Assembly (NCBI RefSeq): GCF_001695855.1
Contig: NZ_MBSS01000034.1
Span: forward strand, 124,001-188,000
Length of the DNA: 64,000 bases
From: Ensifer sp. LC163
GTDB lineage: Bacteria; Pseudomonadota; Alphaproteobacteria; Rhizobiales; Rhizobiaceae
Direction of reading: 5' to 3'
Positions 1-64,000 of this stretch are shown here, piece after piece. Positions within the stretch are counted from its first letter, which is position 1, and every line of letters begins with the position of its first letter. Below the pieces are notes generated by a model. The model made no database searches. It was not told the origin of the DNA and worked only from the letters and a program-made list of their open reading frames with translations. Position numbers and translations under genes: made by a program.

Positions 1-1
1 C

Positions 2-604
2 CTGTTGCCGAACTATACCGGCGTCATCAGCCAGGTGCCGCCGCAGTTCTCGGCGATCAAGATCGACGGTGAACGTGCCTATGATCTCGCCCGCGACGGC
101 GAAACCGTCGATATTCCGGCGCGCGAAGTCGAGGTTTTTCGCCTGACACTGCTGGGTGCCACCCCCAATCTCGCCCAGTTCGAAATCGAATGCGGCAAGG
201 GCACCTATGTCCGCTCGCTCGCCCGCGACATGGGCCGCGATCTCGGCTGTTTCGGGCACATCGCCTCGCTGCGGCGCACCTTCGTGGCGCCGTTCGGTGA
301 AGACGACATGGTGCCGCTTGCCGATCTGGTCGCGCTGGAAAAGATCGAAAGCGACGACGAGCGACTGGCGGCGCTTGATGCCTTTGTGATCGAAACCGGC
401 GAAGCGCTGTCCAGCCTGCCGCATATCGCCGTCAACGACGACCAGGCGCACAGGCTGAAGATGGGCAATCCCATTATCCTTCGCGGTCGCGATGCGCCTT
501 TGGCAACGCCCGAAGCCTATGCCACGGCCCGCGGCAAGCTGATCGCCATCGGCGAAATCGCCGAGGGCGAGTTCCGTCCGAAGCGCGTCTTTGCCGTCGG
601 CTGA
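2..604 (+). CDS. truB: tRNA pseudouridine(55) synthase TruB, 3' part only
   Basis: The gene is cut by the left window edge; the frame is open from base 2 and ends at TGA 602-604, giving about 200 C-terminal residues. TruB isomerises U55 to pseudouridine in the T-loop of tRNAs in the cytoplasm. Family signatures near the cut end are [21 protein letters not shown] and, further on, [15 protein letters not shown], followed by the short C-terminal extension usual in alphaproteobacterial TruB. The catalytic Asp region lies outside the window. truB before rpsO-pnp is a widespread bacterial order, although here two genes intervene. Confidence 0.93.
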
Positions 605-809
605 TCTCTTCGGTTCCAGCATTTGCGTTTGCCGCATCGCTGACGCATGATCCCGCCCAAGGGCTTGCGGCCGTTTCGAAACGGTCTCGTTTCCCGGTCG
701 CAGGCGGCGTTCGCCTGCGATCCCTCCGGCCGCTCCGATGACGGCCGCAGTTCGGCGGTCGTCAGAACTGCGCGTCCTGCTCGATGCGCGGCTCGATGGT
801 TGAGAGGCG

Positions 810-2531
810 GTGCAGTTGGCGCAGGTTTCGCAAGAGGGAAGGAAGCGTACCGTGGGTCGCGTGGCGGCAGGTCTCGATCTCATTCGCCACCGCCTGACGC
901 GGCCTTTCCGCTTCTACCTGACATCGCTGCTGCTGATCGCGATCGTTCCCGCATTCATCTTTTCACTCGTGGTGCTGAAGCGAAGCGTCGACGCGCAGGA
1001 GCAGGTCATCACGGCGCTGCTGCAGGCTTCGACCGGCTCGGTGACCCGCATCGTCGAGCGCGATGTCGAGGGCATGCTGACGACGCTGAAGGTACTGTCG
1101 ACCGCGCCAGCGATGGAGGGCGGCGACATGGAGGCCTTCTATCGCAGGGCTTCGACGGCGCTCGCCGACACCGACTCCTACCTGATCGTCATCGACCGCA
1201 AGCACAATCAGCGCATGAACACGCGGGTGCCCCTCGGCACGCCGCTCGCCAAGGCCTCCGATCCCGCCTCCGTCGAGCGGGCTTTCACCAATAATGGCGC
1301 GCCGCTGGTGTCGAACGTGTTCTTTGGCCAGACGGCCGAAAAATGGGTCTTCAACGTTTATTTGCCGGCGAAACTTCCAACCGGTGAGGAATATCTGCTC
1401 ACCCTGACGCGGAACGCCGAGAGCATGGCAAAGGCCGTGAACCGCGAAACCCTGTCGCCGGGGTGGAATGCCGCTCTGGTCGACGGCAACGGCAAGGTCA
1501 TCATTTCATCGGATGCCGGGGTCAAGGCGGGTGAACCGTTCTTCCTCGACAAGGTGCCGGCGATCAGCATCGGCGTGCGCAACATTACCGAGAACGGTAC
1601 CGCCTATCGGGTGGCAACGGAGTTTTCCGTCGTGACCGGCTGGCGGATCATCGCCTGGGCGCCCCGCGCCGCGGTCGATGCGCCGGCCGTCTGGTCGTTT
1701 CTGTGGCTGTCGCTCGGCGGCATCATCTTTGCCGGCATTGCCATTGCGGGCTCGCTGGCAATCGCACGGCTGCTGTCGCAAGGGGTCAAGCTCGTTGAAC
1801 TCGACGCACGCCGCCTCGGCGCCGGCGAGCGCATCGAGCCGCGCCCGCATATGATCGCCGAAGTCGAAACCGTATCCGCCGCACTTGCCAAGGCCGCGGC
1901 GTCGCGCACCAAAGCCGAGAGCGAGATCCGCTTCCTCATGCGCGAGGTTGCCCATCGCTCGAAGAATCAGCTGACGGTGATCCAGTCGATGCTGAACCAG
2001 TCGGTGCATTCGGCCGAAAGCGTTGCCGACTTCGCGGAATCCTTCCGCAGGCGCATTGCCGGCCTTGCCCGCTCGACCGATCTGATGATCGCCAACGCGG
2101 CCCAGGGCGTCGACTTCCGGGAACTCGCGCAGAACCAGTTGCAGCCCTTCACGCCGGATGATCCCAAGCGCGTCGTCCTGTCGGGTCCCGCGTTGCGACT
2201 GGACACCCAGATCGCCCAGACGCTCGGCATGGCACTGCATGAGCTGGCGACGAACGCCACAAAATATGGCGCGCTTGCCAATACCACCGGCGTCGTCAAG
2301 CTCAGCTGGTCGCTGTCCGACGAGGGCATAGCCATTCGCTGGCGGGAGGAGGGCGCCGACATCGCCGCCGCGACGACCCCGAGCCGCAAGGGATTTGGAA
2401 CTCTGGTGCTGGAACGCATGCTCGGCATGGCGTTGAAAGCCGAACTTGAACGGATCATCCATCCTGACGGCATCGAGTGGCGGATCAACATCCCCAGGGA
2501 TGCGAAGGACGGCGACGACGCAGAGCCTTGA
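810..2531 (+). CDS. HWE-type membrane sensor histidine kinase (orphan)
   Basis: A 573-residue protein with a TM segment at about residues 33-55, an extracytoplasmic sensor region to about 285, a second TM at about 290-320, then a kinase core. The core has the HWE family marks: H-box REVAHRSKNQL with phospho-acceptor His near 382, N-box HELATNATKYGAL near 475, and the W-x-E signature in IAIRWREEGA. HWE kinases work in rhizobial light, stress and general stress signalling. No response regulator is adjacent, so the partner is unknown. The start is uncertain: GTG 810 gives the longest product, but an in-frame GTG at 852 has a better ribosome binding site (GGAAGGAAG). Confidence 0.88.
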   Translation: MQLAQVSQEGRKRTVGRVAAGLDLIRHRLTRPFRFYLTSLLLIAIVPAFIFSLVVLKRSVDAQEQVITALLQASTGSVTRIVERDVEGMLTTLKVLSTAPAMEGGDMEAFYRRASTALADTDSYLIVIDRKHNQRMNTRVPLGTPLAKASDPASVERAFTNNGAPLVSNVFFGQTAEKWVFNVYLPAKLPTGEEYLLTLTRNAESMAKAVNRETLSPGWNAALVDGNGKVIISSDAGVKAGEPFFLDKVPAISIGVRNITENGTAYRVATEFSVVTGWRIIAWAPRAAVDAPAVWSFLWLSLGGIIFAGIAIAGSLAIARLLSQGVKLVELDARRLGAGERIEPRPHMIAEVETVSAALAKAAASRTKAESEIRFLMREVAHRSKNQLTVIQSMLNQSVHSAESVADFAESFRRRIAGLARSTDLMIANAAQGVDFRELAQNQLQPFTPDDPKRVVLSGPALRLDTQIAQTLGMALHELATNATKYGALANTTGVVKLSWSLSDEGIAIRWREEGADIAAATTPSRKGFGTLVLERMLGMALKAELERIIHPDGIEWRINIPRDAKDGDDAEP

Positions 2532-2566
2532 GGGTCATACGGGTTCGTTTTTCAAAAGGAGCGGAA

Positions 2567-2908
2567 ATGCAGGTACGGACAGTTCGCATCGGCATTCTCT
2601 CAGGCGTGTTGAGCCTGATGGCCGTCGCCCCCGCCGCCGGCGGGGACATCGCCTGTGTCGTCGCAGATCCGACCGGCACGCCGCTCAATGTCCGAACGGA
2701 GCCGAATGGCCGGATCGTCATGACTTTGGCCAATGGCAGCAAGGTTCGCCGCGTCGGCGAACGTCGGCATGGGGGCAAGGGCTGGGCGCTTGTTTCGAGC
2801 GACGCCGGAGAACTCGGCTGGGTGTTTGCCGCCTATCTCGACTGTGTTCCGATCGACGGCGACCAGCTGAAGTCGGCGCCGATGCGGCCACGACCGTCAG
2901 GTAATTGA
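2567..2908 (+). CDS. exported SH3-domain protein
   Basis: A 113-residue protein with a hydrophobic signal peptide (about residues 1-26) and a bacterial SH3 (SH3_3-type) fold, recognisable from the start PTGTPLNVRTEPNGRI and the later GKGWALVSSDAGELGWVFAAYL. Such domains often bind cell-wall peptides or mediate periplasmic contacts; the ligand here is unknown. The start is ATG 2567 with AAGGAG a few bases upstream; longer in-frame extensions run back into the kinase gene and lack signal-peptide character. It follows the HWE kinase by about 35 bp and may be co-transcribed. Confidence 0.8.
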   Translation: MQVRTVRIGILSGVLSLMAVAPAAGGDIACVVADPTGTPLNVRTEPNGRIVMTLANGSKVRRVGERRHGGKGWALVSSDAGELGWVFAAYLDCVPIDGDQLKSAPMRPRPSGN

Positions 2909-3078
2909 GAGGCGCCCGGCCATCGCCCCGGGGCCATTTTCATGACCCTTTCCTTTTTGATCCAATTCGGTTATAGGCACGCCAGCAAAAGGCGCATGCC
3001 CGTTGCATTCACGGCCGCAGCTGGACGACATCCCGGCTGAAGGCGTCCCTAAATCCTCGAAATCGAAAGGATCATCCG

Positions 3079-3348
3079 ATGTCGATTGCTGCAGAGCGTA
3101 AGGCTCAGCTCATCAAGGAATATGCAACCGTTGAAGGCGACACCGGTTCTCCGGAAGTCCAGGTTGCTATCCTGACGGAACGGATCAACAACCTGACCGA
3201 ACACTTCAAGGGCCACAAGAAGGATAACCATTCCCGCCGTGGTCTTCTCGCGATGGTTTCCAGCCGTCGTTCGCTCCTCGACTATCTGAAGAAGAAAGAC
3301 GAAGCGCGCTACACCAAGCTGATCGGTGCCCTCGGCATCCGTCGCTAA
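3079..3348 (+). CDS. rpsO: 30S ribosomal protein S15
   Basis: An 89-residue protein of exactly the usual S15 length, with the signature [21 protein letters not shown] and the basic helical segment [14 protein letters not shown] that contacts 16S rRNA in the central domain of the 30S subunit. The ribosome binding site is GAAAGGA before ATG 3079. rpsO is followed by a strong intrinsic terminator and then pnp, the classic rpsO-pnp pair. Codon use is strongly biased to C-ending codons, as in the other ribosomal genes here. Confidence 0.98.
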
Positions 3349-3357
3349 GCGACTTGC

Positions 3358-3392
3358 CCGGCGGACCGCTTGCGGTCCGCCGGCCTTTTTTA
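3358..3392 (+). terminator. intrinsic terminator of rpsO
   Basis: A perfect 12-bp GC-rich stem (CCGGCGGACCGC paired with GCGGTCCGCCGG, TT between them) is followed by CCTTTTTTATT, ten bases after the rpsO stop. It separates rpsO from the pnp leader. Confidence 0.92.
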
Positions 3393-3706
3393 TTATGGGG
3401 CGCAGAGCGCTCAGGAAATGAACTCTCCAAAAGCGCACTAGGCGCACACAAGGAGAGGTATCCAGCGGGCCGGATGGGCCGGATCCGCGGATCAACCGAT
3501 GGCCCGTCATGGGGCAGGATTGCAGGATGCTTCGGCGCCTGCTTGCAGAACCCGCTGCGGGGCAGCCAGGTTTTGCAAAGCGGAAAGCGGCCGGTCTCTT
3601 TTGAAGCCTCCCGTTGTCTTGCCCGTGATGCGCCATACCAGGCGGTTTTTCGACCACCCGCGCTGCAACAGCCGCGGAAAGGTCTGCCGCACACGAAGGA
3701 CAGAAC
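3393..3706 (+). other. long pnp leader region
   Basis: About 310 bp between the rpsO terminator and pnp without a convincing gene. It should hold the pnp promoter and an unusually long 5' leader. In enterobacteria pnp leaders are cleaved by RNase III and then autoregulated by PNPase; whether that applies here cannot be read from the sequence. An imperfect GC-rich inverted segment lies around 3470-3495. The pnp ribosome binding site is GAAGGA at about 3697. Confidence 0.5.
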
Positions 3707-5848
3707 ATGTTCGATACCCATAAGGTTGAAATCGAATGGGCTGGGCGTCCGCTCAAGCTCGAAACCGGCAAGGTCGCCCGTCAGGCTGACGGCGCCGTTC
3801 TCGCCACCTACGGCGAAACCGTCGTTCTCGCCACCGTCGTTTCGGCCAAGTCGCCGAAGCCGGGCCAGGACTTCTTCCCGCTGACCGTCAACTACCAGGA
3901 AAAGACCTACGCTGCCGGCAAGATCCCGGGTGGCTACTTCAAGCGCGAAGGTCGTCCGAGCGAAAACGAAACGCTGGTTTCGCGTCTGATCGACCGCCCG
4001 ATCCGCCCGCTTTTCCCCGATGGCTACAAGAACGACACCCAGGTCATCGTCACGGTCATGCAGCATGACCTCGAAAACAATCCCGACATCCTGTCGATGG
4101 TTGCAGCTTCCGCTGCGCTGACGCTGTCCGGCATCCCGTTCATGGGGCCGATCGGCGGCGCGCGCGTCGGCTACATCAACGGCCAGTACGTTCTCAACCC
4201 GCATCTCGACGAGATGGACGAATCGACCCTCGACCTCGTCGTTGCCGGCACGCAGGAAGCCGTGCTGATGGTCGAGTCGGAAGCCAAGGAACTCGGCGAA
4301 GACATCATGCTCGGCGCCGTCGTGTTCGGCCAGAAGGGTTTCCAGCCGGTCATCGACGCCATCATCAAGCTGGCTGAGGTTGCCGCCAAGGAGCCGCGCG
4401 AATTCGAACCGGAAGATCATTCCGCGCTTGAAGCCGAAATGCTCGGCATGGCCGAAGCCGAACTGCGCGATGCCTACAAGATCACCGAGAAGGCTGCCCG
4501 CTACGCTGCCGTCGATGCCGTCAAGGCAAAGGTGAAGGCACACTTCTTCCCGGAAGGCGCAGAGCCCAAGCACACGGCTGAAGTCATCGGTGCCGTCTTC
4601 AAGCACCTCCAGGCCAAGATCGTTCGCTGGAACATCCTCGACACCAAGAGCCGCATCGACGGCCGCGATCTCGAAACCGTTCGCCCGATCGTCTCGGAAG
4701 TCGGCCTTCTGCCGCGCACCCACGGTTCGGCGCTCTTCACCCGCGGTGAAACGCAGGCGATCGTCGTTGCCACGCTCGGCACCGGCGAAGACGAACAGTA
4801 TGTCGACAGCCTGACCGGCATGTACAAAGAACGCTTCATGCTGCACTACAACTTCCCGCCCTTCTCGGTCGGCGAAACCGGCCGCATGGGCTCCCCGGGC
4901 CGCCGCGAAATCGGTCACGGCAAGCTCGCCTGGCGCGCTATCCGCCCGATGCTGCCGGAAGCCGAGCAGTTCCCCTACACGCTGCGCGTCGTTTCCGAGA
5001 TCACCGAATCCAACGGCTCGTCGTCGATGGCGACGGTCTGCGGCACGTCGCTTGCTCTCATGGATGCAGGCGTTCCGTTGGCAAAGCCGGTTGCCGGTAT
5101 TGCCATGGGCCTGATCAAGGAAGATGAGCGCTTCGCCGTTCTCTCCGACATCCTCGGCGACGAAGACCACCTCGGCGACATGGACTTCAAGGTTGCCGGC
5201 ACCGACGCCGGCATCACCTCGCTCCAGATGGACATCAAGATCGAGGGCATCACCGAAGAGATCATGGGCATCGCGCTCAACCAGGCCAAGGGCGGCCGTC
5301 TCCACATCCTCGGCGAAATGGCGAAGGCCATCTCCGAAAGCCGCGGCCAGCTGGGCGAGTTCGCACCGCGCATCGAAGTCATGAACATCCCGGTCGACAA
5401 GATCCGTGAAGTCATCGGCTCGGGCGGCAAGGTCATCCGCGAAATCGTCGAGAAGACCGGCGCCAAGATCAACATCGAAGACGACGGCACCGTGAAGATC
5501 GCTTCCTCGTCGGGCAAGGAAATCGAAGCGGCCCGCAAGTGGATCCACTCGATCGTTGCCGAGCCGGAAGTCGGCCAGGTCTACGAAGGCACGGTCGTCA
5601 AGACCGCCGACTTCGGCGCCTTCGTCAACTTCTTCGGCGCCCGCGACGGCCTCGTCCACATTTCGCAGCTCGCCTCCGAGCGCGTTGCCAAGACCACCGA
5701 CGTCGTCAAGGAAGGCGACAAGGTCTGGGTCAAGCTGATGGGCTTCGACGAGCGCGGCAAGGTTCGCCTTTCCATGAAGGTCGTCGACCAGGCGACCGGC
5801 AAGGAAGTTGCTGCAGAAAAGAAGGGTGACGGCGAAGCCGCTGAATAA
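3707..5848 (+). CDS. pnp: polyribonucleotide nucleotidyltransferase (PNPase)
   Basis: A 713-residue phosphorolytic 3'-5' exoribonuclease of the RNA degradation machinery, which can also add 3' tails. Domain order is complete: RNase PH 1 (about 10-145), helical linker, RNase PH 2 (about 325-545, with [15 protein letters not shown] and the catalytic segment [18 protein letters not shown]), KH domain (about 555-615, [12 protein letters not shown]) and S1 domain (about 620-690, [18 protein letters not shown]). The length is normal. It is preceded by a long leader and closed by its own terminator. Confidence 0.98.
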
Positions 5849-5872
5849 GCGGCCTCTGCCCGAACGCATTCG

Positions 5873-5907
5873 GGGCGCGGAGCGGATCGCTCCGCGCCCT
5901 TTTCTTG
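5873..5907 (+). terminator. intrinsic terminator of pnp
   Basis: A perfect 12-bp stem (GGGCGCGGAGCG with CGCTCCGCGCCC, loop GAT) followed by TTTTCTT, 25 bases downstream of the pnp stop. Confidence 0.92.
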
Positions 5908-5931
5908 TACGAAGATCGACGGAAGAAACCG

Positions 5932-6948
5932 ATGAGCCGAGACGCATTGAAGACCCTGTTCCACCCGTTCGAAACCGGGGTTATCGACCCGCCGGGCGAG
6001 GGCGAGCGTGTGCTCTTCCTCGGCGCTGAGGCGGGCTACAGGCTGCCTGAGGGCTTCGGGGCGTCGATCGCTGCCGTCCAGCCGCTAAGGCCGCTCTATC
6101 GCGCCCTGGAGGCTATGCGCGCCGATGTGGCGCCTGCGGTCACGGGTGAGGACTATGATGTCGCCTTGATCCTGTGCGGCAAGCACAAGGGCGAAAACGA
6201 AGACCGTATCGCCGAGGCGTTGAAGCGCACCCGCGATGGCGCGCTCATCGTCGTTGCCGGCGGCAAGGAAGACGGTATCCAGTCGCTGAGAAAGCGCATC
6301 GCCAAGTTCGAATGGGATGGCGATCACCTACCGAAGTATCACGGCGTCGCCTTCTGGTTCACGCGGCCCGACGACGTTACCGACGCCGTGCAGAAGCTTG
6401 CCAAGGTGCCGGTCCGGGTCGACGGCCTGTTCGAGGCTTCGCCTGGCATGTTCTCGCACGACCGCATCGATGCCGGTTCTGAACTGCTCGCCTCGCGCCT
6501 GCCGCGCGATTTCAACGGCCATGCCGCCGATTTCGGCGCCGGCTGGGGCTATCTCGCGGTCAAGCTTGCCGAAGCGTCGCCCGGCACGAAGGGTATCGAC
6601 CTCTTCGAGGCCGATCACGATGCGCTTGAGGCGGCCCGCGTCAACATGATGGCGAACGCTCCGCGCATGCCGGCGCGCTTCTACTGGTTCGACCTGACGA
6701 GCGAAGACCCGCGCGACAAATACGACCTGATCGTCATGAACCCGCCGTTCCACGAGGGCCATGCCGCCGAACCGGCACTGGGCGTGGCGATCATCAAGGC
6801 GGCCCACAAGGCGCTCAAGCAGGGCGGCAAGGTCATGCTGGTAGCCAATCGCGGCCTGCAGTACGAGCAGGTCTTGGCCGAGACCTTCAAGGAATATGGC
6901 GAGACCTGCCGCAATGCGCGCTTCAAGGTTCTCTGGGGCAAGCGCTGA
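5932..6948 (+). CDS. RsmC-like class I SAM-dependent methyltransferase
   Basis: A 338-residue protein with a degenerate N-terminal half and a C-terminal Rossmann methyltransferase domain: SAM-binding motif ADFGAGWGYLAVKLAE near residue 200 and catalytic motif IVMNPPFHEG near 267. NPPF motifs mark N-methylation of exocyclic amino groups of bases, and the two-domain plan is that of RsmC/RlmG (guanine N2 of 16S/23S rRNA). The exact target is inferred only. ATG 5932 (MSRDALK) is preferred over an ATG 27 bp upstream that falls at the end of the pnp terminator. It stands alone between two terminators. Confidence 0.82.
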   Translation: MSRDALKTLFHPFETGVIDPPGEGERVLFLGAEAGYRLPEGFGASIAAVQPLRPLYRALEAMRADVAPAVTGEDYDVALILCGKHKGENEDRIAEALKRTRDGALIVVAGGKEDGIQSLRKRIAKFEWDGDHLPKYHGVAFWFTRPDDVTDAVQKLAKVPVRVDGLFEASPGMFSHDRIDAGSELLASRLPRDFNGHAADFGAGWGYLAVKLAEASPGTKGIDLFEADHDALEAARVNMMANAPRMPARFYWFDLTSEDPRDKYDLIVMNPPFHEGHAAEPALGVAIIKAAHKALKQGGKVMLVANRGLQYEQVLAETFKEYGETCRNARFKVLWGKR

Positions 6949-6978
6949 GCGCTCATCTGTTCCTCTGATCAAGTGAAG

Positions 6979-7004
6979 AGGCCGGGCCAAGCGCTCGGCC
7001 TTTT
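6979..7004 (+). terminator. probable terminator of the RsmC-like gene
   Basis: The stem AGGCCG-GGC with GC-TCGGCCT, loop CAA region, is followed by TTTT, about 30 bases after the stop codon. The pairing has one mismatch. Confidence 0.65.
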
Positions 7005-7118
7005 GCATTTCTGCGGGGGGCGGGATCGGCAGCCTACCCTCGAAATGCCGTTGCCATCGGTCGCGAACAGGCACACGATAAGGCGTCAGTCGGTATTTCC
7101 TATCGGAGGTGCGGTGCT

Positions 7119-7361
7119 ATGCCATTCGGGCCAGGAAGGTCACCTTTGACCGAGGACGTGGCGGAGGTGATCGCCAAGGACATCAAGCAGGCGGAGGGAC
7201 ATAGCGCGACTTCGGAAGTGCCGATGCCGTTTCTGAAAAGCCTCTACCACCTGCCGCTGATCACAAGTCCCATTCGAAAGACGCACGCCTGCTTGATGTT
7301 CGGCGTGGCCGCCATCGGCCTTGCCGCCGTCCTGCTGCTGTCGGGATTGCTGACGGTCTGA
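7119..7361 (+). CDS. small membrane protein of unknown function
   Basis: An 80-residue product with one clear C-terminal TM segment (about residues 57-78, LMFGVAAIGLAAVLLLSGLL) preceded by a basic stretch, so the N-terminus is probably cytoplasmic. A ribosome binding site (GGAGGTG) lies 8 bases before ATG 7119. No family is recognised. It converges on the fabA-fabB-fabI operon, whose terminator lies just beyond its stop. The good ribosome site and TM segment argue that it is real. Confidence 0.55.
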   Translation: MPFGPGRSPLTEDVAEVIAKDIKQAEGHSATSEVPMPFLKSLYHLPLITSPIRKTHACLMFGVAAIGLAAVLLLSGLLTV

Positions 7362-7373
7362 CGACGATCCATG

Positions 7374-7405
7374 AAAAAAGCCCATGGACCGGATGATCCA
7401 TGGGC
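7374..7405 (-). terminator. terminator of the fabA-fabB-fabI operon
   Basis: Read on the minus strand, the stem GCCCATGGA/TCCATGGGC with loop TCATCCGG is followed by TTTTTTCAT, about 27 bases after the fabI stop. Confidence 0.85.
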
Positions 7406-7431
7406 CTTGATGAGATTGCCGTCGTCGTTTG

Positions 7432-8238
7432 TTATTCGGCGTCGGCGGTCCTGAGCGCGTCAAGTGCCGGCATGGAGGTGATGTTGTAGCCGGAGTCCAC
7501 ATAATGGATTTCGCCGGTGACGCCGCGCGACAGCTCGGAAAGCAGGTAGAGCGCCGAGTTGCCGACATCGTCGATGGTGACGGTGCGTCGAAGCGGCGAA
7601 TTCTTCTGCTGCCAGGAGAGCATGGCCCGGGCATCGGAAATGCCGGCGCCTGCAAGCGTGCGGATCGGGCCGGCGGAAATCGCGTTGACGCGGATGCCGC
7701 GCACGCCGTAGTCGGCCGCAAGGTAGCGCACGGAGGCTTCCAGCGCCGCCTTGGCAACGCCCATGACGTTGTAGTTCGGCATGACCCGAACGGAACCGCC
7801 ATAGGTCAAGGTCAGCATCGAGCCGCCGTCGTTCATCAGTTCGGCCGCGCGCCTGGCGATCTCGGTGAAGGAGAAGCAGGAGATCACCATGGTGCGGCTG
7901 AAGTTGTCGCGGCTGGTGTCTGCGTAGAGGCCCTTCAGCTCGTTCTTGTCGGAGAAGCCGATGGCATGGACGATGAAGTCGAGCTTGCCCCAGCGCTCCT
8001 TGATCGCCGAGATGACCGCATCGACAGAGGCGATGTCCTCGACGTCGCAAGGCAGCAGGAAGTCGGAGCCGACTTCGGCTGCCAGCGGCTTCACGCGCTT
8101 GCCGAGCGCTTCGCCCTGGTAGGTGAAGGCAAGTTCCGCGCCCTGCGCTGCCAAGGCCTTGGAGATGCCCCAGGCAATGGAGTGGTTGTTGGCCACACCC
8201 ATGATGAGGCCACGCTTTCCGTTCATCAGTCCCGTCAT
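7432..8238 (-). CDS. fabI: enoyl-[acyl-carrier-protein] reductase (NADH), FabI
   Basis: A 268-residue short-chain dehydrogenase-fold enzyme that reduces enoyl-ACP in the last step of each fatty acid elongation cycle. It shows GLIMGVANNHSIAWGI, the FabI-type cofactor loop, and the catalytic pair Tyr-x6-Lys in YNVMGVAK. The start ATG 8238 lies 4 bp after the fabB stop, so the pair is translationally coupled; longer in-frame starts fall inside fabB. It is last in fabA-fabB-fabI. Rhizobia often carry two fabI genes; this is the copy linked to unsaturated fatty acid synthesis. Confidence 0.95.
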   Translation of the reverse strand: MTGLMNGKRGLIMGVANNHSIAWGISKALAAQGAELAFTYQGEALGKRVKPLAAEVGSDFLLPCDVEDIASVDAVISAIKERWGKLDFIVHAIGFSDKNELKGLYADTSRDNFSRTMVISCFSFTEIARRAAELMNDGGSMLTLTYGGSVRVMPNYNVMGVAKAALEASVRYLAADYGVRGIRVNAISAGPIRTLAGAGISDARAMLSWQQKNSPLRRTVTIDDVGNSALYLLSELSRGVTGEIHYVDSGYNITSMPALDALRTADAE

Positions 8239-8242
8239 CGTG

Positions 8243-9466
8243 TTATCCGTTGTAGCGCTGGAAGACGAGCGTCGCGTTGGTGCCGCCGAAGCCGAACGAG
8301 TTGGACAGAACCGTATCGATCTTGGCGTTGTCGATGCGCTTGCGCACGATCGGCACACCGTCAAATTCCGGGTCGAGTTCGCTGATATGGGCGCTCTCGC
8401 CAATGAAGCCACCCTGCATCATCAGGAGACCGTAGATCGATTCCTGGACGCCGGCAGCGCCGAGCGAGTGGCCGGTGAGCGACTTCGTCGACTGGATGTG
8501 CGGGATCTTGGAGCCGAACACTTCGCGGATGGCGCCGATTTCCTTGCTGTCGCCGACCGGGGTCGAAGTGCCGTGCGTGTTGATGTAGTCGACGTCGCCC
8601 TTCACGCTCGACAGCGCCTGGCGCATGCAGCGGATCGCGCCTTCGCCTGATGGGGCGACCATGTCGTAGCCATCGGACGTTGCGCCGTAGCCGACGATTT
8701 CGGCGTAGATCTTGGCGCCGCGCGCCTTGGCATGTTCCAGCTCTTCGAGCACCAGTACGCCGGCGCCGCCGGCAATGACGAAGCCGTCGCGGCTGACGTC
8801 ATAGGCGCGCGAGGCGGTCGACGGCGTGTCGTTGTACTTGGAGGACATCGCGCCCATGGCGTCGAACAGGTTGGACATCGTCCAGTCCAGGTCCTCGTGG
8901 CCGCCGGCGAACATCACGTCCTGCTTGCCCCACTGGATCATCTCCGCGGCATTGCCGATGCAATGGGCAGACGTCGAGCAGGCCGACGAGATCGAGTAGT
9001 TGACGCCGTGGATCTGGAACCAGGTCGCAAGCGTGGCCGAGGCCGTCGACGACATCGCCTTCGGCACGGCAAACGGGCCGATGCGCTTGGGGCTGACGTT
9101 CTTGCGGGTCACTTCCGCCGCCTCGACGATGGTGCGGGTGGACGGACCGCCCGAGCCCATGATGATGCCCGTGCGCTCGTTGCGGGAAATGACCGCTTCC
9201 TCGAGACCGGAATCGGCGATCGCCTGCTTCATCGCCACATGGTTCCAGGCGCCGCCCTGCGACAGGAAGCGCATGGCGCGCCGGTCGACGAGATCGGTCG
9301 GATCGAGCGTCGGTGCACCCCATACCTGGCACTTGAAGCCGTTTTCGGCAAAATCGGGAGAAAACGTAATGCCCGATTTGGCGTCGCGCAGCGATGCCGT
9401 GACTTCGTCGGCATTGTTTCCGATCGAGGAAACGATCCCGAGGCCCGTGACAACAACCCGTCTCAT
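8243..9466 (-). CDS. fabB: beta-ketoacyl-ACP synthase I, FabB
   Basis: A 407-residue condensing enzyme that elongates the cis-3-decenoyl-ACP produced by FabA, committing it to unsaturated fatty acids. The Cys-His-His triad is visible: [12 protein letters not shown] (nucleophile), [11 protein letters not shown] and [12 protein letters not shown]. The C-terminal [11 protein letters not shown] is typical of the family and the length is normal. It lies 47 bp downstream of fabA, in the same orientation. Confidence 0.97.
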
Positions 9467-9513
9467 GGTAATGACCTTTTCTTTATCTCATTCGGTGCGG
9501 GAGTACCCGCGGC

Positions 9514-10032
9514 TTAGTCGGTCTTTTCCTTCGACAGACCGACACGCAGGTCGGTTGCCTGGTAGATGGTTTCACCGTCGGCCTTCAGCCAGCCGTCGGC
9601 AGTGCCGAGGACGAGGCGGCCGCGCATGACCCGCTTGAAATCGATTCCGTACTCGAGCAGCTTGGTATGGGGGCGAACCATGCCCTTGAACTTCACTTCG
9701 CCGGTCGACAGCGCCATGCCGCGGCCCGGTTCGCCGAGCCAGCCGAGGAAGAAGCCCGTCAATTGCCACATGCCGTCGAGACCGAGGCAGCCGGGCATGA
9801 TCGGGTTGCCCTGGAAATGGCAGGGGAAGTACCAGTCGTCCGGACTGACGTCATATTCAGCGCGGATGAAACCCTTGTCGAAAGCGCCGCCGGTTTCGGA
9901 GATTTCCGTGATGCGATGGACCATGAGCATCGGTGGCAGCGGCAGCTGGGCGTTGCCGGGGCCAAACAGTTCGCCTCGGCCGCAGGTCAGGATTTCCTCA
10001 TAGCTGAAGCTGGATTGTCTGGTCGTCATCAA
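9514..10032 (-). CDS. fabA: 3-hydroxydecanoyl-ACP dehydratase/isomerase, FabA
   Basis: A 172-residue hotdog-fold enzyme that dehydrates 3-hydroxydecanoyl-ACP and isomerises the trans-2 to the cis-3 double bond, the branch point of anaerobic unsaturated fatty acid synthesis. The active-site segment [20 protein letters not shown] supplies the catalytic His and Asp. Two adjacent ATGs at 10032 and 10029 are possible starts. fabA leads the operon and is transcribed away from irr. A perfect palindrome in the shared promoter region (10068-10085) is a candidate operator. Confidence 0.97.
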
Positions 10033-10067
10033 TGGTTGTTTCCCCGAGTAACATAAAGTGTTGTCAG

Positions 10068-10085
10068 ACTTGCTTTAGAGCAAGT
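10068..10085. promoter_or_regulatory. perfect palindrome upstream of fabA (candidate operator)
   Basis: ACTTGCT-TTAG-AGCAAGT is a 7-bp perfect inverted repeat 36 bp upstream of the fabA start, within the 294-bp fabA/irr divergent region (10033-10326). The size and position fit a dimeric repressor or activator site; the protein is unknown. A weak Irr-box-like sequence also occurs near 10265. Confidence 0.4.
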
Positions 10086-10326
10086 TCGCTGTGAAATGAA
10101 GCGTGCCGATGGCCGTTTTCGATGTTTCCGACGTCGGCGTCGCCCATTCTGATGGCGATATCGTTCCGCCGTCGCTTACAGGATCAATGTGGGTCCGACC
10201 AGAGTTAAATACCAGCCTTCCCCGAAATAGGCCGGTTTTTCAGGCATTCCAAGTGTGTCGCACCTTAGAATCTATTGAAAGAGCAGCGCGCAAAAGTTAT
10301 ATCGCAACGGAAGTATTGTAAATTTT

Positions 10327-10776
10327 ATGGGATCCATGGAACGCTCCTTGATGACGAAAGCAACCGAAGTGAGTTCGGAAGAGAGATTGCGCAGCTCGGG
10401 TCTGCGCCCGACGCGTCAGCGTGTCGCCCTTGCCGATCTGATCTTCGCCAAGGGCGACCGTCACCTGACTGTTGAAGAACTGCATGAAGAGGCGGTCGTC
10501 GCCGGAGTGCCGGTTTCACTGGCAACCGTCTACAACACACTGCATCAGTTCACCGAGGCCGGCATGATCCGCGTGCTCGCGGTGGAGAGCGCCAAGACCT
10601 ATTTCGACACCAACGTGTCCGACCATCACCATTTCTTCGTCGAAGGCCAGAACGAGGTCCTCGATATCCCGGTGAGCAATATCGAGATCGGCAATCTGCC
10701 GGAGCCGCCTGAAGGCATGGAGATTGCCCATGTCGACGTGGTCATTCGTCTTCGCCGCAAGCGCGAGCGGTCGTAA
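10327..10776 (+). CDS. irr: iron response regulator Irr (Fur family)
   Basis: A 149-residue Fur-family regulator. The N-terminal winged helix includes RPTRQRVALADLIF and VSLATVYNTLHQF (recognition helix); the dimerisation domain carries the His cluster DHHHFF that binds haem or metal in rhizobial Irr rather than the full Fur metal sites. Irr accumulates under iron limitation, represses iron storage and haem synthesis and activates uptake; haem triggers its decay. ATGs at 10327, 10336 and 10351 are all possible starts. It is divergent from fabA. A perfect Irr box stands before mbfA in this same window. Confidence 0.92.
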   Translation: MGSMERSLMTKATEVSSEERLRSSGLRPTRQRVALADLIFAKGDRHLTVEELHEEAVVAGVPVSLATVYNTLHQFTEAGMIRVLAVESAKTYFDTNVSDHHHFFVEGQNEVLDIPVSNIEIGNLPEPPEGMEIAHVDVVIRLRRKRERS

Positions 10777-10786
10777 CAACCTGTTC

Positions 10787-11422
10787 CTACATCACATCGT
10801 CGGGGTCGCGGCCGGGGCTTGCCTTGCCGATCGGCAGCGTCCAGCCGTATTTGAGCGCGCCGGCGCGTACGGTGAAGGCTGAGATCACGCCGAGCGTCGA
10901 GGTCGCCGCCAGCGGCAGTCCGATCATCGTCGCGACGACGAAGACGCCGGAGCCGACGAGAGCAGCCGTCACATAGACTTCCGGACGCAGCAGCACCGAA
11001 GGCTCTCCCGCCAGGAGGTCGCGCAGGACGCCGCCGAAGGTTGCCGTCAGCATGCCGGTGACGAGGGCGACCCCCGGCGAGCCTGTTGCCGCCAGACCCT
11101 TGGCCGCGCCCATGACGCAATAGGCCGACAGGCCGATCGCATCGAGCCAGACCAGCACCCGGTACCGTGAATCGAACAGGTGCGCCGTGAAGAACAGGAT
11201 GACGGCCACTGAGGCGCAGACCAGAAGATAGTTCGGGTTGAGCACCCAGAACACCGGCGTTGCGCCAAGGACGACGTCGCGCATCGTTCCGCCGCCGATG
11301 CCAGTGACCGAGGCAAGGAACAGGTAGCCGATGATATCGAGCTGCTTGCGCGAAGCCGAGAGCGCACCTGTCGCTGCGAAAACGGCGACGCCGGCGTAAT
11401 CGAGGATTTCCAGGATCGTCAT
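10787..11422 (-). CDS. TRIC/UPF0126-family membrane protein (YicG-like)
   Basis: A 211-residue integral membrane protein with about seven TM helices and two glycine-rich repeats, visible as AATGALSASRK and GIGGGTMRDVVLG in the first half and VTGMLTATFGGVLRDLLAGEPS in the second. This duplicated GGGxxRD pattern is that of the trimeric intracellular cation channel family, whose bacterial members form potassium-permeable channels. The physiological substrate here is inferred. It converges on irr with a 10-bp gap. Confidence 0.88.
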   Translation of the reverse strand: MTILEILDYAGVAVFAATGALSASRKQLDIIGYLFLASVTGIGGGTMRDVVLGATPVFWVLNPNYLLVCASVAVILFFTAHLFDSRYRVLVWLDAIGLSAYCVMGAAKGLAATGSPGVALVTGMLTATFGGVLRDLLAGEPSVLLRPEVYVTAALVGSGVFVVATMIGLPLAATSTLGVISAFTVRAGALKYGWTLPIGKASPGRDPDDVM

Positions 11423-11492
11423 GGCCGCTCCGTTGAAAGGCGTATCGCTGTTGTCGGTCGCATTGCAAGCTGGAGCATCCGGGCCTGCCGCG

Positions 11493-12293
11493 TCAACGGG
11501 GTGAGGCGCTGGGAAGCAGGCTGTCGGTGCGACCGCCGAAGTAATAGGCGGTGAGGCCGATCCATTCGCGCACTGCCGTCGTCGTCAGCTGGGCATTGAG
11601 CGAGGGCTGGGTAAAGTCGAAGCTGGGCGTGACCGTGCCGCTGGTGCGGTAGTCCGTCGGCCAGGGAGTGACCTCCAGGCCGAGCTCGTGGAAAAGCCCG
11701 ACCGAACGCGGCATATGGAAGGCCGAGGTGACCAGTGCGCAGTTTGAAAGCCCGTTTGCGGCCAGCAGCGCCTTAGTGTTGCGGGCATTCTCGAAGGTTG
11801 TTCTCGATTGCTCCTCGCGGATCAGCCGCTCGGGGCCGATGCCGAAGGCGGCAAAGAAGGCTTCCGACGCCTTGGCGTCGCCCTCATAGGCGCCGCTGAA
11901 CGAACCGTCGCCGCCGGAAACCAGGATGCGCACTTCAGGGTAGCGCTTCGCCAGCATGGCCGTCTCGATGAAGCGGTCGGCCGCCTGGTTGAACTCGATG
12001 CCGCCGCGGCTCGCCATCACCTCGTTCTCGAAGGCGCCGCCGAGCACGATGATGCAGGAGAGGGTTGCGGGCGGCGCGGTCGGCCGCGGGAAGCGATCCT
12101 CGAGCATCTGCAGGAAATAGGATCCTGATGTCGTGAACAGGCTGACGAAGAGCACCAGCGCGCCGAGCAGGCCGAAGGCGACGCCGGTGCGCCGGAGGCC
12201 GACCGCCGTCAATAGCAGCCCTGCAAGGGCGGCGAAGAACGCCAGGGAAAGGGGCTGCGCGACGAGCCAGAAGATCTTGGAAAGCAGAAACAT
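11493..12293 (-). CDS. YdcF/ElyC-like DUF218 membrane protein
   Basis: A 266-residue protein with two N-terminal TM helices and a DUF218 domain: CIIVLGGAFE, RGGIEFNQAADRFIETA, RILVSGGDGSF, EEQSRTTFENARNTKALL and CALVTSAFHMPRSVGLF follow the family pattern in order. E. coli ElyC acts in envelope and peptidoglycan/undecaprenyl metabolism, and YdcF binds SAM; the activity here is unknown. It follows the TRIC-family gene on the minus strand. Confidence 0.85.
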   Translation of the reverse strand: MFLLSKIFWLVAQPLSLAFFAALAGLLLTAVGLRRTGVAFGLLGALVLFVSLFTTSGSYFLQMLEDRFPRPTAPPATLSCIIVLGGAFENEVMASRGGIEFNQAADRFIETAMLAKRYPEVRILVSGGDGSFSGAYEGDAKASEAFFAAFGIGPERLIREEQSRTTFENARNTKALLAANGLSNCALVTSAFHMPRSVGLFHELGLEVTPWPTDYRTSGTVTPSFDFTQPSLNAQLTTTAVREWIGLTAYYFGGRTDSLLPSASPR

Positions 12294-12369
12294 CAGGCCG
12301 GTGTTCTTCGCTACGATCCCTTAATATTTCGCAAAGACGTGGCTCGGGCGTCTAAAGCCACGCCGTTGG

Positions 12370-13545
12370 TCAGGCGGTCACGCCGCCGGACATCGGTTTC
12401 GCCTTGCCGGCGCGGAGATAGCCGATGCCGAAGGCAATGAGCGCGCCGACCGCGATGATCGCCAACGACAACAGCGGCCGATAGGCAAACCAGGCGGTGG
12501 CGATGACCACGGGGCCGATGATGAGCGTCAGGATCGCCGCGATGATGCCGGTGCCGAATGCGACCACCGAACCCAGCACCGGAATGACGTCGGCAATGAT
12601 GGAAATGAGCGACAGCATCAGCGTGAAGCCGATGAACAGGCCGATCAGTCCGCCCACCCGAACCAGCCAGGTAATCAGCGTGTTCTGGCTCTGGGCAGCG
12701 TCGAACATTTCGGCAGCAGTGCCCAGGCCAGCCGAGCTCAGGAACAGGTCGCGGCCGTTCGTCGTACGGTAGGGGGCAAGGCTGCCGCCCTTCTGCGCTG
12801 CGACGAAGCTTGCCGTTTCCGTGTCTTCGCGGGTAAAGCCGATGCGCAGATCGCCGACCTCAGGGTTCTGGCGATCGGCGGAGACGAAGATCGTCTGGCC
12901 GTCGGTCTTGACGGGGTGATCGGTGCCGAGCGCCTCGGCGAGGCGTTGCAGGTCGGCATCCGCCATCGGCACCGGACTGTCGCTGCCAAGATCGGCAACG
13001 ACCCTGCCGTCGACGGAAAGCGCGCCGAGCATCGCCCGATCGACGGTGAAGCGCTCGCTGGAGATCGGCATCTCCGGGTTCTGATGCCCGTTGCCGTCGC
13101 GGAAATCGGCCGAATCGGCGCGATCGCTGCGCCACTCCTTGGCGTAGGAATAGGTGGTGACCGTTTCCTCGCCGCCGCCGAGCGTCTTGCGTGTCTCGCT
13201 CTTCTTTTCCTCGACCCATTGGTACATCTCGACCGAACGGCGCAGGCCGGCAGCGCCTTTCGCGGAGATCCCGAGCAGGCTATCGGCCGGTGTGCCGACA
13301 GGCTCGATCCGACCGGCGATGTGAACCAGCTTGCTCTCGTTGCCAGCCTCGACTGCACCGCTGTCGATGTCGATCACAGCGCCGGCGCCCTCGACCAGAG
13401 CGCGATAGGTCTTGACCGAGCGGCCCTCGTTCCAGGCAAGCAGCCAGATCATGCCGAAGACCAGCAGCAGCCCGATGAAGATGCCGATGACACCGTTCTT
13501 GAGGCGTGCAAACCACGACGTTCTGGTCGTTTCGGTAAAACTCAT
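12370..13545 (-). CDS. TMEM43-family membrane protein
   Basis: A 391-residue protein with an N-terminal TM helix (about 16-38), a long extracytoplasmic middle region and a C-terminal cluster of about four TM helices (about 285-380). The order and phrases such as LLAWNEGRSVKTYRALVEG, YQWVEEKKSETRKTLGGG and YSYAKEWRSDRADSADF match the TMEM43/DUF1625 family, a bacterial relative of the eukaryotic inner-nuclear-membrane protein LUMA. The function in bacteria is unknown. The start ATG 13545 has GAGGGA upstream; longer in-frame starts lack TM or ribosome-site support. Confidence 0.82.
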   Translation of the reverse strand: MSFTETTRTSWFARLKNGVIGIFIGLLLVFGMIWLLAWNEGRSVKTYRALVEGAGAVIDIDSGAVEAGNESKLVHIAGRIEPVGTPADSLLGISAKGAAGLRRSVEMYQWVEEKKSETRKTLGGGEETVTTYSYAKEWRSDRADSADFRDGNGHQNPEMPISSERFTVDRAMLGALSVDGRVVADLGSDSPVPMADADLQRLAEALGTDHPVKTDGQTIFVSADRQNPEVGDLRIGFTREDTETASFVAAQKGGSLAPYRTTNGRDLFLSSAGLGTAAEMFDAAQSQNTLITWLVRVGGLIGLFIGFTLMLSLISIIADVIPVLGSVVAFGTGIIAAILTLIIGPVVIATAWFAYRPLLSLAIIAVGALIAFGIGYLRAGKAKPMSGGVTA

Positions 13546-13713
13546 CTGATCCCTCGGCACGTGCTTCGATCCGGCTTCGCAAGCGAACCGTTCGATTTTC
13601 CCGTTGGTAACAGAAAAAAAGCGGAAAGGAATATACCGGCCGGCATGTGCAGGCGGTTGGCCCAAACATGGTGAAGGGTGGTCAGTTCAAGGATTTGTAT
13701 TTCAGGAGAAGTT

Positions 13714-13789
<76 letters not shown>

Positions 13790-13988
13790 ATATCGGGTCC
13801 GGCAAGGCCGGTTCCGGGAAACTCGTTGGGCTGTTGTGCCCGGCGAGTGGCGGCTTATTACTTCTGCTTTTCGCGGATAGCAAGCCGAAAATGTCAGGCC
13901 GGTGGAAATAATTTTGGCTCCGGCCCGATTTGCTCCCGTCCGCGCCATCTGGCAGGGACGGGAGGCATTCGCGTATTATTATAAGCGC

Positions 13989-14387
13989 TTAGACGTCGTC
14001 TTCGTCGTCGGACACGCCGATGAGGTCGCTCATGTCGTCGTCATCGTCTTCGTCGTCGGTCTGCAGGAAGGTATCGTCGTCGTCGTCGCCGTCGATCTCC
14101 ACGTCATCGTCGCCCAGATCCGGAATCTCGTCGCCGCCGGCTGCTTCGTCGTCAGCTTCCTCGAGCGATACGAGTTCGACTTCCGTGTTCTCGGTGTCGA
14201 CTTCAGCGACGTCCTCTTCCTCTTCCTTCTCAAGCACCTTGGCGACCGAGGTTTCTTCGAAGAAGGACAGCGGGTAGGACTTGCCGGTGTAGGGGGAAAC
14301 GATCGGATCACGGTTCAGATCGTAGAATTTGCGCCCCGTTTCCGGGTCGATGCGCTTTGTTCCAAGTTCCGCTTTTGCCACAGTCAA
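13989..14387 (-). CDS. TIGR02300/FYDLN acid-domain protein
   Basis: A 132-residue protein. The conserved N-terminal 50 residues contain KAELGTKRIDPETGRKFYDLN (FYDLN motif) and IVSPYTGKSYPLSFF, resembling a truncated zinc-ribbon-like module. The rest is an extremely acidic, probably disordered tail dominated by Asp and Glu. The family is characteristic of alphaproteobacteria and its function is unknown; it is often found by aroA, as here (divergent, 278 bp apart). The GTC/GTCG-rich DNA of the acidic tail makes long spurious open frames on the other strand. Confidence 0.9.
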   Translation of the reverse strand: MTVAKAELGTKRIDPETGRKFYDLNRDPIVSPYTGKSYPLSFFEETSVAKVLEKEEEEDVAEVDTENTEVELVSLEEADDEAAGGDEIPDLGDDDVEIDGDDDDDTFLQTDDEDDDDDMSDLIGVSDDEDDV

Positions 14388-14479
14388 AGCCTCTTGAATG
14401 GCCGGCCGAGCCGGCGCTTGCCGGAAAGCCGGCGGGTGGAAATTATATCAAGCCTATGATGATTAGCCGGTCCCCATAA

Positions 14480-16012
<1,533 letters not shown>

Positions 16013-16125
16013 GGCCACGATCCGGGTGTATCAATGGGGACAGCAAAGTCGCATTGTTGGTGCGTGGATTCCATGTCGGTTTTAATCTATCTGGCTTGAT
16101 AAAATTATTGATCGCAGGGCAATTC

Positions 16126-16761
16126 ATGATCACCATCGCCATCGACGGACCCGCAGCGGCAGGCAAGGGCACGCTCTCGCGCCAGATCGCCGAAGAATAC
16201 GGCTTTCACCATCTCGACACCGGGCTGACCTACCGCGCGACGGCCAAGGCCCTGCTCGATGCCGGCCTGCCGCTCGACGATGAGGCGGTGGCTGAGCGCA
16301 CGGCGCTCGAGGTCGAACTTGCCGGCCTCGATCGCGCCGTGCTGTCGGCACACGCGATCGGCGAGGCGGCATCGAAGATTGCCGTCATGCCGGCCGTGCG
16401 CCGCGCGCTCGTCGAGGCGCAGCGGGCGTTTTCGAGAAAAGAGCCGGGCACCGTGCTCGACGGCCGCGATATCGGCACCGTCGTCTGCCCCGATGCGGCG
16501 GTGAAACTCTACGTTACCGCCTCGCCGGAAGTGCGGGCGAGACGCCGCTATGACGAGATCGTCGGCAACGGCGCCGCCGCCGACTATGCGGCGATCTTCG
16601 ATGATGTGAAGAAGCGCGACGAGCGCGACATGGGGCGGGCAGACAGTCCTTTGCGCCCGGCCGATGACGCGCACTTGCTTGATACGTCTGAAATGAGTAT
16701 AGAGGCGGCGTTTCAGGCCGCGAAGTCTTTGATCGATGCGGCCCTGATCAATAAGATCTGA
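16126..16761 (+). CDS. cmk: cytidylate kinase
   Basis: A 211-residue P-loop nucleotide kinase that phosphorylates CMP/dCMP. It shows [21 protein letters not shown] (P-loop), [23 protein letters not shown] and RARRRYDEI, all family signatures; the length is typical of short alphaproteobacterial Cmk. ATG 16126 is set by homology, since the open frame continues far upstream inside aroA. The aroA-cmk-rpsA order is conserved in many proteobacteria. Confidence 0.96.
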
Positions 16762-16801
16762 AGAAGAGCCTTTTCCCGACGCTGTCAGGATCGCTCTTCT
16801 T
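16761..16801 (+). terminator. possible terminator after cmk
   Basis: AAGAAGAGC pairs perfectly with GCTCTTCTT across a 23-nt loop immediately after the cmk stop. The T-rich right arm ends the stem but no long T-run follows, so termination may be partial and allow read-through to rpsA. Confidence 0.4.
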
Positions 16802-16926
16802 GCATAAGCCTGAAATTCCGTCCACGCGCCGGATTGTCCCTTTGATGGGGCGGACTGGGTTCAGGCCTGTTCAACACCAGCCCCCGGCGCATGTGCGTCT
16901 CTTATGAGATGCATGCAGGAGATTCC

Positions 16927-18633
16927 ATGTCTGCTACCAACCCAACCCGTGATGATTTCGCAGCGCTTCTCGAAGAATCCTTCGCGAAGACCGATCTGGC
17001 CGAAGGCTATGTTGCCAAGGGCATCGTCACGGCCATCGAAAAGGACGTCGCCGTTGTCGACGTCGGTCTGAAGGTCGAAGGCCGCATCGCTCTGAAGGAA
17101 TTCGGCGCGAAGGCCAAGGACGGCTCGCTCAAGGTCGGCGACGAAGTCGAAGTCTACGTTGAGCGCATCGAAAACGCGCTCGGCGAAGCTGTTCTTTCGC
17201 GCGAAAAGGCTCGCCGCGAAGAAAGCTGGATGCGCCTGGAAGTGAAGTTCGAAGCCGGCGAACGCGTCGAAGGCATCATCTTCAACCAGGTCAAGGGTGG
17301 CTTCACCGTCGATCTCGACGGCGCCGTCGCCTTCCTGCCGCGTTCGCAGGTCGACATCCGTCCGATCCGCGACGTCACTCCGCTGATGCACAACCCGCAG
17401 CCCTTCGAAATCCTCAAGATGGACAAGCGTCGCGGCAACATCGTCGTTTCGCGTCGTACCGTTCTGGAAGAATCCCGTGCCGAACAGCGTTCTGAAATCG
17501 TTCAGAACCTTGAAGAAGGCCAGGTTGTCGAAGGCGTCGTCAAGAACATCACCGATTACGGTGCGTTCGTCGACCTCGGCGGCATCGACGGTCTGCTCCA
17601 TGTCACCGACATGGCATGGCGCCGCGTGAACCATCCGTCGGAGATCCTGAACATCGGCCAGCAGGTCAAGGTTCAGATCATCCGCATCAACCAGGAAACC
17701 CACCGCATCTCGCTCGGCATGAAGCAGCTCGAGTCGGATCCGTGGGATGGCATCGGTGCGAAGTATCCGGTCGGCAAGAAGATCTCGGGCACCGTCACGA
17801 ACATCACCGACTACGGTGCGTTCGTCGAGCTGGAGCCGGGCATCGAAGGCCTGATCCACATCTCCGAAATGTCCTGGACCAAGAAGAACGTACACCCCGG
17901 CAAGATCCTGTCCACGAGCCAGGAAGTCGACGTCGTCGTTCTCGAAGTCGATCCGACCAAGCGTCGTATCTCGCTCGGCCTCAAGCAGACGCTCGAGAAC
18001 CCGTGGCAGGCATTCGCGCATAGCCATCCGGCTGGCACCGAAGTTGAAGGCGAAGTCAAGAACAAGACCGAATTCGGCCTGTTCATCGGCCTCGACGGCG
18101 ACGTTGACGGCATGGTGCACCTTTCCGACCTCGACTGGAACCGTCCGGGCGAGCAGGTCATCGAAGAGTTCAACAAGGGCGACGTCGTTCGCGCCGTTGT
18201 TCTCGACGTCGACGTCGACAAGGAGCGCATCTCGCTCGGTATCAAGCAGCTCGGCAAGGATGCAGTCGGCGATGCCGCGGCTTCCGGCGAACTGCGCAAG
18301 AACGCTGTCGTTTCGGCCGAGATCATCGCCGTCAACGACGGTGGTATCGAAGTGAAGCTCGTCAACCACGAAGACATCACCGCGTTCATCCGCCGCGCCG
18401 ATCTGTCGCGTGACCGTGACGAACAGCGTCCGGAGCGTTTCTCGGTTGGCCAGGTTGTCGACGCACGCGTCACCAACTTCTCCAAGAAGGACCGCAAGAT
18501 CCAGCTGTCGATCAAGGCTCTGGAAATCGCGGAAGAGAAGGAAGCCGTTGCTCAGTTCGGTTCGTCCGACTCGGGCGCTTCGCTCGGCGACATTCTCGGT
18601 GCCGCTCTGAAGAACCGCCAGACCAACGAGTAA
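16927..18633 (+). CDS. rpsA: 30S ribosomal protein S1
   Basis: A 568-residue protein made of six S1 RNA-binding repeats (roughly 24-90, 108-173, 194-262, 279-349, 366-436, 453-522). The central ones repeat phrases such as VKNITDYGAFVDLGGIDGLLH and VTNITDYGAFVELEPGIEGL. S1 binds mRNA leaders and brings them to the 30S subunit. Start ATG 16927 has AGGAGA before it. Codon use is of the highly expressed type. It is third in the aroA-cmk-rpsA cluster and closed by a strong terminator. Confidence 0.98.
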   Translation: MSATNPTRDDFAALLEESFAKTDLAEGYVAKGIVTAIEKDVAVVDVGLKVEGRIALKEFGAKAKDGSLKVGDEVEVYVERIENALGEAVLSREKARREESWMRLEVKFEAGERVEGIIFNQVKGGFTVDLDGAVAFLPRSQVDIRPIRDVTPLMHNPQPFEILKMDKRRGNIVVSRRTVLEESRAEQRSEIVQNLEEGQVVEGVVKNITDYGAFVDLGGIDGLLHVTDMAWRRVNHPSEILNIGQQVKVQIIRINQETHRISLGMKQLESDPWDGIGAKYPVGKKISGTVTNITDYGAFVELEPGIEGLIHISEMSWTKKNVHPGKILSTSQEVDVVVLEVDPTKRRISLGLKQTLENPWQAFAHSHPAGTEVEGEVKNKTEFGLFIGLDGDVDGMVHLSDLDWNRPGEQVIEEFNKGDVVRAVVLDVDVDKERISLGIKQLGKDAVGDAAASGELRKNAVVSAEIIAVNDGGIEVKLVNHEDITAFIRRADLSRDRDEQRPERFSVGQVVDARVTNFSKKDRKIQLSIKALEIAEEKEAVAQFGSSDSGASLGDILGAALKNRQTNE

Positions 18634-18660
18634 TCGTTGCCTGACGCCTGAAATGAAAAG

Positions 18661-18694
18661 GCCCGCGGAGAGCGATCTCCGCGGGCTTTTGCTT
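18661..18694 (+). terminator. intrinsic terminator of rpsA
   Basis: Stem GCCCGCGGAGA/TCTCCGCGGGC (11 bp, loop GCGA) followed by TTTTGCTT, about 28 bases after the rpsA stop. Confidence 0.92.
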
Positions 18695-18754
18695 GTGGGC
18701 GTTTGCTCCGGCTGCCGCGTCCTTGGATTTGGTGGATCGTCTCGATCCGATCTA

Positions 18755-18859
18755 CTGCATAATTCCTTACATCGGAATCGATTTAAGGAGAAAATTATGC
18801 AGCAAGTTTAGGGTGTTACAGCGCCCTTAGCGCGTCATATTTGACGCGCGGCGCTGTAA
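18755..18859 (+). repeat. family A palindromic repeat, copy A1
   Basis: A 105-bp element made of two adjacent hairpins. The first is closed by CTGCATAATT/AATTATGCAG with inner pairs CCTTA/TAAGG; the second is TTACAGCGCC/GGCGCTGTAA enclosing GCGCGTCA/TGACGCGC. It is almost identical to copy A2 (63163-63266), which it matches over its full length with about three differences. It lies between the rpsA terminator and the convergent gene at 18876. Confidence 0.85.
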
Positions 18860-18875
18860 TTGATCGCTCTAAGGA

Positions 18876-20474
18876 TCAGCCGAGACCGCCGAGCTTGCGA
18901 TAGAGTTCGTAGACGTCCGGCTCGGCATTCTGTTCGTCGCCCCGACCGTCCTTGCCGTCCTCGGTCTGCTGAGCATCCTTGTTGGCGTCGCCCTGCCCGG
19001 CTTCGCCGTCGCCCTGCGCGGCTTCGCCGCCTTCGCCTCGACCTTCGTCCCGCTCGCTCTTTTCCGTCTCGCTCTTCCCGTCCTCAACTGCGATCGGATA
19101 GGGGATCATCGCAAACGGGATTGCCTCGCGCGGCAGCCCGTTCTCGATCAGCCTTGCGATTGCCTGTTGCATCGCTGGGTCGTCAGCCGGCTTCTGGGGC
19201 CGCTGGGCAGCGGTGGCGCCCGTGGCGCCAGATTGCTCCGTCTGATCGTCCGCAACGCTCAGGGCGGCAAGCTCGGCGCCTGCAGCCGTATCGCGGGGCC
19301 GGAGCGGGTTTGTGCGGCCGGGTTCCGCGCCGTCCGTTTCTGTCTGGCTTGATGCTGCGCTGGTTTCGGCGCTTTCGAGTTCGGGCGCGATCACTTCGGG
19401 CCTCTCGGTGCCGGTGGGTTCTCCCGGTAGACCGAGCGTATCGCGCACGATCGCCTTCAGCGCGTCCGAGAGCGCGCGGCCTGCTTCGCCACGTGTCGTT
19501 GTCCTGCCGTTTGGCCGCTGATCGTCGCCGTCGGGCAGGGGGCGGTAAGTGCCATCCGGCTCCGCGCCTTCGTCGGTGCGGCCTACCTCGGTGCCGGCAT
19601 CCGTCCGGGCAGCGCCGTTGCTCGGCTCTGCTTCCGTGGCCTTTGCAGGCAAATCGAGATCGTCTGCCGCGGCGGCAGGGTGCGATGACGGATTTTCCTC
19701 CTCGTCAGCCGGTGCTTTGCCGGCCGCCGCCGGGTCGGTGGCTTCCGGATCGGCCTCGCCACTGACGATGGCGGCGAGCGCTTCGATTTCGGGGCCGTCC
19801 AGCGAAGGCAGCCTGCCGGGCATCGTTCTGGCGCCTTCGCGCTCGGGCGAAGCCTGAGGCCGTGCCGCTGCTCCATCGTCGGTCGGCAGCGTCGCGTCCG
19901 CCTCCTCTGTTGCCAGGCTCGACGTGTCATTCTCGCTGCCAACGCCAAAGGTTTTCTTCAGCGCCGTCTGCAGCAAGGCAACCTCGCTTGCGACCGACGC
20001 TCTGGCGGTGGCCAGATGCAGCGGGATTGCCGGCTGCAAGGGCGGGTTGCTCGGGCTCGGCAATACTGCGCCCGTCGACACGGGGACTGCACCGTTTCTG
20101 ATTGCCGGCAGGTCTGCGAGAATACCGACCCGCAGCGCCAGGCTGCGGCCGCCCAACTGTCGCTCGAGCGCCAGGCGTTCCGGCATCGGCATGGCTTCGA
20201 GAAAGGTGACGAGCCGGCGGACGAAATCGCGCCCGCCCTCCTGTGGCAGCGGCGGAAACTTGAGGATGCGGGCGAGATCCTCCATCAGCCGCACAAGCGC
20301 GTCCTTGGACAGGATCTCGCGGCCGGCGAGGTGCCGGGTCAATGCATCGAGGATCTTCTGGATCGCTTCGCCGCGCTGGGCGGCCGTCAGAGGGGTTGCC
20401 GGTTGCTGGGGCCGTGCACTTGCCTCCTCGGCAAGTCCGGTCGCGGTTCTGACCGTGAGAATGGGTGTCAGCAT
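18876..20474 (-). CDS. large hypothetical protein with acidic low-complexity C-terminus
   Basis: A 532-residue protein that I do not recognise. Residues about 25-150 are helical and ordered in character (ILDALTRHLAGREILSKDA, FVRRLVTFLEAMPMPERLAL). The remaining 380 residues are rich in Ala, Pro, Glu, Asp and Gly and probably disordered. It has no signal peptide or TM segment. Start ATG 20474 has GGGAGA upstream; the longer in-frame start at 20570 adds residues of unlike composition. The layout (ordered N-terminus, long flexible Pro/acidic tail) is reminiscent of flagellar hook-length control or scaffold proteins, but this is only a resemblance. Confidence 0.7.
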   Translation of the reverse strand: MLTPILTVRTATGLAEEASARPQQPATPLTAAQRGEAIQKILDALTRHLAGREILSKDALVRLMEDLARILKFPPLPQEGGRDFVRRLVTFLEAMPMPERLALERQLGGRSLALRVGILADLPAIRNGAVPVSTGAVLPSPSNPPLQPAIPLHLATARASVASEVALLQTALKKTFGVGSENDTSSLATEEADATLPTDDGAAARPQASPEREGARTMPGRLPSLDGPEIEALAAIVSGEADPEATDPAAAGKAPADEEENPSSHPAAAADDLDLPAKATEAEPSNGAARTDAGTEVGRTDEGAEPDGTYRPLPDGDDQRPNGRTTTRGEAGRALSDALKAIVRDTLGLPGEPTGTERPEVIAPELESAETSAASSQTETDGAEPGRTNPLRPRDTAAGAELAALSVADDQTEQSGATGATAAQRPQKPADDPAMQQAIARLIENGLPREAIPFAMIPYPIAVEDGKSETEKSERDEGRGEGGEAAQGDGEAGQGDANKDAQQTEDGKDGRGDEQNAEPDVYELYRKLGGLG

Positions 20475-20886
20475 TCTGGTCTCCCTCTCGCTTGACCCTC
20501 GGGTTGACGAGCGGCCGCCGGCCGCCACATTCCACGCGTTTTCACGGATCACCTCGACCATCCGCCGCACAGATTGTCACTTCGGTTCGGGCTGGCGCCT
20601 CATGCGCGTCTCGGCCAACCGGCCAGACCTGCCGCAGCGTGGCTGCGGATACGGGAATCGGCATGATGCTGCGATGTTAGGCGAGACAGGTTTATGAAAT
20701 CTTAACCATACGGCGGGGCTGCACCGGCGCCGCAAGGCCCCTGTCGTGGGCCTCGCAAGTCTCCATGTTTCCGCACGATCCCTTTGCATCGGGATTGATC
20801 TCGCGGCAAGATTAGGCGTTGCCGCCCTCCGTCGCGCGCCCTGTTCGACGCGTGGCGCCAATCGTGCCAGAACCACGGAGTTTCGG
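20475..20886. other. intergenic region between divergent hypothetical genes
   Basis: About 410 bp between the minus-strand gene ending its 5' side at 20474 and the plus-strand gene starting at 20887. It should contain both promoters. I see no repeat element, tRNA or convincing small gene in it; open frames crossing it have atypical composition. Confidence 0.4.
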
Positions 20887-21219
20887 ATGACTGTTCGCCC
20901 TCCAAGATCCCTAAGCCCCTCATATGCTGCTTCGGGCACCCTTAGCGCCCTCGAATACGAATTGCTTTCGGAGCGCGCCGACGCGCTCGGGCGACATGGC
21001 CTCAAGGTCGAAAAGGCGATTGCGGCGTTGCAGGTACTCGAGCGGAATGAAACCACGCCGGAGCTGCGCGAACGGCTGCTAGACGATGCCGCCGATGCAG
21101 TCTGGGCATTTTTTATCCAGCGTGAGATCTGCGGCCTGCGCGATAGCCGCGACGCGGTTCGGCGCTATGGCATCCCCAAGCAGGTCATGGCGCGGCTGGG
21201 GATCGTCCGGCGAAAATGA
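20887..21219 (+). CDS. small conserved hypothetical protein (possibly DUF6665)
   Basis: A 110-residue soluble, mostly helical protein: SALEYELLSERADALGRHG, VEKAIAALQVLE, LLDDAADAVWAFFIQREICG, YGIPKQVMARLG. The pattern recalls the rhizobial DUF6665 family, recognised from memory only. No signal or TM segment. Start ATG 20887 has CGGAG upstream. It converges on the gene at 21220 with no gap, so the two stop codons abut. Confidence 0.7.
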   Translation: MTVRPPRSLSPSYAASGTLSALEYELLSERADALGRHGLKVEKAIAALQVLERNETTPELRERLLDDAADAVWAFFIQREICGLRDSRDAVRRYGIPKQVMARLGIVRRK

Positions 21220-21993
21220 TCAGGCGGCGATAAATGCCTGGTTGGCGAGGCTGTAGCGGCCGATCTCGTCGATCAGGAGTGCAAGCGGGCGCTTGGCTTC
21301 GGCCTCGCGCGCGTCTTGCACGTCTTCCAGATTGTCTTTTGCCTCGAGCGCCTGCAATTCCTTCTGCTGCTCGACAAGGGTCTCCCTGTCGGCAACGCGC
21401 GTCGGGTCGCTCGTCAAGCTATCCAGTTGCAGCTCGTCCAGCGATTTCGCTTCTGCAGCATCAGCAAGGCGCTGTATTGCTTTCGTAGCGCCGTTGCTTT
21501 GGCCGGCCTTCGAGGCGCCCTTGCTGTCGAGGGCCTCGTCCAGCTTCTTGCCTTGGCTGCCTTCGGGGTCCTTGATCGCATCGATCAGCTCGTTCAGTGA
21601 AACATCGATATCCGTCAGCCCCAGCTTCTTCTCGATGTCACGAACCGTATCGGCCGGGAGGTTCTCGACGATCTTTGCCAGAGCGCTGCCAAAGGCGAAA
21701 TCGGACTTGAAATCCTCACGCTTCAGGTCGAAGAACTCGCCGACTTCACGGATGAGCACCATCCGGTTGTTGTTGGCACCGTTTCCAGCCTGATTGAAGA
21801 AATGATCATTGATCTTGGTGTTGGCTGCCTTCTGGGCGTCGTCCGACTTCACCTGAGCCTTCAGGATCTTGTCGTCCTTGGTGCCCTTGGCCTTTTCGTC
21901 CTCTTCCGCCTGACGCTTCTCGATATCCTTCACGATCGAGCCGACGAGATTGGTCGTTGCTGTGGCGCTGGATTGCTGGGTCGGGAGCAGCAT
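21220..21993 (-). CDS. hypothetical coiled-coil-prone protein
   Basis: A 257-residue cytoplasmic-type protein, highly charged, with Lys/Glu/Asp/Gln-rich helices (DIEKRQAEEDEKAKGTKDD, LVEQQKELQALEAKDN) flanking a central segment NRMVLIREVGEFFDLKREDF ... IEKKLGLTDIDVSLNELID. The family is not recognised. Start ATG 21993 is chosen because the upstream in-frame extension is family C repeat DNA. The C-terminus LLIDEIGRYSLANQAFIAA looks conserved in type. It shares the unusual charged, low-complexity style of the 532-residue neighbour at 18876. Confidence 0.65.
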   Translation of the reverse strand: MLLPTQQSSATATTNLVGSIVKDIEKRQAEEDEKAKGTKDDKILKAQVKSDDAQKAANTKINDHFFNQAGNGANNNRMVLIREVGEFFDLKREDFKSDFAFGSALAKIVENLPADTVRDIEKKLGLTDIDVSLNELIDAIKDPEGSQGKKLDEALDSKGASKAGQSNGATKAIQRLADAAEAKSLDELQLDSLTSDPTRVADRETLVEQQKELQALEAKDNLEDVQDAREAEAKRPLALLIDEIGRYSLANQAFIAA

Positions 21994-22117
21994 CGTTTCA
22001 TTCCGGCAAAAGGTTGCGAACGTGATGAAACGGTAAGATAGCGAGGTTAATCGCTGCTTAACGGTCCGGTGAGGATTGTCGACGCCGTCCGGAGGCCAAA
22101 AGCGCCCGGCCCTTCGG

Positions 22118-22249
22118 GTGGGCCGTGTGTCGGCCACCGGCAGCGTCGCAATCCTCGACCGATGCCAAGGCATCGCTCTCAGGTCCGCTCCTCGCCGGAT
22201 GACCGCACACGGTCCCACGCAAGAGGTCAATATCAGCGCAGGTTGGTAT
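22118..22249 (+). repeat. family C element, copy C1, left end lost
   Basis: From GGCCGTGTGTCGGCC onward this matches copy C2 (29442-29605), through AATCCTCGACCGATGCCAAGGCATCG to the right terminal arm ending CAGGTTGGTAT. The left 35 bp of the terminal repeat are missing and replaced by unrelated GC-rich sequence. It occupies much of the 326-bp gap between 21993 and 22320. Confidence 0.8.
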
Positions 22250-22319
22250 AACCTGCCTTTCCAAGAAATTGGAGCGGGGAAAGCGGCGCAACGCTGGCGT
22301 TGCGCCGCTTGGGCGTGAC

Positions 22320-22841
22320 CTATCGATAGGGCGAGTAGCAGACTCTATAGACGCCCTGATAGGTGAGGAACCGGTTGGTTGCCGGGTTGTAGGAGCGGTA
22401 GCGCGAGAAGCACCAGCTCACATGCGAACTGGTGCCGCGGCGAACATAGTTGTCGCGATAGTAGTAGCGCTCCCGGTAGTAACGCCGCGGATAGTAGTCG
22501 TCGTAATAGCGGCGTTGATAATAGCGGCGTTGATAATAGTTGTTGTAGTAGCCGCCATAGCTCGGTCCGAAATAGAAGCTGAAGCCCGGCCGGTAGTATG
22601 AGCCCCAACCCCCGCCGTAGCCAGGTCCGTAGCCAGGTCCCCATCCGCCACCCCAATCGTTGGGATAGCGAACGCCGCCGTATCGCCTGTACGGGTAGTA
22701 TTGGGCGTTTTGGACATCGCCTTGCGCCTTGATTTGAACGTCGCGGCCTGCCAGCGGCATGGCCGGGGCAGGCCCGGCCGAGGTCATCAGGGAGGCGGCG
22801 GCCAAGGCGCAACCGACAACGAAATTCCGAAATCCCGTCAT
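22320..22841 (-). CDS. BA14K-family exported protein with Tyr/Arg-rich repeats
   Basis: A 173-residue protein with a signal peptide (about 1-28, ending AGPAPA), then a Gly/Tyr/Arg-rich region containing YYQRRYYQRRYYDDYY, and a C-terminal BA14K module (HVSWCFSRYRSYNPATN ... YRVCY). Brucella BA14K is an immunoreactive, lectin-like envelope protein; family members in rhizobia affect surface properties. Start ATG 22841 has GAGGAAAG upstream. The two conserved cysteines probably form a disulphide. An internal tandem duplication encodes the repeated YYQRR units. Confidence 0.85.
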   Translation of the reverse strand: MTGFRNFVVGCALAAASLMTSAGPAPAMPLAGRDVQIKAQGDVQNAQYYPYRRYGGVRYPNDWGGGWGPGYGPGYGGGWGSYYRPGFSFYFGPSYGGYYNNYYQRRYYQRRYYDDYYPRRYYRERYYYRDNYVRRGTSSHVSWCFSRYRSYNPATNRFLTYQGVYRVCYSPYR

Positions 22842-23059
22842 GCTTTCCTCGCTTTCCGAAAGGGTTGCTTTCCGGTTGTGTCCCTGCTTCACATTAGGTG
22901 TTTTTTTCTTGGTTTATTGATGGCGAAACGGTGCGGATCCGGTCGACCGTTTGCCGAATTTCCACGCTGTCTGCCGTCCGGTATAGGATGCGCCGGCGCG
23001 TTTGCCATGTCACTGTTATTTTTGCCTATTGTCGCTAGGCCATGTTCACGGAGTATGAG

Positions 23060-24487
23060 ATGCAACTGAAGTTCGGTACCAGCGGCCTGCGTGGCCTGTC
23101 CGAGGAGCTGAAAGGCGAACCGTCTGCACGCTATGCGAAGGCCTTCGCACGGCACCTGATCGCCTCCGGGCAGGCGCAGGCGGGAGATCCGATCCTGATT
23201 GCCCGCGACTTTCGCGATTCCAGCCCCGAAATCGCGGCGGTTTGCGCCGATGCCCTGAAGAGCGAAGGCTTTCGCGTGTTCGATTGCGGCACCGTGCCGA
23301 CCCCGGCACTGGCGCTCTATGGTCTTGTCCATAAGGCAGCAGGCCTGATGATCACCGGCTCGCATATTCCCGCTGATCGCAACGGCATCAAATTCTACCG
23401 GCCAGACGGCGAAATCGACAAGACCGACGAACTGGCGATCAGTGCCATCGCCGACGCCATTGCCGGCGAGGCCGTACCTTCGCCCGGGTCGGGAGAAGAT
23501 CACGCGGCATCGGCCGCAGAGTTGTTCCTTCACCGCAACAGGGACCTGTTGCCGCCCGGGTCGCTTCGCGGTTTGCGCATCGGCGTCTATCAGCACAGCA
23601 CCGTTGCGCGCGACCTGCTCGTCGAGCTTCTGACGTATCTCGGGGCCGATACGATCGCTCTCGGCCGATCCGAGGATTTCGTGCCTGTCGACACGGAGGC
23701 CGTTTCGCCTGAAACGCTTTCCAGGCTTGCCGCATGGGCACCGGAACATCGACTGGATGCGATCGTCTCGGCCGATGGCGACGGCGACCGGCCGCTGGTT
23801 GCCGACGAGAAAGGGGCGCCGCTTCGTGGCGACCTGTTGGGCCTCGTCGCCTGCGAGTTCTTGGGTGCGCTGGTGGTCGCGACACCGGTCACCTCCAATT
23901 CCGGCCTCGAACGGGCCGAAGGCCTTTCGGTCATCCGCACCCGCGTCGGTTCGCCCTATGTGATTGCCGGAATGGCGCAAGCGGTCGGAGAGGGTGCGAC
24001 AAAGGTCGCCGGCTTCGAGGCCAATGGCGGCACGTTGACGGCCAACGATTTCCCTGTCGGCCATGGTGTCCTCAGGGCGCTTCCCACCCGTGACAGCTTC
24101 CTGCCGATCCTCGCAGTGCTTGCGCGCGCCGCAGAGCGCCGGATGACGCTCTCGGCGCTGGCGGTATCCTATCGACTTCCAGTCGCGCTCAGCGACCGGC
24201 TCGAAAACTTCCCGGTCGAAACCAGCGCCCGGCTGATGGCGCATCTGCGCGGTGGGGCCGAGAACCTCGGCGACTTCCTCGCCGGAATTGGCCGCCCGGC
24301 CGCCGTCAGCGACATCGACGGCCTGCGCGTAACCCTTGCCGACGGCCGCACGATTCATTTCCGGCCGTCCGGCAACGCACCGGAGATGCGCTGCTATGTT
24401 GAGGCCGAGACGACGGCAGAGGCCGAATCGCTGCTTGCTCAAGGACTTTCCACAATTCGATCCTGGGCAAAAGCGGCGTCAAACTGA
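23060..24487 (+). CDS. phosphohexomutase (phosphomannomutase-like, NoeK/ManB type)
   Basis: A 475-residue alpha-D-phosphohexomutase. Four domain signatures are present in order: GTSGLRGL near the N-terminus, the phosphoserine loop as TGSHIP (family consensus TASHNP), metal loop DGDGDRP, sugar loop FEANGG and phosphate-binding RPSGNAPEMR. It probably interconverts mannose-6-P and mannose-1-P (or glucose equivalents) for surface polysaccharides or nod-factor sugars, as NoeK does in Sinorhizobium; substrate is inferred. ATG 23060 fits the family N-terminus and has ACGGAG upstream; an ATG at 23042 is also in frame. Confidence 0.9.
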   Translation: MQLKFGTSGLRGLSEELKGEPSARYAKAFARHLIASGQAQAGDPILIARDFRDSSPEIAAVCADALKSEGFRVFDCGTVPTPALALYGLVHKAAGLMITGSHIPADRNGIKFYRPDGEIDKTDELAISAIADAIAGEAVPSPGSGEDHAASAAELFLHRNRDLLPPGSLRGLRIGVYQHSTVARDLLVELLTYLGADTIALGRSEDFVPVDTEAVSPETLSRLAAWAPEHRLDAIVSADGDGDRPLVADEKGAPLRGDLLGLVACEFLGALVVATPVTSNSGLERAEGLSVIRTRVGSPYVIAGMAQAVGEGATKVAGFEANGGTLTANDFPVGHGVLRALPTRDSFLPILAVLARAAERRMTLSALAVSYRLPVALSDRLENFPVETSARLMAHLRGGAENLGDFLAGIGRPAAVSDIDGLRVTLADGRTIHFRPSGNAPEMRCYVEAETTAEAESLLAQGLSTIRSWAKAASN

Positions 24488-24490
24488 CCT

Positions 24491-24512
24491 TTTTCGTGTT
24501 CTGACACGAAAA
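24491..24512 (+). other. short perfect hairpin between phosphohexomutase gene and tRNA-Leu
   Basis: TTTTCGTGT/ACACGAAAA, 9 bp with loop TCTG, begins 3 bases after the stop. It may end the upstream transcript or protect its 3' end; no T-run follows on the plus strand. Confidence 0.5.
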
Positions 24513-24526
24513 CTTCAAAATGCCTG

Positions 24527-24555
24527 TTGACACTTCGGCTCGGGCCTTTTACATG
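24527..24555 (+). promoter_or_regulatory. sigma-70-type promoter of tRNA-Leu
   Basis: TTGACA (24527-24532), a 17-bp spacer and TACATG (24550-24555) end 10 bases before the mature tRNA 5' end. The -35 is a perfect consensus and the spacing is ideal. Confidence 0.7.
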
Positions 24556-24565
24556 CCGGTCCGTC

Positions 24566-24652
24566 GCCCAGATGGCGGAATTGGTAGACGCGCCAGCTTC
24601 AGGTGCTGGTACTCGAAAGGGTGTGGAGGTTCGAGTCCTCTTCTGGGCACCA
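24566..24652 (+). tRNA. tRNA-Leu (anticodon CAG)
   Basis: An 87-nt class II tRNA with long variable arm and encoded CCA. Acceptor GCCCAGA pairs with TCTGGGC; anticodon stem CCAGC/GCTGG encloses TTCAGGT (anticodon CAG); T-arm GGTTCGAGTCC. It is followed by a terminator. Confidence 0.97.
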
Positions 24653-24682
24653 TTCCTTTAGCCAAACATTTGTTTTGGTTCG

Positions 24683-24709
24683 AAAAACCCCGGCAAGCCG
24701 GGGTTTTTT
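24683..24709. terminator. intrinsic terminator of tRNA-Leu
   Basis: AAAAACCCCGGC-AA-GCCGGGGTTTTTT forms a 12-bp stem with a T-run on the plus strand (and an A/T-rich mirror on the minus strand), 31 bases after the tRNA. Confidence 0.9.
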
Positions 24710-24893
24710 CGTTTCTGGCTTTGCCCCGAGCGGTGAGCGAAGCCGCCAAGTTTACTCGACGAAAAGTGCCCGAATTCCTGCGCCGGAAACGACGCGGCAG
24801 AGCCCGCGTACCTGCGTCGGATTCGCGCCCTCGCTGGCGCGCCAACGGAGCCATTTCTACAGCGTTCAACCCATTGGCGCGGCACAGGGTGGC

Positions 24894-25022
24894 ATGGTCC
24901 TGGTCGCAATCAACCTTCTATCGTGGCGCGGCGTGTTCTGGGCGGTGTGGCCGTTGCTTGCCATCGCTGTCGCCGCGGGCATCCGTTGGGTCATGCACCA
25001 GAGAAATAGCGTCCGGCGTTGA
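24894..25022 (+). CDS. possible remnant of a 2TM-domain membrane protein
   Basis: A 42-residue frame: MVLVAINLLS, then WRGVFWAVWPLLAIAVAA and a basic tail. This resembles the second half (second TM helix and preceding loop) of small 2TM-domain proteins, which normally also have a first TM and a conserved N-terminal segment. Upstream in-frame sequence has HFYS but no clear first helix or start. It may be a short real gene or a decayed one. It converges on the cyclase gene 14 bp downstream. Confidence 0.3.
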   Translation: MVLVAINLLSWRGVFWAVWPLLAIAVAAGIRWVMHQRNSVRR

Positions 25023-25035
25023 CCGGACGCGCCTC

Positions 25036-27012
25036 TCAGGACGATGTTGTCGGCGTCTGCGAAACTGCCGTCTCAACAATCGGCCGCGCGTTCAGAACCT
25101 CGTAGATCTCGAGCGCGGTGGCGCGCCCCTTGGCCTGCGCGGATCCAAGCGGCCTGAAGGTGATCGCATCGGAGGCCTGGGCGACGACCGCGCCGCTTGC
25201 CATGATCGTCGTGCCGTAGTTCTTGTTCATGCCTTCGAGCCGCGAGGCGACGTTCACCGTGTCGCCCATGGCGGTATATTGCAGCCGCTCCTTCGCGCCG
25301 ACGCTGCCGACGACGGCGGTGCCGGTGTGGATGCCGAAGCGGGTGCGGAACTCCGGCAGGCCCTTCTTGCGCTGCGCTTCGTTGAAGGACTGCAACCGTT
25401 CCTCAACCGCCAGTGCGCAACGACAGGCATTCTCCGCATGGCGCTCGTCCGGCGCCGGCGCGTTCCACATGGCAAACACCGAATCGCCCAGGAACTGGAT
25501 GATCGTGCCGTCATGGGCATCGACGACCTCGCTGAAGATGTCGAAATATTCCGAAAGCATTGCCACCACTTCTTCCGGCGCGTGCTGCTCGCTCAAGGTG
25601 GTGAAATCGTAGATATCGGTGAAAAGTGCCGTGACCTCCTGGCGCCAGGCCGCGCGGCCGCTGAACTGGCCGGATTCGATGCCCTTGCGCACCAGTTCCC
25701 GCGGCACGTAGAGCGCGAAGGTGAAGATCGCGTCGCGCGCCCGGTTCATGGCGCCGCCGAGCGTGGAAATCTCGCTGACATGCGACGACACGTCGATCGG
25801 CGTGGTGAAATCCAGGTCCTGCAGCCGGTTGGCGCTGGCGGTCAGCTGGTTGAGCGATTTGGTGATCAGGTGCGCGAGCACGAGCGAAGACAGGACCGCG
25901 AGCGCCACCACGGCGCCGGATACTGCGAGCCCCTGGATCAGCGTCCTGTTGGCATCGGCCATGAGCTCGTCAAGCGGTGCGGCAACGACTACCCGGTGTC
26001 CGGTCAGCAGCAGTTCCGATTCAAGCGGCGTCACCATGACCAGATAGGTCCTGTCGCCCACCTCGACGAAATCGGCCTTGCCGGGCGGCGGCGGGCCGAG
26101 GCGGATGCTTTGCACCAGGGGATCGTTCTGCGGCGGGACGATCGGATCGGCCTTGTCCTTGGCAGACAGGATGCGTTTCATCATCGTCCGGTCGGAATGG
26201 ATGATCGGCCGGCCGACTGCATCGAGGATGAAGGAGACGGAATCCTTCGTCAGTCGTTCGCGCGACAGGAAATCGGTGATGGTGTCGAGAACCACGTCGG
26301 CGCCGATGACGATCTTGGGATTGCCGCGATGCGCCTGCGAGATCGTCATTCCGAGCGCGCCGGTCGTCGCCATTTCATAAGGGCCGTTCGACACGGCCGC
26401 GGTGCCGTCGACGGCCGACCGGTACCAGGGCCGGTTTCTCGGATCATAGCCTGAAGGCGGCAGCCGCCGCTCCGTCGTCGGTTCGCCCGCCTCGTTGAGG
26501 AAGATGACGCGATTGACCGGTTTGCCGCTGGCATCGTGCTCCATCGAGCGGACGGCCATCGAGGCGCCGCGTGGCGCATCAAGCGCCATGCGCCAGGCGA
26601 TGTGTTTGAGATCGACCACATGGAAGAACGCACCGCTCGGATAGCCGACATAGACGCCGTCGATATGCGGCGACCGGCTGATGCCTTCGCGCAGCACCGC
26701 CGCCTTGTCGTTCATGCGCTCGGGCGGCGGTACGAGGAAGGAGTTGGCGACCGACGAGACGAGGCTGACCAGAGCCGAGGTGTCGCCGGACAGCACGCCG
26801 AGACGATCGACCAGCCGGCCGGCAAAGCCGCGCATGTTGGCTTCGGCGTCGGCTACCGCGGCGTTGCGCGAGCGATGATAGTCGAGCCCGACCAGGATGC
26901 CCGACACGGCGATCAGCATGGCGACCATCACCAGGCTGAACAGCGAGCGCAGCGAACTGTTCCAGCTGTCGCGTATCCTGGTTCCAAGAAAGCCGGGCGT
27001 CTTGTTGGCCAT
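25036..27012 (-). CDS. membrane class III adenylate/guanylate cyclase with Cache-HAMP
   Basis: A 658-residue protein: TM at about 24-46, a large extracytoplasmic Cache-type sensor (about 50-350, with GYDPRNRPWYRSA typical of dCache), TM at about 355-380, HAMP-like linker, and a C-terminal class III cyclase domain. The cyclase has ALFTDIYDFTTLSE (first metal Asp), FLGDSVFAMWNAP (second Asp), FGIHTGTAVVG and YTAMGDTVNVASRLEGMN (transition-state region). It probably makes cAMP in response to a small extracellular ligand. Rhizobia carry many such cyclases. Confidence 0.92.
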   Translation of the reverse strand: MANKTPGFLGTRIRDSWNSSLRSLFSLVMVAMLIAVSGILVGLDYHRSRNAAVADAEANMRGFAGRLVDRLGVLSGDTSALVSLVSSVANSFLVPPPERMNDKAAVLREGISRSPHIDGVYVGYPSGAFFHVVDLKHIAWRMALDAPRGASMAVRSMEHDASGKPVNRVIFLNEAGEPTTERRLPPSGYDPRNRPWYRSAVDGTAAVSNGPYEMATTGALGMTISQAHRGNPKIVIGADVVLDTITDFLSRERLTKDSVSFILDAVGRPIIHSDRTMMKRILSAKDKADPIVPPQNDPLVQSIRLGPPPPGKADFVEVGDRTYLVMVTPLESELLLTGHRVVVAAPLDELMADANRTLIQGLAVSGAVVALAVLSSLVLAHLITKSLNQLTASANRLQDLDFTTPIDVSSHVSEISTLGGAMNRARDAIFTFALYVPRELVRKGIESGQFSGRAAWRQEVTALFTDIYDFTTLSEQHAPEEVVAMLSEYFDIFSEVVDAHDGTIIQFLGDSVFAMWNAPAPDERHAENACRCALAVEERLQSFNEAQRKKGLPEFRTRFGIHTGTAVVGSVGAKERLQYTAMGDTVNVASRLEGMNKNYGTTIMASGAVVAQASDAITFRPLGSAQAKGRATALEIYEVLNARPIVETAVSQTPTTSS

Positions 27013-27157
27013 TGCGTGTCTCTGATCTCGCGCCTATCCCGGCGATGCTAAGTGCTTTTCCCATAAAACACGTTAATCGGCGGGAATGCATTCCCCGCCG
27101 TCAGCGAAACCCTGAAATCTCCGATAGGCGAAGGGCTCATCCCGACCTGCGCCGATA

Positions 27158-28189
27158 TCAGTTGAGCGTCACCGGCTTGGAGCGCATCCGTGCCACTGTC
27201 TCGCGCTCGGCGCGCTTGCAGCGCATCGGCGGCAGGTCTCTGTCCATCAGGTCCATGTCTTCCAGCACCATGTCGCCCATCTTTTTGAAGGCGCTGTCGA
27301 GTGCGCCGGCGCGGTGCGCCGACCGCAGGAAGCCGGGCAGGCGGCGCACCTTGTGGTCGAGCGCAAGCGGTTCCTCGGGGAAAACGTCGCTGGCGGCAAC
27401 GATATGACCGCTTTCGACTGATGCCATCAGCGCATCGAAATCGACGACGCCGGCGCGGCTGAGCAGGATGAAGGCTGCACCTGGGCGCATGCTGGCAAAC
27501 GCCTTTGCGCCGAGAAAACCCTCGTTTTCGCTGGTGACCGAGGCGACGACGAAGACGAAATCGCTTTTTGTCAGCACCGTTTCCAGCGATGCCGGTTCAA
27601 CGCCGTTGTCCCGAAGAATGGAGGCCGGCATCCAGGGATCGAAGACGCGGATCCTGGCGCGGAAGCCGGACAGCACCCGATTGAGTGCCTTGCCGAGGTC
27701 CCCGAAGCCGACGATGCCGATGTCCGAGCCGGACAGCAGCCGCGCCGAGCGATTGCCGTCGCCACCCCAAAGTTCCCGGCCCTCGCGAAAGGCGAGATCG
27801 GCATCGACGACGCCGCGCGCAATGTTGAGCGCCATGGCAAGCCCCATTTCGGCAACCGGCTCGGCAAAGACCTGGCCGGTCGTGACCACGTGAATGCCGC
27901 GCTCGAACAGCACTTCGTAAGGCATGTTGTTGATCAGGTTGCTCTCGACATTGAGAATGGCCCGCAGCTTCGGCAGACGCGCCAGGGTGTCGTGATCAAG
28001 CGGCGGCTGGCCGATGATGTAGCGTGCTTGCGACAGCACCTCGTCACTGAGGCTGGCGACATCCTCGGGGTCGGCTTCGACGATGCGGTAGCGCTCATGC
28101 AGTTGCTTCAATGCATCGGCTGTGAAGATCAGGTCGAGCGTGCGAGGTGCCGGCACGCTGATGGCGAGCGGTCTGCTGTCGTTGGGCAT
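27158..28189 (-). CDS. D-isomer-specific 2-hydroxyacid dehydrogenase
   Basis: A 343-residue NAD(P)-dependent oxidoreductase. The Rossmann fingerprint is DIGIVGFGDLGKALNRVL; the catalytic Arg lies in LLSRAGVVDFDAL, the Glu segment is ASDVFPEEPL, and the expected His is in RSAHRAGALD, an unusual variant of the PHxxG motif. The substrate (a 2-keto/2-hydroxy acid) cannot be told from sequence. Start ATG 28189 has GAGGAGG upstream. Single gene; a decayed half of family C sequence may lie at 27140-27160, just beyond its stop. Confidence 0.87.
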   Translation of the reverse strand: MPNDSRPLAISVPAPRTLDLIFTADALKQLHERYRIVEADPEDVASLSDEVLSQARYIIGQPPLDHDTLARLPKLRAILNVESNLINNMPYEVLFERGIHVVTTGQVFAEPVAEMGLAMALNIARGVVDADLAFREGRELWGGDGNRSARLLSGSDIGIVGFGDLGKALNRVLSGFRARIRVFDPWMPASILRDNGVEPASLETVLTKSDFVFVVASVTSENEGFLGAKAFASMRPGAAFILLSRAGVVDFDALMASVESGHIVAASDVFPEEPLALDHKVRRLPGFLRSAHRAGALDSAFKKMGDMVLEDMDLMDRDLPPMRCKRAERETVARMRSKPVTLN

Positions 28190-28285
28190 TGTTCCTCCTC
28201 GGTGGAGGCAGAACGCCTCCACGGTTCCTTGCCCAATTTTCTAGGAAGTATTCAGCGGCTTGCCAAGCCGAACCGATGCAGGAGG

Positions 28286-28393
28286 TTAAAGCATGTCGCG
28301 CAAAAGTGTGCTGCGGTTTTGCGATAACGACATGCGTAAAAACAAGAGCTTAAAGCGCAGCAAGCGAATCCTAGAGATCGCGACGCGCTTTAG
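28286..28393 (+). repeat. family B palindromic repeat, variant copy B4
   Basis: Two hairpins with the family B plan: GCATGTCG (28291-28298) with CGACATGC (28328-28335), then TAAAGCGC (28351-28358) with GCGCTTTA (28385-28392). It shares the loop words AAAAGTG, GCGGTTTT and GTAAAAACAA with copies B1 and B2, while both stems differ in sequence yet still pair. Its right end supplies the TAA stop of the minus-strand gene at 28390. Confidence 0.75.
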
Positions 28394-28695
28394 TAGCCCA
28401 GCCCGCGCTTCTGCCGATAGAGCGAAGGCGGCAGATCGCTGCCCTGGAACACCGGGCCGTCGCCGCGGCGGCAGTTGTAGGTCGTGTCGTAGCGCGGGCC
28501 GCCGCGCGAGCTGGACTCGAACGGATAGTAACGATCGACCAGCGTCTGCTCGCAGACAACCTTGTCGCCGTTGTCGTTCAGAGGATCCATCGGGCGCACG
28601 CCGGGCAGATCCGTGTAGTTCTGTGCCAGCGCCGGCATGGCGGACAGACCGAGGATCAGGGAGAGGGCCGGGAGGGCGAGGCGGCAGGCGGTCAT
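28390..28695 (-). CDS. small exported hypothetical protein
   Basis: A 101-residue protein with a clear signal peptide (residues 1-25, ending AMPALAQ). The mature part has two cysteines (KVVCEQTL, YNCRRGDG) likely to form a disulphide, and no known domain. Start ATG 28695 (MTACRLALP) opens the signal peptide directly. It is divergent from the RNase D-like gene. The stop codon lies inside the end of family B copy B4. Confidence 0.7.
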   Translation of the reverse strand: MTACRLALPALSLILGLSAMPALAQNYTDLPGVRPMDPLNDNGDKVVCEQTLVDRYYPFESSSRGGPRYDTTYNCRRGDGPVFQGSDLPPSLYRQKRGLGY

Positions 28696-28807
28696 CAATG
28701 CGAGCTTTCGAAGACAGCACCCGCGGGCGAGGCGCCATGACACGGTTTCGCCGGGGCCGAACTTGCGGTATAGGCGACACCACTTCCGTTTCATCTGGGG
28801 ATTTTCG

Positions 28808-29434
28808 ATGGCGAATGCAATACGGTTCCACGAAGGCGATATTTCCGCAGCCGATGCCGCCCGCTACAGAGGCGCGATTGCCGTCGACACGGAAACGCTC
28901 GGCCTTGTCCCCCGTCGCGACCGGCTCTGCGTCGTCCAGCTTTCGCCGGGCGACGGCACCGCCGATGTGATTCGTATTGCCGCCGGTCAGAAGGATGCAC
29001 CGAACCTCGTCGCCATGCTCGCCGACCCCGCTCGCCAGAAGATCTTTCACTTCGGCCGCTTCGATATCGCCGTGCTCTTCCACACCTTCGGCGTGACGAC
29101 GACGCCGGTCTTCTGCACCAAGATTGCCTCGCGCCTGACCCGCACCTACACGGACCGTCACGGGCTGAAGGATAATCTCAAGGAAATGCTCGACGTCGAT
29201 ATTTCCAAGCAGCAGCAGTCCTCCGACTGGGCGGCGGAGACCCTGTCGCCGGCGCAACTCGAATATGCCGCATCCGACGTGCTGCACCTGCATGCGCTGC
29301 GCGAAAAACTGACGGCGCGGCTCTTGCGCGATGGTCGCATGGAGCACGCGGATGCCTGCTTCGCCTTCCTGCCGACCCGTTCCAAGCTCGATCTGCTCGG
29401 CTGGGACGAGACCGACATTTTCGCCCATAGCTGA
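28808..29434 (+). CDS. short RNase D-like 3'-5' exonuclease
   Basis: A 208-residue DEDD-y exonuclease domain: AVDTETLGL (first D and E), KIFHFGRFDIAVL (second D) and EYAASDVLHLHAL (Tyr and last D). The HRDC domains of full-length RNase D (about 370 residues) are absent. Such short forms are common in alphaproteobacteria and act in RNA 3'-end trimming. Start ATG 28808 is set by the conserved N-terminus. Confidence 0.88.
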   Translation: MANAIRFHEGDISAADAARYRGAIAVDTETLGLVPRRDRLCVVQLSPGDGTADVIRIAAGQKDAPNLVAMLADPARQKIFHFGRFDIAVLFHTFGVTTTPVFCTKIASRLTRTYTDRHGLKDNLKEMLDVDISKQQQSSDWAAETLSPAQLEYAASDVLHLHALREKLTARLLRDGRMEHADACFAFLPTRSKLDLLGWDETDIFAHS

Positions 29435-29441
29435 GCGGGTC

Positions 29442-29605
29442 ATACCAACCTGTGCTGATATTGACCTCTTGCGTGGGGCCGTGTGTCGGCCACCGGCAGC
29501 GTCGCAATCCTCGACCGATGCCAAGGCATCGCCCTGCGGTATGCTCCTTGCCGGATGACCGCACACGGTCCCACGCAAGAGGTCAATATCAGCACAGGTT
29601 GGTAT
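29442..29605. mobile_element. family C MITE-like element, intact copy C2
   Basis: A 164-bp element bounded by 44-bp terminal inverted repeats (ATACCAACCTGTGCTGATAT ... and its complement at the right end) with a single mismatch. The interior holds GATGCC-AA-GGCATC and other small palindromes and no coding capacity. No target duplication is evident. It fills the gap between the RNase D-like gene and the YqaA-like gene; its last base is the first base (plus strand) of that gene's TGA complement. Confidence 0.85.
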
Positions 29606-30030
29606 CACGGTGTTAGCCAGAGCACGGCGGCGTAACGCGCTGCCTTGCCGATCGCCACGAGCACCAGGAACAGAGAAAAAGGCATGCGCAGCAGCCCGGC
29701 GACGAGCGTCAGCGGATCGCCGATAACAGGCAGCCATGAGAGCAGCAGCACCGGCTGGCCATAACGGGCAAACAGCGTCTCCGCCTTCTGCCGCGCTGCG
29801 GGTGAAATGGGAAACCATCGCTTTCCCTCAAAGCGGATCAGAAACCGTCCGAGCACGAAATTGACGACGGCACCCAGCACGTTGCCGGCCGTGGCCGCGA
29901 CGAAAAGGGCGACACGGCTTGTCTCGCCATGAAGTGCGGCGGCGACGATCGCCGCCTCCGACATGCCGAACAGCAGGGTCGCGGACAGGAAGGCTGCCGA
30001 GAAAACCCCCGCAAGAATGCCGAAATCCAG
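29605..30030 (-). CDS. YqaA-like small DedA-family membrane protein
   Basis: Homology to E. coli YqaA continues upstream of the first ATG (29964): the in-frame residues LDFGILAGVFSAAFLSATLL match its first TM region. No ATG, GTG or TTG occurs in that part; CTG 30030, 6 bases after AGGAG and 3 bases past the stop codon of the upstream Rdx gene, is the best start and gives 141 residues. ATG 29964 would give 119 residues lacking the first helix. Conserved parts are NVLGAVVNFVLGRFL and LLLSWLPVIGDPLTLVAGLL. Role: probable membrane transport or lipid scrambling in the DedA superfamily; not defined. Confidence 0.75.
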   Translation of the reverse strand: MDFGILAGVFSAAFLSATLLFGMSEAAIVAAALHGETSRVALFVAATAGNVLGAVVNFVLGRFLIRFEGKRWFPISPAARQKAETLFARYGQPVLLLSWLPVIGDPLTLVAGLLRMPFSLFLVLVAIGKAARYAAVLWLTP

Positions 30031-30032
30031 GA

Positions 30033-30314
30033 TCAGCTCCTGTCGGTGTGGCCGAGATCGCGCTCCGGCTCGATGATGTCGCGGATGCGCTGCTTCAGTT
30101 CCTTCGGTCCGGGAAAGCCGCCGTCGCGCTTGCGCTCCCAGATCAGTTCGTCATTGACGCGGATCTCGAAATTGCCGCCGGTGCCGGGGATCAACGCCAC
30201 TTCACCCAGCGATTGGCCGAAAGTCTGCAGCAGCTCCTGCGCCATCCAGCCGGCGCGCAAGAGCCAGTTGCACTGCGTGCAATAGAGAATGGTGATCCGC
30301 GGCTTCTCGTCCAT
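30033..30314 (-). CDS. SelT/SelW/SelH (Rdx) family redox protein
   Basis: A 93-residue thioredoxin-like protein with the redox motif CTQC in ITILYCTQCNWLLRA, where selenoprotein W-type relatives have CxxU. The remaining conserved phrases GEVALIPGTGGNFEI and RDGGFPGPKELKQRIRD are family-typical. It probably takes part in thiol redox control; no partner is known. Start ATG 30314. It overlaps or abuts the YqaA-like gene downstream, suggesting translational coupling. Confidence 0.88.
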   Translation of the reverse strand: MDEKPRITILYCTQCNWLLRAGWMAQELLQTFGQSLGEVALIPGTGGNFEIRVNDELIWERKRDGGFPGPKELKQRIRDIIEPERDLGHTDRS

Positions 30315-30350
30315 CTGATGATTCCCGGCTGGTTTGCGCGCCGCAACATA

Positions 30351-30454
30351 CTGCATAATTCTTGGAAATCGGAACCGATTTGACGAGAAATTGTCCAGCC
30401 AGTTTCAGGCGTTGCCGCAAGCCTTGCGCGTCACGCTCGACGCGCGGCACTGTA
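30351..30454 (+). repeat. family A palindromic repeat, diverged copy A5
   Basis: Begins CTGCATAATT and ends GACGCGCGGCACTGTA, with AATCGGAACCGATT in the middle; clear family A layout but about 30% diverged from A1 and A2. It lies in the 300-bp gap between the Rdx gene (minus) and the DoxX gene (plus). Confidence 0.65.
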
Positions 30455-30614
30455 GCAGGCGATCGGGAACAACCGGTGGTCACGCGCCTCTCACGCAATT
30501 GTCAACTGATTTAGTCATGTTTTTATCGACCGCTCCCTTGCAAACGAAAAGGCGCCCGGCGAGACATTGCTGCATTGCACATATTGTCGCAGCCACCTCC
30601 AAGAGGACCTTCCA

Positions 30615-31070
30615 ATGACTGATGCCACCGTTTCGACTTCCCGTCCCCGTGCAATCCTGCCGGCGCTGGAAAAGATCTATCTGCCGCTCGATACCTTTGC
30701 CGAAACACTGCTGCGCGTGCTGTGCGGAGTGCTGCTCGTAACCCACGGTTACGGTAAGATCGTCAATCCGTTCGGCGCTGTCGGCATGGTCGAAAGCCTC
30801 GGCTTTTATCCCGGCGTCTTCTGGTCGCCGCTTTTGGCTGCCACGGAGTTCTTCGGCGGCATCCTGATCGCGATCGGCCTTCTCACCCGGCCTGCCTCGG
30901 TTGCCGCCATGATCGTACTGCTCGTCACCGTCTATTTCCACGGCATCGTGCAGGGCGAGGGCCTCGGCGGCGCCGAAAAGTCCATTCTCTGGGCTGCGAT
31001 CCTGTTCTTCTTCGCCGTTCGCGGCGCCAACAGCCAGTCCGTCGACGCCAAGCTCGGCAAGCAGTTCTGA
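30615..31070 (+). CDS. DoxX-family membrane protein
   Basis: A 151-residue protein with four TM helices; family marks are LLRVLCGVLLVTHGYGKIVNP, ATEFFGGILIAIGLLTRPAS and EKSILWAAILFFFAVRG. DoxX proteins are quinone- or redox-linked membrane proteins (subunit of archaeal thiosulphate:quinone oxidoreductase; some act in thiol stress). Start ATG 30615 with AGAGGAC upstream. Family A copy A3 lies 9 bp after the stop. Confidence 0.88.
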   Translation: MTDATVSTSRPRAILPALEKIYLPLDTFAETLLRVLCGVLLVTHGYGKIVNPFGAVGMVESLGFYPGVFWSPLLAATEFFGGILIAIGLLTRPASVAAMIVLLVTVYFHGIVQGEGLGGAEKSILWAAILFFFAVRGANSQSVDAKLGKQF

Positions 31071-31078
31071 TAACGCCT

Positions 31079-31186
31079 CTACTGCGCCGCGCGTCAAATA
31101 TGACGCGCAAAGGACGCTGTAACGCTTGAAATCTGCTGCATAATTTTCTCCGCAGATCGATTTCGATTTAAGGAGTTATGCAGTAG
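31079..31186 (-). repeat. family A palindromic repeat, copy A3
   Basis: Minus-strand copy: TACTGCGCCGCGCGTCA ... TGACGCGC ... GACGCTGTA followed by the CTGCATAATT ... GTTATGCAG hairpin. Both hairpins are intact, with an altered inner stem in the second. Confidence 0.8.
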
Positions 31187-31328
31187 GCGACAGTTGAACG
31201 AAAAGCGGGGAGGGCGGTCTGACGACCGGCCTCCTCGACGCGTTTTGCGGGGGTTCACGCACATATCTTGCAACCGCCCCGTTTTTCCGCGATGCCAGGG
31301 CAAGGCGCGTGGGGGCGCTGCGAAGCAC

Positions 31329-31736
31329 TCAGGCCCGTTCGGCCGCGGTAACGCTGCGGATGGTCATCCGGTGGACCTTGCCGGAGCGGTCGTGCCAGTC
31401 GATCGACTGGCCGACGGACAGGCCGATCAGGGCCGCGCCGATCGGCGTCAGCACCGAAACACGCCCGGCCTCGATATCGGCCTCTCCGGGATAAACGAGC
31501 GTCACCTGCTTGGCAAAGCCGTTGTCGGCGTCGAAGGCGACGGTGGATCCCATCTGAACGCTGTCGGCCGGCAGCTTCTCCGGCGTGGTCACCCGCGCCC
31601 GGTCGAGCTCGGACAGAAGCGCCTCGGCGACTTCGGGGATACGGTCGAGGGCGGAAGAGGCAAGCGCCGTCAGGCGCTTATGATCCTCGGCATTGATGAT
31701 GATCGCGGGAAGTTTGTTGCGGGCGGTGGTCGCCAT
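31329..31736 (-). CDS. rnk: nucleoside diphosphate kinase regulator / GreA-like (Rnk)
   Basis: A 135-residue protein with a short N-terminal coiled-coil replacement (ALASSALDRIPEVAEALLSEL) and the GreA/GreB C-terminal FKBP-like domain (VQMGSTVAFDADNG, VYPGEADIEAGRVSVLTPIGAALIGLSVGQ). Rnk binds RNA polymerase near the secondary channel without inducing cleavage. Start ATG 31736. Single gene on the minus strand. Confidence 0.85.
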   Translation of the reverse strand: MATTARNKLPAIIINAEDHKRLTALASSALDRIPEVAEALLSELDRARVTTPEKLPADSVQMGSTVAFDADNGFAKQVTLVYPGEADIEAGRVSVLTPIGAALIGLSVGQSIDWHDRSGKVHRMTIRSVTAAERA

Positions 31737-32128
31737 GATGATACCTGACGTTCTTGTCGACGGGCCCTGGGCGCCGTCATTGCTAATCTTAGCTGGGCTA
31801 ATTCTATCTGGAAAAACTCGGCGCTCGGATCGTGGCCTGGGAACGGACGTTCTCATTGGCCGACGCGAAAGGTTCCCCTGACCCGGAGAGCGCAAGCATC
31901 CGGGCTGGGGTCAGGTTCCTGCGATCGGGCACACCCGGAAGCAGCGAAGAGAAGAAATCGCGAGCGTCATGATATCAGGAAGGTCGGAAAGTTTGGCGCG
32001 GAAGTCAAGGCCCGGATGCTTTCGGCAATGAGCACGGAGTGCTCTCTTACCTCTTGAACCTCCCACCTCTTGAACCAAGGCGCATGTCGTGATCAATCTT
32101 CGGCCCAGACGGCGAAGGGAAGGTCATC
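31737..32128 (+). other. regulatory region upstream of the amidotransferase operon
   Basis: About 390 bp with no recognisable gene. It holds a stem CCCTGACCC/GGGGTCAGG separated by about 25 bases around 31875-31915 and a perfect 12-bp direct repeat ACCTCTTGAACC at 32049-32060 and 32065-32076. The downstream ribosome binding site is AAGGGAAGG at about 32116. Confidence 0.45.
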
Positions 32129-32884
32129 ATGCGGGTACTGGTGGTGGAAAACATGGCGAAGACGGAGCTCGGCCAGGTCGGCACGGCGCTTCGCGAGGTC
32201 AAGGCGGAGATCGAGGTTCGCCGCGCCTATGCCGGCGACCCGGTGCCGGATGCTCCCGATGGCTTCGATGCGCTGGTGGTGCTGGGCGGCGAGCAGAGCG
32301 CGCTTGACGATGAGACTTTCCCCTATCTCCCGCAGCTGACAGCGCTGATGCGTCGCTTCGGCGACAGCGAGCGTTCGGTGCTCGGCATCTGCCTCGGCAG
32401 CCAGCTACTGGCGCGGGCTTATGGCGCGAAGAACCTGCTCGGCGAAGCCAAAGAATTCGGCTGGCACGACGTGCGGGTGCGCGCCGAGGGGCAGAGCGAT
32501 CCGGTGCTGGCAAGCGTCGGCGAGAGTTTCCCGATCTTCCAATGGCATGGCGATACGTTCACGCTTCCGCAAGGGGCCGTGCACCTCGCCGAAAACGACG
32601 TCACACGGCATCAGGCGTTTCGCATCGGTCGCGCGGCCTATGGCACGCAATTCCACTTCGAGGCCGACACCGATCTTGTCGAGGATTGGAACCGCTCGTT
32701 CCCGCAGACGATCAATCGGCTCGATCCCAACTGGCTGGCGCAATATCCCGCTCACGCCAGGCGTCACGGCGAGAAGGCCAATGCCGCCGGCCTCGCCTTG
32801 GCGCGCGCCTGGGTCGCCACCATCAGGCGTGGCGATGCCTTGGCCGCGGTGCCGAGCGACGAGGTGCTGGAGGAGGCCTGCTGA
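32129..32884 (+). CDS. class I glutamine amidotransferase-like protein
   Basis: A 251-residue stand-alone GATase domain: nucleophile elbow LGICLGSQLLARAYG (Cys near 90) and catalytic His in AYGTQFHFEADTDLVEDW. It resembles GuaA-type amidotransferase-like proteins that lack a synthetase partner; some cleave gamma-glutamyl compounds. It starts a four-gene operon: its stop overlaps the next start as ATGA. Confidence 0.88.
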   Translation: MRVLVVENMAKTELGQVGTALREVKAEIEVRRAYAGDPVPDAPDGFDALVVLGGEQSALDDETFPYLPQLTALMRRFGDSERSVLGICLGSQLLARAYGAKNLLGEAKEFGWHDVRVRAEGQSDPVLASVGESFPIFQWHGDTFTLPQGAVHLAENDVTRHQAFRIGRAAYGTQFHFEADTDLVEDWNRSFPQTINRLDPNWLAQYPAHARRHGEKANAAGLALARAWVATIRRGDALAAVPSDEVLEEAC

Positions 32885-33363
32885 TGGATGAGAACATCGC
32901 GGGGGGCTGCTTCTGCGGACGTATCCGCTACCGGCTGAAACAGCGGCCGATGTTCGTCAATTGCTGCCATTGCGCCGATTGCCAGCGGCAGGTCGGGAGC
33001 GCATTCGTGGTCAACGGCGTCATCGAGCGGGAGAACATCGAACTGATGGCGGGCGAACCCATCGTCGTGACGCTGCCGACCGAGAGTGGCCGTCCGCATG
33101 ACGTCTATCGCTGTGCCGAGTGCCAGACGGCGCTCTGGAGCGATTACGGCCGGCGCGGCTGGCTCGCCTTCCTGCGCATCGCGAGCCTCGACCGGCCGTC
33201 GGATTTCCCACCGGATGCCCATATCTTCACGCGGTCGAAGGTCTCCTGGCTGTCGCTTCAAGGCGGCGCCCCCGCTTTCGAGATCTATTACGACATGGCG
33301 ACGCAATGGCCGGCGGAAAGCCTGGCGCGGCGTGAAGTGGCCGAAGCAAGGGCGAAGGCGTGA
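32884..33363 (+). CDS. GFA/CENP-V-family zinc protein
   Basis: A 159-residue protein with the glutathione-dependent formaldehyde-activating (GFA) zinc ligands: [20 protein letters not shown] and [11 protein letters not shown]. Family members bind two zinc ions; the reaction is rarely proven. The start ATG 32884 overlaps the amidotransferase stop by one base, and the stop overlaps the next gene's GTG start. Confidence 0.9.
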
Positions 33364-33926
33364 CCGCCAGCGAACACGACAAGATGGCGGCGGGCGATTG
33401 GTACTGCTGCCTCGACCCGGAGCTCGAGCAGCTGCGCCAAAGGGCGCGTGACGCCGTGCACCAGCACAACACCATGGCTCCCCACGGACGGGGCTCGATG
33501 GCCCCGGCACTCCGGGCGCTGTTTGCAAGCGTTGCCGACGATGTTCTCATCGAAGCGCCGTTTCATTGTTCCTATGGCATCAACATTTCGCTTGGGCCCC
33601 GCGTCTATCTCAATGCCGGCTGCACCATGCTGGACAGCGGCCGTATCGCAATCGGCGAAGGCTCCATGCTCGGCCCGGGCGTGCAGATCTATTGCGCCGA
33701 GCATCACAAGGACGTGCCGCTCCGGAGCCGCGGCATCGAGATCGCAAGGCCGGTCGAGATCGGCAAGGACGTCTGGATCGGTGGCGGCGCCATTATCCTC
33801 GGCGGCGTGACGATCGGTGACGGCGCCATCGTCGGGGCCGGTTCCGTCGTCACGAAGGATGTGGCGGCGGGAGCAACGGTTGTCGGCAACCCGGCGCGGC
33901 CTCTGGCGCGATCCGAGACGCGATAA
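33360..33926 (+). CDS. maltose/galactoside O-acetyltransferase-like hexapeptide transferase
   Basis: A 188-residue left-handed beta-helix acetyltransferase: N-terminal Mac domain helices, then hexapeptide repeats ([43 protein letters not shown]) and the catalytic His in [12 protein letters not shown]. It uses acetyl-CoA to acetylate a sugar hydroxyl; substrate unknown. The GTG start 33360 overlaps the GFA stop (GTGA), so the operon is tightly coupled. Confidence 0.9.
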
Positions 33927-33944
33927 TTCACAAGGGAGGTTTTG

Positions 33945-34457
33945 GTGGTCGACGAAGTAACAACGATCGAGGTGCGCCCGGCAACTCCCGCGGATGTGCC
34001 GGCGCTCTGTGCCTTCCTCAACGAGATCATCCGGATCGGCGGCACGACCGCCAACGAAACGCCGTTCACGCCGGAAAGTTTTACTGCACACTATCTCGCC
34101 GGCTCGGGCTTCGTCAGCTGCTTCGTCGCCGAGGATACTGACGGCCGCCCTTGCGCGTTCCAGGCGCTGGAGCGCTACGACGGATTGCCGGAAGGCTGGG
34201 CCGATATCGGCACCTTTTCCCGGCCCGATGCCAAGGTGCGCGGCGCCGGTACGGCGCTCTTTGCCGCGACGAGGGACAATGCCCGTGCGCTCGGCCTCAA
34301 GGCGATCAACGCCACCATCCGCGCCGACAACACGGGCGGCCTCGCCTATTACCGCAAGATGGGCTTCGTCGACTACAAGGTGGACAAGGCCGTGCCGCTC
34401 AAGAGCGGCCGCCCGGTGGACCGCATCTCGAAGCGGTATCTGCTCACCGAAGCCTGA
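33945..34457 (+). CDS. GNAT N-acetyltransferase
   Basis: A 170-residue GNAT protein. The N-terminal PATPADVPALCAFLNEIIR and RGAGTALFAATRDNARALGL (acetyl-CoA pyrophosphate loop) and NTGGLAYYRKMGF (C-terminal motif) are diagnostic; the overall look is of phosphinothricin-acetyltransferase-like enzymes. Start GTG 33945 lies 5 bases after GGGAGG; a TTG one codon earlier is too close to it. It is last in the four-gene operon, closed by a bidirectional terminator. Confidence 0.85.
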   Translation: MVDEVTTIEVRPATPADVPALCAFLNEIIRIGGTTANETPFTPESFTAHYLAGSGFVSCFVAEDTDGRPCAFQALERYDGLPEGWADIGTFSRPDAKVRGAGTALFAATRDNARALGLKAINATIRADNTGGLAYYRKMGFVDYKVDKAVPLKSGRPVDRISKRYLLTEA

Positions 34458-34531
34458 AGCGAGCGCCTTCTCCCCGGTCTGGTCGCGGCTTGCGAACGCG
34501 CTACCGCCCACAGTCGACGACTGGATCAAAC

Positions 34532-34561
34532 AAAACGGGCGGCCCAGAGGCCGCCCGTTTT
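34532..34561. terminator. bidirectional terminator between GNAT gene and lepA
   Basis: AAAACGGGCGGCC-CAGA-GGCCGCCCGTTTT is a perfect 13-bp stem with a tetraloop and T-runs on both strands, serving the plus-strand operon and lepA (minus). Confidence 0.93.
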
Positions 34562-34608
34562 GTATTCTGTATCCTGATCGACGTCGAAGTATCGACAGTC
34601 GAAGCGCC

Positions 34609-36435
34609 TTACTCGTCGCCCATCTTCAGCGCGGCGATGAAGGCTTCCTGCGGAATCTCCACCTTGCCGAACTGGCGCATGCGCTTCTTGCCGGCCTTCT
34701 GCTTTTCCAGAAGCTTGCGCTTGCGGGTGGCGTCGCCGCCGTAGCACTTCGCCGTCACGTCCTTGCGCAAGGCCGAGATGGTTTCGCGGGCAATCACGTT
34801 GCCGCCGATCGCTGCCTGGATCGGGATCTTGAACATATGCTTCGGGATCAGCTCCTTGAGCTTCTCGCACATTTCGCGACCGCGCTTTTCCGCGGCCATC
34901 CGGTGCACCATCATCGACAGCGCGTCGACCGGCTCGCCGTTGACGAGGATCGACATCTTCACAAGGTTGCCTTCCTTGTGGTCCGTGATCTGGTAGTCGA
35001 ACGAGGCGTAGCCCTTGGAGATCGACTTCAGCCGGTCGTAGAAATCGAACACCACTTCGTTGAGCGGCAGGTCGTAGGTCAGCATCGCGCGGGTGCCGAC
35101 ATAGGTCAGCTCGATCTGGATGCCGCGCCGGTCCTGGCAGAGCTTGAGGATACCGCCGAGATAGTCGTCGGGCGTCAGGATCGTCGCGCGGATCCACGGC
35201 TCGTGGATCTCGGCGATCTTGACGACGTCGGGCATGTCGGCCGGGTTGTGCAGCTCGCGCTCGGAGCCGTCGGTCATGAACAGCTTGTAGACGACCGAAG
35301 GGGCGGTGGCGATCAGGTCGAGGTCGAACTCGCGCTCCAGGCGTTCCTGGATGATTTCAAGGTGCAGGAGACCGAGGAAGCCGCAGCGGAAGCCGAAGCC
35401 GAGCGCTGCCGACGATTCCATTTCGAACGAGAACGACGCGTCGTTGAGGCGCAGCTTGCCCATCGCCGAACGCAGATCCTCGAAGTCGGCGGCATCGACC
35501 GGGAATAGGCCGCAGAAGACCACCGGCTGCGCCGGCTTGAAGCCCGGCAGCGCCTTGGCAGTCGGGCGCTTGTCCTCGGTGATGGTGTCGCCGACGCGGG
35601 TATCGGCCACTTCCTTGATCGAGGCGGTGATGAAGCCGATCTCGCCCGGGCCGAGCGCATCCATGGCCACCATCTTCGGCGTCAGCACGCCGATGCGTTC
35701 GATCGTGTACTTGGCGTCGGTGCCCATCATGCGGATGGTCATGCCCTTTTTCAGGGTGCCGTCGATGATGCGCACGAGAACCATGACGCCGAGATAGGTG
35801 TCGTACCAGCTGTCGACGAGCAGTGCCTTCAAGGGCGCCGCGTCGCCGCCCTCGCTCTTCGGCGCCGGCAGCTTGGTGACGATCGCCTCGAGAACATCGG
35901 GGATGCCGAGGCCGGTCTTGGCCGAGATCAGCACGGCGTCGGAGGCGTCGATGCCGATCACTTCCTCGATCTGTTCCTTGATCCGCTCCGGTTCGGCGGC
36001 GGGAAGGTCGATCTTGTTGAGCACGGTGACGAGCTCGTGATTGTTGTCGATCGCCTGGTAGACGTTGGCGAGCGTCTGGGCTTCGACGCCTTGGGATGCG
36101 TCGACAACCAGGAGCGAGCCTTCGCAGGCCGACAGCGAACGCGAGACTTCATAGGCGAAGTCGACGTGGCCGGGCGTGTCGATGAGGTTCAGCACGTAGG
36201 TTTCGCCGTCATTGGCCTTGTAGTGCAGACGCACGGTCTGGGCCTTGATGGTGATGCCGCGCTCGCGCTCGATATCCATGCTGTCGAGCACCTGCTCGGA
36301 CATTTCCCGCTCGGCAAGGCCGCCCGTCGACTGGATCAGTCGGTCGGCCAGCGTCGATTTGCCGTGGTCGATATGGGCCACGATCGAGAAGTTACGGATA
36401 TGCGACAGGGGCGTCTTGGAAGATGTTGTGCTCAT
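34609..36435 (-). CDS. lepA: elongation factor 4 (LepA)
   Basis: A 608-residue ribosome-bound GTPase that acts on stalled or misassembled ribosomes. G motifs: [16 protein letters not shown] (G1), [12 protein letters not shown] (G3), [12 protein letters not shown] (G4). It has the LepA-specific C-terminal domain ([43 protein letters not shown]). Start ATG 36435 is preferred over an ATG three codons earlier by the usual family N-terminus. Confidence 0.98.
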
Positions 36436-36516
36436 GGGCCGCATATAGCAGTGCGTTCAAGCCGCGCAAAGCGGGAAATGAAGGCTTCGTTCACTATAAA
36501 TCGCAAGCCTCGGCGG

Positions 36517-37758
36517 CTATTCGGCTCTTGCCTCGGCGTCGATCAGCGCGCCGGCATTCGGCACCTGTGCGCTCTTCAGTTCGAAGGCCTCGCGCTCCCC
36601 GGCCGGCACCTCGTCGCGTTTCCTGAGGCGCAGCAGCACGAACAGCGCGTAGAGTGTGGCAACGACCATCGCCGCATAGATGAACGTGCGCGGACCGAAC
36701 ACCGGCGTCAGCAGCGTCACCAGCATCGGCACCAGGGTTGCGGCGGCCGACCAGGCGACCAGCATGGTGCTGGCGAGCGGCACGAAATCCGCCGGATCGG
36801 TGCGGTCGTTGGCATGGGCATTGGCGATGGAATAGACGGTCTCGACCGCACCGGCGAAAAGCGCAAACACGACCATCAGCAAGAGAAGATTGCTGAAGGT
36901 CGCCGAGATCGCGAAGAAGCCGGCAGCAACGATCAGCAGGCAGGTGGCGATCAGCACCAGCCGGCGGTCGATCCGGTCCGACAGCGTGCCCATCGGGTAC
37001 TGGATGGCGATCAGCCCGAGCTGCATGACGAACATCAGGTTGGCGACGTCGCCCTGGCTGACCTGGTTGGCGGCGGCATAGATCGGGGTAAAACCCTGCA
37101 CCACCATCGACAGGCCGCCGGCGGCAAGCACGCCGATGAAGGCGACGGGCGAACTGCGCCAGACCATGGGGATGTCGATGCTGACCTTGGCCGGCGCCGG
37201 CGGCGTGGGCAGGCGGGTCAGGCCGATCGGCAGGATGGCCAGTGCCGTGAAGAAGATGGTGATGAGCGGCGGCAGGTTGCCGTCGGCCGGAATCTGTCCG
37301 AACAGCCAGGCGCCGGTGCCGAGCCCGATCACATAGGCCATGTAGAACATCGCCATTGCCTTGCCGCGCCAATGGTTGTCGCTGGCATGGTTCAGCCAGC
37401 TCTGGCTGATGATGAAATTGGTGTTGCCGGCGGCGCCGTAAAGGCCGCGGGCGAGCACCCACAGGATCGGGTGCATGCCAAGGCTGATCGTCAGCGCCGA
37501 AAGGATGACCAGCGCCATCGAGCAGGAAAACGCCCGGGCGTGGCCGACGCGACGGATCATCGGCCCGGCGATGACGCAGCCGACAAGGCCGCCGAAGGCA
37601 ACCATGGTGACCGCCGCACCCGGAACCCACTCCGGCGCGCCGGACCGCGTCAGCACGAACGGCACGTAGGCGAGCATCATGCCGTTGCCGATCGCCACTG
37701 ATGTCATCGACGTCACGATGCTGGCGATCGACGTCAGCGAGGAGGGCTGCTTGTCCAT
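36517..37758 (-). CDS. MFS transporter
   Basis: A 413-residue polytopic protein with about 12 TM helices and a central charged loop. The conserved loop-2/3 segment is GPMIRRVGHARAFS and the mid-protein loop is GTLSDRIDRRLVLI. It is of the YcaD/YbfB-like MFS sugar-or-drug efflux type; substrate unknown. It is divergent from the XRE-cupin regulator (194 bp apart), which is a plausible regulator of it. Confidence 0.85.
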   Translation of the reverse strand: MDKQPSSLTSIASIVTSMTSVAIGNGMMLAYVPFVLTRSGAPEWVPGAAVTMVAFGGLVGCVIAGPMIRRVGHARAFSCSMALVILSALTISLGMHPILWVLARGLYGAAGNTNFIISQSWLNHASDNHWRGKAMAMFYMAYVIGLGTGAWLFGQIPADGNLPPLITIFFTALAILPIGLTRLPTPPAPAKVSIDIPMVWRSSPVAFIGVLAAGGLSMVVQGFTPIYAAANQVSQGDVANLMFVMQLGLIAIQYPMGTLSDRIDRRLVLIATCLLIVAAGFFAISATFSNLLLLMVVFALFAGAVETVYSIANAHANDRTDPADFVPLASTMLVAWSAAATLVPMLVTLLTPVFGPRTFIYAAMVVATLYALFVLLRLRKRDEVPAGEREAFELKSAQVPNAGALIDAEARAE

Positions 37759-37938
37759 GTCTTGCCGGTCCGTTTCATCGGCCGTGACGGCCTGTTGCGT
37801 GAGGCTCTTCTAAATTATTGAGTGGGAACGCTTTTTTGCTCCGGATACCCGAGGGAGACCTTAGCCGAATGCACGTCGTTGCAATGTCGCCAAAGCGGCA
37901 TCCCCCGCCTTTATTTTCCGTTCGGCATGGTCTTGACT

Positions 37939-37971
37939 CCATTATATGAGAAATGCAATCTCAAATAATGG
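37939..37971. promoter_or_regulatory. operator-like palindrome overlapping the XRE-cupin start
   Basis: CCATTATATGAGA-aatgcaa-TCTCAAATAATGG is a 13-bp inverted repeat with one mismatch, spanning the first possible start codon (37953) and ending in the second (37968). A TTGACT lies just upstream (37933-37938). The layout fits autorepression. Confidence 0.6.
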
Positions 37972-38546
37972 AAAACAGCAGCGATCCCCTTGAGCATGCC
38001 ATCGGCGAACGCGTGCGTTCGCTCAGGGTAGGGCAGAATCTCACGCTCGACGATCTGGCGACGCGCTCCGGCGTTAGCCGGGCGATGATATCGCGCATCG
38101 AGCGCGGCGAGGCGAGCCCGACGGCGCAGTTGCTGGCCAAGCTCTGCAGCGCGCTCTCGACCACACTGTCGGCGCTCTTTGCCTTTGAAGGCGAGCAGGT
38201 CTCGCCGGTTGCAAGGCGAGCCGATCAAAGACTCTGGCGGGATCCGGAATCCGGCTATCTGCGCCGCTCGGTCTCGCCGGAAGGTGTCGGCTCCCCGGTC
38301 GATATCGTCGAGGTCGAGTTCCCGCCGGGTGCCCGTGTTGTCTTCGAGCGGCAACCGGCCGACCGGGGCATAACGCAGCATCTCTGGCTTTTCTCCGGTC
38401 GGCTCGAGCTGACCATGGAGTCCGGTCCCCATGTGCTGGAGGCCGGAGACTGCCTGTTCATGGGGCTCGAACAGGCCCATGTCTTTCACAATCCGCATGG
38501 TGAGCCGGCTCACTATGCCGTCATCCTCAGCCGAACCAGGATTTGA
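37953..38546 (+). CDS. XRE-family regulator with C-terminal cupin
   Basis: A 197-residue regulator: helix-turn-helix at about 16-70 (NLTLDDLATRSGVSRAMISRIERGEASPT) and a cupin sensor at about 115-195 (EVEFPPGARVVFERQ, LWLFSGRLELTMESG, GDCLFMGLEQAHVFHNP). Such proteins repress genes for small-molecule metabolism or efflux and sense the ligand through the cupin. Starts at 37953 or 37968 are both possible and both lie in the palindrome. The GNAT gene follows 2 bp after the stop. Confidence 0.9.
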   Translation: MQSQIMENSSDPLEHAIGERVRSLRVGQNLTLDDLATRSGVSRAMISRIERGEASPTAQLLAKLCSALSTTLSALFAFEGEQVSPVARRADQRLWRDPESGYLRRSVSPEGVGSPVDIVEVEFPPGARVVFERQPADRGITQHLWLFSGRLELTMESGPHVLEAGDCLFMGLEQAHVFHNPHGEPAHYAVILSRTRI

Positions 38547-38548
38547 TC

Positions 38549-39082
38549 ATGCCTGACATTACGATCCGCCTTCTCACCGAAGCCGAGGCTCGTTCCGCCA
38601 TCCCGGCGCTTGCCGAGGTGCTGTCCGACTGCGTCGAGGGCGGCGCTTCCGTCGGTTTCATGCAGCCCTATCCGCCGGAGGCGGCCCTGCCCTATTGGGA
38701 GGGAGTCGCCAATGCCGTTGCCGGCGGTGAAACGCTGCTGATGGTGGCCGAAGACGAGGGGCGGATCGTCGGCACGGTCCAGGTCGGCGTGGCGCAGATG
38801 CCCAACCAGCCGCATCGCGGCGATCTGAAGAAGCTGCTCGTCCATCGCGTCGCCCGTGGCAAAGGCATTGCCCGGCTGCTGATGCAGGCCGTCGAGCGCG
38901 AGGCGGCTCTGCGCGGCAAGGCGTTGCTCGTGCTCGACACTGCGACCGGCAGCGAGGCGGAGGCGATCTATCCGCGCCTGGGATGGGAGCGCGTTGGCGT
39001 CATCCCCGATTACGCCCTATGGCCGGAAGGCGGCCTTTGCGCCACGACGCTTTTCTACAAGCATCTCGCGGTTCTGGGGTGA
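38549..39082 (+). CDS. GNAT N-acetyltransferase
   Basis: A 177-residue GNAT-fold protein with EGRIVGTVQVGVAQMPNQPH (beta-4), HRVARGKGIARLLMQAVERE (acetyl-CoA loop) and AEAIYPRLGWERVGVIPDYA. It is close in type to tabtoxin-resistance or amino-group acetyltransferases. ATG 38549 lies 2 bp past the stop of the XRE-cupin gene, so the two form an operon. Confidence 0.87.
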   Translation: MPDITIRLLTEAEARSAIPALAEVLSDCVEGGASVGFMQPYPPEAALPYWEGVANAVAGGETLLMVAEDEGRIVGTVQVGVAQMPNQPHRGDLKKLLVHRVARGKGIARLLMQAVEREAALRGKALLVLDTATGSEAEAIYPRLGWERVGVIPDYALWPEGGLCATTLFYKHLAVLG

Positions 39083-39106
39083 TTGCCACCCACTTGGCGT
39101 GATCGC

Positions 39107-39146
39107 CCCGCTCCCCGGCCCGCTCCCGGCGAGCGGGGAGAAGGGG
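39107..39146. repeat. GC-rich intergenic hairpin
   Basis: CCCGCTC-CCGGC-GAGCGGG with flanking CGCTCCCCGG and GGGGAGAAGGGGG. It resembles the common C/G-rich dyads found between genes in rhizobial genomes and may act as a terminator of the GNAT gene. Confidence 0.45.
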
Positions 39147-39228
39147 GAATGGGAGTTTCTGCTTATCTTCCAGCCCCCGGCATTTGCCCGCTGTCGGCTG
39201 CAACACAGGCTTTTTCGCGAGACCCCTG

Positions 39229-39259
39229 TTGACCTCAACGTTACTTGAGGTTGTACGAA
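39229..39259 (+). promoter_or_regulatory. MerR/SoxR-type promoter of the ABM monooxygenase gene
   Basis: TTGACC (39229-39234) and TACGAA (39254-39259) are separated by a 19-bp spacer, longer than the normal 17, which is typical of promoters remodelled by MerR-family activators. The spacer holds the dyad CCTCAA-CGTTAC-TTGAGG (39233-39250), close to the SoxR box CCTCAAGTTAACTTGAGG. Confidence 0.75.
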
Positions 39260-39310
39260 TATTTCTACCCGTCGCCGACGGGTTTTGAAAAGATACTCAA
39301 GGAGAGTTCA

Positions 39311-39664
39311 ATGAGCAGCAATACAAAGGCGGGCACCGTCGCGCCGCTCTATCGCATCAACAAGTTTGCGGTGCCGACTGCCGCGCGCGCAGAGTTTGTG
39401 GAGCTGGTGGCAAAGACGCTCGCGGTGATCCGCAGCCAGGACGGTTACGTCAAGGACCTCTTCCTCGAGCAGCATGCCGGCCCGGGAAAGTTCAACTTCG
39501 TCACCATGATCGAATTCGTGAGCGAAGAGTTTGCCCCGAAGGTCGCGGCGGCGATCGGCGAGCTGGACAGAAGTCTCAACCTCGACCGCGAGGCGCTGAT
39601 GGAAAAACTCGGCGTCCAGACCGATTCGGCCAGCTACAAGAGCTTCCAGGCTGTATCTGCATGA
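39311..39664 (+). CDS. antibiotic biosynthesis monooxygenase (ABM) domain protein
   Basis: A 117-residue dimeric alpha/beta-barrel type protein: PLYRINKFAVPTAARAEFVE, LAVIRSQDGYVKDLFLEQ and FNFVTMIEFVSEE show the ABM pattern. Members act as cofactor-free quinol or polyketide monooxygenases. Start ATG 39311 has AAGGAGAG upstream. A SoxR-type promoter precedes it, so it is probably induced by redox-cycling compounds. Confidence 0.8.
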   Translation: MSSNTKAGTVAPLYRINKFAVPTAARAEFVELVAKTLAVIRSQDGYVKDLFLEQHAGPGKFNFVTMIEFVSEEFAPKVAAAIGELDRSLNLDREALMEKLGVQTDSASYKSFQAVSA

Positions 39665-39756
39665 CATCACGCCGCTCCGGCCTTGCGGCGGGACTGGCGA
39701 CCGACGCGTCGATCTCGACGCGTCAGGCTCGCTGACGAATTTGCAGGCTTTCGGCT

Positions 39757-40395
39757 TTAAGAAACGAAGAAGGTGGACAGGCCCTGGCCGGCCGCAAAGG
39801 CCATATAGGCGAGAACGGTGAAGTAGATCGTGGTCGCGATCAGGAAGAGATAACCGCCAGCAACCATCAGCCCGTCGCGCTGGATGATGCCGAGCGACAA
39901 CAGCAGGATGGCAATGCCCGGCAGCGTGTTCGACAGCGGGATGAGGCCGAGCGGAAACATCAAGAGCACGCCTCCGGTCATGATCATCAGGCCGTTGAAG
40001 CGGTTCATCAGCGCCCCTTGCGTCAGGAAACCGAAGCGCGGCCTGACGAAACGGTCGAGCTTGGAAACGAGTGCCGCACCCTTCTGCAGCGTCGGCACCA
40101 GTTTTTCCGTTTCGATCTGCCGGTCGAGGATGCGCTGCGGCATCCAGGGCAGGCGGTTGAGCGTGATCGAGATCGAGATCAGGATGATGGCCGCACCGAA
40201 GACGGTGCTGACGCCCGGAATCGACACCGGCAGCAGAAACGGCAGCGTCAGCAGTGCGCACAGCAGCAGAAAGCCCTGTTCGCCGATCCCCGTCATCAGG
40301 TCGCGAAGCGTGATCGTGTTGCCGCTGATGGAACCGATCATCCCGTTGAGCGTGTCGCTGAGACTGCGCTGCGTGTCGCCAAACTTGATTGCCAT
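39757..40395 (-). CDS. ExoD-family membrane protein
   Basis: A 212-residue protein with about four to five TM helices. The ExoD pattern is clear: LRDLMTGIGEQGFLLLCALL, LPFLLPVSIPGVSTVFGAAI and LPLSNTLPGIAILLLSLGI-like segments, with FGFLTQGALMNRFNGLMI between. ExoD of Sinorhizobium affects exopolysaccharide synthesis, alkaline tolerance and nodule invasion; this paralogue's role is inferred. Single gene on the minus strand. Confidence 0.85.
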   Translation of the reverse strand: MAIKFGDTQRSLSDTLNGMIGSISGNTITLRDLMTGIGEQGFLLLCALLTLPFLLPVSIPGVSTVFGAAIILISISITLNRLPWMPQRILDRQIETEKLVPTLQKGAALVSKLDRFVRPRFGFLTQGALMNRFNGLMIMTGGVLLMFPLGLIPLSNTLPGIAILLLSLGIIQRDGLMVAGGYLFLIATTIYFTVLAYMAFAAGQGLSTFFVS

Positions 40396-40601
40396 CAGAT
40401 AGTCCGCCTCGATTTTCCCCGAACACCCTTGCTATCAAGAGCGTGTGAAGGATCGGTTAGTATCCGGCCTTGTCATGCCGATGACTGTGGCCCTGGCGCC
40501 ATTTGTCGTCAAACCATGGCATCAGTGGGACGCCTCTTCATCTTCCTGCCGCAATCGCTAGTATGAAGCACCTTTGAGCACGAATGGGGACCATTGATTC
40601 T

Positions 40602-41267
40602 ATGATCAAGAAATGCGCCATACTGGCTGTTGCGGCCATCTATCTCTCGGGATGCACGACCACCGATCCCTATACGGGTGAGCAGAAGATGTCGAACACC
40701 GCCGGCGGCGCGCTGATCGGCGCGGGCCTCGGTGCTGCGACCGGTCTTCTCGTCGGCGGCAGTGCCGCCGGACGGCGCGATGCCGCTCTCGTCGGTGCCG
40801 GCATCGGCGCGCTCGGCGGCGGCCTGATCGGCAACTACATGGACAGCCAGGAAGCGGAATTGCGCGCCCAGCTGCAGGGCACGGGTGTTTCCGTAACCCG
40901 CGCCGGCGACCGCATCATCCTGAACATGCCGTCGAACATCACCTTCGCCACCGACCGCGACCAGGTGATCCCGGCCTTCTACGATACGCTGAACTCCGTG
41001 GCGATCGTGCTGCGCAAGTTCAACAAGACGCTGATCGATGTCGACGGCCATACCGATTCCACCGGCAGCGCCTCCTACAACCAGGGCCTCTCCGAGCGCC
41101 GCGCAGCCTCCGTTGCCAACTATCTGGCAAGCCAGGGCGTCGACCAGCGCCGCATGGCCACCATGGGCTTCGGTCAGGAACGGCCGATCGCCTCCAACGG
41201 CAGCGAAGCCGGCCGGGCGCAGAACCGCCGCGTCGAAATCTCCATCGCCCCGATCAAGCAGGGCTGA
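40602..41267 (+). CDS. OmpA-family outer membrane lipoprotein (YiaD-like)
   Basis: A 221-residue lipoprotein: signal peptide with lipobox LSGC (Cys near 18), a glycine-zipper region (GGALIGAGLGAATGLLVGG ... GAGIGALGGGLIGNYMD) and a C-terminal OmpA peptidoglycan-binding domain (ITFATDRDQVIPAFYDTL, VDGHTDSTGSASYNQGLSERR). It anchors the outer membrane to peptidoglycan. Start ATG 40602 opens the signal peptide; an ATG-preceded extension of six codons exists upstream. Confidence 0.93.
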   Translation: MIKKCAILAVAAIYLSGCTTTDPYTGEQKMSNTAGGALIGAGLGAATGLLVGGSAAGRRDAALVGAGIGALGGGLIGNYMDSQEAELRAQLQGTGVSVTRAGDRIILNMPSNITFATDRDQVIPAFYDTLNSVAIVLRKFNKTLIDVDGHTDSTGSASYNQGLSERRAASVANYLASQGVDQRRMATMGFGQERPIASNGSEAGRAQNRRVEISIAPIKQG

Positions 41268-41289
41268 TCGGTTCGATACAAGAACATCG

Positions 41290-41323
41290 AAGGGCTGTAC
41301 GGGCACCGGTGCAGCCCTTCTTC
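41290..41323 (+). terminator. terminator of the OmpA-family gene
   Basis: AAGGGCTG/CAGCCCTT with an inner GGCACCGGTGC palindrome, followed by CTTC; located 23 bases after the stop. Confidence 0.7.
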
Positions 41324-41349
41324 ATTGGGACTGGCGCTCCACGTTGTTG

Positions 41350-42165
41350 CTAGAAACGGTAGCGCAAAAGCCGTCCCATCCGCTGCAGCACGGGCATGAC
41401 GCTGAAGAACTGCATGGCGATCCGCGCGGCAGCGGACATCCTTTCTATCTGGCTCGGATCGTAGTCACAGACTTCTTCCAGCAGGCTGAGGCCCGGAACC
41501 TGCCGCTCCAGCATGCGCGGATCGTCGATGCCCCAGCGAAGCGCGGCACCCGTGGCGCGGATGGCGGGATTGAGCCGCAGCAACTGAAGGCCGAGGTGGC
41601 TGTAGCCGTCGAAGACGATCTCGCCCGCCGGCAGGCGCTCCACGAGGCGCCGCAGCAAATCGTAGACGTCCTCCGCCGCGAGATAGGGCAGGACGCCTTC
41701 GGCGACGACCATCGCCGGTCTGTCACCCGGTATATCAGCAAGCCATCCGGCCTCCGTCACCGAAGATCCGATCAGCGTGTCGTTGGCGCGATCCGGGTAG
41801 AGACCGCGGCGCAACGCGATCACGTCAGGAAAGTCGACGTCGAACCACCGCACCTCTGCCGGCGGATCGACGCGGAAAACGCGGGAATCGAGGCCGCAAC
41901 CGAGATGCAGGACGGTTGCATCCGGGTGCCTGTCGACGAACGCTTCTGTCCATCGGTCGAGGAGATAGGCGCGCACGGCGATGCCGATCGTCATGTCAAG
42001 GCCGACGTCGAGACGCTGGGCGGCCCGCCCCAGGCGCCGCATGGCATCGGCCGCGAAATGGTCGTGCAGGAGCGAATCGGGAAGCGCGCTTTCGGCGGCC
42101 TTTGCCTGCAGTGTGATCAGCAGCGTTTCCCGGGTGCCGCTAAGGCCGATCTCGTCGGCGTCCAT
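41350..42165 (-). CDS. LCM-family class I SAM methyltransferase
   Basis: A 271-residue protein of the leucine carboxyl methyltransferase/PPM1-like family: SAM motif VLHLGCGLDSRVFRV, WFDVDFPDVIALRR and MVVAEGVLPYLAAEDV. Bacterial members methylate small carboxylates or polyketide intermediates; substrate unknown. Start ATG 42165 has GAGGAGG upstream. Family A copy A4 begins 12 bp upstream, so the promoter must lie in or beyond that repeat. Confidence 0.85.
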   Translation of the reverse strand: MDADEIGLSGTRETLLITLQAKAAESALPDSLLHDHFAADAMRRLGRAAQRLDVGLDMTIGIAVRAYLLDRWTEAFVDRHPDATVLHLGCGLDSRVFRVDPPAEVRWFDVDFPDVIALRRGLYPDRANDTLIGSSVTEAGWLADIPGDRPAMVVAEGVLPYLAAEDVYDLLRRLVERLPAGEIVFDGYSHLGLQLLRLNPAIRATGAALRWGIDDPRMLERQVPGLSLLEEVCDYDPSQIERMSAAARIAMQFFSVMPVLQRMGRLLRYRF

Positions 42166-42177
42166 CGTTTCCTCCTC

Positions 42178-42281
42178 TACAGCGCCGCGCGTCAAACATG
42201 ACGCGCAAAGGACGCTGTAGCGCTTCAAGCCTGCTGCATAATCTTATCCTGAAATCGGATCCGATTTCAGGAATTGTGCAG
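42178..42281 (-). repeat. family A palindromic repeat, copy A4
   Basis: Minus-strand copy: TACAGCGCCGCGCGTCA, TGACGCGC, GACGCTGTA, then CTGCATAAT ... ATTGTGCAG with ATCGGATCCGAT in the middle. Its edge is 12 bp from the start of the methyltransferase gene. Confidence 0.8.
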
Positions 42282-42319
42282 GAGACACTGCCTCGGAAAC
42301 CATGGGACGTATCTGCTGC

Positions 42320-42424
42320 CTAGAGCATTTCCAGGAAAAGTGCGGAGCGGTTTTCCGTCAGGAAATGCGAAAAACAAAGAGATAGAGCGTTTCTGCGACT
42401 CCGTTTAGGACAGAAACGCTCTAG
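42320..42424 (+). repeat. family B palindromic repeat, copy B1
   Basis: A 105-bp element bounded by CTAGAGC...GCTCTAG. Hairpin 1: GCATTTCC/GGAAATGC; hairpin 2: AGAGCGTTTCTG/CAGAAACGCTCT (perfect 12 bp). The terminal CTAG supplies the TAG stop codon of the minus-strand MFS gene. Confidence 0.85.
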
Positions 42425-43863
42425 GCTCCCGCTGCCTTTGCTGCACGCGCCCGCCGGACACGCCTCGCCGTCAGGATCGCCAGTGCCGGTGCCAGCGCAA
42501 ACAGCCAGAAGAGCCATTGCGTCGCGCGGGCAACCCCGTCGGTGGTGCTTGCTTCGATGCCCGCCAGGTTGGCAGTCAGGCCGGCAAGGGCAGAACCAAG
42601 CGCGGCGGCGAAAAGCTGGACGGTGGTGATCGAGCTTGAAGCCTTCTCTTGCTCACCCTGTGGCGCGAGTTCGTAGACGGCCGTCACGATATGCGGCCAG
42701 GCGAAGCCCATGCCGAAGCCGACCGCCATGATACCGGCCGACAGCGGTGCGGCGATCGCCGCAAAGCCGGCGCCAGCCATCGGCATGAACACGGCGATCA
42801 GCGCCAGTCCGGCAAAGCCGAAGCTTGGGCCCGCGAAGATCGTGCGCTGTGCCCGGTCGCCATGCCAGTGCGCGCTCGTCATCGATCCGGCGGTCCAGCC
42901 GATCGACATCAGCGCGGCGATGTAGCCGGCAACCAGCGGCGACAGACCATGCAGTTCCTGCAGCAGATACGGCACGTAGATTTCCGGCTGCATGCCGATC
43001 ATCAGCAGCGTAATCGTCACATAAAGCGCCGCCAGCGGGGAGGTTATGGTGAAGCTGCCGCTCGGCAGAAGCTTGCCGGCAGACCGGCGCTCGACCAGCA
43101 AAAGCACTGCGAACATGAGCATGGCAGTGCCGACCGAGGCGAGCTGTTCGCCCGATGTGGACAGAGTGCTTGCGATCGAAAGCGCCAGGACGATGCCGAC
43201 CAGAAGCAGCAGCTGCAGCACGGGCAGCGGTGTGCGCTTGCCTTCGGACGAAGCGTTGCGCGGCAGCGTCCAGAAGGCGAGTGCTGCCAGAAGTGCGGTC
43301 AGCGGCAGCAGCGACCAGAAGGCGGCGCGCCAGGTGGCAAATTCGGCAAACATGCCGCCGACGGCCGGGCCGATGAGCGTTGCCGTGCCCCAGGTGGCCG
43401 AGATCAGGCCGATGGCGCGGGTCCAGAGCGCCGGGGCAAAGACAAGCCGGATGACGCCATAGGCAAGCGCATAGAGCAGGCCGCCGCCAAAGCCCTGGAT
43501 CGCCCGGCCGCCAAGCAGCACCAGCATATCGGGAGCGGAAGCACACATGAGCGTACCGAGGCCGAAGACGAGCGCGCCGATCGCATAGGCCGAGCCTGCG
43601 CCGACGGCGGCAAGCAGCCGCGCCGAGAGCGCTGCACCGAGGATCGATGCGGCGACGAAAACCGTCGTGCTCCAGGCATAATATTCGAGCCCGCCGATCT
43701 CGCGCACGATCGACGGCATGATGGTGGTGACGACATAGATGTTCAGGGCATGCAGAGCCACGCCGCCGCTCAGCACGATGGAATGAATGGCGTTTTCGCC
43801 CGACAGCAGGGAGAGCCAGCCGCTGTCGGCCTTGCCAGCGGGTTGGGATGTCTTGTCGAGCAT
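42421..43863 (-). CDS. MFS drug:proton antiporter (14-TM type)
   Basis: A 480-residue polytopic transporter of the DHA2/EmrB-like group: first helix region LSGGVALHALNIYVVTTIMPSIV, GGRAIQGFGGGLLYALAYG (motif C-like) and 12-14 TM helices. It probably exports hydrophobic compounds. Start ATG 43863 has AGGAAAGG upstream. Its stop TAG lies in the terminal CTAG of repeat B1, so the C-terminal tail ...RRARAAKAAGA may have been reshaped by the repeat. Confidence 0.87.
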   Translation of the reverse strand: MLDKTSQPAGKADSGWLSLLSGENAIHSIVLSGGVALHALNIYVVTTIMPSIVREIGGLEYYAWSTTVFVAASILGAALSARLLAAVGAGSAYAIGALVFGLGTLMCASAPDMLVLLGGRAIQGFGGGLLYALAYGVIRLVFAPALWTRAIGLISATWGTATLIGPAVGGMFAEFATWRAAFWSLLPLTALLAALAFWTLPRNASSEGKRTPLPVLQLLLLVGIVLALSIASTLSTSGEQLASVGTAMLMFAVLLLVERRSAGKLLPSGSFTITSPLAALYVTITLLMIGMQPEIYVPYLLQELHGLSPLVAGYIAALMSIGWTAGSMTSAHWHGDRAQRTIFAGPSFGFAGLALIAVFMPMAGAGFAAIAAPLSAGIMAVGFGMGFAWPHIVTAVYELAPQGEQEKASSSITTVQLFAAALGSALAGLTANLAGIEASTTDGVARATQWLFWLFALAPALAILTARRVRRARAAKAAGA

Positions 43864-43954
43864 GTGTCTGCACCTTTCCTGTGCGTCACGACGGCCGGGT
43901 GACAAACGCTTCGCGCATCGCTGCGCGCGCGTCGGCCTTGCCCCGTCGGTGCCG

Positions 43955-44052
43955 ATAGAGCGCTCCCGTTTCAGGGTCTTCGAGCCGCTCTATCTCTTTG
44001 TTTTCACGCATTTCCCGACGGAAAGCCGCTTCGCACTTTTCCTGGACATGTT
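43955..44052 (-). repeat. family B palindromic repeat, copy B3
   Basis: Minus-strand copy sharing CCAGGAAAAGTGCGAAGCGG, then TTTCCGTCGGGAAATGCG and AACAAAGAGATAGAGCG with B1/B2. Its second hairpin has unusual internal sequence but keeps terminal GATAGAGCG/CGCTCTATC pairing. It lies between the ECF41 sigma gene (upstream) and the MFS gene (downstream). Confidence 0.75.
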
Positions 44053-44057
44053 TTGAT

Positions 44058-44960
44058 TCAGTGAACCGCAGCGTCACCGAGATGGGTGAGCTTGTCCGGA
44101 TTGCGAACGATGAAGATGTCGTTGACGTTTCCGTCGCCGTCATAGCCGAAGGAAACGCTGGCGGCGATATCATTTTCGGTCTCGCCCCTGAGCACAATGC
44201 CGCGGCCGCCGTTGATCTCGGCGATTTCCCAGACATAGTGCGCCCAGTACTCCGTGAGCCGGTCGGCGATGAAGGCAAGCACGGTGTTCTTGCCCGAGAG
44301 CACGCCGAGCACGGTTGCCACCTTGCCGCCGCCATCGGCCGTCAGCCGCACGTCAGCCGAAAGCAGGCTCGAGAGGCTGGAAATATTGCCGCCGTGGATG
44401 GCCGCGTGGAACGCCGACAGCAATTCGTCCTGGCGTTCGCGCGGCGTCTGGTGACGGCTCTTCTCCACGCCGATATTGGTCTTGGCGCGCGACACCAGCT
44501 TGCGTGCGGCCGCCTCCTGCATGTCGAGCGTTTCGGCGACCTCCTCATAGGGCTGGCCGAAGATTTCGTGCAGCAGATAGGCGGCCCGCTCCTTCGGCGT
44601 CAGCCGCTCCAGCATCAAGAGGAAGGCGGTGGTGAGCGACGAGGTCAGCGCCAGCTTTTCCTCGGCATTGTCCTCGCTTGCCGTGTGGATCGGCTCCGGC
44701 AGCCAGGCGCCGACATAATCGACGCGCTTGCGGTGCGCCGCCTTCAACAGATCGAGGCAGCGGCGGGTGCAGGCGGTCGTCAGCCAGGCGGCCGGGCTTT
44801 CGATCACCCTCTGATCGGCCTCCTGCCACTTAACGAACGTGTCCTGCACCGCGTCTTCCGCGTCCGCGCGCGAACCAAGGATCCGGTAGGCGAGACCGAG
44901 AAGGCGGGGACGCGCCTCCTCGAAAATTGCCGTGCTGCGGACGCCTTTCGTATCGGTCAT
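44058..44960 (-). CDS. ECF41-group RNA polymerase sigma factor
   Basis: A 300-residue sigma factor: region 2 (RLLGLAYRILGSRADAEDAVQD), region 4 (LTPKERAAYLLHEIFGQPYEE) and a C-terminal SnoaL-like extension with the ECF41 signatures WLPEP, DGGGK and NPDKL. In this group the extension, not a separate anti-sigma factor, controls activity. The gene has a matching ECF41-type promoter (45004-45030). The usual partner gene (carboxymuconolactone decarboxylase, oxidoreductase or epimerase) is not adjacent. Confidence 0.9.
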   Translation of the reverse strand: MTDTKGVRSTAIFEEARPRLLGLAYRILGSRADAEDAVQDTFVKWQEADQRVIESPAAWLTTACTRRCLDLLKAAHRKRVDYVGAWLPEPIHTASEDNAEEKLALTSSLTTAFLLMLERLTPKERAAYLLHEIFGQPYEEVAETLDMQEAAARKLVSRAKTNIGVEKSRHQTPRERQDELLSAFHAAIHGGNISSLSSLLSADVRLTADGGGKVATVLGVLSGKNTVLAFIADRLTEYWAHYVWEIAEINGGRGIVLRGETENDIAASVSFGYDGDGNVNDIFIVRNPDKLTHLGDAAVH

Positions 44961-45003
44961 GTCTCGGCTCCATTGGGGTGTCGATCGTTGCTCATGACCA
45001 TCT

Positions 45004-45030
45004 GACGATTGGCTTGCTGCACCTGTGACG
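45004..45030 (-). promoter_or_regulatory. ECF41-type promoter of the sigma gene
   Basis: On the minus strand: CGTCACA, 16-bp spacer, CGTC, resembling the reported ECF41 promoter signature (TGTCACA in -35, CGTC in -10; from memory). The -10 lies about 44 bp before the start codon, so the gene is probably autoregulated. Confidence 0.6.
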
Positions 45031-45047
45031 CCGTCTTGAAATTTTTC

Positions 45048-46100
45048 TCAGATTTTTGGCGGGTAGGCGTGCTGCTCGCCGCGGAAGTCGGTGACCGTGT
45101 AGCAACCCCCGCCGTCCGCGGCGATCGATGCTGCGCTGATCACAGCCTTGCCGTGCCCGCCGGGAATGTCGAGGATATAGGCCGGCTGGCAGAGGCCGGA
45201 GACGCGGCCGCGCAACGATGCGACCAGCGCCTGACCTTCCTCGATCGACAGCCGGAAATGGCTGGTGCCCGGCGCCAGATCCGGGTGGTGCAGGTAGTAG
45301 GGCTTGATCCGGGTCTCGACGAAAGCGCGCATCAACGCGGCAAGCACGTCCGCATCGTCATTGATGCCTTTCAGCAGCACCGACTGGCTGACCATGACGA
45401 CACCGGCATCGATCAGCCGGGCCGAGGCGTCGCGCGCTTCCGGGGTCAGTTCACGCGGATGGTTGGCATGCAGCGCCACATAGGTTGCCTTGCCGCTCGC
45501 CTTGAGGGCCGCGATCAGGTCGGCGTTGATGCGCTCGGGCTCGACCACCGGCACGCGCGTGTGAAAGCGCACGATCTTGACGTGAGCGATCGGTTTCAGC
45601 CGCTCCATGATTTCGGTGAGCCGGCGCGGCGACAGCACCAGCGGGTCGCCGCCGGTGAGGATGACCTCCCAGATCTCCTCATGTTCGGCGATATAGGCGA
45701 TCGCCGCATCGAGTTCGGCAGGTGTCAGCGTGCCAAGGCCTTGCGGCCCGACCATTTCGCGGCGGAAGCAGAAGCGGCAATAGACCGGGCAGACATGCAC
45801 GGCTTTCAGGAGCACCCGGTCGGGATAGCGGTGGACGATGCCTGTCACCGGGCTGTGCGGCCTGTCCCCGATCGGATCCTCGCGCTCTTCCGGCAACAAC
45901 GTCAGCTCGGCCGCATCGGGCACGAACTGGCGGGCGATCGGATCGTTCGGATCGTTACGGTCGATAAGCTTTGCGATCGTCGGGCTGATGGCGACGGCAT
46001 AGCGCTCGGCGACCCGCGAAACGGCGTCTTGCTGCGACGGTTTGATAAGGCCGGCCTCGACGAGGTCGCCGGCCGTCTTGATCGGGCGATGAACGTTCAT
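45048..46100 (-). CDS. epmB: EF-P (R)-beta-lysylation enzyme EpmB (lysine 2,3-aminomutase-like)
   Basis: A 350-residue radical-SAM, PLP enzyme. The iron-sulphur ligands are CPVYCRFC (CxxxCxxC), and the PLP Lys is in LDIPGGHGKAV. It converts (S)-alpha-lysine to (R)-beta-lysine, which EpmA then attaches to EF-P. It lacks the C-terminal oligomerisation segment of clostridial lysine aminomutase, as EpmB does. It overlaps epmA by the ATGA junction at 46097-46100 and faces away from efp, completing the module. Confidence 0.93.
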   Translation of the reverse strand: MNVHRPIKTAGDLVEAGLIKPSQQDAVSRVAERYAVAISPTIAKLIDRNDPNDPIARQFVPDAAELTLLPEEREDPIGDRPHSPVTGIVHRYPDRVLLKAVHVCPVYCRFCFRREMVGPQGLGTLTPAELDAAIAYIAEHEEIWEVILTGGDPLVLSPRRLTEIMERLKPIAHVKIVRFHTRVPVVEPERINADLIAALKASGKATYVALHANHPRELTPEARDASARLIDAGVVMVSQSVLLKGINDDADVLAALMRAFVETRIKPYYLHHPDLAPGTSHFRLSIEEGQALVASLRGRVSGLCQPAYILDIPGGHGKAVISAASIAADGGGCYTVTDFRGEQHAYPPKI

Positions 46101-47149
46101 AACTGCGTCTCCGCTACCGGTGCCCAGAGCACCTGGTCGATGCGCGATGCACCCGTTGCCAGCATCGCCAGCCGGTCGAAGCCAAGCGCGATGCCGCTGG
46201 CTTCCGGCATGATCGTCAGCGCCGCCAGAAAGTCCTCGTCCAGCGGGTAGGTCTCGCCGTAGACGCGGGCCTTTTCCGCCATTTCCATCTCGAAACGGCG
46301 GCGCTGCTCGGCGGCGTCGGTCAGTTCGCCGAAGGCATTGGCGAGTTCGACGCCGCAGGCATAGAGCTCGAAGCGTTCGGCAACGCGATGGTCGCGCGCC
46401 GTCGGCCGGGCAAGGGCAGCTTCGGCGGCCGGGTATTCGTCAAGGATTGTCGCGCGGCCAAAGCCGAGATGCGGTTCGATTTTTTCGACAAGCACGCGGC
46501 TGAACAGGTCGGCCCAGGTGTCGTCGGCGGCAACCCGCAACCCGACCGCTGCCATCGCGCTGGCAAGCGCGTTCCGGTCCGTTTCGCCGTTGGAGGCGAT
46601 CGAGGCGAGCAGGTCGATGCCCGCAAAGCGCGCGAAGGCTTCGGCCACTGCCAGGCGTTCCGGCTCGGCGAAGGGGTCGCAGGTGCGGCCCTGGAAGGTG
46701 AACTGGCCGGTGCCGGTCGTCTGTGCCGCGAGTGCAAGGATATCGGCACAGTCGCGCATCAGCGTCTCATAGGTCTCGCCGGCGCGGTACCACTCGAGCA
46801 TGGTGAATTCCGGATGATGCAGCGGCCCGCGCTCGCGGTTGCGGTAGACATGGGCGAAGCAGGCGATGCGTTTTTCGCCGGCAGCAACCAGCTTCTTGCA
46901 GGCAAATTCCGGTGAGGTGTGCAGATAGAGCGGGTGGGCGGAGCCGTCATGGTTGAGCGCCTCTGTGCCAAAGGCGTGCAGATGAGCCTCGTTGCCCGGC
47001 GAGACCTGCAGCGTCGCGGTATCGACCTCGATGAAGTCGCGCTCGTCGAAGAACCGGCGCAGCGCCGACTGGATCCGGTTGCGCCCGAGGAGAAACGGGC
47101 GCCGGTCGGCATGGACGTGCGGCGTCCACCAGGGTGAGGCATGCGACAT
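46097..47149 (-). CDS. epmA: EF-P-Lys34 ligase EpmA (PoxA/GenX)
   Basis: A 350-residue class II lysyl-tRNA synthetase catalytic-domain homologue without the anticodon-binding domain. Motif 2 appears as [20 protein letters not shown] and motif 3 as [15 protein letters not shown]. It ligates (R)-beta-lysine to EF-P. Start ATG 47149 ([10 protein letters not shown]) fits the family; the longer frame upstream consists of an 18-bp tandem duplication and is unlikely to be translated. Confidence 0.95.
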
Positions 47150-47160
47150 GGTCGTTCGAT

Positions 47161-47196
47161 CCAGGCTTTCTTCGCGCCCCAGGCTTTCTTCGCACC
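47161..47196. repeat. 18-bp tandem duplication between epmA and efp
   Basis: CCAGGCTTTCTTCGCRCC occurs twice head to tail (47161-47178 and 47179-47196) with one difference, in the divergent epmA/efp promoter region. Confidence 0.75.
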
Positions 47197-47326
47197 AATG
47201 CCGGCGCAGGCTGGCTATTTGCACGAAATTAGGGTAGTGGCGGCGCGATATCATAATTTTCGCGTCTTTCGGGGCCGGCTTTCCCGGCGCGCCGTGTCGC
47301 GCATACCTCTGTTACAAGGAAGACTA

Positions 47327-47896
47327 ATGGTCAAGGTCATCGCTTCATCAGTCCGCAAGGGCAACGTTCTCGACGTTGACGGCAAGCTCTATGTCGTTCT
47401 TACCGCGCAGAACTTCCATCCGGGCAAGGGCACGCCGGTCACCCAGGTCGACATGCGCCGCATTGCCGACGGCGTGAAGGTCTCCGAACGCTACCGCACG
47501 ACCGAGCAGGTCGAGCGCGCCTTCGTCGAAGACCGCGAGCACACTTTCCTTTATGAAGATGGCGAAGGCTTCCACTTCATGAACCCGGAAAGCTACGACC
47601 AGCTGGTCATGACCACCGACGACATCGGCGACCTCAAGGCCTACCTGCAGGAAGGCATGGCCTGCATTCTTTCGATCCACGAAGGCCTGGCGATCGCCAT
47701 CGACCTGCCGCGCCACGTGACGCTCGAAATCACCGAGACCGAACCGGTCGTCAAGGGCCAGACGGCATCGTCGTCCTATAAGCCGGCTGTTCTGTCGAAC
47801 GGCGTTCGCACGCTCGTTCCGCCGCATATCCAGGCCGGCACCCGAGTCGTCATCGCGACCGAAGACGGCTCCTATGTCGAGCGCGCCAAGGACTGA
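47327..47896 (+). CDS. efp: elongation factor P
   Basis: A 189-residue three-barrel factor that rescues ribosomes stalled at polyproline. The modified residue is Lys34 in FHPGKGTP (arginine-type EF-P would have Arg), consistent with the divergent epmA-epmB genes. Start ATG 47327 follows AAGGAAG. Downstream lies a strong stem-loop. Confidence 0.97.
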
Positions 47897-47933
47897 CACG
47901 ATCAGGGACTGGCACGATCGAGTGATCGCATCG

Positions 47934-47968
47934 AACGGGGACGGCGGGTTCAACCTGCCGTCCCCGTT
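47934..47968 (+). terminator. terminator of efp
   Basis: AACGGGGACGGC/GCCGTCCCCGTT, a perfect 12-bp stem with loop GGGTTCAACCT, followed by GTCGTTT, a weak T-run, about 38 bp after the efp stop. Confidence 0.7.
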
Positions 47969-47975
47969 GTCGTTT

Positions 47976-48084
47976 CTGCCGCATGTTTCCCTAGATCGGA
48001 ATCGATTTAGGGACCAAATTATCCAGCAGATCGAAAATACGACAGCGTCCCTTGCGTGCCATGTTTGACGCTTGGCGTCGTACA
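47976..48084 (+). repeat. family A palindromic repeat, diverged copy A6
   Basis: Contains CTAGATCGGAATCGATTTAG and GACAGCGTCCC ... TTTGACGC ... GTCGTAC; the family A plan is recognisable but both outer stems have mismatches. It fills most of the 300-bp efp/cfa gap. Confidence 0.6.
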
Positions 48085-48197
48085 GCCTGCAAGCGGCGGC
48101 TGCGGCTCGATCAGCAACCGCAAATTTAGGGGGAGCATTTCGAAAAACGGGTGCTAGGATGCCGGCGCCACGACGTTGCTGTCACGAGAGGGTCTGC

Positions 48198-49439
48198 ATG
48201 TTTCCATTGTCGCACATGATGAAGTCGTTCATTCGCAAGGGTCGCCTGACGGTGATCGACGCCGATGGCAAAAGACACATTTTCTCCGGCGTGCCGGGAC
48301 CCGAAGTCACGATGCGGCTCACCGACAAGAAGCTCTATCGCAGCCTTGTCTTCAATGCGGAGCTGGCGGCTGGCGAAGCCTACATGGACGGCACCATGCG
48401 GTTCGAGGAAGGCTCGACGCTCAAGGACTTCCTGACGCTGTTTTCGATCAACCGGCTCTCGCTCGGCTCCTATCCGATCCAGAAGGTGCTGCGCGCAGTG
48501 AAGATGCGCTTTCGCAAGCGCCAGCAGGCAAATCCCAAGGGCAAGGCGCAAGAGAACGTTGCGCATCACTACGACCTCGGCAACGACTTCTACAAGTTGT
48601 TCCTCGACGACAACATGCTCTATTCCTGCGCCTATTTCCGTGAGCCGAATGAGAGCCTGGAGAAGGCCCAGCGCAACAAGCTGCGGCTGCTCGCCTCCAA
48701 GCTTTGCCTGGAGCCGGGCATGAAGGTGCTCGATATCGGCTCCGGCTGGGGCGATCTGGCGATGTACCTGGCGAAGCTCGAAAATGTCGAAGTGCTGGGC
48801 GTGACGCTTTCGAAGGAGCAGCAGGCGCTGTCCTCGCAAAGGGCCGAGGCCGCCGGGCTCGCCGATCGCGTTCGCTTCGAGCTCAAGGATTATCGCGACG
48901 TGCAGGGGCCGTTCGACCGTATCGTTTCGGTCGGCATGTTCGAGCATGTCGGCGTGCATCACTACGATGAGTTTTTCAAGAAACTCAATGCGCTGATGCG
49001 GGATGACGGCCTTGCCGTGCTGCATTCGATCGGCCACATGAGCCCGCCCGGCATGGCGAGCGCATGGCTGCGGAAATACATCTTCCCCGGCGCCTATTCG
49101 CCGGCACTCTCGGAGGTCTTCGACGTCGTCGAGCGCAACAGTCTCTGGGTCACCGATCTGGAGTTCCTGCGCGTGCACTACGCCACGACGCTGGCGCATT
49201 GGGGCGAGCGGTTCGAGGCCAACCGCGACAAGGTGATCGCGATGTATGACGAGCGTTTCGCTCGCATGTGGGAGTTCTATCTGATCAGTGCCGAGATGAT
49301 GTTCCGCACCGGCAGCCAGCTCGTCTTCCACATGCAGCTGTCGCGCTCACGTGACGCGGCGCCGATCGTGCGCGATTACATCACCGACCGGCAGCGCGAC
49401 TTCATGGCCCGCGAGCACGCACTCGACCTCAATATCTGA
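48198..49439 (+). CDS. cfa: cyclopropane-fatty-acyl-phospholipid synthase
   Basis: A 413-residue SAM-dependent enzyme that methylenates unsaturated acyl chains of membrane phospholipids, as expected in stationary or acid-stressed rhizobia. SAM loop VLDIGSGWGDLAMYLA; conserved ENVAHHYDLGNDFYKLFLDD and SVGMFEHVGVHHYDEFF near the active site; C-terminal helix with LEFLRVHYATTLAHWGERF. Start ATG 48198 with GAGAGGG upstream. It connects functionally with fabA-fabB, whose unsaturated products are its substrates. Confidence 0.95.
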   Translation: MFPLSHMMKSFIRKGRLTVIDADGKRHIFSGVPGPEVTMRLTDKKLYRSLVFNAELAAGEAYMDGTMRFEEGSTLKDFLTLFSINRLSLGSYPIQKVLRAVKMRFRKRQQANPKGKAQENVAHHYDLGNDFYKLFLDDNMLYSCAYFREPNESLEKAQRNKLRLLASKLCLEPGMKVLDIGSGWGDLAMYLAKLENVEVLGVTLSKEQQALSSQRAEAAGLADRVRFELKDYRDVQGPFDRIVSVGMFEHVGVHHYDEFFKKLNALMRDDGLAVLHSIGHMSPPGMASAWLRKYIFPGAYSPALSEVFDVVERNSLWVTDLEFLRVHYATTLAHWGERFEANRDKVIAMYDERFARMWEFYLISAEMMFRTGSQLVFHMQLSRSRDAAPIVRDYITDRQRDFMAREHALDLNI

Positions 49440-49471
49440 CCGGCCCCATCTGACCGGCCCCATCTGACCGG
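49434..49471 (+). repeat. 14-bp tandem repeat at the cfa 3' end
   Basis: ATCTGACCGGCCCC is present as two full copies (49434-49447, 49448-49461) and a partial third, the first spanning the cfa stop codon. The third copy forms the left arm of CTGACCGGC-TTCGT-GCCGGTCAG (49464-49486), a hairpin that may terminate cfa. Confidence 0.8.
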
Positions 49472-49482
49472 CTTCGTGCCGG

Positions 49483-50292
49483 TCAGTCTCCGTTCCAGCG
49501 CAGCCGCTTGTAGTCGAAGCCGAACTCGAGCGTCGGCTTGACGATCGAGAAGAACGGCGAAAGGTCGAAGTCGCGTGGCGTGTAGAGCGAATGGTGGCGG
49601 ATATGCAGGATCTCTTCGCGTGAATAGGTGGAGGTGGCCGACGCGTGCCCGGGCGCGCGCGTGACCCCCGGCAGGATCGGATAGCGGATCTGCTGGAAGG
49701 CTTCGGCAATCAGCGTCGAGCAGATCGCCCGCGTCGGATCACCCGAGCCAAGCGCCAGCAGGCGCCGGCGCCAGCGTACCGGCACCGGCGGTGCCGGCAT
49801 GAAATAGCGCAGCATGTCCAGAATGTTCTTCAGGTCGTATTTCATGCCGAGCCGGGAGATCATGAAGCCGACCAGCGCGGTGCGATCGTCGGGCGTCAGC
49901 GCCACCGGCCGGCAGATGCGCGTGTTGAACGATGCATATTTCTTTAAAGGCACGGCGATGCAGCCTTCGCCGATATTCACCTCGATCAGCTGTGGCCTTT
50001 CGATTACCGGCAGGGTCGCCTGGTCGAGCGTCAGCGGCATCTGGTCGCCGGCGAAAAATGCAGCATGCGACCAGGTCGATTGGGTCAAATATTTGATCGC
50101 AGCGGAAACCCTCTGGTTGCCTTCGATCAACAGGACGTCGCCCGGGCGCAGCGTGCGCGCCAGGGTTTCCTGATCGGATGGCGTGTAGGGTTCATAGCCA
50201 AGGGTCTGTGTCTGCAGCCTTGCGGCCATGCGGGCGCCGAGCCGGTCCAGAAATGTATCCTTGCTTTCGGAAAGCGGGTAGATGGTCTTCAT
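49483..50292 (-). CDS. YiiX/YebB-like NlpC/P60-superfamily cysteine hydrolase
   Basis: A 269-residue protein with the permuted papain-fold pattern: LRPGDVLLIEGNQRVSAAIKYLTQSTWSHAAFF (His after Trp-Ser) and the nucleophile region GDPTRAICSTLIAEAFQ. YiiX-like enzymes may hydrolyse peptidoglycan peptides or lipid-linked amides; substrate unknown. No clear signal peptide is present. ATG 50292 is chosen; an in-frame ATG at 50331 adds a short hydrophobic stretch that could be a weak signal. Confidence 0.8.
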   Translation of the reverse strand: MKTIYPLSESKDTFLDRLGARMAARLQTQTLGYEPYTPSDQETLARTLRPGDVLLIEGNQRVSAAIKYLTQSTWSHAAFFAGDQMPLTLDQATLPVIERPQLIEVNIGEGCIAVPLKKYASFNTRICRPVALTPDDRTALVGFMISRLGMKYDLKNILDMLRYFMPAPPVPVRWRRRLLALGSGDPTRAICSTLIAEAFQQIRYPILPGVTRAPGHASATSTYSREEILHIRHHSLYTPRDFDLSPFFSIVKPTLEFGFDYKRLRWNGD

Positions 50293-50425
50293 GGAGGCGG
50301 CCGCTCCAACGACGGGAATGGGGATAAGCATGCGCCTGCATGGTGGCCGAGCCGCGACACTCTGTCGAGTGATTGTCTCGTGATTGCATGGCTTTGGCCT
50401 TGACGCACATTCCCAGGGTTTCTAT

Positions 50426-50442
50426 TTTAGAATTATTCTAAA
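50426..50442 (+). promoter_or_regulatory. perfect Irr box (iron control element) upstream of mbfA
   Basis: TTTAGAA-TTA-TTCTAAA, a perfect 7-7 inverted repeat, matches the iron control element bound by Irr. It ends 14 bp before the mbfA start codon, so Irr binding would block transcription, the expected repression of iron storage under iron limitation. Confidence 0.85.
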
Positions 50443-50456
50443 GAAGGTTTTCGCTG

Positions 50457-51440
50457 ATGTTTTCCCGCCTCTTCTCCCGCTCCAAGCGTTCGTTTCTTTC
50501 TCTCACCGAACAGGAAATCCTGGCCCTGGCGATCTCGTCGGAGGAAGACGACGGCCGCATCTATCTCGCCTATGCGGATGCGCTGAGAGAAAAATATCCA
50601 CACTCGGCAAAAGTGTTCGAGGAAATGGCGGAGGAGGAGAGCCACCACCGGCAGTGGCTGATCGACATGCATGTCCAGCGCTTCGGCAACCGGATCCCGC
50701 TGGTCCGCCGTGAGCATGTGCGCGACTTTCCCGATCGCAAGCCCGACTGGCTGATCGCTGAAATGCCGATCGAGAAGGCGCGCGCGGAGGCAGAGGCGAT
50801 GGAGGAGACGGCGCACCGCTTCTATGTCGAGGCGGCAGCACGAACCCAGGATGCCGCGACGCGCAAGCTGCTGGGCGACCTGGCGATTGCGGAAAAATCG
50901 CATGAATCGCTTGCCCGCAGGCTCGGTGAAAAACACACGCCGGACGATGTCCGCGAGGAAGAGGATCAGACGGCGCGCCGACAGTTCATCCTGACTTACG
51001 TTCAGCCGGGACTGGCAGGGCTGATGGACGGCTCGGTGTCAACGCTGGCGCCGATCTTCGCGGCCGCCTTTGCGACGCAGGATACCTGGCAGACCTTCCT
51101 CGTCGGCCTTTCCGCTTCTGTCGGCGCCGGTATTTCCATGGGTTTCACCGAGGCTGCGCACGACGACGGCAAGCTTTCCGGGCGCGGCTCGCCGATCAAG
51201 CGTGGCCTCGCCTCGGGCATCATGACCGCCCTCGGCGGCCTCGGGCACGCGCTGCCCTATCTTATTCCGCATTTCTGGACGGCGACCATCACGGCCGCTG
51301 TCATCGTCTTCTTCGAGCTTTGGGCGATCGCGTTCATTCAGAATCGCTACATGGAAACGCCGTTCCTGCGTGCCGCATTCCAGGTTGTGCTCGGCGGCGG
51401 CCTCGTGTTGGCGGCGGGCATCCTGATCGGCAACGCCTGA
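50457..51440 (+). CDS. mbfA: membrane-bound ferritin MbfA (ferritin-VIT1 fusion)
   Basis: A 327-residue fusion: N-terminal rubrerythrin/ferritin-like four-helix domain (about 15-160) with Glu/His ligands in RIYLAYADALREKYP, EEMAEEESHHRQWL and IAEKSHESLARRL, joined to a C-terminal VIT1/CCC1-type membrane domain with about five TM helices (about 185-325; GLMDGSVSTLAPIFAAAF, GISMGFTEAAHDDG). MbfA exports iron and protects against iron and peroxide stress in Agrobacterium and Bradyrhizobium. A perfect Irr box lies just upstream. Confidence 0.93.
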   Translation: MFSRLFSRSKRSFLSLTEQEILALAISSEEDDGRIYLAYADALREKYPHSAKVFEEMAEEESHHRQWLIDMHVQRFGNRIPLVRREHVRDFPDRKPDWLIAEMPIEKARAEAEAMEETAHRFYVEAAARTQDAATRKLLGDLAIAEKSHESLARRLGEKHTPDDVREEEDQTARRQFILTYVQPGLAGLMDGSVSTLAPIFAAAFATQDTWQTFLVGLSASVGAGISMGFTEAAHDDGKLSGRGSPIKRGLASGIMTALGGLGHALPYLIPHFWTATITAAVIVFFELWAIAFIQNRYMETPFLRAAFQVVLGGGLVLAAGILIGNA

Positions 51441-51460
51441 TCAGCCCCCCGCTTGAAACG

Positions 51461-51491
51461 AAAAATGGGCCGGTCTGACCGGCCCATTTTT
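51461..51491. terminator. bidirectional terminator between mbfA and the peptidase gene
   Basis: AAAAATGGGCCGGTC with GACCGGCCCATTTTT, a perfect 15-bp stem closing over one base (practical loop 3-5 nt), T-runs on both strands. Confidence 0.9.
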
Positions 51492-51513
51492 GTAAAGCGA
51501 TGATGTTGCGGTA

Positions 51514-52134
51514 TCAGTTGCCGACCGAGCCGACGACCACTTCCGCGCCATTGTCGATGGTGACCCAGCGACCGCTGTTGAAAGACGCCTGACGCTTGAG
51601 GTAACGGTAGGGCGTCTGGGTCCAGAGCTTCACGCCGTTCTCAAGATTGTCGAGGACGAAATCGCCCTGGGCGGTGCGCACGGTCAGGACCGCATGGCCC
51701 TCGCCATCAGGCTTGCGCACAACGGTGACCAGGAGGTCGCTTGCCGGGAAGCCTTTGCGCATCAGGCGCTTGCGCTTCTCGAGAACGAAGTCTTCGCAAT
51801 CGCCTGCATCCTGCGGATAGGTCCAGACTTCATCCCTGCCGAAGAGTTCCTGATCGGTCACCGGTGTGATTTCGCGGTTCACGGAAGCGTTGACCTGGCG
51901 GATCGTCGCCCAGCCGCGCTCGGTGACACGCGGCGCCACGCTCGTCTTCGATTTGACGCTGCATTCGCCCTTGTGCTTCTGACAGAACTCGTAATGTCCG
52001 ATCGGCTGCGAGGTAACCGAGCCGGTCTGCATCCAAGGAGAGGATCCCGCCTGTGCGGGAATTGCCGTGTTCGCTGAAATGAAAAGTGCGCAAAACGCCG
52101 CGATACTTCCCTTAACCCCAGTCCAAGACGCCAT
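51514..52134 (-). CDS. bacterial transglutaminase-like cysteine peptidase
   Basis: A 206-residue exported protein: signal peptide (about 1-29), then the BTLCP fold with catalytic Cys in DAGDCEDFVLEKRKRL, His in GEGHAVLTVRT and Asp in DFVLDNLENG. Family members (LapG-like) process surface proteins; the substrate here is unknown, and no LapD-type partner is adjacent. It ends at the bidirectional terminator shared with mbfA. Confidence 0.88.
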   Translation of the reverse strand: MASWTGVKGSIAAFCALFISANTAIPAQAGSSPWMQTGSVTSQPIGHYEFCQKHKGECSVKSKTSVAPRVTERGWATIRQVNASVNREITPVTDQELFGRDEVWTYPQDAGDCEDFVLEKRKRLMRKGFPASDLLVTVVRKPDGEGHAVLTVRTAQGDFVLDNLENGVKLWTQTPYRYLKRQASFNSGRWVTIDNGAEVVVGSVGN

Positions 52135-52421
52135 ACAAATCCCCTGCGTGACGCGGTATTCCGGGCTCTTGCCGTCCGGACGTATTCGCGCAATCTTGAG
52201 TTGAGGGCAGCTTGTTCAGGTCTTCCGCCTCACGCTGCTCTAATCGTTAACAAAGAGTTAATAGAGTTGGGACGGGAGAGTCAATCTACTGATTCGGGCA
52301 TTGGACTTTATGGTTAAGGCCGATGTCGAAATGCAGCGCAAAGCCTTGCGTAGCAGGCGGTCTGCCGCGCATGGGGTCGAAAAATTGGGGTAGAAGGGGC
52401 TTCGAACGCAGGCTTATCGGC

Positions 52422-53231
52422 TTAGGCCGAAGGCAGCATATTTCCGATCGCCTGTTTCATTTTAGCAATGTCTTCCTCGCGCGAAAGACGATGGTCGCCG
52501 TCACGGATGAGCGTCATGACGACGTCGTCGGCGAGAAGGTGCTCCATCAGTTTCAGCGCGTGCGTGTAGGGCACATCCGGGTCACGCATGCCCTGGAGAA
52601 TGTGAACCGGGCAGCCCGTAGTGATCGTGCCGACGAGCACGCGGTTGTCGCGGCCGTCCTCGATCAGGGCGCGCGTATAGATGTTGGGTTCGGGGCTGTA
52701 TTCGGACGGTTCCTCGAAATAGCCGCGTTCCGCAAGCGAGCGCTGCTCGATCTCCGTCAGGTTGGGTTCGATCAGTTCGGCGGTAAAGTCGGGGGCGGGC
52801 GCGATCAGCACCAGCCCGGCGATGCGTTCGCCCATGCCGCGCAGGCGCAATTCCTGGATCAGCCGCAGCGCGATCCAGCCACCCATCGAAGAGCCGATCA
52901 GGATCAGGCGCTGCCCGGGGGCGGCATGCTCGATCACGGCAAGGCTTTCTTCCAGCCAACGCGAGATCGTGCCGTCCTTGAAGGCGCCGCCGGAGGCACC
53001 ATGGCCGGAATAGTCGAACCGGATGCAGTCGGTTGCCCGCTCGCGGGCAAGGCGCTCGACCTCGATGGCCTTCGTGCCGGTCATGTCCGAGCGGTAGCCG
53101 CCGAGCCACGCAAGCGTCGGCCGATCGCAAGGCTTTTGCGCCCGCAGGATCTTCATGGCGATGCGGCGACGGGCGGCATCCTTGCCAACCTCGATGAAGG
53201 TTGTTTCGGTTTCGGCTGGCGTCGTTTGCAT
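52422..53231 (-). CDS. alpha/beta hydrolase
   Basis: A 269-residue serine hydrolase: nucleophile elbow LIGSSMGGWIALRL, oxyanion segment TLAWLGGYRSDMTG, DYSGHGASGG, acid in LQGMRDPDVPYTHAL and catalytic His in DGDHRLSR. It resembles the mycophenolic-acid glucuronide/palmitoyl esterase ABHD10-like group. Start ATG 53231 has GGAGAGA upstream. The 287-bp gap before the peptidase gene (52135-52421) shows nothing recognisable. Confidence 0.87.
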   Translation of the reverse strand: MQTTPAETETTFIEVGKDAARRRIAMKILRAQKPCDRPTLAWLGGYRSDMTGTKAIEVERLARERATDCIRFDYSGHGASGGAFKDGTISRWLEESLAVIEHAAPGQRLILIGSSMGGWIALRLIQELRLRGMGERIAGLVLIAPAPDFTAELIEPNLTEIEQRSLAERGYFEEPSEYSPEPNIYTRALIEDGRDNRVLVGTITTGCPVHILQGMRDPDVPYTHALKLMEHLLADDVVMTLIRDGDHRLSREEDIAKMKQAIGNMLPSA

Positions 53232-53450
53232 CTCAATTCTCTCCAAATGCCCGGATTGGCGGCGAATTTCTTTCTAAAACAGATTCGTCTTGGCTTCGAC
53301 AGGTGGTGATTTTCCTTGTGAGCCATGCTATTGACTCTCCCGTCGCAATTCACACATTGCCGTCGGCGGCAGATTGAAGCATTTCGGCTGAGGCCGCGCC
53401 GACTATTAATTGAAACCGCATTTCGGAAACAGCTCGAGGAGAGTACGACC

Positions 53451-53987
53451 ATTCGCAGACCGTTCAAAACGGACGCCCCCGTCAAGGAGGGACCGCGCTC
53501 AAACAAGGAAATCCGGGTTCCCCGGGTTCAGCTTATCGATGCCGAAGGCCAGAATATCGGTGCCGTCCCGATCGACCAGGCGCTCCGCATGGCGGAAGAG
53601 GCCGGTCTTGATCTGGTAGAGATCGCGCCGAACTCCGAACCGCCGGTGTGCAAGATCCTCGATCTCGGCAAGCTGAAGTACGCCAACCAGAAGAAGGCGG
53701 CCGAAGCGCGCAAGAAGCAGAAGATCGTCGAGATCAAAGAGATCAAGATGCGTCCCAACATCGACACGCATGATTATGAAGTGAAGATGCGGGCGATGAA
53801 TCGCTTCTTCGAGGAAGGCGACAAGGTCAAGGTGACCCTGAAGTTCCGCGGTCGCGAAATGGCGCACCAGGAACTCGGCATGAAGCTCCTGCTTCAGGTC
53901 AAGGACGACACCCAGACGATCGCCAAGGTCGAAGCCGAGCCGAAGCTCGAAGGCCGCCAGATGATGATGGTCCTCGCTCCGCGTTGA
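53451..53987 (+). CDS. infC: translation initiation factor IF-3, ATT start
   Basis: A 178-residue factor: N-terminal domain ([20 protein letters not shown]), lysine-rich linker and C-terminal domain ([32 protein letters not shown]). The frame continues upstream but conserved sequence starts at RRPFKTDAP, preceded by ATT 53451 and GAGGAG nine bases upstream. AUU initiation is the classic autoregulatory start of infC, because IF-3 discriminates against it. The two genes usually next to it, rpmI and rplT, are 3.8 kb away here. Confidence 0.93.
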
Positions 53988-54099
53988 CCGCCGCTGACGG
54001 ACGGGTCGTCCGTGCGACGTATCAGGTAGGAAGCCGCCCTCGGGGCGGCTTCTTGCGTTTGAGGGCGCCCCGACTTCCTCCGCAGCGCCTTTGCGCCTC

Positions 54100-54140
54100 T
54101 GCTGACAGAATGCTGACAGCCGGCCTCAGCGAGCTGTCAG
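54100..54140 (+). promoter_or_regulatory. OmpR-family-type direct repeat upstream of the Asp-rich gene
   Basis: TGCTGACAG at 54100-54108 and again at 54111-54119 gives hexamers CTGACA spaced by 5 bp (11-bp period), the geometry of OmpR/PhoP-family boxes; an inverted CTGTCAG follows at 54134-54140. It lies 50-90 bp before the start of the Asp-rich gene, whose cluster encodes an OmpR-family regulator. Confidence 0.55.
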
Positions 54141-54190
54141 TGGCGGCATGTCATTCTCCCGTGATCGAAATCAGGAGAAGGACGAAAGTC

Positions 54191-54775
54191 ATGTACGTCA
54201 CGCTTCGAAAAGCTTTGCTTGTTTCCACCATGGGTGTTTGTGGGCTCGTGTCCGCACCCGTTGGGTTCTCGCTGATCGCGACCGGTCCGGCGCATCCGTT
54301 CGCCACCGCCGCGCTTGCCGACGATGGCGACAGCAGCGGTCACGGCGGCAGCGATGATGGCGGCCATGACGACCGCGACAACGACGACCGGGATGATGAT
54401 GACGATCGCGGCGATAACCGCGGCCCCGGCAACGATCACGATGACGACGACGATGATGATGACAACCGCGGTCCCGGCAACCGAGACGACGATGACGATG
54501 ACGATGACGATGATGATCGCGTTGACAACCGCGGTCCAGGCAACCGGGACGACGTTGACCGGCCTGAGGTTGCGCTGAGTGTTTCTGAGGAGAGCCTGAG
54601 GGGTCTGCTCAACGGATCGCTGATCGCCGTTGACGATCTTGGCCGGGTTCTGGAGGTCGAGATCGAAATCGAGGATGGGGTTCGCGTCGTGACCGTGAAG
54701 CCGGGTGGTGGCGATGCCCGCCGCAATCCGGGTCCAATTACCAGCGTTTCGATCAGGCCCGCATCGGCGCTTTGA
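54191..54775 (+). CDS. exported Asp-rich repeat protein
   Basis: A 194-residue protein: signal peptide (about 1-40, MYVTLRKALLVSTMGV ... AALA), a repetitive region (about 45-130) of Asp runs alternating with NRGPGN, and a C-terminal domain of about 55 residues (EVALSVSEESLRGLLNGSLI, LEVEIEIEDGVRVVTVKPGG). The repeats have no EF-hand or RTX consensus but would bind divalent cations. Start ATG 54191 with AAGGACG upstream. It heads a cluster with a second acidic exported protein and a two-component system. The family is not recognised. Confidence 0.8.
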   Translation: MYVTLRKALLVSTMGVCGLVSAPVGFSLIATGPAHPFATAALADDGDSSGHGGSDDGGHDDRDNDDRDDDDDRGDNRGPGNDHDDDDDDDDNRGPGNRDDDDDDDDDDDRVDNRGPGNRDDVDRPEVALSVSEESLRGLLNGSLIAVDDLGRVLEVEIEIEDGVRVVTVKPGGGDARRNPGPITSVSIRPASAL

Positions 54776-54787
54776 TCCAAACTGATG

Positions 54788-54818
54788 TCCGGTGCATCCG
54801 CCCCCGTAGTGCACCGGA
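54788..54818 (+). other. hairpin after the Asp-rich gene
   Basis: TCCGGTGCA/TGCACCGGA, a perfect 9-bp stem 12 bases after the stop; no T-run follows. Confidence 0.5.
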
Positions 54819-54870
54819 ATGATGGGCTCATTCCGCTTAACGCCCGCCCAGCGGATTGGCCCAAGGAACG

Positions 54871-54914
54871 CATGACCCCCTGCGCCGGAACCGACGCAGG
54901 GGGTCATGTGCTTT
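54871..54914 (+). terminator. terminator of the Asp-rich gene
   Basis: CATGACCCCCTGCG/CGCAGGGGGTCATG, a perfect 14-bp stem with loop CCGGAACCGA, followed by TGCTTTT. The rest of the 327-bp gap (54776-55102) holds three copies of ATGTCGGG (54918, 55006, 55045) and a TTGACA at 54949-54954, probably the promoter of the next gene. Confidence 0.85.
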
Positions 54915-55102
54915 TCCATGTCGGGCCCGGCGCGCGCGACCTCTTGCGCTTGACAGCGCGGGGGATCAATCTGCTGGGAGGCGGGCGAGAGGAATTTGCA
55001 AGCGCATGTCGGGTATGCGCCTTGGGGAAGCATGGCGCCGGACAATGTCGGGAATGACGCGGCGCCTTCGCAAGGCTTGAAAATGTGGAACTGGACGAAA
55101 CC

Positions 55103-55621
55103 ATGCCGATGACACGACGAAATCTGCTCGCACTGTTTTGCTGTTCTATGCTGCTTTCGCTTGCGCCGCAGGTGGGCGGCTTTTCCGCCTTTGCCAAGGA
55201 CGGCGACGACGACAGCAGCAGCAGCAGCAGCAGCAGCAGCGGTAGCGGTAGCAGCGGGTCGAGTGGCCATGGCGGCGGCGATTCCGGTGACGACGACAAC
55301 AGCGGTCGCGGCGGGGACGATGATGACGGCGACGACAATAGCGGCCCCGGCGGTGGCGATGATGACGGCAACTCCGGCAGCGGCCGCCGCAGCGATCAGG
55401 AGCGGGCCCGCGACGGCGTGGAGAAGGGACGCATCCTGGCGCTGAAGGATGTGCTTCGCCTCGTCGACGAGGACAAATATGGTGCGGTCATTGCCGTGGA
55501 CCTGAGGCGATATGACGATGCCGAAGTCTACAGGCTGCGCACGCGTGACCAGCAGGGCACGATCCGAAATCTGCGCATCAACGCGCGCACTGGGAAATTC
55601 ATGAACATCTTCGGATTCTGA
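55103..55621 (+). CDS. exported Ser/Gly/Asp-rich protein with PepSY-like domain
   Basis: A 172-residue protein: signal peptide with twin Arg (MTRRNLLALFCCSMLLSLAP), a Ser run then Gly/Asp-rich linker (about 35-100), and a C-terminal PepSY-like domain (about 108-172: GRILALKDVLRLVDED, VIAVDLRRYDDAEVYRLR, TIRNLRINARTGKFMNI). PepSY modules inhibit peptidases or bind metals and often sit beside PhoPQ-type systems. The response regulator starts 7 bp after the stop. ATG 55103 or 55109 may be the start. Confidence 0.82.
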   Translation: MPMTRRNLLALFCCSMLLSLAPQVGGFSAFAKDGDDDSSSSSSSSSGSGSSGSSGHGGGDSGDDDNSGRGGDDDDGDDNSGPGGGDDDGNSGSGRRSDQERARDGVEKGRILALKDVLRLVDEDKYGAVIAVDLRRYDDAEVYRLRTRDQQGTIRNLRINARTGKFMNIFGF

Positions 55622-55628
55622 GGGCAGA

Positions 55629-56294
55629 ATGCGCATTCTTCTCGCCGAGGACGATCGTAACATTGCCACCCATGTGGTGACGAAGCTCGAGGCCGAAGGC
55701 TACGGCGTCGACACGCTGGCCCACGGCCCGGACGTCTGGGAGCAGGGCGAAAACGGTGCTTACGCCGCGATCATCCTCGATTTGGGCCTGCCCGGCATGG
55801 ACGGCCTGTCGATCCTCAAGCGTTGGCGCCAGGCGGGGCTGGAAACGCCGGTGCTGGTGCTGACGGCGCGCGGCTCCTGGATGGAGCGCGTCGACGGTTT
55901 CGACGCCGGCGCCGACGACTATCTGCCAAAACCGTTTCGTGCCGAGGAACTGGTCGCAAGATTGCGTGCGCTGCTCCGGCGCGCAGGCCCGCGGCTGCAG
56001 TCTGTGCGCTCGGCGGGGCGCTTCACCATCGACGAAACGACGCGGCGCGTCACGTTCGATGGTCAGGTTCTTGAATTGAGCCCGCTCGAATATCGCATGA
56101 TCGCGCTGTTCGTGGAGCGCAAGGGCCAGGTTCTGACGCAGCTCGAGCTGGCAAGCCATGTGCAGGGTCGTGAGGATGACGCCGCCAAGAATGCCGTCGA
56201 GGCGATGATTGCGCGACTGCGCAAGAAGACCGAGAGTTCGGCGATCGAGACGCGGCGCGGCTTCGGTTACCTGCTTCCGGACGATAGCAGATGA
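55629..56294 (+). CDS. OmpR/PhoP-family response regulator
   Basis: A 221-residue regulator: receiver domain with acidic pocket LLAEDDRNI, phospho-acceptor Asp in AIILDLGLPGMDG (near 51), Lys in ADDYLPKPF, and a C-terminal winged helix (ELSPLEYRMIALFVERKGQV, VEAMIARLRKKTESSAIETRRGFGYLL). It resembles rhizobial FeuP/PhoP. It overlaps the sensor kinase by ATGA (56291-56294) and is preceded by the PepSY-like gene. Confidence 0.95.
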   Translation: MRILLAEDDRNIATHVVTKLEAEGYGVDTLAHGPDVWEQGENGAYAAIILDLGLPGMDGLSILKRWRQAGLETPVLVLTARGSWMERVDGFDAGADDYLPKPFRAEELVARLRALLRRAGPRLQSVRSAGRFTIDETTRRVTFDGQVLELSPLEYRMIALFVERKGQVLTQLELASHVQGREDDAAKNAVEAMIARLRKKTESSAIETRRGFGYLLPDDSR

Positions 56295-57658
56295 TCCGTT
56301 CGCTTCGGCTGCGATTGGCGATTGGCGCGCTGATCGCCGTCGGCGTGGTGTTGCTGGTGGTCTGGTTCTCGCTGTCGCGGCTTTTTACCGATTACGTCGT
56401 CAGCCGTTATCGCGCCGAAATGGTGACCGTCGTCGACACGGTCGCCGCCCAGGTGGTCGTCAGGAACGGCGAACTTGCTCTGCCGCGCGAGCCGGCGGAT
56501 CCTCGTTTTTCGCTGCCGGCCGGCGGTCGCTACTGGCAGCTCACGCCGAAAGCGGGCACGCCGATCCGATCCCGATCCCTTTGGGATACCGTCATCGATA
56601 CCACGGCTCGATCCGCGCGCCGTTACGAAGGCTTTGTGGAACTCGAAGGTCCCGACGGCGCGCCGATGCTTGTTCATGCCCAGACGCTGGCGCTCGGTGA
56701 CGGCCCCAACGCCGAGCGCTTTTCCGTTCAGGCCGGCTTCGCTCGCCAGGAGCTCGACGATGCGCTCTCTTCTTTTCACGGGCGGATGCGGCTGATGCTG
56801 CTTGCAACCGCCGCCGTGCTCGCCGGCGCTGCCTTCCTGCAGGGCGCTCTCGGCCTTGCGCCGCTTAGAAGGCTGCGCGAGCGGGCGGCGCTGGTGCGCG
56901 CCGGCAGCGAACGGGACTTCGGTTCGGCCGGCCCGAGCGAGGTCGGGCCTGTCATCAACGAGATCAACCTGCTTCTGGCCGAGCGCGAAACCGCCGTGGA
57001 GCGCGCCCGAGCCCGCGCCAGCGATCTCGCCCATGGCCTGAAGACGCCGTTGACCGTGCTCGCCCAGCTTGCCGAAAGCCTGCCCGATGCCGAGCGCCGG
57101 ATGGCGCTGCAGCAGGTCGATCTTGTGCGCCAGCGTGCCGACCGCCAGCTCCAGGCCGCCCGAATGGGTGTCGAGCGCATGGCGACGACATCGGTTGCCA
57201 GCATGGCGGGCAAGCTCGTCAACGTGTTGCGGCCGGTCACCGCCGAGCGCGGCATCGTCTGGGAGAAGACGATCGATCCGTCCTTGTCTCTCGATATGGA
57301 TCCGGCCGATCTGGCCGAATGCCTCGGCAATCTGCTCGACAACGCCGCCAAATGGGCGCGTTCGCGCATCCGCGTTTCCGCAGCGCGCAACGAGGATCGA
57401 TTGCGCATCGTTGTCGGCGACGACGGTCCGGGCATTGCCGACGGAGATCGCGAAAGGGTGCTGCAACGGGGCGGCCGCGTCGCGGATGGCGAAGCGGGCC
57501 AGGTGCCGGGCACCGGGCTTGGACTTGCCATCAGCGCCGATATCGCCGATGCCTATGGCGCGACGCTGACCCTCGGCCAGTCGCCGCTCGGCGGGCTGGA
57601 GGCGGTTCTTACCTTCGAAACGGCCGGCGGGCGCAAGCGCCCGCGCGATCCGGTTTGA
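56291..57658 (+). CDS. membrane sensor histidine kinase (PhoQ/FeuQ-like)
   Basis: A 455-residue kinase: TM 1 (about 8-30), periplasmic sensor (about 31-160), TM 2 (about 165-190), HAMP, H-box SDLAHGLKTPLTVLAQLAES (His near 245), N-box NLLDNAAKWAR, G-boxes DDGPGIADGDRE and GTGLGLAISADIAD. The DLAHxLKTPL H-box is typical of PhoQ-type kinases. It forms an operon with the response regulator. Confidence 0.95.
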   Translation: MIRSLRLRLAIGALIAVGVVLLVVWFSLSRLFTDYVVSRYRAEMVTVVDTVAAQVVVRNGELALPREPADPRFSLPAGGRYWQLTPKAGTPIRSRSLWDTVIDTTARSARRYEGFVELEGPDGAPMLVHAQTLALGDGPNAERFSVQAGFARQELDDALSSFHGRMRLMLLATAAVLAGAAFLQGALGLAPLRRLRERAALVRAGSERDFGSAGPSEVGPVINEINLLLAERETAVERARARASDLAHGLKTPLTVLAQLAESLPDAERRMALQQVDLVRQRADRQLQAARMGVERMATTSVASMAGKLVNVLRPVTAERGIVWEKTIDPSLSLDMDPADLAECLGNLLDNAAKWARSRIRVSAARNEDRLRIVVGDDGPGIADGDRERVLQRGGRVADGEAGQVPGTGLGLAISADIADAYGATLTLGQSPLGGLEAVLTFETAGGRKRPRDPV

Positions 57659-57698
57659 GGCTCCCTGTCGCTTCTGTGACGCTTCTTCGATTCCCCAG

Positions 57699-57727
57699 TT
57701 GCGCTTTTGGGGATGTCCGGGTATAAG
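57699..57727 (+). promoter_or_regulatory. promoter of rpmI-rplT
   Basis: TTGCGC (57699-57704), 17-bp spacer, TATAAG (57722-57727), about 100 bp before rpmI. It shows that rpmI-rplT have their own promoter, separate from infC. Confidence 0.6.
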
Positions 57728-57830
57728 CCCCCGTCCGAACGGTCCGGCAGGGCATGCCGTGGCCGTTCTTAACGCTGGAAATGGACCTCGTCTGTCCGTT
57801 TCGCATTCTTAAGAAAAATGGAGTAGCAAA

Positions 57831-58034
57831 ATGCCCAAGATGAAGACGAAATCGTCTGCCAAGAAGCGGTTCAAGATCACCGCGACCGGCAAGGTTCGTG
57901 CAGCTGCTGCTGGCAAGCGCCACGGCATGATCAAGCGTTCCAACAAGTTCATCCGCGACGCACGTGGAACCATGGTTCTCGCGGAGCCCGATGGCAAGAA
58001 GGTCATCAAGAACTACCTGCCCAACGGTCTCTAA
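57831..58034 (+). CDS. rpmI: 50S ribosomal protein L35
   Basis: A 67-residue basic protein, [20 protein letters not shown] at the N-terminus and [17 protein letters not shown] following, standard for L35. It is translated just before rplT (39-bp gap) and probably co-regulated with it by L20 binding to the leader mRNA, as known in other bacteria. Confidence 0.98.
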
Positions 58035-58073
58035 GACTTTCAGGCATTTTGGACACGTTAAGGAGATCATGAC

Positions 58074-58478
58074 ATGGCACGTGTAAAACGCGGCGTAACC
58101 GCTCACGCCAAGCACAAGAAGACACTCAAGGCAGCCAAGGGCTTCTACGGCCGCCGCAAGAACACCATCCGCGCTGCAAAGGCTGCGGTTGATCGTTCGA
58201 AGCAGTTCGCTTACCGCGACCGCAAGGTCAACAAGCGCAACTTCCGCGCTCTCTGGATCCAGCGCATCAACGCTGCCGTCCGCGAGTTCGGCCTGACCTA
58301 CGGCCGCTTCATCGATGGTCTGAACAAGGCTGGCATCGAAGTCGACCGCAAGGTTCTGTCCGACATGGCTATCCATGAGCCGGCAGCCTTCGGCGCCCTC
58401 GTCGAAGCTTCCAAGAAGGCACTTGCCTACCTCAAGGAAGCCGGTACGGCCAACGAGTTTGAAAGCGCTGTTCGTTAA
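58074..58478 (+). CDS. rplT: 50S ribosomal protein L20
   Basis: A 134-residue protein: [55 protein letters not shown] and a C-terminal [15 protein letters not shown] slightly longer than the E. coli protein, as usual in alphaproteobacteria. L20 is needed for early 50S assembly and represses its own operon. AAGGAG before the ATG. Confidence 0.98.
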
Positions 58479-58517
58479 GCCAGCGTTTTCCCAAAACCGT
58501 TCTTGAATTTTGTTGGG

Positions 58518-58552
58518 AAACCCGCGCTGGCAGGGCTAGCGCGGGTTTTTCT
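58518..58552 (+). terminator. terminator of rpmI-rplT
   Basis: AAACCCGCGCT/AGCGCGGGTTT with loop GGCAGGGCT, followed by TTCTT, about 40 bases after rplT. Confidence 0.88.
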
Positions 58553-58569
58553 TATTTGGCGAGACGAAA

Positions 58570-59397
58570 GTGCACGACGATCGAAGGGAACTGCTTGCGG
58601 TTCCGGGGCTTGACGACGAGGACATGGCGGCTCTGCTGGCAGCACTTGCCGGCGGATCGTCCCGCGTCGAACGGTGCCAGCTTAGGGATCGTATGGTCTG
58701 GATCAAGCGCTACCAGCGCCTCGGGGCGCGTCTCGGCCAGCGCCTGCAGTGGCTCGCTTCGCGCCTGACCGGCGTCACCATCCTCCGGCCGGCGCCTCTT
58801 CTCGACCCGCAAGGCATGCTCGACCGTGAAGTCCGGCAGATCACCGCTTTCTCCGCCGCCGGTTTCAAGACGCCGCAGATCCTCTATCGCGGCACGACCG
58901 CGCTGGTGCTTTCGCATCTGGGCCTGCCGGTCAGCAAGCAGATGAGCGCGTTGCGCGACAAAGACATCGACGGACACGACGCGCTCTTGGTGCGCTGCGC
59001 CGCCGAGCTCGGCCGACTGCACGCGGCGGGGCTCTGCCACGGGCGCCCGCATCCGCGCGATTTCGTCATCGACAAAGGCGAGTTCTGTTTCCTCGATTTC
59101 GAGGAGGAGCCGGCAGCGGTCATGCCGCTCGCGACCGCTCAGGCGCGCGACGTCTGGCTGCTCTTCCTGCAGATCGCAAGCCGAGCACTGAAACCCGAAA
59201 CGCCGGACCGGGCCTTTGCTGCCTGGAAACTTGCCGCGCCGGCGCAAACCGCCGTCGCTCTTGCCGAGATCATGCCATTTTTCACGCGGCTCCTGCCGCT
59301 GGCGCGCTTCCTTCTGCGCATCCAGAACGGCCATGACCTTGTGCGCTTCGTGGCGGCGACGGACTACCTGGCGAGTGCGACGCAATCACAATCCTGA
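58570..59397 (+). CDS. LPS-kinase-like (WaaP/Kdo kinase superfamily) protein
   Basis: A 275-residue protein with a small-kinase fold: [13 protein letters not shown] (probable ATP-binding Lys), [20 protein letters not shown] (catalytic loop, normally HGDxHxxN) and [11 protein letters not shown] (metal Asp). The first loop Asp is replaced by Arg, so catalysis is doubtful or altered. Relatives phosphorylate lipopolysaccharide core sugars at the membrane. Start GTG 58570. It lies between rplT and pheS. Confidence 0.7.
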
Positions 59398-59449
59398 AGA
59401 CAACAACCGATATAGAACCGAACCCATTCCCGCATCGAGGCAGGACAGA

Positions 59450-60532
59450 ATGAGCGAACTGGAAACACTGGAACGGACACTGCTGGCGGATATCGATGCC
59501 GCCGGCGACGAAGGATCGATCGAGGCGGTGCGCGTCGGCGCGCTCGGCAAGAAGGGCTCGATCTCCGAGCTGCTGAAGACGCTCGGCACGATGACGCCGG
59601 AGGAACGCCAGACCCGTGGCGCCCAGATCAACGCGCTGAAGACCACGGTCGCCGACGCGATCACCGCCCGCAAGTCGGCGCTGAAGGACCGGGCGATCGC
59701 CGAGCGCCTCGCACGCGAAACGGTCGATATCAGCCTGCCGGTGCGCTCGTCGCCGGTCGAGCGCGGCCGCATCCACCCGATCAGCCAGATCGTCGACGAG
59801 ATCACTGCGATCTTCGGAGACATGGGTTTTTCGATCGCCGAAGGTCCGGATATCGAGACCGACTACTACAACTTCACGGCTCTGAACTTCCCGGAAGGCC
59901 ACCCGGCCCGCGAGATGCACGACACCTTCTTCTTCAATGAAGACGAAAAGGGCGAGCGCAAGGTGCTGCGCACGCATACCTCGCCGGTGCAGATACGCAC
60001 GATGGAGGCGCAGGATCCGCCGATCCGCATCATCATCCCCGGCAAGACCTATCGCCAGGATTCCGACGCCACCCACTCGCCGATGTTCCATCAGGTCGAG
60101 GGCCTGGTCGTCGACAAGTCCGCGAACGTTGCCAACATGCGGTGGGTGCTGGAAGAGTTCTGCAAGGCCTTCTTCGAGGTCGACCAGGTGACGATGCGCT
60201 TCCGCCCGTCGTTCTTCCCGTTCACCGAGCCGTCCTTCGAGGTCGACATCCAGTGCGACCGTTCCGGCCCGATCGTCAAGTTCGGCGAGGGCACCGACTG
60301 GATGGAGATCCTCGGCTGCGGCATGGTTCACCCGAACGTGCTGCGCTCCGGCGGGCTCGACCCGGACGAGTATCAGGGCTTTGCCTGGGGCATGGGCCTC
60401 GACCGCATCGCCATGCTGAAATACGGCATGCCCGACCTGCGCGACTTCTTCAACGCCGATGTCCGCTGGATGAACCATTACGGCTTCCGCCCGCTCGACA
60501 TGCCGACGCTGTTCGGCGGCCTCTCGGCCTGA
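59450..60532 (+). CDS. pheS: phenylalanyl-tRNA synthetase alpha subunit
   Basis: A 360-residue class II synthetase subunit: N-terminal coiled coil (about 1-85), motif 2 [15 protein letters not shown] ... [30 protein letters not shown] and motif 3 [17 protein letters not shown]. It charges tRNA-Phe as an alpha2-beta2 complex with PheT. ATG 59450 with GGCAGGA upstream fits the family N-terminus. A family B repeat separates it from pheT. Confidence 0.97.
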
Positions 60533-60544
60533 TCGCGCTGAAAT

Positions 60545-60650
60545 TTGGAGCATTTCCAGGAAAAGTGCGAAGCGGTTTTCCGTCAGGCAATGCGTAAAAA
60601 CAAAGGGATAGAGCGTTTCCGCAACCCGGTTTAAGCCGGAAACGCTCGAG
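60545..60650 (+). repeat. family B palindromic repeat, copy B2, inside pheS-pheT
   Basis: A 106-bp element with hairpin 1 GCATTTCC/GGCAATGC and hairpin 2 GAGCGTTTCCG/CGGAAACGCTC, sharing the internal words of B1. It fills the pheS-pheT gap to within 16 bp of the pheT start, so it is transcribed in the operon. Confidence 0.85.
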
Positions 60651-60665
60651 GACACAGGTGAAATC

Positions 60666-63092
60666 ATGAAATTCACGCTTTCCTGGCTCAAGGACCACCT
60701 TGAAACCGACGCCTCGCTGGACGAGATCTGCGCGCGCCTGACGATGATCGGGCTTGAAGTCGAAGATGTCGACGACAAGGCCGCCTTCAAGCCGTTCGTC
60801 ATCGCCAAGGTCGTTTCCGCCGAGCAGCATCCGAATGCCGACAAGCTCAGGGTGCTGATGGTCGATACCGGCTCCGGCGCGCCGGTTCAGGTCGTCTGCG
60901 GCGCACCGAACGCCCGCGCCGGCCTCGTCGGTGCCTTTGCCGCACCGGGCACCTACGTGCCGGGGATCGACGTCACGCTCTCCGTCGGCAACATTCGCGG
61001 CGTCGAAAGCCGCGGCATGATGTGTTCGGAAAAGGAGCTTGAGATCTCCGACGACCACAACGGCATCATCGACCTGCCGGCGGATGCGCCGGTCGGCACG
61101 AGCTATGCCGCCTATGCCGGCCTCGACGACCCGATGATCGAGATCAACCTGACGCCGAACCGCCCGGATTGCACCAGCGTCTACGGCATCGCCCGCGACC
61201 TTGCAGCTTCCGGCCTCGGTACGCTGAAGGCCCGCGCTGCACCGTCCTTTACCGTCGAAGGCGAAACGACGGCCAAGCTGACGATCGATCTTGGCGAAGA
61301 CCGTCACCTTTGCCCAGGCTTCAGCCTGCGCCTGGTGCGCGGCGTCAAGAACGGACCGTCGCCGAAGTGGATGCAGCAGCGGCTGCTGTCCATCGGTCTT
61401 CGTCCGATCAACGCGCTCGTCGACATCACCAACTACATGACCTTCGACCAGGGCCGGCCGATGCACGTCTTCGACGCTGCCAAGGTCAAGGGCAACCTGA
61501 CCGTCCGCCGCGCCAAGGAAGGCGAAACCGTGCTGGCGCTTGACCAGCGCGAATATAAGCTCGGCCCGAACAACGTCGTCATCTCCGACGAAAAGAGCAT
61601 CGAGTCGATCGGCGGCATCATGGGCGGAGAACACTCCGGCTGTGACGAGAACACCACCGACGTGCTGATCGAATCGGCGCTCTGGGACCCGATGAACATT
61701 GCCAAGTCCGGCCGCACGCTCGGCATCATCACCGACGCGCGCTACCGCTTCGAGCGCGGCGCCGATCCCGAATACATGGTGCCGGGTCTCGAGCGCACCA
61801 CCGAGCTGGTTCTCGAACTCTGCGGCGGCAAGCCGGCCAAGGCAGAGGTTGTCGGCTATGCGGGCTATACACCGAAAATCGTCGATTTCCCGATGTCCGA
61901 GGTCAAGCGCCTGACGGGGCTTGAGGTTTCGTCAGAAGAGAGCGTGACGATCCTGAAGAAGCTCGGCTTCAGCGTCGAGGGCTCGGGAGATCGTGTCAAT
62001 GTGTCGGTGCCGTCCTGGCGCCCGGATGTCGACGGCAAGGCCGATCTCGTCGAAGAGGTCATGCGCATTCACGGCGTCGACAACATCGTTGCAGCACCCT
62101 TGCCAAGCCATGGCACCGTCAACGGCAAGATCCTGACGACGCTGCAGATCCGCACCCGCCTTGCCAAGCGCGCGCTGGCAAGCCGCGGCATGCTTGAAGC
62201 CGTCACCTGGTCGTTCATTTCCGAAGATCATGCCAAGCTCTTCGGCGGCGGTGCGCCGGCCCTGAAGCTTGCCAACCCGATCGCCGCCGATATGTCGGAC
62301 ATGCGCCCGTCGCTGTTGCCGGGTCTTCTGACTGCGGCGCAGCGCAATGCCGACAAGGGCTTTGGCGACGTTGCACTCTTCGAAGTCTCCGGTACCTACG
62401 AGGGCGACGGCGCGGATCAGCAGCGCCGCGTTGCCGGTGGCGTGCGTCGTGGCACCGCATCGCTCAACGGCGCCGGACGGCTCTGGTCGAATGCGGCCAA
62501 GGGCGGCGGCAAGCCGGTCGACGTCTTCGACGCCAAGGCCGATGCGATCGCGGTGCTGGAAGCCTGCGGCGTGCCGATGGGCAATATCCAGTTCGAAGCC
62601 GGTGGCCCGGCCTGGTATCACCCCGGTCGCTCCGGCACGATCAAGCTCGGCCCGAAGATCGTGCTTGGCTCCTTCGGTGAATTCCACCCGAAGACGCTCG
62701 AGGCGCTCGACGTCTCCGGCGCACTCTGCGGCTTCGAGATCTATGTCGATGCCATGCCGGAACCGAAGAAGAAGGCGACCCGCACCAAGCCGGCGCTCGA
62801 CCTTTCGCCCTTCCAGGCCGTCAAGCGCGACTTCGCCTTCGTCGTCGACAAGGGCGTCGAGGCAGGTGCCATCCTGCGCGCGGCGTCCGGCGCCGACCGC
62901 AAACTGGTGACCGGCGTTAGTGTCTTCGACGTGTTCGAGGGGGCTTCGCTGGGTGAAGACAAGAAGTCGATCGCCATCGAAGTGACGATCCAGCCGGTCG
63001 AGCGCACGCTCACCGACGAGGACTTCGAGGCTTTGACGGCCAAGATCGTCGCCAACGTCACCAAGACGACAGGCGGCGTGTTGCGCGCCTGA
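60666..63092 (+). CDS. pheT: phenylalanyl-tRNA synthetase beta subunit
   Basis: An 808-residue subunit with the full domain order: N-terminal OB-fold tRNA-binding domain (about 40-150, [29 protein letters not shown]), B3/B4 editing domain (about 210-380), B5 (about 405-475), catalytic-like core, and C-terminal anticodon-binding FDX-ACB (about 715-808, [15 protein letters not shown]). Start ATG 60666. Terminator downstream. Confidence 0.98.
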
Positions 63093-63120
63093 AAGCGGTT
63101 CGAACCGTAACCATCGTAAG

Positions 63121-63145
63121 GGCCGCTGCTCGCAGCGGCCTTTTT
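63121..63145 (+). terminator. terminator of pheST
   Basis: GGCCGCTG-CTCG-CAGCGGCC followed by TTTTT, 28 bases after the pheT stop. Confidence 0.93.
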
Positions 63146-63162
63146 CATGCGGCGTCCGACTA

Positions 63163-63266
63163 CTGCATAATTCCTTAAATCGGAATCGATTTAAGGAGAA
63201 AATTATGCAGCAAGTTTAGGGTGTTACAGCGTCCTTAGCGCGTCATATTTGACGCGCGGCGCTGTA
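63163..63266 (+). repeat. family A palindromic repeat, copy A2
   Basis: Near-identical to A1 (18755-18859), both hairpins intact; 18 bp after the pheST terminator. Confidence 0.85.
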
Positions 63267-63304
63267 GCGCTGTACTGGATCGAGGCCACCGCTCGATCCC
63301 GTCA

Positions 63305-63664
63305 TCAGGCGTGAAGGTGGTAGATCTTGTTGACGATGACCCAGCGTCCGTCGATCTTGACCAGCGACAGATAGTCGGAAAAGCGCTCGCCGGCGAAGCT
63401 GTCGACCACCTTGACGGTCGCCGCGTCGCCGCTGATGTCGGTCATCTCCACATCCATATCCGGCTGGGTTCCGGGCGGCGCGCTCCCCTGGTCCAGAACC
63501 GCCTTGATGAAGCCGTCGCGCGTCATCCATTCCAGCGCGCCTCTGTAATTGCCGATGATCGCCGCGTCTGGGTGAAACGCCTTGCGCAACGCACCTTCGT
63601 TGGCAAAGGCCATGCCGTCGACATAGAGATGCACCACCGCGCTGATCGCCTGCTCGTCGGACAT
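63305..63664 (-). CDS. nuclear transport factor 2-like (lumazine-binding type) protein
   Basis: A 119-residue single-domain SnoaL/NTF2-fold protein: VVHLYVDGMAFANEGALRKAFHPDAAIIG, VKVVDSFAGERFSDYLSLVKIDGRWVIVNKIYH. Such proteins bind small hydrophobic ligands or act as isomerases or hydrolases; nothing specific is known. Start ATG 63664 with GGAGGAT upstream. Convergent with pheT; family A repeat between. Confidence 0.82.
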   Translation of the reverse strand: MSDEQAISAVVHLYVDGMAFANEGALRKAFHPDAAIIGNYRGALEWMTRDGFIKAVLDQGSAPPGTQPDMDVEMTDISGDAATVKVVDSFAGERFSDYLSLVKIDGRWVIVNKIYHLHA

Positions 63665-63770
63665 TCCCGATCCTCCGGAATTGTTGGTCACGACAGGAGA
63701 GGTAGTGCGGGCGGCGGAAAATTCGATGGGGAGATGCCCCGCCTCTGCAAAGGAGGCGGGGCATGTGCGT

Positions 63771-63921
63771 TCAACGATTAGTGAGCGCCAGCGACGCATC
63801 GGTATACCGCTTGCCGGCAACCAGGGCCGGCGACAGGGCATCGCCGAGCCGGGCGAGTTCCTTGGCGGTGAGCACGATATCGGCCGCGGCCGCATTCCGT
63901 TCCAGGTGGTTGAGCTTGCGC
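63771..63921 (-). pseudogene. 3' remnant of an aldo/keto reductase gene
   Basis: The minus strand reads KLNHLERNAAAADIVLTA, then KELARLGDALSPA and VAGKRYTDASLALTNR to TGA 63771, the last 50 residues of a typical Tas-type aldo/keto reductase (Leu-Glu-x-Asn, DIxLT, GxRY pattern). Immediately upstream the homology stops and a LysR C-terminus on the other strand begins. The N-terminal 250 residues, including the catalytic Tyr, are missing. Confidence 0.75.
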
Positions 63922-64000
63922 GCGCCCTATGCCGGCCCGTTTCTCTATTACCCCAGCCGACGCCAGATGCGTCCGGCGCTTCGCGCCTTCATCGATTTCT
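63922..64000 (+). pseudogene. fragment of a LysR-family regulator (C-terminal part, continues past the window)
   Basis: The plus strand reads APYAGPFLYYPSRRQMRPAL then RAFIDF to the window edge, the LysR effector-domain end (typical YPSRRxxxPxLRAFxDxL). Its 5' part is absent because the preceding bases belong to the aldo/keto reductase remnant. With the reductase, it looks like an ancestral divergent pair fused by a deletion. Confidence 0.65.

Follow-up and report, generated by a model that had tools for sequence, protein, structure and literature searches.

Which role is played by the four genes that separate infC from rpmI in Ensifer sp. LC163, and how they came to lie there, are the questions raised by the 64,000-nucleotide stretch of DNA analyzed here (the window). 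As the initial annotation had proposed, four open reading frames of one orientation are present on the + strand between these two neighbors, and all features given below lie on that strand. The upstream neighbor, infC (53451..53987), encodes IF3, has matches in 118 of 121 genomes of the family and appears to start in frame with an ATT at 53451. It is followed by a GC-rich hairpin with a T-rich tail (54031..54052) that looks like a terminator in an alignment of congeners; a consensus terminator scan made no call there, though congeners keep the hairpin. Gene 1 (54191..54775; 194 aa) encodes an exported Asp-rich low-complexity protein with an unnamed C-terminal domain, gene 2 (55103..55621; 172 aa) an exported Ser/Gly/Asp-rich protein with a PepSY-like C-terminus, gene 3 (55629..56294) an OmpR-family response regulator, and gene 4 (56291..57658) a membrane sensor histidine kinase. 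Downstream lie rpmI (57831..58034) and rplT (58074..58478), encoding L35 and L20, respectively. For gene 1, a longer reading frame from 53984 was set aside as a mechanical call, and the ATG at 54191 was taken as the start. Gene 2 stops 7 nt upstream of gene 3, and the regulator and kinase genes share the expected ATGA overlap (56291-56294). Across the 13 congeners retrieved, identity to the window protein is 86-99% for the regulator and 74-96% for the kinase, and gene 2 was detected in 13 of 15 congeners; because congeners keep these three genes, the four reading frames can be taken as real genes rather than chance.

The same annotation had suggested that the cassette may be an insertion, infC and rpmI being common neighbors. 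The neighborhood itself was confirmed: 118 of the 121 sampled family genomes have both infC and rplT, 100 of them on one contig and strand, and the gap between the two is at most 700 bp in 51 of these 100. The infC-rpmI interval is short in half of the 100 genomes, variable in the rest and occupied by other genes in some (11 intervals were opened), and we thus did not find unrelated genes between infC and rpmI in most genomes, the outcome named beforehand as speaking against the proposed module. This variability would suit a recent mobile insertion, as would the distribution of an orthologous kinase (at least 44% identity), found in at least 5 of the 121 genomes while most are without one. However, the core of PepSY, regulator and kinase genes, often with gene 1, occupies the same site in Sinorhizobium, Ciceribacter and Peteryoungia, as well as in an Agrobacterium vitis strain, in Oricola and in the distant MAG KLAP69, and a gene-2 match was present in all 23 orthologous loci. 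Moreover, the cassette tree largely follows that of infC-rpmI-rplT, and distances for kinase plus regulator correlate with those for the three neighbor genes (r 0.91 over 27 Rhizobiaceae loci; none of 2,000 permutations reached this value). The absence of the cassette from two congeners (G009 and G014) reflects loss, with the deletion in G014 leaving kinase residues 384-455 adjoining infC. Recent insertion is contradicted by these observations, and we consider it highly improbable. A further genome, G239 (locus L061), keeps regulator and kinase while the PepSY gene, gene 1 and the operator described below were all not found there, indicating that these two genes can be maintained on their own.

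The two exported proteins differ in how readily they can be classified. Gene 1 shows the Asp runs and NRGPGN motifs (three copies) ascribed to it, and its conserved C-terminal domain of ~70 residues (about 125-192) gave no convincing match upon structural comparison; a Pfam search with the whole window protein at E up to 1 returned nothing. At that same threshold, neither exported protein showed an EF-hand or RTX family, in line with what had been claimed. The PepSY-like C-terminus proposed for gene 2 was recovered as a PepSY-like fold at about residues 95-165, the window protein's Pfam PepSY score (16.3; E 0.012) lying below the curated cut-off of 24. This domain is net positive in all 22 long-armed gene-2 relatives and net negative in six distant PepSY proteins, and because its charge is opposite, the interface between PepSY domain and kinase may differ from that of the distant systems. 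The PepSY protein also has a twin-arginine-like start, which is likewise new here. Twin-arginine signals follow the consensus Z-R-R-x-hydrophobic-hydrophobic, and this pattern was found within the first 90 residues of 21 of the 22 long-armed proteins and none of the six distant ones (first 40 residues: 20 of the 22 long-armed proteins), compared with 213 and 199 of 5,600 shuffled controls for the first 90 and 40 residues, respectively. Tat profiles gave weak support, TIGR01409 matching 2 of 28 proteins (best E 0.035) and PF10518 one of 28.

Pfam domains confirmed an OmpR-family regulator beside a membrane sensor kinase, with Response_reg and Trans_reg_C in gene 3, and HATPase_c plus a HisKA match below its cut-off in gene 4. 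The description of this kinase as PhoQ-type holds for the catalytic part and fails for the sensor domain. PhoQ is the best NCBIfam match, at 122 bits against a family cut-off of 497 and over residues 183-444 only, and PhoQ ATP-binding structures are the best structural matches of the same part; the likeness to PhoPQ stops at the sensor domain, which is unmatched. Sensor domains of the PhoQ type have an acidic cation-binding patch. Among the sensor domains of 17 relatives, neither an acidic run of at least four residues nor an RExxE motif occurs in any, and ExxE is not conserved, being present in three at differing places. A PhoQ-type sensor domain was rejected given the restricted, sub-threshold match and the missing acidic runs.

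Upstream of gene 1, sequence conservation points to an operator predicted to serve the regulator encoded in the cassette itself (54102..54140), new here and made up of CTGACA-N5-CTGACA (54102-54118), a 16-nt spacer and TGTCAG (54135-54140). The complete operator is present in 21 of 23 orthologous loci. In distant loci, CTGACA-N5-CTGACA is exact in 19 of 55 and missing in this form from the other 36, and paired CTGACA words were found at no other spacing among those tried (2-9). With only three of the 19 box-bearing distant loci having the complete operator, the full form belongs to the orthologous group. It occurs exactly once per genome in 14 cassette-bearing Ensifer genomes and was not found in either of the two congeners without the cassette; given this uniqueness, the regulator probably has its own operon as its chief strong target, perhaps even its sole one. 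The bare box also precedes a tctC gene (15 of 15 loci examined), and by itself it is therefore not a specific mark of the cassette regulator.

The label "undescribed" given to the cassette could not be kept, since the literature already reports modules of a PepSY protein, a response regulator and a histidine kinase as widespread and has characterized one of them, DbfQRS of Vibrio cholerae (PMC12714742). LPS defects, polymyxin B and thymol are the reported signals for DbfQRS, and related modules are recognized by a gene for a small exported PepSY protein at most four genes from a response regulator or histidine kinase gene; gene 2 encodes such a protein and, 7 nt from gene 3, falls well within this distance. 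Both systems thus place a small exported PepSY protein gene directly upstream of regulator and kinase genes, in an operon under its own regulator, as shown by reporters for DbfQRS and as predicted here (PMC12714742). Set beside DbfQRS as described, the window cassette opens with an additional gene whose product bears an unnamed domain. Its PepSY protein has a long low-complexity arm (gene 2 being compared with DbfQ by description) and a twin-arginine-like start where DbfQ has a predicted Sec signal; a proposed conserved operator and the infC-rpmI location are further differences. BqsRS of Pseudomonas aeruginosa, with PA2659-PA2658, resembles the window cassette in that genes for two exported proteins precede the two-component genes and in a direct-repeat operator of 11-bp period, TTAAG-N6-TTAAG (PMC12714742, PMC12666569, PMC4682146). 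However, both of its upstream proteins are called PepSY in these accounts, whereas only gene 2 is recognizable as such here; the repeat word is CTGACA instead of TTAAG, and kinases of the window type have no conserved counterpart of the Fe2+ ExxE site in BqsS. FeuN-FeuP-FeuQ of Sinorhizobium meliloti, as reported, likewise cotranscribes a small negative regulator with regulator and kinase, but with the motif TTCA-N7-TTCA rather than CTGACA-N5-CTGACA (PMC3616915). The window's own genome also has a separate FeuNPQ-like operon (L002) with the FeuP motif, which makes orthology of the window pair to FeuP/FeuQ unlikely; its regulator and kinase are 42.5% and 30% identical to those of the cassette, and Pfam gave nothing for its first protein (84 aa).

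The cassette is thus probably an autoregulated, PepSY-gated two-component operon resembling DbfQRS, a reading supported by the gene order, the PepSY-like fold of gene 2, the infC/rpmI linkage and the conserved operator. By analogy, the exported PepSY protein would contact the kinase at its periplasmic sensor domain and keep the kinase in phosphatase mode until an envelope signal relieves this restraint, with outer-membrane damage or cationic peptides as candidates, as for DbfQRS. The phosphorylated regulator would then bind CTGACA-N5-CTGACA-N16-TGTCAG and, from this site some 11 bp before a -10-like word, activate the whole operon. Positive feedback would follow from the added kinase and regulator, and negative feedback from the added PepSY protein. 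Gene 1 may act as an accessory or output protein in which a folded domain is joined to a Gly/Asp/Ser-rich arm. Several observations given above weigh against this reading: the opposite charge of the PepSY domain in the distant proteins, the bare box in front of tctC, the 36 distant loci lacking the exact box, the scarcity of the complete operator among the distant loci that have the box, and the regulator-kinase pair of G239.

Other roles can be envisaged for the acidic proteins. As a periplasmic buffer, they would bind di- or trivalent cations and set the signal seen by a cation-sensing kinase of the PhoQ or BqsS kind. The acidic low-complexity stretches on which this idea draws do exist in the window proteins but are not a conserved property (1-64% acid between relatives): acid content ranges from 9 to 64% across 32 gene-1 relatives and from 1 to 57% in the arms of 22 long-armed gene-2 relatives, and is 8-12% in four first-gene products of Sinorhizobium type (L082, L083, L084 and L093). 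Together with the sensor domains, which lack acidic runs and RExxE in all 17 relatives and have ExxE in three at differing places, this makes a cation buffer unlikely. The acidic, Gly-rich arms could instead serve as a sink for cationic peptides or in an outer-membrane stress response, with a PepSY-gated kinase: membrane-active polycations would induce the operon, and its exported products would bind them. This proposal overlaps the DbfQRS-like explanation and departs from it in the role of gene 1. The signals reported for DbfQRS (PMC12714742) and the polyanionic nature of the low-complexity parts in most relatives, not all, favor such a sink, but the existence of non-acidic relatives weighs against it, and we hold it only as a tentative possibility. 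Bolder still, and doubtful as a whole, is a closed loop in which the only strong target of the two-component system is its own promoter and the controlled quantity is the amount of the two exported low-complexity proteins. Here, the PepSY protein would be exported pre-folded by Tat, its basic domain would bind the kinase, and its arm, flexible and mostly anionic, would vie with the kinase for that domain; polycations or metal ions would shift the balance, and the unnamed domain of gene 1 would be a new periplasmic partner.

The DbfQRS-like reading matters because kinases gated by PepSY proteins are reported to occur widely, but DbfQRS was published only in December 2025 and, in our judgment, little has been worked out so far about operators and regulons in modules of this kind. 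In this lineage, questions of regulon size could be addressed with a candidate operator that is sharply conserved; the same lineage supplies natural losses of the cassette (G009 and G014), a regulator-kinase pair that occurs stripped of its partners in nature (G239) and an uncharacterized domain tied to a PepSY module, all in bacteria close to laboratory rhizobia.

The four-gene, single-orientation cassette reported between infC and rpmI-rplT is real: all four genes were located in the window, with infC, rpmI and rplT on the same (+) strand. Genes 1 (54191-54775, 194 aa) and 2 (55103-55621, 172 aa), for the exported Asp-rich and PepSY-like proteins, precede the OmpR-family regulator gene 3 (55629-56294, 221 aa; Response_reg and Trans_reg_C domains) and the sensor kinase gene 4 (56291-57658, 455 aa; HATPase_c and a weak HisKA). 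Gene 2 ends 7 nt before gene 3, which overlaps gene 4 by ATGA, and a 327-nt gap separates genes 1 and 2. This gap contains an 18-nt inverted repeat (54871-54908; 94% complementary, 2-nt loop), possibly a repeat element, or an attenuator acting on the transcription of genes 2-4. The infC gene apparently starts with a rare ATT codon at 53451, in frame and followed by RRPFKTDAP; ATT start codons of infC are known in other bacteria. The description of the kinase as PhoQ-type holds for part of the protein: PhoQ is the top NCBIfam match over residues 183-444 only, at 122 bits, far below the cut-off of 497, and PhoQ ATP-binding domains are the top PDB matches of its profile. Because the listed PDB stretches start at position 170 or later, the sensor part is without a PDB match.

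The window belongs to a 6.5-Mb genome with Ensifer sesbaniae (G012) and two strains of E. adhaerens (G002, G011) among its congeners. Of 15 congeners, 13 yielded gene 2, and in 12 of these the gene order is infC, genes 1-4, rpmI, rplT; in the 13th (G003), infC lies ~1.5 kb further upstream. From at least 300 loci confirmed by a scan of named genomes, the best 80 were analysed, and 23 of these (including G012, G002 and G011) showed kinase identities of at least 45% and are termed orthologous. The core, genes 2-4, resides between infC and rpmI in Ensifer, Sinorhizobium saheli, S. shofinae, Ensifer sp. BR816, Ciceribacter, Peteryoungia, Rhizobium terricola, R. rhizophilum, R. oryziradicis, an Agrobacterium vitis strain and Oricola, and, with a kinase identity of 33%, in the MAG KLAP69. 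It is also present in Rhizobium sp. Root1334, R. smilacinae and Rhizobium sp. SG_E_25_P2, where the flanking 6 kb on each side contain no match to infC or rpmI. Matches reaching the C-terminal domain were obtained at all 23 orthologous loci for gene 2 (tblastn without composition correction) and at 13 of 23 for gene 1 (as read from the matches); among the matches listed, several of the remaining loci have a different exported low-complexity protein at the gene-1 place.

Upstream of gene 1, the aligned congeners (L072 included) share the sequence CTGACAGAATGCTGACA...CTGTCAG, in which the predicted site of the gene-3 regulator consists of a box, CTGACA-N5-CTGACA (54102-54118), extended by N16-TGTCAG to a full operator (54102-54140). 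The exact box occurs in the 1700 bp preceding the regulator at 21/23 orthologous and 19/55 distant loci, while the CTGACA pair at spacings 2-4 and 6-9, the reversed word and a downstream control (region complete for 65 loci) gave 0 matches in the same 78 loci; two of the 80 loci, L140 (which lacks the regulator start) and L119 (whose regulator begins near a contig end), were omitted. The orthologous exceptions are L085, whose contig starts just upstream, and L088, in which the box carries two mismatches. No gene was seen between box and gene 2 in KLAP69. TGTCAG follows the box by 14-17 bases in all 21 box-bearing orthologous loci and in only three of the 19 box-bearing distant loci (L108, L121 and L129); the full operator is characteristic of the orthologous group. 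It is complete in 34/34 listed loci including congeners (N 16 in 32, 15 in 2), a list that omits L061, which lacks the box, L065, whose last word reads CGTCAG, L085, L088 and the other distant loci. Its last half-site lies ~11 bp before a -10-like word, a spacing suggestive of an activator.

When 16 genus genomes were searched with up to two mismatches, one exact operator place was returned in each of 14 and none in G009 and G014, with three stray two-mismatch places and 0 in the backwards control; each exact place also reads on the other strand with two mismatches. In G005 (C3:566007-566398; L031/L248), a weak gene-2 match lies ~100 bp from a two-mismatch operator match, possibly marking a second PepSY system. 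A further copy of the bare box, its spacer being TTTAG, TTAAG or TCAAG, is present in 16/16 genus genomes; it adjoins a TctC gene in 15/15 loci examined, including L160 (G000:C21:38727), and is a plausible TctD site for tricarboxylate transport. The FeuNPQ-like operon of the window's genome (L002, G000:C12:390822), which encodes a small protein of 84 aa with no Pfam match, a regulator and a kinase, had no CTGACA box, and one copy of TTCA-N7-TTCA, published as the FeuP motif and short enough not to be rare in 4.3 kb, lies upstream of its first gene (L002:3890).

The initial annotation had considered the cassette a possible insertion, infC and rpmI being common neighbours. An evenly drawn family sample of 121 genomes yielded both infC and rplT in 118; the two genes share contig and strand in 100, where the gap was at most 700 bp in 51, 700-3000 bp in 37 and 3-10 kb in 7 (including the window and G012), with reversed order or distant positions in 5. 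Short gaps are common, as supposed; the core is resident in this interval across several genera. Kinase matches of at least 44% identity were present in at least 5/121 family genomes, a lower bound because scoring was limited to 13 candidates per genome; because the matches are few, absence of the cassette is common. Several of 11 other infC-rpmI intervals opened held unrelated genes (named by eye from translations), including an isoprenylcysteine-methyltransferase-like gene, glycosyltransferases and a metal ABC transporter. Against insertion, regulator-plus-kinase distances track those of infC, rpmI and rplT (r 0.857 over 29 loci, chosen for having both cassette and neighbour genes in the examined piece; 0.912 over 27 Rhizobiaceae loci), with 0/2000 permutations as high, although the two trees are not identical (AFS000733, for example, is placed differently). 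Furthermore, the infC side abuts the rpmI side in G014 (L212/L217) with kinase residues 384-455, the last 72 codons, left beside infC, which marks a deletion of the cassette. The cassette is absent from G009; in G239, regulator and kinase still adjoin rpmI with infC 96 kb away, and neither a PepSY gene nor gene 1 nor the box was found before them (L061). Ancient residence with repeated loss is the simplest history; on the evidence of this sample, the cassette is old and mostly vertically inherited.

Gene 1 was matched by neither Pfam nor NCBIfam. Its C-terminal 70 residues define a conserved family (50 proteins at E 0.001) with a confident predicted model (strand-helix-strand-strand-strand-helix-strand), for which a structure search gave no convincing match; on comparison, the domain was not recognisable as PepSY. 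The profile matched at least 3/297 order genomes (the window's, G318 and G398), a lower bound with at most 20 candidates scored per genome. In G318 (L231), infC is followed by the box together with genes 1-3 and the first part of gene 4. In G398 (L232), a member of a different family of the order, a protein with the gene-1 domain is encoded close to a second exported protein rich in Ser, Gly and Asp, and the 3.2 kb examined contain no match to regulator or kinase. Arm lengths differ among species, and in-frame trinucleotide runs occur in gene 1 (GAC/GAT, 54320-54560) and gene 2 (AGC, 55200-55400), candidate sites of in-frame length variation.

It had also been proposed that the acidic proteins buffer or sense cations for the kinase, which is possible and receives no special support from the sequence. 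Acidity is not a shared property: Asp+Glu make up 9-64% of the low-complexity part in 32 gene-1 relatives, 1-57% in 22 long-armed gene-2 proteins and 8-12% in four Sinorhizobium-type first genes. It is therefore the type of the flexible Gly/Ser/Asp arm that is conserved, and not its charge. The PepSY domain of gene 2 (last 80 residues) is net positive in 22/22 long-armed proteins and negative in 6 distant ones. Moreover, the kinase sensor domains have neither acidic runs nor the conserved ExxE signature of Fe2+ sensing (described in PMC12666569). A better-supported model comes from Vibrio cholerae, where the exported PepSY protein DbfQ is reported to bind the kinase sensor domain (Kd 30 nM) and bias the kinase to phosphatase, its loss raising an operon reporter ~40-fold, and where DbfQRS is activated by outer-membrane stress (PMC12714742). 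Gene anatomy and operator make a DbfQRS-like logic the likely and best-supported model for the cassette, in which the contact of the gene-2 protein with the kinase sensor domain, the signal and the output are predicted features. Taken together, the cassette is a real variant of PepSY-TCS modules, and its predicted operator with its uniqueness, the twin-arginine-like feature of gene 2 and the gene-1 domain, none of them found in print in the literature listings, appear to be new.
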